The notes under the pieces are model-generated. The model was not told where the DNA came from. It saw only the letters and a program-made list of their open reading frames with translations, and ran no database searches. Positions 1-25,632 of a stretch of DNA of 25,632 nucleotides are shown piece by piece. The position numbers and the translations under genes were made by a program. Positions within the stretch are counted from its first letter, which is position 1, and every line of letters begins with the position of its first letter. Origin of the DNA: a virus; the IMG/VR virus record IMGVR_UViG_3300005831_000012, positions 1 through 25,632 of that record, one strand, 5' to 3'.

Positions 1-1
1 A

Positions 2-166
2 GTATATGAAGAATATATTAATACACCAATAGTACCAGAACAGAAGATATATCCATACACGGTGGGGGAATCTGTTAAACACCCAAAATTAAAATTAAAG
101 TCTAATAAGAAGTTGTTAAAAATAACTTACAGAAAAATTAAAATTTCAAATAAACATTTAAATTAG
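2..166 (+). CDS. C-terminal end of an upstream gene (partial, unknown)
   Basis: An open frame enters from the left edge and ends at TAG 164-166, giving the last 54 residues of a protein that starts outside the window. The visible part is rich in lysine, isoleucine and asparagine, with a basic tail (KLKLKSNKKLLKITYRKIK). It has no methionine that could serve as a start. The next gene follows after 20 bases in the same direction, so this is probably the preceding member of the same transcription unit. I do not recognise it, and a chance open frame of this length cannot be excluded. Confidence 0.45.
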   Translation, partial: VYEEYINTPIVPEQKIYPYTVGESVKHPKLKLKSNKKLLKITYRKIKISNKHLN

Positions 167-186
167 TAATTATAAAAGATTAAAAG

Positions 187-534
187 ATGAAAAAGATGAA
201 TTCATTTGTAAAACAGTTTGTAGCAGCAGTAAAAGGTGATGATGTGGAAGTACAGGCACAAAAAGCTTGGCGTAGTGCTGAATCAGCATTAAAAGTTCAA
301 ATAGCAGCAAGAGAGGGTGATACCATTGCTATTGAAGATTCTGTATCTCAAGCTAAAGAAGATTTGGCAAATTGTCGTATTAATAATGGTAAACCTATTC
401 AAGATAGGGAGTATTACATTGATATGCTAATTGAGGCCAAAAATAATCTCACATACGCAGAAGAAACGTTAGATGCCCATTTAGAAGAATTGAATTTCTT
501 AAGGAATGAGTACAAAGCTTTAAACGAAGAATAA
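187..534 (+). CDS. Small helical protein of unknown function
   Basis: This 115-residue protein is predicted to be almost entirely helical. Charged and small residues alternate (AQKAWRSAESALKVQIAAREG) and the second half is rich in leucine, glutamate and asparagine (residues about 78-110), as in a coiled coil. There is no signal peptide, membrane segment or catalytic motif. The start follows an A-rich stretch, the usual ribosome-entry context here. It lies upstream of a possible OB-fold protein and the DNA polymerase, so an accessory replication role is possible but unproven. I do not recognise the family. Confidence 0.7.
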   Translation: MKKMNSFVKQFVAAVKGDDVEVQAQKAWRSAESALKVQIAAREGDTIAIEDSVSQAKEDLANCRINNGKPIQDREYYIDMLIEAKNNLTYAEETLDAHLEELNFLRNEYKALNEE

Positions 535-604
535 GTTAGTATTATACTTTTTAAAGGAAATACATTAAATAAATAATTTCATTAATAATTAAAATTTTTA
601 AATC

Positions 605-1027
605 ATGAGTAAAGTTAAAATTATCGCACATCCTGAAACAGGTAAATTGTTTACAGCAACTTCAAAAGAAAGTTGGGTTAAATGTCAAGTTCAATCAGAG
701 GAACTGGTAGTATCAAACGGAATCATTACAAAACAAAAGAGAGTGGCATTTCCATTAATTAGCAGTGACGCAGCAGAAATGATGGCGGGCCTGAAATCGG
801 GAAGTGTATTTCCTTTAGAAGGTAAGATTACACGTAAAATAACTTCAGAACCTCAGTACGATGGCCATAAAGCTGTTGTAAATCCAAGTACAGGCGAAGA
901 AATGAATTATTACCAAAGTTACAATTTCACAACAAATCTTACTGAGCAGGATATTGATGAAAGGGTGGCTGAAGTAGTAGCGAAGAAAGAGATGGCCCCA
1001 AATAGGGAATTTGAACGCGAAGTATAA
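605..1027 (+). CDS. Conserved phage protein, possibly OB-fold nucleic-acid binding
   Basis: This 140-residue soluble protein alternates short hydrophobic and polar stretches, as in a beta-barrel (KVKIIAHPETGKLF, SWVKCQVQSEELVV, SVFPLEGKITRKI). It ends in a charged helical tail (residues about 112-140). The pattern and the position directly before the DNA polymerase suggest an OB-fold single-stranded DNA-binding or polymerase accessory protein. No diagnostic motif proves this. A strong terminator follows 17 bases after the stop, so this gene closes a transcript. The OB-fold call is inference and the gene call itself is solid. Confidence 0.75.
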   Translation: MSKVKIIAHPETGKLFTATSKESWVKCQVQSEELVVSNGIITKQKRVAFPLISSDAAEMMAGLKSGSVFPLEGKITRKITSEPQYDGHKAVVNPSTGEEMNYYQSYNFTTNLTEQDIDERVAEVVAKKEMAPNREFEREV

Positions 1028-1044
1028 TCTTTGTGGTTTTAAAC

Positions 1045-1077
1045 AAAAGAGAGAGTTGAAATATACTCTCTCTTTTT
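1045..1077 (+). terminator. Rho-independent terminator
   Basis: A perfect 12-bp stem pairs 1045-1056 (aaaagagagagt) with 1065-1076 (actctctctttt) around an 8-base loop, ending in five T. It ends the transcript of the 605-1027 gene. The polymerase start codon lies only 18 bases downstream and no promoter is visible between them. Confidence 0.85.
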
Positions 1078-1095
1078 AATATTAATATATGTTCT

Positions 1096-3102
1096 ATGTT
1101 AAATATAAAGTTTTTCTCTACTCAAGGTAGGATAAATACAGAGTATCCAAATTATGTAGATATAAATATAATATTGGATTATTTTAAGGATAAAGAGTGG
1201 ATTGGAATAGATACTGAAACAACAGGATTTGACCCATATACAAACAAACTATATTCCTTACAATTAGGTGATAATGAACAACAATTTGTAGTAGATTTAA
1301 GTACAATGAATATTAGTAAGTTTAAGAACTTATTGGAAACTAAGTATTTAATATTGCAAAATGCTAAATTTGACCTAAAATTCCTCTATCATAATAATAT
1401 CTATCCTACTTTAGTATATGATACTTATTTAGCAGAAGTTAAATTGAACCAGGGTATCCAAAATGTTAGGAAGAATCTCGAAGTATTAGAACAAAGATAT
1501 TGTGATACTACATATGTACATAAAGGAGATAGAGGTTTAATACATAGAGAAGGATTCACAGATAGAGTAATAAGATATTGTGCAGGAGATGTAGTTGTAT
1601 TACATACTATCAAAGAGAAGCAATTAATTAAAGCTGTAGATTTGGGATTAGGACATGCTATTAGATTAGAAAATGCATTTGTATTAGCATTAGCATATAC
1701 AGAATATTGTGGATTATATTTGGATAAAAAATTATGGCTAAAAAAGGTTGAAAAATCTAAAGAGTTATTATTAGAATCTGAAAAAATACTAAACAATTAT
1801 ATCCTACAAAACAACCTTAATAAGTATATTGATGCTCAATTAGATTTATTCACTACAGAAAGAAGGGTCAATATTAATTGGAGTTCTGATAAACAAGTAA
1901 AACCACTATTCAAGGATTTAGGTATTAATATAAATACTTTTGAAAAAGGAATACCCAAAGAATCAGTTGAAGCTCCTGTATTATTAAAACAGGCTAAAAA
2001 CTTTCCAATAATACCATTATATCTTAACTATAAAAAGTATGATAAAGATGTAAGTACTTATGGTGTATCATTTTTAAGACATATAAATCCTGTTACTTAT
2101 AGAGTACATACAAGTTTCACACAAATTGTTGATACTGGTAGGATGGCTTCAGGGGGAAAACAAGGTAATATTGAAACTCCTAATCTACAAAATATACCCG
2201 CAGACGACACAAGAAAATGTTTTATTGCACAATATTCAGACACAGAACTAATCAATGCTGATTATTCGGGTCAAGAACAAATAGTGTTAGCTAATAAATC
2301 TAAAGATAAGGATTTAATTAAGTTCTATAATGCTAATTTAGGGGATATGCATTCTTATATTGCCTCTAAGATATATCCTGAATTATCCAATCTAAACCTG
2401 GATGATATCAAAATATATCATAAGGATAAGAGACAAATAGCTAAAGCTGCTGGATTTGCATTAAATTATGGTGGTACTGGGTTTACAGTATCCAATAATT
2501 TAGGTATATCTATAGAAGAAGGTAATCAAGTGGAAAAATCTTATTTTGAGGCATTCCCCGGATTAAAACAATACTATGATAAATGTGAAAAAGATGCTTT
2601 GGAAAAAGGATATATCCTCATTGATTCTCTAATGGGTAGTAAATATTTTATTAACAAAGAAGATTTTGAGTATTTAAAAGAGGCTGTTAGTAAATATAGT
2701 TTTGACAATATTGACAATAGGGATTACTGGGATAAGTACAAACAAGAGAAGAAATTAAAATCTGATTGGTATTTATCTGAGAAAGAACAGATGTCTCAAT
2801 ATTTTAGGCTAAAGGGTAACATTAGAAGAATGGCATTAAACTTCCCCATTCAAGGAAGTTCTGCAAGTATAACAAAATTAGCTAATGTTTATTTCTTTAG
2901 ATGGATAGTAGAAAATAATCTTCTAAATAAGGTAAAGATTGTTAATATTGTTCATGATGAAATTATGACTGAACAACATAAAGATTTATCCCCATTAGTA
3001 TTAAAAGAATTAAAAGAATGTATGGAAAGGGCTGGTAGTTACTATTGCCCAATAATTCCATTGAAAGCAGAACCAGTTATAACTCCATATTGGGGACACT
3101 AA
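1096..3102 (+). CDS. polA: DNA polymerase I (family A) with 3'-5' exonuclease
   Basis: This is the replicative polymerase of the phage (668 aa). The N-terminal DEDDy proofreading exonuclease shows motif I DTETTGFD (D39, E41), motif II NAKFDLKFL (D93) and motif III YCAGDV (Y161, D165). The polymerase domain shows motif A as DYSGQEQ (D389), a variant of DYSQIELR, motif B as RQIAKAAGFALNYG (R446, K450, Y458), and motif C as VHDE (D621, E622). The 5' nuclease domain of bacterial Pol I is absent, but a separate 5' nuclease gene lies at 12725. The length fits phage PolA enzymes. The ATG follows an AT-rich leader only 18 bases after a terminator, so expression must come from readthrough or an unrecognised promoter. 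Family assignment is secure. Confidence 0.97.
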   Translation: MLNIKFFSTQGRINTEYPNYVDINIILDYFKDKEWIGIDTETTGFDPYTNKLYSLQLGDNEQQFVVDLSTMNISKFKNLLETKYLILQNAKFDLKFLYHNNIYPTLVYDTYLAEVKLNQGIQNVRKNLEVLEQRYCDTTYVHKGDRGLIHREGFTDRVIRYCAGDVVVLHTIKEKQLIKAVDLGLGHAIRLENAFVLALAYTEYCGLYLDKKLWLKKVEKSKELLLESEKILNNYILQNNLNKYIDAQLDLFTTERRVNINWSSDKQVKPLFKDLGININTFEKGIPKESVEAPVLLKQAKNFPIIPLYLNYKKYDKDVSTYGVSFLRHINPVTYRVHTSFTQIVDTGRMASGGKQGNIETPNLQNIPADDTRKCFIAQYSDTELINADYSGQEQIVLANKSKDKDLIKFYNANLGDMHSYIASKIYPELSNLNLDDIKIYHKDKRQIAKAAGFALNYGGTGFTVSNNLGISIEEGNQVEKSYFEAFPGLKQYYDKCEKDALEKGYILIDSLMGSKYFINKEDFEYLKEAVSKYSFDNIDNRDYWDKYKQEKKLKSDWYLSEKEQMSQYFRLKGNIRRMALNFPIQGSSASITKLANVYFFRWIVENNLLNKVKIVNIVHDEIMTEQHKDLSPLVLKELKECMERAGSYYCPIIPLKAEPVITPYWGH

Positions 3103-3134
3103 AACAATAATTATCACTATTTTAAATTAATCAA

Positions 3135-3314
3135 ATGAAAATAATAAATTTTATATTAAACTTAACAGCAGCAATAGCTATATTTATTGTAGGTATTGCA
3201 TTTGTAAAATTTGTATGTGAATTCTCTGAAGTACCTAAGTGGCTCTGTTATATTGTTTATTTTGGTGCGGGTGTGGTTGTTTATCATCCTATAAAATACA
3301 TATTTAATCATTAG
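3135..3314 (+). CDS. Small two-helix membrane protein
   Basis: A 59-residue ORF lies in the gap between the polymerase and the next gene. It has two hydrophobic segments, residues about 5-27 (FILNLTAAIAIFIVGIAFV) and about 36-52 (KWLCYIVYFGAGVVVY), joined by a short acidic turn. It is therefore probably an inner-membrane hairpin protein. It ends in TAG at 3312-3314, and the next gene starts at 3318 in the same frame with only one codon (CTA) between. Function is unknown. Phage membrane hairpins of this size include holins and superinfection-exclusion proteins, but the replication context does not single either out. Confidence 0.6.
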   Translation: MKIINFILNLTAAIAIFIVGIAFVKFVCEFSEVPKWLCYIVYFGAGVVVYHPIKYIFNH

Positions 3315-3317
3315 CTA

Positions 3318-3581
3318 ATGAGTAGAAGTTTTAAGAAACCTATTATTAAAGATAAAGATAAATCTAGAAATAAAATTCTTAATAGAATAGTTAGAAGAAG
3401 ATTAAGACAAGTACTTAATACTTCTGATAATTTAGAAAACTTAGAACTTCCTAATCCTAAAACAATAGTTAATGATTATACTTATTGTGATTGGATAAAT
3501 AGCCCCCTTTGGTGGGGGATTACTAAATATTATACAAGAGAACAGTTAGAAGAAGATAAAATTAAATATAGTAGAAAATAA
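3318..3581 (+). CDS. Small basic protein of the MSRS-KK type, unknown function
   Basis: This 87-residue protein has a strongly basic N-terminal third (MSRSFKKPIIKDKDKSRNK, then RIVRRRLRQ) and an aromatic, tryptophan-rich C-terminal half (YCDWINSPLWWG). Short proteins opening with MSRS-KK and carrying an arginine-rich helix are common in tailed phages and are otherwise uncharacterised. The basic half suggests nucleic-acid binding, which is inference. It starts four bases after the TAG stop of the membrane-protein ORF and shares its frame. Confidence 0.7.
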   Translation: MSRSFKKPIIKDKDKSRNKILNRIVRRRLRQVLNTSDNLENLELPNPKTIVNDYTYCDWINSPLWWGITKYYTREQLEEDKIKYSRK

Positions 3582-3601
3582 TCATCAAAAACTAAATAAT
3601 T

Positions 3602-3799
3602 ATGTACACACAAAAACAATCAATTGAACGTATTGTAGAAAATCTACAAAGTAAATTTATATTAACAGACTTTGAAGCGTTACAAATAGCTACAAAAGCA
3701 CAATTTAATAGTTTATTTGATTTAGCCTTCTTGGTATCTGGAGATGGACCATCAGCATTAGAAGCAATGCTATTCAACCAGGAGCAGGAACAGATATAA
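3602..3799 (+). CDS. Small acidic protein, unknown function
   Basis: This 65-residue, mostly helical and acidic protein (ERIVENLQSKF, DFEALQIATKAQFNSLFDLAF) ends in a glutamate/glutamine-rich tail. It has no membrane segment or recognised motif. The start sits behind an A-rich leader, and the SF2 helicase gene begins 22 bases after its stop, which suggests co-transcription. I do not recognise it. Confidence 0.65.
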   Translation: MYTQKQSIERIVENLQSKFILTDFEALQIATKAQFNSLFDLAFLVSGDGPSALEAMLFNQEQEQI

Positions 3800-3821
3800 A
3801 ATTAATTGATGTTCTAAGTAA

Positions 3822-4988
3822 ATGACATCAAGAGATAAAATACAACAACAGTTTGTAGATTTATGGACTAGTAAGAATTGTCACTTAGGATTAGCAGCTA
3901 TTACTGGATTTGGTAAAACAAGAGTGTCAATTATGTGTGCTCTACAAAGTAATGCTGTTAAAACTACGGTGATAGTTCCAACTAAGGATTTAAAACAACA
4001 ATGGTTGTCAACCCTATCAGAATGGAAAGTGCCTAATCATGAAGTTTATATAGTAAATACTGCCGCTAAGTCTCACCTTAATACAGATTTTCTTATTATT
4101 GATGAGGCACATACTTCTGGTATGGCAGACTGGTTCCAATTAAGTTGGACTAATGCTAAATTCAGTAAACTATTGTGGTTGTCGGCAACTCCGGAACGTA
4201 AAGATAATAAACATCAAAAGTTATTTCAAATTGCCCCTAAAGGTATGGCTATAACATTTGAACAGGCATTATCTGAAGGTTGGATAGCTAACTATGATAT
4301 GTTTAATGTAAGTATTAATCTTACAACTGCTGAATCAGTTATACATGATAGGATTGAGTATGACTTGGAAAAGTTGTACTTAAGAATGCATTATCATAAA
4401 CCCAAAGTTGTAGATATCAGTTATATTAAAAAGAATGCTTTTGAGCTTGCAGGTGAGTTTTTGGGAAGTGGTGATTGGAAGAAAAGGGTAATAGGTAAAG
4501 ATTACTATAAACTTATTGGAGAAAGAAGATTCTTACTGTATAATGCAGAAGAGAAGCTAACAAGAACTGTTAAGTATATTATTAATCATCCGGAAGAAAA
4601 GGTACTAGTATTTAGTCAATCACAGGAATTTGCAGACAGATTACAATATATATTGGGGGACATCTGTGTTACCATCCATTCAGGATTAAAAGATAAGGAC
4701 AGAGAACTTAATTTGAAAAAGTTTAGAGACAAAAGAACTAAAATAAGAGTTATAAGTTCTATTAAAGCCTTAAACGAAGGTATAGATTTGCCAGAATTAA
4801 CAACAGGTATATGTGCTTCAGGTACAAGTTCTAAAAAAGATGCTGTTCAAATGCTTGGTAGAGTAACAAGATTAAATGGGGATAAACACGCTAAGTTTTT
4901 TAACCTGTATTGTAAAGGAACGCAGGATTTGTATTGGTTAAACAACAGACAATATAGCTTAGATAAAAACAAAATAAAATGGATATAA
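3822..4988 (+). CDS. Superfamily 2 DNA helicase (DEAH type)
   Basis: This 388-residue ATP-dependent nucleic-acid translocase has both RecA-like domains. Motif I is GFGKT (residues 29-33), motif II is DEAH (94-97), motif III is SAT (121-123) and motif VI is QMLGRVTR (343-350). The sequence between DEAH and the second domain is compact. The layout resembles phage UvsW-like or Ssl2-type helicases that remodel branched or R-loop DNA during replication and recombination. Its place near PolA supports a replication or repair role. The length is typical of a minimal SF2 core without accessory nuclease domains. The exact substrate cannot be read from the sequence. Confidence 0.93.
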   Translation: MTSRDKIQQQFVDLWTSKNCHLGLAAITGFGKTRVSIMCALQSNAVKTTVIVPTKDLKQQWLSTLSEWKVPNHEVYIVNTAAKSHLNTDFLIIDEAHTSGMADWFQLSWTNAKFSKLLWLSATPERKDNKHQKLFQIAPKGMAITFEQALSEGWIANYDMFNVSINLTTAESVIHDRIEYDLEKLYLRMHYHKPKVVDISYIKKNAFELAGEFLGSGDWKKRVIGKDYYKLIGERRFLLYNAEEKLTRTVKYIINHPEEKVLVFSQSQEFADRLQYILGDICVTIHSGLKDKDRELNLKKFRDKRTKIRVISSIKALNEGIDLPELTTGICASGTSSKKDAVQMLGRVTRLNGDKHAKFFNLYCKGTQDLYWLNNRQYSLDKNKIKWI

Positions 4989-5029
4989 AGAATCAATTTG
5001 TAACATACGAAATAGCATTAAAAACTTAA
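4979..5029 (+). pseudogene. Broken 5' remnant of a small phage gene
   Basis: An ATG inside the end of the helicase gene opens a 16-residue frame, MDIKNQFVTYEIALKT, and then stops. From memory, QFVTYE-AL followed by KLKELGF is the usual opening of a small protein common in Bacteroidota phages. Here the frame breaks just where that continuation should come, and the next bases read LKE then a stop in a shifted frame. This looks like a decayed copy cut down to its start. It could also be a very short real peptide. The family link is recall, not a search result. Confidence 0.4.
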
Positions 5030-5063
5030 AAGAATAAACAAAAAAACTTGTAATAAAATTCAA

Positions 5064-5375
5064 ATGGAAATATTTAAAGAACTAAAAAAGTTAGGATATA
5101 AACATTATGTAGACCTAACAATAGAGGAATTAGATTTACTACCTATTAATGATATTAAAAAGAAAATTGAATATTCTTTAGTTATTGATTGGTTTAGGAA
5201 AAAGTATAGTTTACATATTACAATTACCTCTCAATCACAAGAATCTTGGCAGTGGCATATACAATTTCCTCATGACTCGCTAAATAAATTATGGGAAGAA
5301 GATTTTTATGATTTTGAAGAAGCAAGAGAACAAGCAATTTTAAAAGCAATAGAATTATGTCAGAAAATGAATTAA
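5064..5375 (+). CDS. Hypothetical protein
   Basis: This 103-residue protein has a helical N-terminus (EIFKELKKLGYKHY), a central beta segment with aromatics (YSLHITITSQSQESWQWHIQF) and a C-terminal helix (FEEAREQAILKAIELC). That alpha-beta-alpha outline is seen in many small Bacteroides-phage proteins where YDFEEAREQAI-KAIE forms the end. Its 3' end overlaps the next small gene by 19 bases. There is no catalytic motif and the function is unknown. Confidence 0.72.
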   Translation: MEIFKELKKLGYKHYVDLTIEELDLLPINDIKKKIEYSLVIDWFRKKYSLHITITSQSQESWQWHIQFPHDSLNKLWEEDFYDFEEAREQAILKAIELCQKMN

Positions 5376-5518
5376 TTGAATATGCTATTAGTCAATTTAA
5401 AGTAATAGTAGAGCGAGCACGTAAATTATCTATTGGAAATGTTTCACATAATTCTAAGCATATAGAAGGACATACCCAAAGATGTTATGAATTTCTAGAA
5501 CAACATAGAAAAAATTAA
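5357..5518 (+). CDS. Very small hypothetical protein
   Basis: A 53-residue ORF fills the gap between two larger ORFs, overlapping the upstream gene by 19 bases and ending two bases before the next start. The product is charged and helical, with three histidines in the middle (HNSKHIEGHTQRCYEF). The tight fit to its neighbours supports a real gene. Function is unknown. Confidence 0.6.
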   Translation: MSENELIEYAISQFKVIVERARKLSIGNVSHNSKHIEGHTQRCYEFLEQHRKN

Positions 5519-5520
5519 TT

Positions 5521-5760
5521 ATGTCAGAAAGAAAAATAAATTTAGAGAGAATCCTTAATAAACATCTTGCTAATAAAATAATATTAGAAGTTGATTGGGA
5601 TGATATGAGTTTAATTAAAAATGCAATGAAAGAAGCCTGTCGTCAAACTCTTGAATTAGCTACTGAAAATGCTACATATAACAGAAGTGTTCTTGAAAAT
5701 TTAAACTATGTGCAAATTGATAAACAATCAATCTTAAATACTATTAATCAAATAGAATGA
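5521..5760 (+). CDS. Small conserved helical protein, unknown function
   Basis: This 79-residue helical protein carries the pattern IKNAMKEACRQTLELA and a C-terminal VQIDKQSILNTINQI. It resembles a short family seen repeatedly in Bacteroides phages, in which KEACRQTLELA and DKQSIL recur. No biochemical role is known to me. It overlaps the next gene by four bases (ATGA), a sign of translational coupling. Confidence 0.72.
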   Translation: MSERKINLERILNKHLANKIILEVDWDDMSLIKNAMKEACRQTLELATENATYNRSVLENLNYVQIDKQSILNTINQIE

Positions 5761-6092
5761 AACAAGAATTAGTACAATTAGCTAAAGATAAAGGGTTTAT
5801 TGCAACATTTGTTCACGATAAACCTTTTATCTATTCTTCTAAAGAACCTTTAAGATGGTTATTTTGGATGACTGAGTTACAGAAATGGTTGAGAGATGTT
5901 CATAAAATACATATTGTTATAGATAAAGTATGTAATCTTGATTTCAGCATAACTTATTGGAATTTTGAGATTTGTTATACAAACAACGAAGATGTAGGTT
6001 TAATACTTAGTGGGTATTGTGGTTTTAAAGAAGCATTAGAAGCTGGATTATTTGAATCACTTAAACTAATAAAAGATGAACATAACATTTAA
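5757..6092 (+). CDS. Conserved small phage protein, unknown function
   Basis: This 111-residue protein has the central pattern WLFWMTELQKWLRDVHKIH and a C-terminal helix GFKEALEAGLFESLKLI. From memory this layout (a tryptophan-rich ELQKWLR helix, a beta hairpin, then an EALE-GL-EALKLI helix) recurs in small proteins of Bacteroidota phages and prophages. No enzymatic motif is seen. It is coupled to both neighbours, by a four-base overlap upstream and a 17-base overlap downstream. Confidence 0.75.
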   Translation: MKQELVQLAKDKGFIATFVHDKPFIYSSKEPLRWLFWMTELQKWLRDVHKIHIVIDKVCNLDFSITYWNFEICYTNNEDVGLILSGYCGFKEALEAGLFESLKLIKDEHNI

Positions 6093-6237
6093 AAGTTATT
6101 GGAAAACTAAAAGTTTTGTGTTAATTCAAGCTCAACTTCTACATATTCATAATTCAAGTGGATATAGAAATGTAATTTATTTAGGATTATTAAACTTTAA
6201 TCTAATTATATCTTTTAAAGCTATTAAGTATGAATAA
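6076..6237 (+). CDS. Very small hypothetical protein
   Basis: A 53-residue ORF begins inside the end of the preceding gene and overlaps the following start by eight bases. The product is basic at its N-terminus (MNITFKSYWKTKSF) and hydrophobic later (VIYLGLLNFNLIISF), which could be a buried strand pair or a single weak membrane segment. It bridges an otherwise empty stretch exactly, which supports a gene. Function is unknown. Confidence 0.55.
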   Translation: MNITFKSYWKTKSFVLIQAQLLHIHNSSGYRNVIYLGLLNFNLIISFKAIKYE

Positions 6238-6424
6238 AATAACTGTTCAACAAATAGTACAAGAGGCAATTAAAGAAAAGCCTCGTAGTGTTAATCAAAT
6301 GCATAAAATTATTAAGAACAACCAACCTGATAGCAATATTAGTGTTAAACAGTTAAATAATTTTTTATATGCAGAATATAGTGAGGATTTTGAAAGATGT
6401 CAAAGAATAAAAGAATTTTATTAA
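6230..6424 (+). CDS. Small hypothetical protein
   Basis: This 64-residue basic, helical protein (TVQQIVQEAIKEKPRSVNQMHKIIKNN) has the spacing of a possible helix-turn-helix across residues about 17-50 (SVNQMHKIIKNNQPDSNISVKQLNNFLY), so weak DNA binding is conceivable. It overlaps its upstream neighbour by eight bases and its downstream neighbour by 28. I do not recognise the family. Confidence 0.6.
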   Translation: MNKITVQQIVQEAIKEKPRSVNQMHKIIKNNQPDSNISVKQLNNFLYAEYSEDFERCQRIKEFY

Positions 6425-6711
6425 GTCTTAAGGAATTGATTCCTGATAAGATAAATTTTGTAGTGGATTATCTGGTAAGAGAATCTATAAAAGTAGAAGG
6501 TGATTTTATAACATATAAGTTAGTAGGAAATCAAGAATTTAGAGTTAAACTTAAACATCCCATATCCTTTACTTGTTTAGTAAACTCCAGATTTCCAGGT
6601 AGCTGTCCACCTCCAAATTATATAGAGGTTTTAAATAAGAGTGGTACAACTATCTTAGGATGGAATATTAACAATAAATTGAGTATAGGAGACATAATTA
6701 CTTTAAGATAA
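6397..6711 (+). CDS. Hypothetical protein, mostly beta
   Basis: This 104-residue protein opens with a short basic segment (MSKNKRILLSLKELI) and continues as alternating strands (FVVDYLVRESIKVEGDFITYKLV, EFRVKLKHPISFTCLV). It includes a CPPP turn (SCPPPNYIEVL). No metal-binding or catalytic arrangement is visible. The start overlaps the previous gene by 28 bases in another frame. The next gene follows after five bases. Function is unknown. Confidence 0.7.
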   Translation: MSKNKRILLSLKELIPDKINFVVDYLVRESIKVEGDFITYKLVGNQEFRVKLKHPISFTCLVNSRFPGSCPPPNYIEVLNKSGTTILGWNINNKLSIGDIITLR

Positions 6712-6716
6712 TAAAT

Positions 6717-7205
6717 ATGGAATTTACAATTAAAGAATTTAAAGAATTTGGGTTAAGTCCTGGAGCTTACATATATTTATATGGTATAGTAACTAATGAT
6801 GAGGATATATTATTAAATAGAACTATCTATATTATTTCTGAACTTCAAGAAAATGGTTATATAAAAGCAGTAGATTCTGACTTAAACTTTGTCCTGAGAC
6901 AAAAGACTATAGGCCTACAAAATAAACTTAATCCAGAAACTCAATTTGAACAGTTTTGGGATAAATATCATGAAGTAACAGGATTAAGGAAGAGTGATAA
7001 GGATGCTGCTGAGAAGTACTGGAAAAAACTAAAGAAGAATGAGAAACAAAAAGCCTTTGAGAACATATCAAATTATTATGATAGTTTGCCTATTTATTCT
7101 ACTGGCAAACCTGTTAAGAAAGCTCGCACTTATTTAGGAGATAAGAATTTTAATGATGAATTTGAAGTTATACAAACTAAGAATAGTTTAAATAAGATGA
7201 TATGA
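6717..7205 (+). CDS. Winged-helix/DnaT-like replication protein (probable)
   Basis: This 162-residue protein has two parts. Residues about 1-65 look like a winged helix-turn-helix (LSPGAYIYLYGIV, then TIYIISELQENGYIKAV). Residues about 76-150 carry FEQFWDKYHEVTG, then AEKYWKKLKKNEKQKAFENI, and end in KKARTYLGDKNFNDEF. That C-terminal pattern is the one seen at the end of phage replication initiators and helicase-loader (DnaT-like) proteins. The gene lies two genes upstream of the DnaB-like ATPase, as expected for a loader or replisome organiser. The assignment rests on pattern and context, not a catalytic motif. Confidence 0.68.
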   Translation: MEFTIKEFKEFGLSPGAYIYLYGIVTNDEDILLNRTIYIISELQENGYIKAVDSDLNFVLRQKTIGLQNKLNPETQFEQFWDKYHEVTGLRKSDKDAAEKYWKKLKKNEKQKAFENISNYYDSLPIYSTGKPVKKARTYLGDKNFNDEFEVIQTKNSLNKMI

Positions 7206-7468
7206 AATTAAGTCAATGTTTAGAGATTATATTGGAGAATATTAATACAATAAAAAAAATAAAAGGAGGGTTATGTCATTTATCATTGCGCTTTATTGAG
7301 GACTTTTATGATGAGTATGAGACAAGTATGTACATTAATCACAATAAGCCTTTTACACTATATTCTCATCGTACTAAATCACTTTATTGGTGGAAACCTG
7401 GTAAAGTTGGCCCAAGAAGGAGATGGCTAAAAAAGCATATTAAGAAGCTTCAAGAGAAAGGATTATAA
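7202..7468 (+). CDS. Small conserved phage protein, unknown function
   Basis: This 88-residue protein has a central GLCHLSLRFIEDFYDEYETS segment and a basic aromatic end (YWWKPGKVGPRRRWLKKHIKKL). The combination GLC-L, then YWW-PG, then PRR-WLKKHI recurs, as I recall, in small proteins of Bacteroides phages with no known role. The basic tail suggests nucleic-acid contact. It overlaps the previous gene by four bases and the DnaB-like gene by one base (TAATG), so it is translated with the replication core. Confidence 0.72.
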   Translation: MKLSQCLEIILENINTIKKIKGGLCHLSLRFIEDFYDEYETSMYINHNKPFTLYSHRTKSLYWWKPGKVGPRRRWLKKHIKKLQEKGL

Positions 7469-8586
7469 TGTCAGAAAGACTACAGCGTTACAAACAAGCT
7501 AAGCAAGATAGATTAACAGGTAAGTATAATGGTGCTCCTTTATTTTATACATTTCCAAGATTAGGTGAGTATGTTCCGGTAGTTCCAAGGGGAAAACAAT
7601 TAATGATACTTGGTGGTTCAGGGACTGGTAAATCACAGTCATGGATAGGTTTGATGCTAATGCCAGTATATAATCTTATCAAAAATAAAAACTATAAAGC
7701 ACATTTTCATATATTTCTTTTAGAAGACCCTTTAGAGTTGTTTGAGGATAGGTTATTTTGTAGAGTGTTATATCTCAAGTCTGGTAAGAAGATTCAAATA
7801 GACCCATTAGAATTAAACTCCATGAAGAAAAATGTAGTAGGTTCTGATGTGGAAGTACTATTTGAAGATGTTGATAAGATTGTTGAGGATATACTCAGTT
7901 ATTGTACTGTTTACACAAGTGTATATAATGCAACGGGTGTTTATAAGAATCTAAGAACTATATCAGGTGAATTAGGTGAGCATGTTTGGGAAACCAGGGA
8001 TTTTACATATAAGAAATCTGATGGCAGTATATACACAGAGCCTACCAAAGTCTATAAGGAATATATACCAAAAGACCCTGATGTTCATAATATAGTTGTT
8101 GTGGACAATTTGAACAATTTTTCTGAAGAGTTTAATAAAAAGACTAACAGGCAGTTAATTGTTAGGGAGTGTATGAACTTATGGTGTAGGGATTATGCAA
8201 GGTTACAAATAACTAAGCATTGGAACTGGACTGTTGTAAACATAGTACAAACTGCTATGGAAACTGATAGACAACAGTTTGATATGTTAAGGGGTAAACA
8301 AATTATAGAGAAAGTAGAACCTAATATGAGTTCTCTCGGCGAAAGTAAAGTTATAGCGAGAGATCATCATCTAATATTAGCACTATTCAGCCCCTCAAGA
8401 TTTGGTATTGACACATATGAAGGATATGATATTACTAAGCTGGAAGATAAATTTAGAGCATTATTAATACTTAAATCTAATTTTGGTATTAGTAATATCA
8501 AATTCCCTTTATATTTTAATGGAGCAGTAACCTATTATGAAGAATTACCGAAAGCAAATGAGATAAGATATGAATTATATAAATAA
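7468..8586 (+). CDS. DnaB-like (SF4/RecA-fold) replicative helicase
   Basis: This 372-residue RecA-fold ATPase has Walker A GGSGTGKS (residues 49-56) and Walker B IVVVDNL (about 209-215). A conserved IFLLEDP follows the first ATPase helix, and a basic strand near the end (DKFRALLILKSNFG) matches the arginine-containing end of DnaB-type RecA domains. The spacing fits a divergent phage SF4 helicase lacking the N-terminal DnaB collar. It lies just after a DnaT-like gene and upstream of the primase, the usual replisome order. An alternative is a RecA-like recombination ATPase, but the Sak4-like gene next door better fills that role. Confidence 0.82.
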   Translation: MSERLQRYKQAKQDRLTGKYNGAPLFYTFPRLGEYVPVVPRGKQLMILGGSGTGKSQSWIGLMLMPVYNLIKNKNYKAHFHIFLLEDPLELFEDRLFCRVLYLKSGKKIQIDPLELNSMKKNVVGSDVEVLFEDVDKIVEDILSYCTVYTSVYNATGVYKNLRTISGELGEHVWETRDFTYKKSDGSIYTEPTKVYKEYIPKDPDVHNIVVVDNLNNFSEEFNKKTNRQLIVRECMNLWCRDYARLQITKHWNWTVVNIVQTAMETDRQQFDMLRGKQIIEKVEPNMSSLGESKVIARDHHLILALFSPSRFGIDTYEGYDITKLEDKFRALLILKSNFGISNIKFPLYFNGAVTYYEELPKANEIRYELYK

Positions 8587-8592
8587 TCAAAT

Positions 8593-9384
8593 ATGATACT
8601 ACCAACAGAAGTAAGAAAAGTAAAAGCTGTGAATCCTCACGTATTGTTGATTTACTCAGCACCAAAGGTGGGAAAAACTACCATATTAGAGGGATTAGAT
8701 AATACCCTCATTGTAGAAACAGAACCTCATGGTGCAGATTATATATCAGGCAAAATAGTTGAGGTTAACAGGCCAAAAGAGTTTAATGAACTCTTGAATG
8801 CCATAGAGGAGAATAATAAGAAGATTGGTGGATATACTTATCAACGTATTGTTGTTGATACTATCACTAAATTGGATGAGTGGTCAGAAATTACTGGCAC
8901 TTATAGGTATATGAATAAGCCTCAAGGTAAAAAATTCAACCTAAAAGATGAGAAAAACCCCAGTTCTGGATATTATAGTTTTATGGATAGGGAGTTTGAA
9001 ACTGTCCACGAATTAGGTCAGGGATTTGGATATAAATACTCCAGAGAAGAAATGACTGATTGGTACGATAGATTAACAACTCTCGCTCCAGAGATTATTC
9101 TTATTGCTCATATAAAGGATAAGATGATTGAGAGTAAGTCCGGGGATGCTGTTGAGACCAGAGATATTAATCTAACTGGTAAAGTTAAGTCTATCTTTGC
9201 ATCGAGAGTTGATGCAGTTGGATATATGTACAGAAAAGATAATTTGGGTGTTTTAAGTTTTAATCCAAAAGATAATCTTGTTTGTGGTGGTAGGTGTAAA
9301 CATCTACAAGGAGATGTTATTATATCAGAAAGGCTTGAGAATGGAGACATTAAAACTTATTGGGAAAGAATATATAAACAATAA
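8593..9384 (+). CDS. Sak4-like RecA-family ATPase (AAA_24 type)
   Basis: This 263-residue ATPase has Walker A SAPKVGKT (residues 22-29) followed by the strand LIVETEPHGADY, Walker B RIVVDTITKLDEW (from about residue 85), a sensor-like strand EIILIAHIKDKM (about 165) and a late GGRCKHL motif. This order is typical of phage AAA_24/Sak4 proteins, short RecA-core ATPases that promote single-strand annealing with a phage SSB. Its place beside the helicase and a possible SSB supports a recombination-dependent replication role. It starts six bases after the helicase stop. Confidence 0.88.
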   Translation: MILPTEVRKVKAVNPHVLLIYSAPKVGKTTILEGLDNTLIVETEPHGADYISGKIVEVNRPKEFNELLNAIEENNKKIGGYTYQRIVVDTITKLDEWSEITGTYRYMNKPQGKKFNLKDEKNPSSGYYSFMDREFETVHELGQGFGYKYSREEMTDWYDRLTTLAPEIILIAHIKDKMIESKSGDAVETRDINLTGKVKSIFASRVDAVGYMYRKDNLGVLSFNPKDNLVCGGRCKHLQGDVIISERLENGDIKTYWERIYKQ

Positions 9385-9396
9385 AAATAAATAAAT

Positions 9397-9930
9397 ATGA
9401 ATATAAGATTTGGGATACCAAAAGTGGAAAAACCTGTAAATCCTTTAGACAAAATTCCTGTATTAACAATGGAATTAGTAGCAGATAAAGGATTTAACAG
9501 AAGGTTTGTGCTTAATTCAAAAGCACTACAAGTATTAGAAGTTGAGCCAGGAATAGATAGCATTGCATTTGCTTTTGATGATGTAAACAATAAAGTTTAC
9601 ATTGCAAAATTAAGTTCTGAAGATTCAGTATTAGTGGCTAAGAATCGTGCATTCTCTAATAAGAGATATTATGAGTATGTAGCTAAGATGAAAAATTTGG
9701 ATTCAAAATATGATAACTATTTTGAGTTAACAAATCCATTAGATATTTCTGGAATTACTGCATATGAATTGGTACATATTCAAATGGATTCAGTAGAAAC
9801 CATTGAACGAAGTCCTATCCTTGATAAAGAAATTGAATATATGTTTGATGAAGAGGATACAACTGTTGATTCTATAGGAAAAGTTCAGGAAAGTGAGATA
9901 GAGTTTGAGCCTCATGGTGATATTTGGTAA
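9397..9930 (+). CDS. Conserved replication-cluster protein, unknown function
   Basis: This 177-residue protein has a beta-rich first half (VLTMELVADKGFNRRFVLNSKALQVLEVEPG cut into strands) and a strongly acidic C-terminal quarter (EYMFDEEDTTVDSIGKVQESEIEFEPHGD). Acidic tails of this sort often bind partner proteins or shield DNA-binding surfaces. It sits between the Sak4-like ATPase and a possible ssDNA-binding protein, so an accessory role in recombination or replication is likely but unproven. The ATG follows an unusually clear A/T leader (aaaaataaataaatATG). Confidence 0.75.
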   Translation: MNIRFGIPKVEKPVNPLDKIPVLTMELVADKGFNRRFVLNSKALQVLEVEPGIDSIAFAFDDVNNKVYIAKLSSEDSVLVAKNRAFSNKRYYEYVAKMKNLDSKYDNYFELTNPLDISGITAYELVHIQMDSVETIERSPILDKEIEYMFDEEDTTVDSIGKVQESEIEFEPHGDIW

Positions 9931-9953
9931 TAATTAATAAAAAATAAATAAGT

Positions 9954-10760
9954 ATGTTAAATATTAGAAGCAGTGAAGAACAAGTAGTAGCCAATATTAA
10001 AAAATATATTGGTATCGGTAATTTCAAAGTAGTAGGTATTAATTGTACTTTGTCTGAGTTGGAAGCATTAGGGTTTAACTACAACAAAGAACCACAATAC
10101 AAAGTTGAAATTGGTGGGAAGGAGTTTTCTAAAGTCATATTCTATGTTAAAAATGAAAAGTTAGATATTCAAAATAAACTTGAATTTCTTATTAGGGATG
10201 AAGAGGTTGTATTCTCAACAGGAACTAAAAAGTTTGTAAATGACTTGGCACAAAACTCTATCGGAAAGAGTTTGGAAGATGTTCTTGGGAGAACTAACAA
10301 AAATGGCGTGGCATTCTTTAAGAATGTAAATGCCAGGGCTGCTAAAGTTGGTGAAGCTGAATTATTGGAATTTTTGGTAGCTTGGTTTAATATTAAAAAC
10401 TTCGTTTCTAAAAAAGAGGCTGATGCTAAGATTCAACCAGATACAGTAGTTATTAATTTTGCTGCCCTTATTAAGGGAGATGTGAGTGAACTTCGCAAAT
10501 ATCATTCAATGGCAAAAGATAATGAAGTTAAACTTATGCTTCATATGGACAAGGAGTATGTAAATGTTTACAATAGGTATTTTGATAGGGCTACAGCTAA
10601 TTTAAACAACTTTGCAAGACACTTAACTTCTCAGGAAGCATCTGGGTATGCTCCCAAAGGTGAGTATATTTGTGCAGATTTTACAGAATATAGTCCATCA
10701 ATAACAAGCCCAAAACCTGACTCAGAGCCTGCAGCAGCAGCTCCACAGGACGTATTTTAA
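9954..10760 (+). CDS. Possible single-stranded DNA-binding protein
   Basis: This 268-residue protein has a globular region (residues 1 to about 240) and a low-complexity tail, SPKPDSEPAAAAPQDVF. Bacterial and phage SSB proteins use a similar plan: an OB-fold body, a proline/glycine-rich linker and a short end with aspartate and a final phenylalanine that recruits partners. The globular part contains aromatic and basic residues suited to ssDNA stacking (YFDRATANLNNFARHL) but no motif I can assign. The gene lies between recombination ATPase and primase genes and overlaps the primase start by one base (TAATG). SSB is inference from tail and context. Confidence 0.65.
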   Translation: MLNIRSSEEQVVANIKKYIGIGNFKVVGINCTLSELEALGFNYNKEPQYKVEIGGKEFSKVIFYVKNEKLDIQNKLEFLIRDEEVVFSTGTKKFVNDLAQNSIGKSLEDVLGRTNKNGVAFFKNVNARAAKVGEAELLEFLVAWFNIKNFVSKKEADAKIQPDTVVINFAALIKGDVSELRKYHSMAKDNEVKLMLHMDKEYVNVYNRYFDRATANLNNFARHLTSQEASGYAPKGEYICADFTEYSPSITSPKPDSEPAAAAPQDVF

Positions 10761-11755
10761 TGAATATAAGACAACCTCTCACAATCAAGAATCTATATAA
10801 ATATGTAAACGATTATGATATATTTAGATTCTATTGTCCAGGATTTGAAGAAGTAGATAAGAAATTCAAATCTCCATTCAGGTCTGAGGGGAAAGCAAGT
10901 GCAAATGTTTATGCAACCTCATCAGGTAGTTTGAGATTTAATGATTTTGTCTTACCTACAATGAGTAGTATAGAGTTTGTCTGTTATTATTTTTCATTAA
11001 CATTAGCAGAAGCAGTAAAAAAGATAGCGTTGGATTTTAAGATTAGTGGTCTGTTTGTAGTAGATTGGGGAGATACTCCCCTCTCTTCTACAACCCCCAC
11101 TAAATATAATAAAGTTATTAAACCAGCTTCTGATACAATTATACAGGTACGTTATAGAAAATGGTTACCCCATGATATAGAGTTTTGGAATAGTTTTGGT
11201 ATTAGTTTAGAAACTTTGAAATTATTTAACGTACATGCTATTGATTACTTTTGGATAAATCAAAATAGAATAAAATCAGACAGATACTCTTATACATTTA
11301 ATTATTATTGGGAAGATGAAATTTACAGACGTAAAATATATCAACCTTTTAGTATTAATCTAAAGTGGGTTAGTAATGGTGGTAAGATAGTTCAGGGAGA
11401 AGGAATGTTACCAAAAGGAGGTAATTTACTCTATATAACTAAAGGATTAAAGGATGTAATGACTCTTTATGAAATAGGTTATACTGCCATTGCACCAACT
11501 ACTGAAAAAACTTTACCCTCATTAGAATATATTAATAAACAAAAGAGTAGGTTTAAAGAAATTGTACTATTTTTGGATAATGATGAAACTGGTATAGAGA
11601 TGAGTAAAAAACACTCATTAGAAACAAATATACCTTACATCTTGATTCCTAAAGAATATAATTGTAAAGATATATCTGACTTTGTGAAGAAATATAGTTT
11701 AAAGGTCGGAAAAGAATTGATAAAAAATTTAGAATTAAATTATGAAAAAGGCTGA
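10760..11755 (+). CDS. DnaG-like TOPRIM primase lacking zinc cysteines
   Basis: This 331-residue primase-family protein shows a degenerate zinc-finger-like N-terminus (KSPFRSEGKASANVYATSSG, residues 38-57, then RFNDF) where the usual cysteines are gone. It also shows a TOPRIM half with YITKGLKDVM (about 225-234) and LFLDNDETG (270-278). The TOPRIM DxD is intact (D273, D275), but the usual glutamate in the first motif is lysine (K228). It makes RNA primers for the phage replisome if active. It sits after the possible SSB in the same unit and overlaps a small downstream gene by 14 bases. The family call is firm; activity is uncertain because of the lost residues. Confidence 0.87.
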   Translation: MNIRQPLTIKNLYKYVNDYDIFRFYCPGFEEVDKKFKSPFRSEGKASANVYATSSGSLRFNDFVLPTMSSIEFVCYYFSLTLAEAVKKIALDFKISGLFVVDWGDTPLSSTTPTKYNKVIKPASDTIIQVRYRKWLPHDIEFWNSFGISLETLKLFNVHAIDYFWINQNRIKSDRYSYTFNYYWEDEIYRRKIYQPFSINLKWVSNGGKIVQGEGMLPKGGNLLYITKGLKDVMTLYEIGYTAIAPTTEKTLPSLEYINKQKSRFKEIVLFLDNDETGIEMSKKHSLETNIPYILIPKEYNCKDISDFVKKYSLKVGKELIKNLELNYEKG

Positions 11756-11909
11756 AGATTATATTGACATGTCTAGGTTATCTTACAAAAGTAATTTACT
11801 TAGGTTAGAAATTATAAAGAGTTGGATTAGACAAGCCCAAGAAGATGCTATAAAAGAAGCTCTTGCAGATACATATACTAAAGACAAAACTTTAAAAGAT
11901 TTAGAATGA
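11742..11909 (+). CDS. Very small helical protein
   Basis: A 55-residue ORF overlaps the primase end by 14 bases and the next start by four (ATGA). It is helical and charged (SNLLRLEIIKSWIRQAQEDAI, residues about 17-37). There is no motif that I recognise. The double overlap and lack of any other gene in this interval support translation. Confidence 0.6.
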   Translation: MKKAEDYIDMSRLSYKSNLLRLEIIKSWIRQAQEDAIKEALADTYTKDKTLKDLE

Positions 11910-12196
11910 GATATTTAGCGTGTTTTATAATAGAAGAAGAAGGTAATTTAGTTAAGAAAACTCAAATGTTAGAGTCTGATGAAGATAATATAGTCAGAGG
12001 AGAGTTTGATATTCTTAAAAGGCTAAGTGAGCAATATGATTTGCCTTCTGTGTATGTGGATAGAGATGAGGATAATCCAGTTAAAGGTGTTTTATATATA
12101 ACACCTAAAAAACTATATTGTCCAACATCATTATGTGATTTAGATTACGAAGAGTGGGAAAGAAATATATATGACAGACTCGATATTCATCCCTAA
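11906..12196 (+). CDS. Hypothetical acidic protein
   Basis: This 96-residue acidic protein has two aspartate/glutamate-rich turns (ESDEDNIVRGE and VDRDEDNPVKG) between beta strands, ending YEEWERNIYDRLDIHP. It has no cysteine-metal pair, Walker motif or membrane segment. Its 3' end overlaps the RusA-like gene by 26 bases. The function is unknown, but the position within the replication and recombination block suggests co-expression with it. Confidence 0.7.
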   Translation: MRYLACFIIEEEGNLVKKTQMLESDEDNIVRGEFDILKRLSEQYDLPSVYVDRDEDNPVKGVLYITPKKLYCPTSLCDLDYEEWERNIYDRLDIHP

Positions 12197-12557
12197 CAAT
12201 GTTCCATCCAGTAAGAATTCAAAACAATGGACTGGTAAATTCTTAGTATGGAGTAAGACTGCTCAACAATACGTCAAAGATACTAAACTCTATTGGGAAA
12301 AATACAAATTAAGATTTGAAAATGAGATTTTTATTAAATGTAGTAATAAGTACCCAATATATGTTGAGTTTGAATATCACAGAAAAAGTAGGCATAAGTT
12401 TGACTATATAAATCCCACACAAACCTTGTTAGATTTAATGGTAAAGTATGGATGGATAGAGGACGACAATGCTGATGTAATTATACCAATGTTTAAACCT
12501 TATGTTTATAATAAGGAAAAACCAGGGGTTTATATAAAAATTTTGAAACATGAATAA
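12171..12557 (+). CDS. rusA: RusA-like Holliday junction resolvase
   Basis: This 128-residue protein matches the RusA endonuclease family. It opens with IPNNVPSSKNSKQ and contains HRKSRHKFDYINPTQTLLDL and GWIEDDNADV. The aspartates at 78, 88, 98 and 99 lie in the segments that hold the metal-binding aspartates of RusA. The enzyme cleaves four-way DNA junctions made in replication and recombination, which suits the neighbouring Sak4-like ATPase. Length is close to that of E. coli RusA (120 aa). It overlaps the gene before it by 26 bases and the one after by eight. Confidence 0.88.
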   Translation: MTDSIFIPNNVPSSKNSKQWTGKFLVWSKTAQQYVKDTKLYWEKYKLRFENEIFIKCSNKYPIYVEFEYHRKSRHKFDYINPTQTLLDLMVKYGWIEDDNADVIIPMFKPYVYNKEKPGVYIKILKHE

Positions 12558-12735
12558 AATATTATTTGAAGTAGCACTAAAATACGTTGAAAAAGGATAT
12601 GATTTTGAAGATTTAAGATATGGAGATGATTTATATAAAGCATCTCCAGAAGAAATAGAAGAATGCTTAGAATATTATTCAAATATTAAAGAAGAAGGAA
12701 CTAAATGGGCTTATAAACAATTAAATGATGAGTAA
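12550..12735 (+). CDS. Small acidic helical protein
   Basis: This 61-residue acidic protein (EVALKYVEKGYDFEDLRY, SPEEIEECLEYY) is rich in tyrosine and glutamate and lacks known motifs. It bridges the RusA-like and 5' nuclease genes, overlapping both (8 and 11 bases), so it is probably made with them. Highly acidic small phage proteins are sometimes DNA mimics that block host enzymes; nothing here proves that. Confidence 0.65.
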   Translation: MNKILFEVALKYVEKGYDFEDLRYGDDLYKASPEEIEECLEYYSNIKEEGTKWAYKQLNDE

Positions 12736-13609
12736 AAATATAGTTCTTATTGATGCAGATAGCCTATGTTATTTAGGTAAAACTAATGATTCATTACAAC
12801 AAATAATAGAAAAGGTAGATTATAAGATACAAGCTATCTTAGAAGAAACTAAAGCTGATTATTATTGTTTATTCATTAGTAAAGGACAGTATTTTAGACA
12901 CAGTTTAAAGGATAGTTCTGAAGAATCTGGTAGTTATAAATCCAATAGGAAGTATTCTAATCAGAATTATAATAGAGTTATTAAAGAATATCTTATAGCT
13001 CAGTATAATGCTGTTTCAAGCTCACTTGTGGAGGCTGACGATTTAATTGCATACTGGATGAATAAATCTATTTATTGGAGTCAGGAATTAGACCCTAATA
13101 GTTCAGAACCTTATTGGATGTTAACTACGTATAAAAACGAGAATAGTGAATATAAGTCTTATGAGGCCAACAAAATACTGGCAGCAGTTGATAAGGATTT
13201 ATTACAATCTATTCCAGGTAAACATTTGAATTATAGTAAGAAACTTGGAGCTGATGAATGGGGGATGGAGTGGGTAGAAACTTCTGAAGTATCTTCAAGA
13301 GGTTTTAGGCAAGGTCAAATGATAATTGGAGATGCCTCTGATGGGGTAATTGGTCTTCCAGGTAAAGGTGAGAAATATTGGGAGAAGATGTGTCTAAATG
13401 GGGAAGTTGGGTATGTTAATATTGCAGAAAAATACATGATACATTATGGAATTTCCAAAGGTATCTATGAATTTCAAAAGAATTATAGATTATTACATCT
13501 TTTAGATTGTGATGAAGATTTTATGAGAGAGGTTGGGTATATTCCAGGATTTCCAATATTTCAAAGAGTAGAGAGAATAAAAGAATCAGAAATAAAAAGT
13601 GAATTCTAA
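12725..13609 (+). CDS. 5'-3' exonuclease / flap endonuclease (FEN family)
   Basis: This 294-residue nuclease has the acidic motifs of the PIN-like FEN family: IDADS (D10, D12), EADDLIAY (E103, D105, D106), AVDKDL (D156, D158) and GDASDGVIGLPGKG (D203, D206), the last being the helix-hairpin-like DNA-binding segment. It removes RNA primers and 5' flaps, the job done in bacteria by the N-terminal domain of Pol I, which this phage's polymerase lacks. Two ATG codons in a row (12725, 12728) could each start it. It overlaps the gene before it by 11 bases. Confidence 0.92.
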   Translation: MMSKNIVLIDADSLCYLGKTNDSLQQIIEKVDYKIQAILEETKADYYCLFISKGQYFRHSLKDSSEESGSYKSNRKYSNQNYNRVIKEYLIAQYNAVSSSLVEADDLIAYWMNKSIYWSQELDPNSSEPYWMLTTYKNENSEYKSYEANKILAAVDKDLLQSIPGKHLNYSKKLGADEWGMEWVETSEVSSRGFRQGQMIIGDASDGVIGLPGKGEKYWEKMCLNGEVGYVNIAEKYMIHYGISKGIYEFQKNYRLLHLLDCDEDFMREVGYIPGFPIFQRVERIKESEIKSEF

Positions 13610-13640
13610 TTAAATATATGATAAAGATAAAATTAACCAA

Positions 13641-13676
13641 TCAATACTCGTTATTAATATTTAATATGAGTATTGA
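13641..13676. repeat. 9-bp inverted repeat at a gene start
   Basis: Perfect arms tcaatactc (13641-13649) and gagtattga (13668-13676) are separated by 18 A/T-rich bases. The last base of the right arm is the A of the start codon at 13676. As RNA this makes a hairpin that ends at the start codon. As DNA it could be a repressor site. No promoter is recognisable in the 66-base gap that holds it. Confidence 0.5.
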
Positions 13677-14434
13677 TGAGAATACAGATTAGAAATAACA
13701 TATACATTCAATTAACAAAAAGTAATTTAAGGGGTTTTACCTTAGAAACAAATTCCGAGGATATAGTAATTACAGAGGACGAAAATTATTATATAACTTG
13801 CTTGATTATAGAGGATAGGTACAAGATAAAAATAGGTGATGAAATTGAAGTTGACGGTACATTGTACATAGTTAATAAAATTCGTTGGGCAAATAATGCT
13901 TTTTTTATTGTGCAAGAAAAAGCTACAAAAACATCTCAGTTTATAATGCCTATATTGGGTTATAGTTATGATTATTTTGACTTTGAAAATAGCTTTTATA
14001 ACAGTTATTTATCTGACGATTATCATTCAATTTATTTAGTGTACAAATTTACTAATTCTGACAAGTATCTTAAACTTGAAGAAAAACTACAAAATCATCC
14101 ATATTTTGAGGAAATAATAGACCCCAATCCTGAACTTGTTGTTATAAAGTTTGTAATACAAGAAATGTTTTGGAAAGATGTAGATAAAATAATGAAAGGT
14201 AAATACACAGAAATATCCGCTACATTAAAATCCAAAATATGTACTTTTCATGGGTTTAGTACTAAAAGTAAAACTTTTAGATTATTATACAGAGATAAAA
14301 AACTAAGAGAAGATATGAGTAAAGAATATGGTTGGGAGATACCTGAGAATTTAGAATTGATGAGTAAACCTATTTTAGAGGAAGAACTATGGACTTTAGT
14401 AAGTATTTCACAGAGGATTGGTATTCTAAATTAA
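13676..14434 (+). CDS. Hypothetical protein
   Basis: This 252-residue protein is counted from the ATG at 13676; the upstream TTG at 13673 is less likely and lies inside an inverted repeat. The first 85 residues are strand-rich (NIYIQLTKSNLRGFTLETN, IGDEIEVDGTLYIVNKIRW), like a small beta-barrel. The remainder is mixed and charged. A MEFWKDV-type helix (VIQEMFWKDVDKIM) precedes a helical end. There is no recognisable active site. It overlaps the uracil-DNA glycosylase gene by 46 bases, one of the longest overlaps here. Function unknown. Confidence 0.75.
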   Translation: MRIQIRNNIYIQLTKSNLRGFTLETNSEDIVITEDENYYITCLIIEDRYKIKIGDEIEVDGTLYIVNKIRWANNAFFIVQEKATKTSQFIMPILGYSYDYFDFENSFYNSYLSDDYHSIYLVYKFTNSDKYLKLEEKLQNHPYFEEIIDPNPELVVIKFVIQEMFWKDVDKIMKGKYTEISATLKSKICTFHGFSTKSKTFRLLYRDKKLREDMSKEYGWEIPENLELMSKPILEEELWTLVSISQRIGILN

Positions 14435-15081
14435 AACACTATTTAGAGTCCACCGACTTTGTAAAAATAGCTATGCAAATTCATCAAGATAGAAATAAAT
14501 ATGTAATTTTTCCTCCTAAGGGGTCAGAGTTATTGTTTAAAGCCTTTAGAGTAACACCCTATAATAAGGTTAAGGTTGTTATACTGGGTCAAGACCCCTA
14601 TCATGGTGATGGTCAATTCGATGGGTTAAGTTTTAGTAACTCAACAACAGACTCTATACAGCCAAGTTTAGCTAATATTCTTGAGGAAGTAGAAAATGAT
14701 ATATATGATGGATTTAATTTAGATAGATTAAATAACTATAGTCTATATTCATGGGCCGAGCAGGGAGTATTAATGGTTAATGCAGCCAACAGTGTAATAA
14801 AAGGACAACCAGGTAGTCATATTAAGTATTGGAAGAATTTCACAATAGAGGTTGTTAAGGCCTTGAATAGGAAGGATAATGTAGTATGGTTATTGTGGGG
14901 AAGATTTGCTCAATCTTATATTGAGTATATAAATAATCCTACACATAGAACTATACTCACCTCACATCCAAGTCCTTTAGGTGTAACTAAACAAGCACCA
15001 ATACCTTTTAGAGATTCAAAATGTTTTAGTAAATGTAATCAGTTCTTAAAAGAACACAACGTAAAAGAAATAATATGGTAA
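14389..15081 (+). CDS. ung: Uracil-DNA glycosylase, family 1
   Basis: This 230-residue enzyme removes uracil from DNA. It shows the water-activating motif GQDPYHG (residues 67-73, D69), the aromatic/serine segment DGLSFS, the strand VLMVNAANSV that corresponds to LLLN of the family, and the minor-groove loop HPSPL (193-197, H193). Length matches cellular Ung (about 225-230 aa). In a phage it keeps uracil out of newly made genomes, in line with the phage-encoded RNR. It begins inside the preceding gene and overlaps the following one by seven bases. Confidence 0.96.
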   Translation: MDFSKYFTEDWYSKLKHYLESTDFVKIAMQIHQDRNKYVIFPPKGSELLFKAFRVTPYNKVKVVILGQDPYHGDGQFDGLSFSNSTTDSIQPSLANILEEVENDIYDGFNLDRLNNYSLYSWAEQGVLMVNAANSVIKGQPGSHIKYWKNFTIEVVKALNRKDNVVWLLWGRFAQSYIEYINNPTHRTILTSHPSPLGVTKQAPIPFRDSKCFSKCNQFLKEHNVKEIIW

Positions 15082-15935
15082 AGTACAAATTGATAAAAGA
15101 ATATCCAAAAAGTCCTAGACTTGGTACAATAATTCAAAAAATGGGATGGGGTGAGACTTGGTCGTGGATTGAAGATAATCCAGGGATAAGTAAAGAATTT
15201 TGGGAAGAAATTAATGAACAATACGAAGTATTAAGTTATGAGTGCTTGAATGGGGATGGTTCTAGTTATGCCTATAGACAAATATTTAAGAAAACCTGCA
15301 AGGGTTTGTATAAATGGAGTAACATATCCTATTCAGAAGAAGATATTAACAAGGGCTTACATAGTGGTAATGAAGGTGGTTATGTAATACACTCTATCAA
15401 AAGACTATCTGACAATGTGGTGTTTACTGTTGGAGATTTAGTAGAGCATTTTAAAGACGCAAGAGATAAAGGAATTATTGAGAAGTTTAGGGTTGGTGTT
15501 GACAATGAGATTATGATAGTTCATTTTAGAGGTAAAAACTATCATACTTCTAACGATAATAACTTTTTGTATTCTAATGATTTTAGAGTATTACAACACT
15601 CCAAACAAGAACCTCTATTTGTGACAGAAGATGGTAAGGAGATTTTTGAGGGAGATAGTGTTTACCAGGTAAGTCCCGCTAATAATTACGAAATATGGAA
15701 TTATAATAGGTGGTTAGGTTATTTTAGTGATGCAGGGAAGCCTGGTGAAGGTAAATTAATGTTTTCAACTGAAGAGGCAGCTGAGCGATGGATAGACAAA
15801 AATAAGCCTAAGTATAGTAAGAGAGACATATTAGGAATTACATCTAAATGTTTCAAAAGTAGCATTATAGGTGGATACGTGATGGTTGATTATTATGGTT
15901 TACAAGAATATCTGGAAAATGATAAAACCAAATAA
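15075..15935 (+). CDS. Bacteroidota-phage protein with repeated beta units, unknown function
   Basis: This 286-residue protein contains phrases that recur in Bacteroides-phage hypothetical proteins: VIHSIKRLSDNVVFTVGD with IEKFRVG, and PLFVTEDGKEIFEGDSVYQV followed by FSTEEAAERWIDKNKPKYS. These look like two or three small beta modules in tandem, each with a TVGD or EGD turn. It has no signal peptide or enzyme motif. The role is unknown. It may be an adaptor or binding protein. It overlaps UDG by seven bases and the next small gene by 17. Confidence 0.72.
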   Translation: MVKYKLIKEYPKSPRLGTIIQKMGWGETWSWIEDNPGISKEFWEEINEQYEVLSYECLNGDGSSYAYRQIFKKTCKGLYKWSNISYSEEDINKGLHSGNEGGYVIHSIKRLSDNVVFTVGDLVEHFKDARDKGIIEKFRVGVDNEIMIVHFRGKNYHTSNDNNFLYSNDFRVLQHSKQEPLFVTEDGKEIFEGDSVYQVSPANNYEIWNYNRWLGYFSDAGKPGEGKLMFSTEEAAERWIDKNKPKYSKRDILGITSKCFKSSIIGGYVMVDYYGLQEYLENDKTK

Positions 15936-16173
15936 TTGCAGCTATTGTAATAGTGAAAATCTAACATTATTTAATAATTTAGAGGTATTCAACCCTGATA
16001 CAGATGATTATGATATTATAAATAAAGTTTATAAATGTGATGTATGTGGTACTATACATGTAAATAATGAAGACTTTAGATTTATACAAATTAATATCAG
16101 AACAGATAAACACATACAAACTACGGATTGTAATATCGGTATTGCTATGTGTAGTGCCGTTTTATCTAATTAG
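15919..16173 (+). CDS. Small zinc-ribbon protein
   Basis: I use the ATG at 15919 (84 aa), which puts CSYC right after a short basic start; a longer frame from 15886 would add 11 residues read over the previous gene. Two CxxC knuckles, C7/C10 and C40/C43 (YKCDVCG), make a zinc-ribbon about 30 residues apart. Such proteins bind DNA, RNA or protein. A cysteine-containing C-terminal extension (TTDCNIGIAMCSAV) is unusual. Function unknown. Confidence 0.68.
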   Translation: MIKPNNCSYCNSENLTLFNNLEVFNPDTDDYDIINKVYKCDVCGTIHVNNEDFRFIQINIRTDKHIQTTDCNIGIAMCSAVLSN

Positions 16174-16200
16174 TAGAAACTTTATAAATACAACAAAATT

Positions 16201-16464
16201 ATGAATACAGAAAAATTATCAGATTACGAAAAGGCATTACATATAGCTAATGTTATGCCCCGTTTTTATCTTGGTCAAGAAGTACAAACAAAAGACGGTA
16301 AAGGTATTATAGTTGATTTGAAAATGCAATGGAATGGATTATACATTGAGCCACATAGCAGCGAGGCTGTTGTTTGGTATTCAACAGAAGCCGCAGCAAG
16401 TAGAGAAGAAGGTGGTAATTGGGTTAGCTTCACTTATAGATTAACGGAACTGTCCGTTTCTTAA
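16201..16464 (+). CDS. Small conserved phage protein, unknown function
   Basis: This 87-residue protein shows GQEVQTKDGKGIIVDLKM, then NGLYIEPHSSEAVVWYSTEAA and WVSFTYRLTEL. It looks like a small beta-barrel of the SH3/KOW kind, and similar VVWY and WVS-SF-L phrases recur in Bacteroides phages. No enzymatic role is visible. It shares its general style with the neighbouring 15075 gene (STEEAAERWI versus STEAAASREEGGNWV), so the two may be related in use. Confidence 0.7.
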   Translation: MNTEKLSDYEKALHIANVMPRFYLGQEVQTKDGKGIIVDLKMQWNGLYIEPHSSEAVVWYSTEAAASREEGGNWVSFTYRLTELSVS

Positions 16465-16492
16465 ATGGGGCATAACACAGTAACATGACAAT

Positions 16493-17278
16493 ATGGATAA
16501 TATTAAACAGATATTAGAAGGAGTATATAATAATTTAGAGCTTAGGAGGACAATTGTACCTCTGTTTATTGGAAATCCTGGGGTAAGTAAGTCTGTACAA
16601 ATTAGGGATTTTGCCAAGGAAAAGGGAGTTCAATTAGTTCCCTTTATAACATCACAACGTAATCCCTTCGAAATCAGCGGATTAGCTATGCCGGATAGGG
16701 CAACCAAGAAGATGAGTTTCTGGGATTTTGATACACTATTAAAGATGAGGGATGGAGATATTCTATTCTTTGATGAAGTGTTTAATGGTAATCCAACAGT
16801 ATTAAACGCATGTTTAACTATTCTCGAAGAGAGAGAGATGATTTCAGGTAAAAAACTTCCTGACATAATGATAGTGGCAGCAGCTAATCCTCAGGGGATG
16901 GTTCCTCTGACTCCTCAAATTAAGGAAAGATTTATTTGGTATAAGTTTGAATTTCCTAAAAAGGAATGGAAGACTTATATGTTGAATAAATATAAAATGC
17001 CGGAAACAATATCTAATAAACTGGCTGTTCTGATTAATAATGAAGACTTTAAACGTGATAGTAACTATAATTCAGCAAGAAGTGTAGATAAGGCGGTTGG
17101 TATGGTTATATATAGAGTACCTACACCTTATGAGAATGAGTTATTACCTATTTTAAATACTTTGATTGAAAATAAAACAGGGCAGAATGTGGCATTATCT
17201 GGCGATAGGATTTTATCTCCTGGAGAATCAATACCTTGGATAAACATGATTAGATTAATTAAAGGAATTAAAGAGTAA
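16493..17278 (+). CDS. MoxR-type AAA+ ATPase
   Basis: This 261-residue AAA+ ATPase has Walker A GNPGVSKS (27-34), Walker B ILFFDEV (90-96; D94, E95) and a sensor-1 strand VAAANPQG (N132), followed by the MoxR-type insert and lid (VPLTPQIKERFIWYKF). MoxR proteins act with a VWA-domain partner to remodel or insert cofactors into target proteins. That partner is encoded five bases downstream. Such pairs are known from crAss-like phages without a settled function. The ATPase family is firm; its target in this phage is unknown. Confidence 0.92.
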   Translation: MDNIKQILEGVYNNLELRRTIVPLFIGNPGVSKSVQIRDFAKEKGVQLVPFITSQRNPFEISGLAMPDRATKKMSFWDFDTLLKMRDGDILFFDEVFNGNPTVLNACLTILEEREMISGKKLPDIMIVAAANPQGMVPLTPQIKERFIWYKFEFPKKEWKTYMLNKYKMPETISNKLAVLINNEDFKRDSNYNSARSVDKAVGMVIYRVPTPYENELLPILNTLIENKTGQNVALSGDRILSPGESIPWINMIRLIKGIKE

Positions 17279-17283
17279 ATTAC

Positions 17284-18300
17284 ATGGAATTATTAAAAAG
17301 TAAGAAATTTGAATTACCTATATTATATTTTATAAGTGATAGGGAAGAAATAAAAGATATACCGATAGGTGTTCCTTTTATTTATGGTAACAAAAAAGAT
17401 AAGGATAAGTTCGTAAGAATGTTGGAATATGAGGTTATTTGGAATAAAGCTGTTAAGTCTGGATTTCCTTTTAATTTCACAAAGCTACTAAAAGAAGCAG
17501 GATTCAGGAATGTTAAATTCTTTGATTTTTGTGATAACGTTTATTTAGACCACAAAAACATAGGGAATTATGATATTGAATCAATTACTAATCCAGAAAA
17601 AAAACTCTACAGAGGGGGTGATAGTTCTTTGTTTGAAGAATTCATAGAAGACTGTTCTGCTTATGTAGATGTGAATGTTTTAAAGAAATTAAATGTATTT
17701 CCTACATGGTTAATAGATATTGAAAAGGCAATTGAGACTAATGTACATAATTTTGCATTATATAACCCATACATGTATAACAAAAAACTTGATGGAATGT
17801 ATGGGGGTATTGATATGCAAAGTCCAAACAGGAATCTTATTGTGATAGACATATCTGCCAGCATACCAAGGGCAGTAGGAGTAACCTGCTTAACACTGGC
17901 CAAGCATTTAGTTGAAACTTTCTATGCTGACTTATTAATAACAGGTAGAGAGTCACATTTATTTCCTTATGAAGAAATTCAGAATGTGGACATAGAAGGT
18001 ACTTATGGTGCTTTCGGACAAGGAAATGAATCTGATATGTTTAGGCCATTAGTTACAGGGCAACCAAGAAAATACACTACAGCTATTGTATTTGGAGATA
18101 ATCATAGTCCCTGTGACCATTGGACACACACATCCAGAGTAGCTATAGGTAGAGAAGATGCTAAGAAGATGTGTACATGGACAGTAGAAAAAATGATTTC
18201 TCTACATACTGAGAGTGATACTATTAGAGCTGGGTATGGTGATTTCTTTGATGTAAAAGATGTACAACACATCAAAGGTTGGGTTAAGTACATAAAGTAA
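17284..18300 (+). CDS. VWA-domain protein, partner of the MoxR ATPase
   Basis: This 338-residue protein has a VWA (von Willebrand A) domain in its second half. The metal-ion adhesion site DxSxS reads DISAS at residues 189-193 (preceded by NLIVI), followed by a helix and the strand TFYADLLITG. The N-terminal half carries no motif I know. MoxR plus VWA pairs form chaperone-like complexes, and the five-base gap to the ATPase fits co-translation. The region TWLIDIEKAIETNVHNF and a later VFGDNHSPCDHWTH (with several histidines) give it a possible second metal site. Whether it is a metallopeptidase cannot be shown. Confidence 0.82.
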   Translation: MELLKSKKFELPILYFISDREEIKDIPIGVPFIYGNKKDKDKFVRMLEYEVIWNKAVKSGFPFNFTKLLKEAGFRNVKFFDFCDNVYLDHKNIGNYDIESITNPEKKLYRGGDSSLFEEFIEDCSAYVDVNVLKKLNVFPTWLIDIEKAIETNVHNFALYNPYMYNKKLDGMYGGIDMQSPNRNLIVIDISASIPRAVGVTCLTLAKHLVETFYADLLITGRESHLFPYEEIQNVDIEGTYGAFGQGNESDMFRPLVTGQPRKYTTAIVFGDNHSPCDHWTHTSRVAIGREDAKKMCTWTVEKMISLHTESDTIRAGYGDFFDVKDVQHIKGWVKYIK

Positions 18301-18330
18301 AAAGATTAAGAGAATTTTAGTATTAATTAA

Positions 18331-18346
18331 ATATATATATATATAT
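18331..18346. repeat. (AT)8 dinucleotide run
   Basis: Eight AT repeats lie four bases before the ATG at 18351. They form the A/T-rich leader of the next gene, and slipped-strand length changes there could vary spacing and translation. Confidence 0.6.
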
Positions 18347-18350
18347 CAAA

Positions 18351-18845
18351 ATGGGAAAAAAGTTTTTAACAAGCGGAGAAGTATTTGTAGTTAAAGGTTA
18401 TTTGAGTGAAAACGGTAGTAAAGTAGCTCCAGTATCTAACAAAGCATTTGTAGATGCTCAAAAACACGCAGAGTATATAATCACCTTTGCTGAAAAAGCA
18501 AAAGGTAAAGATTTTGTAGGCAAAAAAGCTGACAGTCTTGCAGATTTAAAAGAAGAGGTTAGGAAAGAACTAACTAAAAGTGATGTTAAATATCTTAGTG
18601 AGCCTAAGAAAGTTGCCAAAAGGCTACATGACCAATTAGCTGAGGAGGCTTTAGCTTTTATTAAATATGACAAAACTTTAGATAAAGTTAATCAGGTAAA
18701 TAATTTCTTACAACAATTCAACACGATTCAGGAATTTGAGGAGGTTGGATTATTCTTTGAAGAAGATATTGTCAAATTGGGTAAAATCTATACTATTGAT
18801 GAGATAGTTAAGGCGGTAGAATCAACTATTGACTTACTTAATTAA
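18351..18845 (+). CDS. Lysine-rich helical protein, unknown function
   Basis: This 164-residue lysine-rich, mainly helical protein has a beta start (FLTSGEVFVVKGYLSENGS) and long helices (DAQKHAEYIITFAEKAKGKDF, DLKEEVRKELTKS, FLQQFNTIQEFEEVGLFF). It has no recognised motif. It is the last gene before a strong terminator 10 bases after its stop and follows the MoxR/VWA pair by 50 bases, so it may be a client or regulator of that pair. That link rests on position only. Confidence 0.72.
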   Translation: MGKKFLTSGEVFVVKGYLSENGSKVAPVSNKAFVDAQKHAEYIITFAEKAKGKDFVGKKADSLADLKEEVRKELTKSDVKYLSEPKKVAKRLHDQLAEEALAFIKYDKTLDKVNQVNNFLQQFNTIQEFEEVGLFFEEDIVKLGKIYTIDEIVKAVESTIDLLN

Positions 18846-18855
18846 TCTTTAACAT

Positions 18856-18885
18856 AAAGACCAGATAGAAATATCTGGTCTTTTT
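18856..18885 (+). terminator. Rho-independent terminator with GAAA loop
   Basis: A perfect 12-bp stem pairs 18856-18867 (aaagaccagata) with 18872-18883 (tatctggtcttt), capped by the stable tetraloop GAAA and ending in five T. It closes the MoxR/VWA/18351 transcript. The next ATG lies 11 bases downstream with no visible promoter in between. Confidence 0.9.
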
Positions 18886-18895
18886 ATTTAAAAAT

Positions 18896-19648
18896 ATGAG
18901 AGAACAAATAGACTACGTAGTAAATTATATTAAGCAACTACCCATTGATGGTTGTATAACAGGTTCGTGCCTGTTGGGTGAGTATTGGGAAGGAATGGAT
19001 GTGGATTGCTTTGTGTATGATGAAAAGTCATTTAACAAGATATTGTTTGATTTAAAATATAACCCAGACTTTCAAATATTAGATAAACTTGAGAAATGGA
19101 AGTTTGACAAATATATAAACTGCGAGAATGGTAAGGCAAGCTTTGGTATTACTACAATTAAATTTGTATATAACACAGTTATCCCAGTAAATATAATACT
19201 AAAAAAATACGCTAAAAACACCTTCTCTGTTTTATCAAGTTTCGATATGGATATCATATCAAAAGCTTTGGATATTAAAACAGGATTGATATTAGACTTG
19301 TCCGGAGATAGTGTTAAGACAAAGACAGCCTCATGGAATCGTTGGAATACTGCATTTTATGACCCAGAACTTTGGCAAATTAGTAGGATATTAAGACAAC
19401 TTGAGAGGTTGATTAAATATCACAGAAGAGGTTTCAATACTGATGCAGTGTGTCTTAAATATATAGACTTAATTGATGAGGTACAAAATTACCAAAGTAT
19501 ATTTCAGTCAGAGAGCTTCAATGAAACTCTTAGTATCAGGAAGAAAAATACGAGAATAGTTAAACAGATATGTGAAACATGGTTAAAAACTCATGAAATG
19601 TCTGATGAACAGTTACAATTATTAAAAGAAAAAATTAAAGAGATATAA
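18896..19648 (+). CDS. Nucleotidyltransferase-fold protein
   Basis: This 250-residue protein shows the core of the nucleotidyltransferase superfamily: a GS motif (residues 23-24, ITGSCLLGEYWEG) followed by DVDCFVY (D35, D37), the two acidic metal ligands. A third region VIPVNIIL and SSFDMDI lies about 75 residues further on. The C-terminal half is helical (LWQISRILRQLERLIKYHRRG). Such proteins may transfer AMP or CMP to RNA, small molecules or proteins. They appear in phages as end-modifying or anti-defence enzymes. Target unknown. It starts 11 bases after a terminator. Confidence 0.75.
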   Translation: MREQIDYVVNYIKQLPIDGCITGSCLLGEYWEGMDVDCFVYDEKSFNKILFDLKYNPDFQILDKLEKWKFDKYINCENGKASFGITTIKFVYNTVIPVNIILKKYAKNTFSVLSSFDMDIISKALDIKTGLILDLSGDSVKTKTASWNRWNTAFYDPELWQISRILRQLERLIKYHRRGFNTDAVCLKYIDLIDEVQNYQSIFQSESFNETLSIRKKNTRIVKQICETWLKTHEMSDEQLQLLKEKIKEI

Positions 19649-19649
19649 T

Positions 19650-19838
19650 ATGGCAACGATAGATGATTTGTTAAGAGCATTACAGAATCCAGAAGGTAAT
19701 GCTAAGTTAAAAAATGATTATGAGACTTGGAGGCGAATTGGTAATAAAGATTCCTTTTCAGAACTTGGGCTAAGTTCAGGAGAATTAGATGACTTTTTAA
19801 AAGATTGGATAGGTGATAACCCTTATGAAAATATTTAA
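19650..19838 (+). CDS. Small acidic protein, unknown function
   Basis: This 62-residue acidic protein (DDLLRALQNPEG, then SSGELDDFLKDWIGDNPY) has no cysteines and no known motif. It begins one base after the nucleotidyltransferase stop and ends two bases before the next start, showing operon packing. It could be an inhibitor or partner of the nucleotidyltransferase, but this is only an idea from position. Confidence 0.65.
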   Translation: MATIDDLLRALQNPEGNAKLKNDYETWRRIGNKDSFSELGLSSGELDDFLKDWIGDNPYENI

Positions 19839-19840
19839 TT

Positions 19841-20125
19841 ATGAATAAGATACAACAATTTATAGCAGATAATAACCTTAGTTTAGATGGTAGTGGTAGT
19901 GAGTTAAATTCAACTCTTTGTATAATTTCAGGATATGCTTTATATGAAAGTAGAAATAACTTTAATTATTCTAAATTACTGAAAGATATTGAAGAAGATG
20001 GGTTATATGATTTAACAAGTGGTATTTCTTATGAACTTGAGAGGGTCTATGATTATGCATATAATCATGATTATGCTAACTGGTGGAAAGATGAGGGGGC
20101 TCATTCTAAATATATCTTTGAATAA
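19841..20125 (+). CDS. Hypothetical acidic protein
   Basis: This 94-residue acidic protein has a helical start (NKIQQFIADNNLSLDGSG) and a tyrosine-rich end (LERVYDYAYNHDYANWWKDEG). From memory its phrases (IISGYALY, YDYAYNHDYANWW) look like small proteins from Bacteroides phages and prophages with no assigned role. Its stop overlaps the next start by one base. Confidence 0.68.
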   Translation: MNKIQQFIADNNLSLDGSGSELNSTLCIISGYALYESRNNFNYSKLLKDIEEDGLYDLTSGISYELERVYDYAYNHDYANWWKDEGAHSKYIFE

Positions 20126-20586
20126 TGAGAAGTTTTTTGCTAAAAAATAACAGACCAATTGTTTCCTGGGGTATGCTTGAAGAAGGAACTTTATTCAAAG
20201 GGGACATACCAGAAGGTTATGATTTAGCAGTTAATCCTCATTATCCATACATTATTATTGATGTAGATAAACATCAAAATAAAAAAAATGGATTTGATAT
20301 TATTCCGGAACATCTTAAACAAGAGTTAAGTAATACGCTAAATTATCCAACTAAAAATAATGGAAGACATTATTGGTTCTATTATACAGGTAATAGTGAC
20401 TTACCAAATAAGGCAAGTGGATTAGGAATTGACTTAAGGGTGTGGAGTAGTGATAAGAATAATGGGGGATATGTAAAATGGCATCCAAGGAATACGATGA
20501 GAATAGAGGATGTTTTGTGGATGGCACAACCAAGTTCTAAAAAGATGAATGAGTGGATTGACCATTTATTCTTTTATAAAAAATAG
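20125..20586 (+). CDS. Minimal archaeo-eukaryotic primase (prim-pol) domain
   Basis: This 153-residue protein matches the catalytic core of the N-terminal bifunctional primase/polymerase domain. The sequence IIIDVDK (D46, D48) carries the metal-binding pair, GRHYWF (H82) the nucleotide-binding histidine, and GIDLRVW (D103) followed by GGYVKWHP the third acidic residue and the closing strand. No helicase or zinc domain is attached, so this is an unusually short stand-alone unit. It might prime DNA or extend primers at specific sites. The phage also has a TOPRIM primase at 10760, so the two may divide roles. A non-catalytic role cannot be excluded. Confidence 0.72.
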   Translation: MRSFLLKNNRPIVSWGMLEEGTLFKGDIPEGYDLAVNPHYPYIIIDVDKHQNKKNGFDIIPEHLKQELSNTLNYPTKNNGRHYWFYYTGNSDLPNKASGLGIDLRVWSSDKNNGGYVKWHPRNTMRIEDVLWMAQPSSKKMNEWIDHLFFYKK

Positions 20587-20738
20587 TACCACTCACACTA
20601 TGTAAAAATAGTGTCCCAGGAGTGAGTCCAATAGGGGTGAGGTACACACTATCCTATTTAGCCATATAAGGTATATTTATAAGCCGCAAGGTTATACGCT
20701 TATATAACTACCCAGGCTAAAGTCGGGGTTTTTTTTTT
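20587..20738 (+). ncRNA. Unidentified structured RNA element
   Basis: There is no gene between 20586 and 20771, yet this stretch is about 42% G+C by hand count, clearly above its surroundings, and forms several helices. They are: actcac/gtgagt (20591-20596 with 20622-20627) around actat/atagt; aatagg/cctatt (20630-20635 with 20653-20658); and a long hairpin of tagcc/ggcta (20659-20663 with 20715-20719), atataag/cttatat (20664-20670 with 20699-20705) and gtata/tatac (20671-20675 with 20693-20697). In the first and third hairpins the 3' strand carries a 9-base bulge with CCC. The pair gtacc/ggtac (20586-20590 with 20641-20645) could form a pseudoknot. Ten T follow. I match it to no named RNA family; strand is inferred from the T run. 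Confidence 0.6.
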
Positions 20739-20770
20739 AAATGTAAAGTAATTTACTCAAAATTTGTAAA

Positions 20771-21034
20771 ATGAATGAAAATAATATGTATAAACCTTCT
20801 TTTTGTAGAGTGGAAGTTACATTAAAAAGAGAATGCTATAAACACAGAGAAGATTTGTGGGAATGCAGATATAGAGGTAAGATACTTCAAACACCTATGA
20901 ATAGAATACAGTTTGAGTTAATGTCTGCAATGGATATAACTTCTTTATGGACTGTAATATTAGATTTTAATGAAATAGAAAGCATTAAAATTACTTGTGA
21001 TAATGTAAGAAATCCTTTTGAATATGATAGATGA
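20771..21034 (+). CDS. Hypothetical protein
   Basis: This 87-residue protein has an early cysteine-containing strand (SFCRVEVTLKRECYKHRED), a basic-aromatic middle (WECRYRGKILQTP) and a mixed end. It is the first gene after the structured RNA, with its ATG 32 bases past the T run, so it may be the target of that element. It overlaps the next gene by four bases. No family is recognised. Confidence 0.68.
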   Translation: MNENNMYKPSFCRVEVTLKRECYKHREDLWECRYRGKILQTPMNRIQFELMSAMDITSLWTVILDFNEIESIKITCDNVRNPFEYDR

Positions 21035-21630
21035 AAATTAGAGAATTATTAAAAGAAATTAAAGGTGTATTCAAACTACCTAAGAAGAGATATTATTTTG
21101 GTAAGTTGGCATTTGGTACACCATATTTTTATCCAAGAAACTTCTTATCAACTATTATTAGGGTTAGAAAGTTAAAACTTAGAGGTGAAGAAGAAAGAGT
21201 AAATTATAAAGAAAAATACCCTTATTCAAGAAATACTGACGATATAAAATTTTCTAACTCACCAATGGTAAGAAGAAACAAAGAATGGATTAAGAAGATA
21301 TTTGGCAATTATTATTTAATTCAAATAGGTTATCCTATTATGATTCATACAGTAGAACTTGGATACAAGTGGAAATATGATTCTATTAGATATGAATGGA
21401 GTCCACAATTTCATATATTATTCTTTGGATTGCAATTCTGTATATTCTGGAAAGCACCTAATGTAAATGATGATAAATACTATGAACAAATACTTTGGTG
21501 GATACATTGTGACAAAAATGTTAAAATTGCAAGAAGTACTTGGGGATGGGTAGACTGCAATACTAAAAAAAGTACTTGGAATGATGATTATTTAGAATGG
21601 GAGTATAGAGATGTAGATTTAGGATTATGA
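21031..21630 (+). CDS. Conserved phage protein rich in aromatics, unknown function
   Basis: This 199-residue protein is full of tryptophan, tyrosine and phenylalanine (YYFGKLAFGTPYFYPRNF, GYKWKYDSIRYEWSPQF, FFGLQFCIFWKAPNVNDD) and ends with KKSTWNDDYLEWEYRDV. I recall several of these phrases from long-known Bacteroides-phage hypothetical proteins. The hydrophobic patch FHILFFGLQFCIFW (about residues 127-140) might touch a membrane, but no classical membrane helix is clear. It overlaps genes on both sides by four bases. Role unknown. Confidence 0.72.
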   Translation: MKIRELLKEIKGVFKLPKKRYYFGKLAFGTPYFYPRNFLSTIIRVRKLKLRGEEERVNYKEKYPYSRNTDDIKFSNSPMVRRNKEWIKKIFGNYYLIQIGYPIMIHTVELGYKWKYDSIRYEWSPQFHILFFGLQFCIFWKAPNVNDDKYYEQILWWIHCDKNVKIARSTWGWVDCNTKKSTWNDDYLEWEYRDVDLGL

Positions 21631-21815
21631 AATGGATATGTAGTAAATGCAAAGGTTCTAATATAGAAGTTAAAGTTTGGATAGATGCAAATGACCAGAC
21701 AATATTGGATGATACTGGTGTAGATGATGATACATGGTGCAGAGATTGTGAGGAACATGTAGAATTTGACTTAATTGAGGATGAGGATAAAACACAATTG
21801 AAATTGGATTTATGA
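21627..21815 (+). CDS. Small zinc-ribbon protein
   Basis: This 62-residue protein has CSKC (C5, C8) and CRDC (C38, C41), forming a two-knuckle zinc ribbon with an acidic linker and an acidic C-terminal tail (FDLIEDEDKTQLKLDL). The pattern WICSKC, then VWIDAN and WCRDCEEH, recurs in small Bacteroides-phage proteins. It is coupled to neighbours by four-base overlaps. Function unknown. The acidic tail argues against strong DNA binding. Confidence 0.75.
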   Translation: MKWICSKCKGSNIEVKVWIDANDQTILDDTGVDDDTWCRDCEEHVEFDLIEDEDKTQLKLDL

Positions 21816-21997
21816 ATCTTACAAAAAAACAGGTAATACAATTTCTTGAATATGTAACTGGATATTATGCACCTGGATATAATAAAAAAACAAATAAATA
21901 CGGATATATCTGGAGAGGTAATGAAAATTACAGAGAAGAGATAGGTGTTAAGACTGGAGAAGAATTATTTGAACAATTTATAAAAAGTTTAGAATGA
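21812..21997 (+). CDS. Small hypothetical protein
   Basis: This 61-residue protein has a KKQVIQFLEYVTGYYAPGYN start, a central aromatic stretch and an acidic helical end (TGEELFEQFIKSLE). It has no motif. It overlaps its neighbours by four bases on each side (ATGA-type junctions), so it belongs to the same translationally coupled run. Confidence 0.65.
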   Translation: MNLTKKQVIQFLEYVTGYYAPGYNKKTNKYGYIWRGNENYREEIGVKTGEELFEQFIKSLE

Positions 21998-22527
21998 ATC
22001 AAGATAAGTTATACAGAAAAGAAGGTAGAAGATACGTAGAAGTATCAATGCCTGAAAGATTTGATATGCAAGATGGTATATGGTTAGTTTCAAGTAAACC
22101 TGGGGTTAAATCTATGTCATCATTATATTGGAAAGTTGGAGACTTAAAGAGACCTGTTGATATTATTACTCATGCAGGACTACAAACTCTGGAGAATGAT
22201 TTGGCAATATATCTAATGCAGTTAGGAGATGAAAATTCTCCAGAATTCAAAGAAGCTAAAGAGATAAGTAGTGGGTGGGTAAATAAGCCTGTTGGTTATT
22301 ATAACATATCAGCATCTCAATTAGTTAGCCTATTCATAAGAAGAATGGCTACCTATTTAGAAGAAGGAGAAACTATGCATTGGGATAGTCTTCAAATGAA
22401 GTTTAGGAGTGAAACTGAATTACATACTAAACCTGAATTTGAAGAAGGTGTAAAAGTATTGTATAAATTTACAGAGTGGTTAAAAAAGAATAATATTAAG
22501 TTTAGACAAAATAATAATATTGGATAA
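21994..22527 (+). CDS. Conserved phage protein, unknown function
   Basis: This 177-residue protein opens with KLYRKEGRRYVEVSM and DGIWLVSSKPG, phrases that I recall from a widespread Bacteroides-phage family with no known function. The later part is helical (LQTLENDLAIYLMQLG, LVSLFIRRMATYLEEGE, VLYKFTEWLKKNNIKF). It shows no catalytic arrangement or signal peptide. It overlaps the gene before by four bases and the next by one base (TAATG). Confidence 0.74.
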   Translation: MNQDKLYRKEGRRYVEVSMPERFDMQDGIWLVSSKPGVKSMSSLYWKVGDLKRPVDIITHAGLQTLENDLAIYLMQLGDENSPEFKEAKEISSGWVNKPVGYYNISASQLVSLFIRRMATYLEEGETMHWDSLQMKFRSETELHTKPEFEEGVKVLYKFTEWLKKNNIKFRQNNNIG

Positions 22528-22757
22528 TGAATGTAGATGTAAGAGAACAATACTGGACAACGGATAAAAGTGATAAAGAAGCTTTATTAATTAAAAGAAG
22601 CGTAATTAAGAAAGATTTAGCTCTTCTTACAGCTAAACCTCCATATGAAGTACGTATAGATGGTTGTGCCTTAACTGATACTCAAGAATGTACAAATGTA
22701 CTAATTTTGTTTAAAGAGGGGCAAATTAATGATATAGATAAGAAATTAGGGATATAA
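22527..22757 (+). CDS. Small hypothetical protein
   Basis: This 76-residue protein has a charged helical start (EQYWTTDKSDKEALLIKRSVIKKDL, residues about 7-31) and a strand with a cysteine (YEVRIDGCALTD), ending in DIDKKLGI. It is the last gene before the palindrome and promoter at 22754-22808; its stop codon lies in the left arm of the palindrome. It thus probably closes the upstream transcript. I do not recognise it. Confidence 0.66.
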   Translation: MNVDVREQYWTTDKSDKEALLIKRSVIKKDLALLTAKPPYEVRIDGCALTDTQECTNVLILFKEGQINDIDKKLGI

Positions 22758-22800
22758 TAATATTGGTTAATATAAATTTGTATTATTCCAATATTATTAT
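22754..22800. repeat. Perfect 13-bp inverted repeat spanning the promoter
   Basis: Left arm ataataatattgg (22754-22766) and right arm ccaatattattat (22788-22800) are perfect complements around a 21-base spacer. The spacer contains the -33 TTTG, and the right arm ends directly before the -7 box. It may be an operator for a dimeric repressor of the RNR unit, or a weak terminator for the gene ending at 22757. No long T run follows, which favours the operator reading. Confidence 0.65.
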
Positions 22801-22808
22801 TATCTTTG
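22777..22808 (+). promoter_or_regulatory. Bacteroidota-type promoter (TTTG / TATCTTTG)
   Basis: TTTG at 22777-22780 and TATCTTTG at 22801-22808, spaced by exactly 20 bases, match the Bacteroidota primary sigma factor consensus (TTTG, 19-21 bases, TAnnTTTG). Transcription should begin about 5-10 bases beyond 22808, shortly before the ATG at 22830, and read into the RNR gene. It is the only full match I found by eye in the gaps of this window. Confidence 0.78.
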
Positions 22809-22829
22809 CAACCCTTTAAATTAAAAATT

Positions 22830-23108
22830 ATGAGAAAATTACCAGATAGAGAAGAAATAATGAATCTCTGGCTAACTAAGTACCATAATACTACTGTTAA
22901 GGAGGTTATAGCAAAACATCCTAAAGAGGTATTAGAATCGCCCGATTGGTTCAAATTGTATCCTTGTACAAAGGAACAAGAGGATGAATGGGTAAAGGAG
23001 GCTAAAAGTTTATTGAAGAAGAAGTATAAGATGCCCAAATGGCTGATTGAGAAAGGTTGGTGGAGTGTCTATTTGGACTGTAGTCCTTATGTAAGTAAAG
23101 AAGATTAA
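22830..23108 (+). CDS. Small hypothetical protein upstream of RNR
   Basis: I use the ATG at 22830 (92 aa); a longer frame from TTG at 22806 would lie within the promoter's -7 box and so cannot be translated from it. The protein is charged and helical with a tryptophan-rich end (WLIEKGWWSVYLDCSPY) and a KEVIAKHPKEVLESPDWFKLYP core. It lies two bases before the RNR gene and shares its promoter, so it could support or regulate nucleotide reduction, but there is no motif to prove it. Confidence 0.7.
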   Translation: MRKLPDREEIMNLWLTKYHNTTVKEVIAKHPKEVLESPDWFKLYPCTKEQEDEWVKEAKSLLKKKYKMPKWLIEKGWWSVYLDCSPYVSKED

Positions 23109-23110
23109 AT

Positions 23111-25519
23111 ATGATATATACATTAGAAGAGGTTAAGAAGAAGACGTTGGAATATTTTAGTGGTGATGACTTGGCTACTAATGTTTGGATTGATAAGTAT
23201 TGTTTAAAAAATGCATCGGGAGAATTGTTAGAAGATTCTCCCGATATGATGCATAAAAGGTTAGCCTTAGAATTTGCAAGGATTGAACAGAAATACCCTA
23301 ATCCTATAAGTTATGATGAGATATATAGTTTATTATCAACCTGGACAATAATTCCTGGTGGTAGTATACTGTATGGATGTGGTAATAACTACTCTATATC
23401 ATCTCTTGGAAATTGTTTTGTAATTGGAGGAGAGAATGACTCAATAGGTGGTATTTTTACTACAGGTCAGGAACAAGCTCAATTAATGAAACGTAGAGCT
23501 GGGGTGGGGCATGACCTATCACATCTTAGATTTAAAGGTTCAACTATTACTAATGCTGCTAAGTCATCTACTGGAGTTGAAACTTGGGAAGAGTTATATT
23601 CCTTTATTACAAGAAAGATTGCTCAGGATGGGAGAAGAGGAGCGTTAATGCTTACTTTGGATATAGAGCATGATGATGCACCTTACTTTATAGAGTCTAA
23701 AGCTGACACAACTAAAATTACTGGAGCTAACATATCTGTTAAGATAAGTGACTTGTATATGAAAGCTGTTAATGAAGGTTCTAATTTTTTAAAATGGCAG
23801 AAACTTGTTCATCAAGCATGGAAAACTGCTGAACCAGGTGTATTATTTTGGGACAAAGTAATATCAGAATCTCCGGCAGATTGTTATAATGGGTTTAAGT
23901 CAGTGAGTACCAATCCATGTGGAGAAATCCCTCTTTGTCCTTATGATAGTTGTAGATTATTATCAATTAATTTAACTAAATATGTAGTCAATCCATTTAC
24001 TAAAGAAGCTTATTTTGATTGGGAAAGATTCAAACATGATGTTTATATTGCCCAAAGGCTAATGGATGATGTTGTAGATTTGGAAGAGGAAAAGATTAAC
24101 GTTATACTTAATAAGATTGAAAGTGACCCAGAACCTGAAGATATTAGACTCATTGAAAAAAATCTTTGGCTTAAAATTCGTAAGAAATTATTGGAAGGAA
24201 GGCGCACTGGATTATCAGGAATTGGGCTTGCTGACACTCTTGCTATGCTTAATAGGAGTTATTCTGGGAGTATTGATTTCACAGAATCTATTTATAAAGA
24301 CCTTGCTGTATCTGCTTACAGAAGTAGTATAGATATGGCTAAGGAGAGGGGTGCATTTCCTATTTGGGATTATGAAAAGGAGAAAGATAACCCATTTTTA
24401 AGTAGAATAGAAAAATTTATTGATGGTACTACTATAAGAGATAGTTATTCAGTAGATGATTATTCATTTGCTATGGGTTTTACAGGTCGTAGAAATATAG
24501 CCTTATTAACAATACCTCCAAGCGGAACTATAAGTTTACTTGCTGGAATATCTTCAGGTGTTGAACCTGTGTATCAATTAGGTTATAAACGAAGACGTAA
24601 AGTGAATGATAGTCATCCTAACAAATCCTTCCAGGATAAAACCGGGGATTGGTGGGAAGAATATGCTGTGCTTCATCCTAAATTTAAAGAGTGGTTGGTA
24701 ACAACTAATCACTATAACAGTGCAGTAAGTTGGGATACATTAGCTAAAACTATTTCTCCATTTGCTAATTCAACAGCATATGAACTTAATCCTATGGATA
24801 GAGTTAAAATGCAGGGTAGAATTCAGAAATGGATTGATCACAGCATAAGTTCAACAATTAATCTTCCTGAAACTGCTACTGAGCAAGATGTAGCTAATAT
24901 CTACATGGAAGCTTGGAAACAAGGTTGTAAGGGTATTACAATTTACAGGGATAAATGTAGAGATGGTGTATTAATATCAAATGATACTAAAGAAGATACA
25001 ACATTTAAAACTAATAATGCTCCGAAGAGACCAAAAGTACTATTAGGTGATTTATATACACCAAGTATTCATGGTAAAGATTACGTAGTAGTAATAGGAT
25101 TATATGAAGGTAAACCTTATGAAGTATTTGCTTTTATTAATACATATAACTTAAAAGGTAATTATTCCTGTAACCTAATTAAATGTGGTAGGGGTAAGTA
25201 TGATGTAGATATAAAAGATGTAATGTTAATAGAAGATATTACATCAGATATGTCTCAAATTGAGGAAAGTACAACCAGATTGGTTAGTACAAGTCTTAGA
25301 CACGGGGCTAACATCAAATTCTTGGTAGAACAATTATTAAAAGCCAGAGGTAATGGATTTCAAGACTTCAGTAAAATTATTGCACGTAAGTTGAAGAAGT
25401 ACATTAAAGATAAAGAAGCAGTAACTGGTGTTACTTGTGAAAATTGTGGTAGTAGTGATATAATCTACAAAGATGGTTGTCAAGAGTGTTCTTCCTGTGG
25501 CTCAAGCAAATGTAGTTAA
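23111..25519 (+). CDS. nrdJ: Adenosylcobalamin-dependent (class II) ribonucleoside-diphosphate reductase
   Basis: This 802-residue enzyme makes deoxyribonucleotides using vitamin B12 coenzyme and needs no oxygen, which suits an anaerobic gut host. The catalytic loop is NPCGEIPL (N268, C270 as radical cysteine, E272). C102 (SLGNCFV) and C281 (11 residues after C270, as in characterised class II enzymes) form the redox pair. PPSGTISLLAGISSGVEP (from about 469) is the phosphate-binding loop. The tail has six cysteines (C776, C779, C790, C793, C796, C801) forming a zinc-ribbon and a mobile C-x4-C thiol pair. All key residues are present, so the enzyme is probably active. It is expressed from the promoter at 22777-22808. 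Confidence 0.95.
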   Translation: MIYTLEEVKKKTLEYFSGDDLATNVWIDKYCLKNASGELLEDSPDMMHKRLALEFARIEQKYPNPISYDEIYSLLSTWTIIPGGSILYGCGNNYSISSLGNCFVIGGENDSIGGIFTTGQEQAQLMKRRAGVGHDLSHLRFKGSTITNAAKSSTGVETWEELYSFITRKIAQDGRRGALMLTLDIEHDDAPYFIESKADTTKITGANISVKISDLYMKAVNEGSNFLKWQKLVHQAWKTAEPGVLFWDKVISESPADCYNGFKSVSTNPCGEIPLCPYDSCRLLSINLTKYVVNPFTKEAYFDWERFKHDVYIAQRLMDDVVDLEEEKINVILNKIESDPEPEDIRLIEKNLWLKIRKKLLEGRRTGLSGIGLADTLAMLNRSYSGSIDFTESIYKDLAVSAYRSSIDMAKERGAFPIWDYEKEKDNPFLSRIEKFIDGTTIRDSYSVDDYSFAMGFTGRRNIALLTIPPSGTISLLAGISSGVEPVYQLGYKRRRKVNDSHPNKSFQDKTGDWWEEYAVLHPKFKEWLVTTNHYNSAVSWDTLAKTISPFANSTAYELNPMDRVKMQGRIQKWIDHSISSTINLPETATEQDVANIYMEAWKQGCKGITIYRDKCRDGVLISNDTKEDTTFKTNNAPKRPKVLLGDLYTPSIHGKDYVVVIGLYEGKPYEVFAFINTYNLKGNYSCNLIKCGRGKYDVDIKDVMLIEDITSDMSQIEESTTRLVSTSLRHGANIKFLVEQLLKARGNGFQDFSKIIARKLKKYIKDKEAVTGVTCENCGSSDIIYKDGCQECSSCGSSKCS

Positions 25520-25527
25520 ATAATAAT

Positions 25528-25614
25528 AAAACTGGTGTGGTGAAAAGAGAGTTTATTAATTATCACTGTGGTTGTATGAATAGGATTCTAACTTCGACTC
25601 TCGCCAGTTTTTTT
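25528..25614 (+). terminator. Terminator-like structured element after RNR
   Basis: A 10-bp stem with one G-U pair joins 25528-25537 (aaaactggtg) to 25602-25611 (cgccagtttt), and a run of seven T (25608-25614) overlaps its 3' strand. The stem encloses 64 bases, far more than a normal terminator loop, with a possible inner stem gagagt/actctc (25547-25552 with 25597-25602). The size (about 78 bases) and closed ends suggested a tRNA, but no D, anticodon or T arm fits. It may be a small structured RNA that ends in a terminator. Confidence 0.55.
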
Positions 25615-25627
25615 AAATTAAAATAGT

Positions 25628-25632
25628 ATGAA
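25628..25632 (+). CDS. Possible start of the next gene (cut by window edge)
   Basis: An ATG at 25628 follows an A/T-rich leader 14 bases after the T run of the RNR terminator, the same spacing pattern seen at the other terminators here. Only two further bases are visible, so nothing can be said about the product. Confidence 0.25.

Follow-up and report, generated by a model that had tools for sequence, protein, structure and literature searches.

An apparently lineage-specific GC-rich spacer element ending in a predicted intrinsic terminator in a phage resembling the crAss-like group

Genomic setting and composition of the spacer

We analyzed a 25.6-kb window, the whole of a fragment (G000) from a low-GC phage (genome GC content 30.5%), in which nearly all genes lie on the plus strand (Table 1). 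The phage resembles the crAss-like group: among the matches to its DNA polymerase and B12-type ribonucleotide reductase are crAss-like phages from the human gut (35-41% identity). Within this window, start codons lack Shine-Dalgarno sites (5% of starts have one, compared with 2.5% in shuffled sequences), and an A-rich stretch occupies positions -12 to -10. Start codons that lack a Shine-Dalgarno site and have an A-rich stretch upstream are a trait of Bacteroidota.

Using the Prim-Pol and VWA-like genes, we collected 18 relative contigs, most of which keep the order of a block of seven genes. The designation "VWA-like" for gene 17284 is read from its position beside the MoxR-like gene, without a database match. 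The last gene of the block, Prim-Pol-like, has relatives that are 45-67% identical and stand in the same gene order; its TAG stop codon ends at G20586. The spacer studied here begins at this point, on the boundary between the conserved block and a region of changed gene order. Searches by neighbouring proteins found no relative of the first downstream ORF, and the family of the second (21031) was not found in GTDB contigs.

Table 1. Features at the end of the conserved block (window coordinates)
Feature	Position	Strand	Description
Conserved seven-gene block	16493-20586	+	16493 MoxR-like ATPase, 17284 VWA-like, 18351, 18896 nucleotidyltransferase, 19650, 19841, 20125 Prim-Pol-like
Prim-Pol-like ORF	20125-20586	+	153 aa, last gene of block; Pfam PF09250 E 3.2e-5, PHROG 695 E 3.8e-6
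Gene-free spacer, apparently lineage-specific	20587-20770	+	184 nt, first 142 nt GC-rich
5′ domain (predicted)	20586-20645	+	MFE three-way junction closed by GUACC/GGUAC (20586-20590/20641-20645)
Long imperfect hairpin (predicted)	20657-20721	+	outer stem UUUAGCC/GGCUAAA; 9-nt 3′ bulge AACUACCCA (20706-20714)
Intrinsic terminator (predicted)	20710-20738	+	ACCC(A)GGC-UAAA-GUC(G)GGGU, then T10 (20729-20738)
Downstream ORF	20771-21034	+	87 aa, unknown; start 32 nt past T10
Next ORF	21031-21630	+	199 aa, unknown family; relatives in L012 (53%) and L056 (55%)

The spacer is by far the longest of the window, where no other exceeds 75 nt. Its first part (20587-20728, without the T run) has a GC content of 41.5%, or 38.8% with the T run, and only 0.8% of all windows of 142 nt are equally GC-rich; the other spacers, mostly 4-24% GC, have the opposite composition. 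The first-pass annotation had described a gene-free stretch of about 42% GC with a T10 end, and both its coordinates and its composition hold. The same annotation had named conservation of an overlooked peptide as a finding that would speak against an RNA; the spacer contains no sense ORF of 20 aa or longer, and its only antisense ORF (36 aa, GTG start) runs back into the upstream gene. A 17-nt near repeat (82%), possibly due to chance, links ACTCACACTATGTAAAA (20591-20607) with ACTCAAAATTTGTAAAA (20755-20771), the second of which reaches the start codon of ORF 20771.

The spacer could be unselected DNA, acquired where a rearrangement took place, with no part of functional importance except perhaps the terminator. 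Its location at a synteny break, its absence from relatives, a folding z-score of only about -2 and repeats at chance level are consistent with this origin. However, phage genomes rarely keep a spacer of 184 nt, and the GC content runs opposite to that of the other spacers; because of this composition, we consider an unselected insert the least likely explanation of all.

The probable terminator and a possible competing upstream pairing

The 3′ end is the best-supported part of the element. It has the arrangement of an intrinsic terminator, in which the coding strand carries a GC-rich hairpin and, directly after it, 6-7 or more T. The hairpin (20710-20728) consists of seven pairs with one A.G mismatch and one G-U pair, and its predicted folding energy of -7.7 kcal/mol is modest (z -1.6 to -1.8). 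When the last 15.6 kb are shuffled, 9.5% of the shuffles contain a run of ten T. A simple terminator scanner did not list 20710-20738 because the stem is imperfect.

Similar terminators (AAAAACCCCGAC..GTCGGGGTTTTT) occur in Bacteroidota genomes, where near-identical 3′ arms are also found in ordinary terminators (ACCCCGAC..GTCGGGGTTTTT), and the matches to the 3′ arm in three Bacteroidota genomes are terminator-like (e.g. AAAAACCCCGACAAAAGTCGGGGTTTTTTTTT). The element shares with the intrinsic terminators of Bacteroidota and of these phages a hairpin placed directly before a long T run, and its 3′ arm is identical to the GTCGGGGTTTTT of host-type terminators. In contrast to the latter, its 5′ arm is imperfect, reading ACCC-A-GGC where they have ACCCCGAC, and can also pair upstream; unlike ordinary intrinsic terminators, it is preceded by an unusually long GC-rich stretch.

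The long hairpin at 20659-20719, with its 9-nt bulge on the 3′ side, is present as first annotated (z -1.38). It competes with the terminator for GGC and UAAA, which can pair alternatively with UUUAGCC about 50 nt upstream. The predicted energies of the upstream-pairing state (-39.5 kcal/mol) and the terminator state (-38.9 kcal/mol) differ by 0.6 kcal/mol, and this near-equality makes an attenuator plausible. Since a perfect 7-mer complement like UUUAGCC/GGCUAAA arises in about 4% of shuffles, the switch is plausible rather than demonstrated. In a further predicted state AUCCU pairs with GGGGU, which also places a stem before the T run; therefore, the two states may not differ in termination.

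Predicted folding of the element and its 5′ domain

The stretch 20586-20738 has a minimum free energy of -39.5 kcal/mol (z -2.06), and 9 of 300 dinucleotide shuffles are as stable; overall, z-scores range from -1.6 to -2.1, with 9-19 of 300 shuffles equally stable. Among 1020 other windows of 153 nt, ten, mostly coding, fold as well. The predicted folding is modest, and structure outside the terminator is weakly supported.

In the minimum free energy (MFE) fold, the 5′ domain contains the hairpins ACACUAU/AUAGUGU (20595-20614) and CCC.GGA/UCC.GGG, with CACUC/GAGUG or CUCAC/GUGAG as alternative pairings. The domain (20586-20645) has a z-score of -1.44, with 34 of 300 shuffles as stable. The first hairpin alone (20586-20628) reaches a z-score of -3.25, a stability found in none of 200 shuffles, and so taken it is a more convincing prediction than the fold of the whole element. 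The 3′ bulge of this hairpin, earlier given as 9 bases, measures 5 nt (CCCAG) in the MFE fold and reaches 9 nt solely when the pairing shifts to the alternative CUCAC/GUGAG register. Two further proposals, a pseudoknot and duplicated modules, find no support above chance. The GUACC/GGUAC helix of the suggested pseudoknot exists but nests in the MFE fold as the closure of the three-way junction, as predicted by a folding program that cannot score pseudoknots. Two related modules, proposed from CCCAGG at 20615-20620 and 20711-20716, are not borne out by the repeat content, which is at chance level (seven repeated 6-mers versus 4.3 in shuffles, 18% of which have as many).

Searches for family matches and relatives

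No Rfam family matches the element at the gathering threshold, and searches with E up to 10 gave only noise. None of the 13 weak matches is a tRNA or self-cleaving ribozyme, apart from RAGATH-18 on the opposite strand (14.8 bits versus a cut-off of 44.9), and ARAGORN reports no tRNA or tmRNA. These outcomes agree with the initial impression that the sequence fits no ribozyme, tRNA or riboswitch pattern. An HDV-like or other pseudoknotted ribozyme was rejected, as no model matches and the order of helices does not fit.

Searches of the 18 relative contigs by blastn, nhmmer and a covariance model of the element gave nothing significant, and three full-length relatives contain no similar stretch. 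Two relatives added by a nucleotidyltransferase family search of GTDB contigs (L060 and L061) both lack the element. The region had been proposed for comparison across related phages; in all 20 relatives assessed, the conserved block ends at most 40 nt from the next gene, without the element. In one of the relatives (L008), the 40-nt spacer after the Prim-Pol gene (13942-13981) is taken up by an almost perfect inverted repeat (TATACATTAAC..GTTAATGTATA). In phages and plasmids, blastn of the element returned nothing or short chance pieces. Searches of two sets of Bacteroidota genomes (396 and 297) yielded no more than short pieces, of which three are 3′ arms of terminators. Two DNA patterns were found in viral contigs, CCCAGG..CCCAGG..GGGTTTTT in 27 stretches and GCCGCAAGGTTATACG in four, none of which scored significantly with the covariance model. 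By these comparisons the element looks lineage-specific. Its 5′ domain has neither a homologue in the relatives nor an Rfam match that would mark a conserved aptamer. One certain sequence of the element is at hand, with no homologue, and hence there is no basis for covariation.

These searches bear on a second explanation, in which the element is a stand-alone phage small RNA, about 150 nt long, that is transcribed from a promoter of its own or arises by processing and ends at the T10 terminator. Such an RNA would regulate targets of the host or phage in trans, or serve to distract a defence system as a decoy. A GC-rich island in an AT-rich genome is a usual mark of structured RNA. The element is such an island, non-coding and with a terminator at its 3′ end, as in phage-encoded small RNAs; the low z-score of its first hairpin and its absence from relatives, as is often seen for accessory RNAs, point the same way. 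Unlike those RNAs, it is predicted from sequence, has no homologue and has no promoter above chance: the best candidate, TTGACC-18-AATAGT (20558-20587), scores 9/12, and 36 such sites were counted versus 30 expected. It also has no family match, and nothing similar was found in phages, plasmids or the 396 Bacteroidota genomes beyond the short terminator-like or AT-rich pieces. We consider a small RNA of this kind possible, though less likely than the explanation favored below.

The best local match to the element among 7720 windows of the 18 relatives is a two-hairpin spacer in L012 (10417-10521) upstream of the 21031 homologue (score 47 versus 36 for the next locus). Together with the aptamer-like 5′ domain and the mutually exclusive terminator and upstream pairings that are predicted, this match would fit a leader, riboswitch-like or bound by a protein, that regulates the cluster from 20771 in cis, with the 5′ part as the sensor and the terminator as the switch. 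As in attenuators and terminator-type riboswitches, the terminator lies close to a gene (32 nt upstream of it), and its 5′ arm is shared with a predicted alternative stem further upstream; unlike them, the element has no recognised aptamer, no conservation and no sign of a ligand or regulated gene. However, the L012 match is weak: with the L012 stretch as the query, unrelated AT-rich stretches score as high, and the covariance model applied genome-wide gives L012 12.9 bits, no better than noise (chance matches 20 and 17). Moreover, the L012 spacer has no T run and no 5′ domain, and the immediate downstream ORFs differ. The L012 hairpin is suggestive only as a counterpart of the element, and a cis-acting leader appears unlikely.

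Proposed function

On present evidence, we consider the feature genuine, but an unusual-looking instance of a familiar thing. The explanation that we favor, with about even confidence, is a lineage-specific terminator or attenuator that marks the end of an operon and has a structured 5′ part. It would consist of an intrinsic terminator and about 120 nt of preceding hairpin-forming RNA, placed between the MoxR/VWA-like/nucleotidyltransferase/Prim-Pol block and the accessory cluster (20771 onward). RNA polymerase reading the conserved block would transcribe the spacer, hairpin 20710-20728 would form, and the U10 tract would release most transcripts, so that termination at T10 would separate the replication block from the accessory cluster. 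The level of read-through would be set by the terminator hairpin against UUUAGCC/GGCUAAA, which takes up its 5′ arm, resulting in attenuator behavior; the downstream genes would need this read-through, because no separate promoter is evident. A hairpin-protected 3′-end fragment may accumulate, with a small RNA possibly released. Transcription, termination and regulation are thus predicted here from the observed position, composition, terminator shape and near-equal energies.

The operon-end terminator or attenuator is favored by the orientation of the hairpin and T10, which lie on the coding strand in an array whose genes all run on the plus strand, and by the presence in the same phages of intrinsic terminators directly before co-directional genes, with no room for a promoter. 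The near-identical 3′ arms in ordinary Bacteroidota terminators, the near-equal energies of the two states and the position of the spacer at the end of the conserved block also speak for it. It is weakened by the imperfect stem and modest energy of the terminator, by the frequency of a competing 7-nt pairing in shuffles (about 4%) and by having no homologue for covariation; in addition, a plain terminator needs no 120-nt GC-rich leader. The element might also represent an undescribed RNA, about 150 nt long and specific to this lineage of crAss-like phage, whose 5′ domain forms a three-way junction and whose 3′ terminator hairpin is bistable, and which regulates processes in the infected host or acts there as a decoy; we regard this as quite improbable.

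On its own, the element is not surprising. Little has apparently been published on how crAss-like phages end or regulate their transcription units, and a full-text literature search for "crAss-like phage" with "intrinsic terminator" found no paper. The element, and even more the hairpin-terminator before gene 18896 described below, provide concrete sites for measuring termination and read-through.

Other structured loci in the window and relatives

A terminator-like hairpin lies directly before the nucleotidyltransferase gene 18896 (window positions 18846-18895); the same spacer was compared in L003-L019, L060 and L061. The hairpin of the 18351-18896 spacer, usually with a T run, recurs at this position in the majority of about 20 relatives; its sequence has fully diverged among them, with the pairing kept. 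It stands directly 5′ of the next start codon, leaving no room for a promoter, and is a candidate positionally conserved terminator or attenuator. Like the element, it places a hairpin and a T run shortly ahead of a gene, on the coding strand. It is about 28 nt long, strong (-15 to -20 kcal/mol) and positionally conserved in most relatives, whereas the element is long, weak and unique.

Loci with tRNA or tRNA-like genes were observed in two relative phages. In phage G008 (L074, 7100-7930 and 17210-17295), tRNA-Thr, tRNA-Gln(CTG) and tRNA-like fragments occur in a non-coding stretch, and there is a further tRNA-like gene not reported by ARAGORN. In phage G001, a tRNA gene on the minus strand (L069, 11575-11679), missed by ARAGORN, has intact acceptor, D and T arms, but its anticodon loop is enlarged to about 39 nt. 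The extra part of the loop, about 32 nt, includes the palindrome AGTATGTACATACT and is too short for a group I intron; the gene could encode an inactive tRNA or a decoy. Directly downstream of it on the same strand (11050-11570), about 500 nt of non-coding DNA contain several strong inverted repeats.
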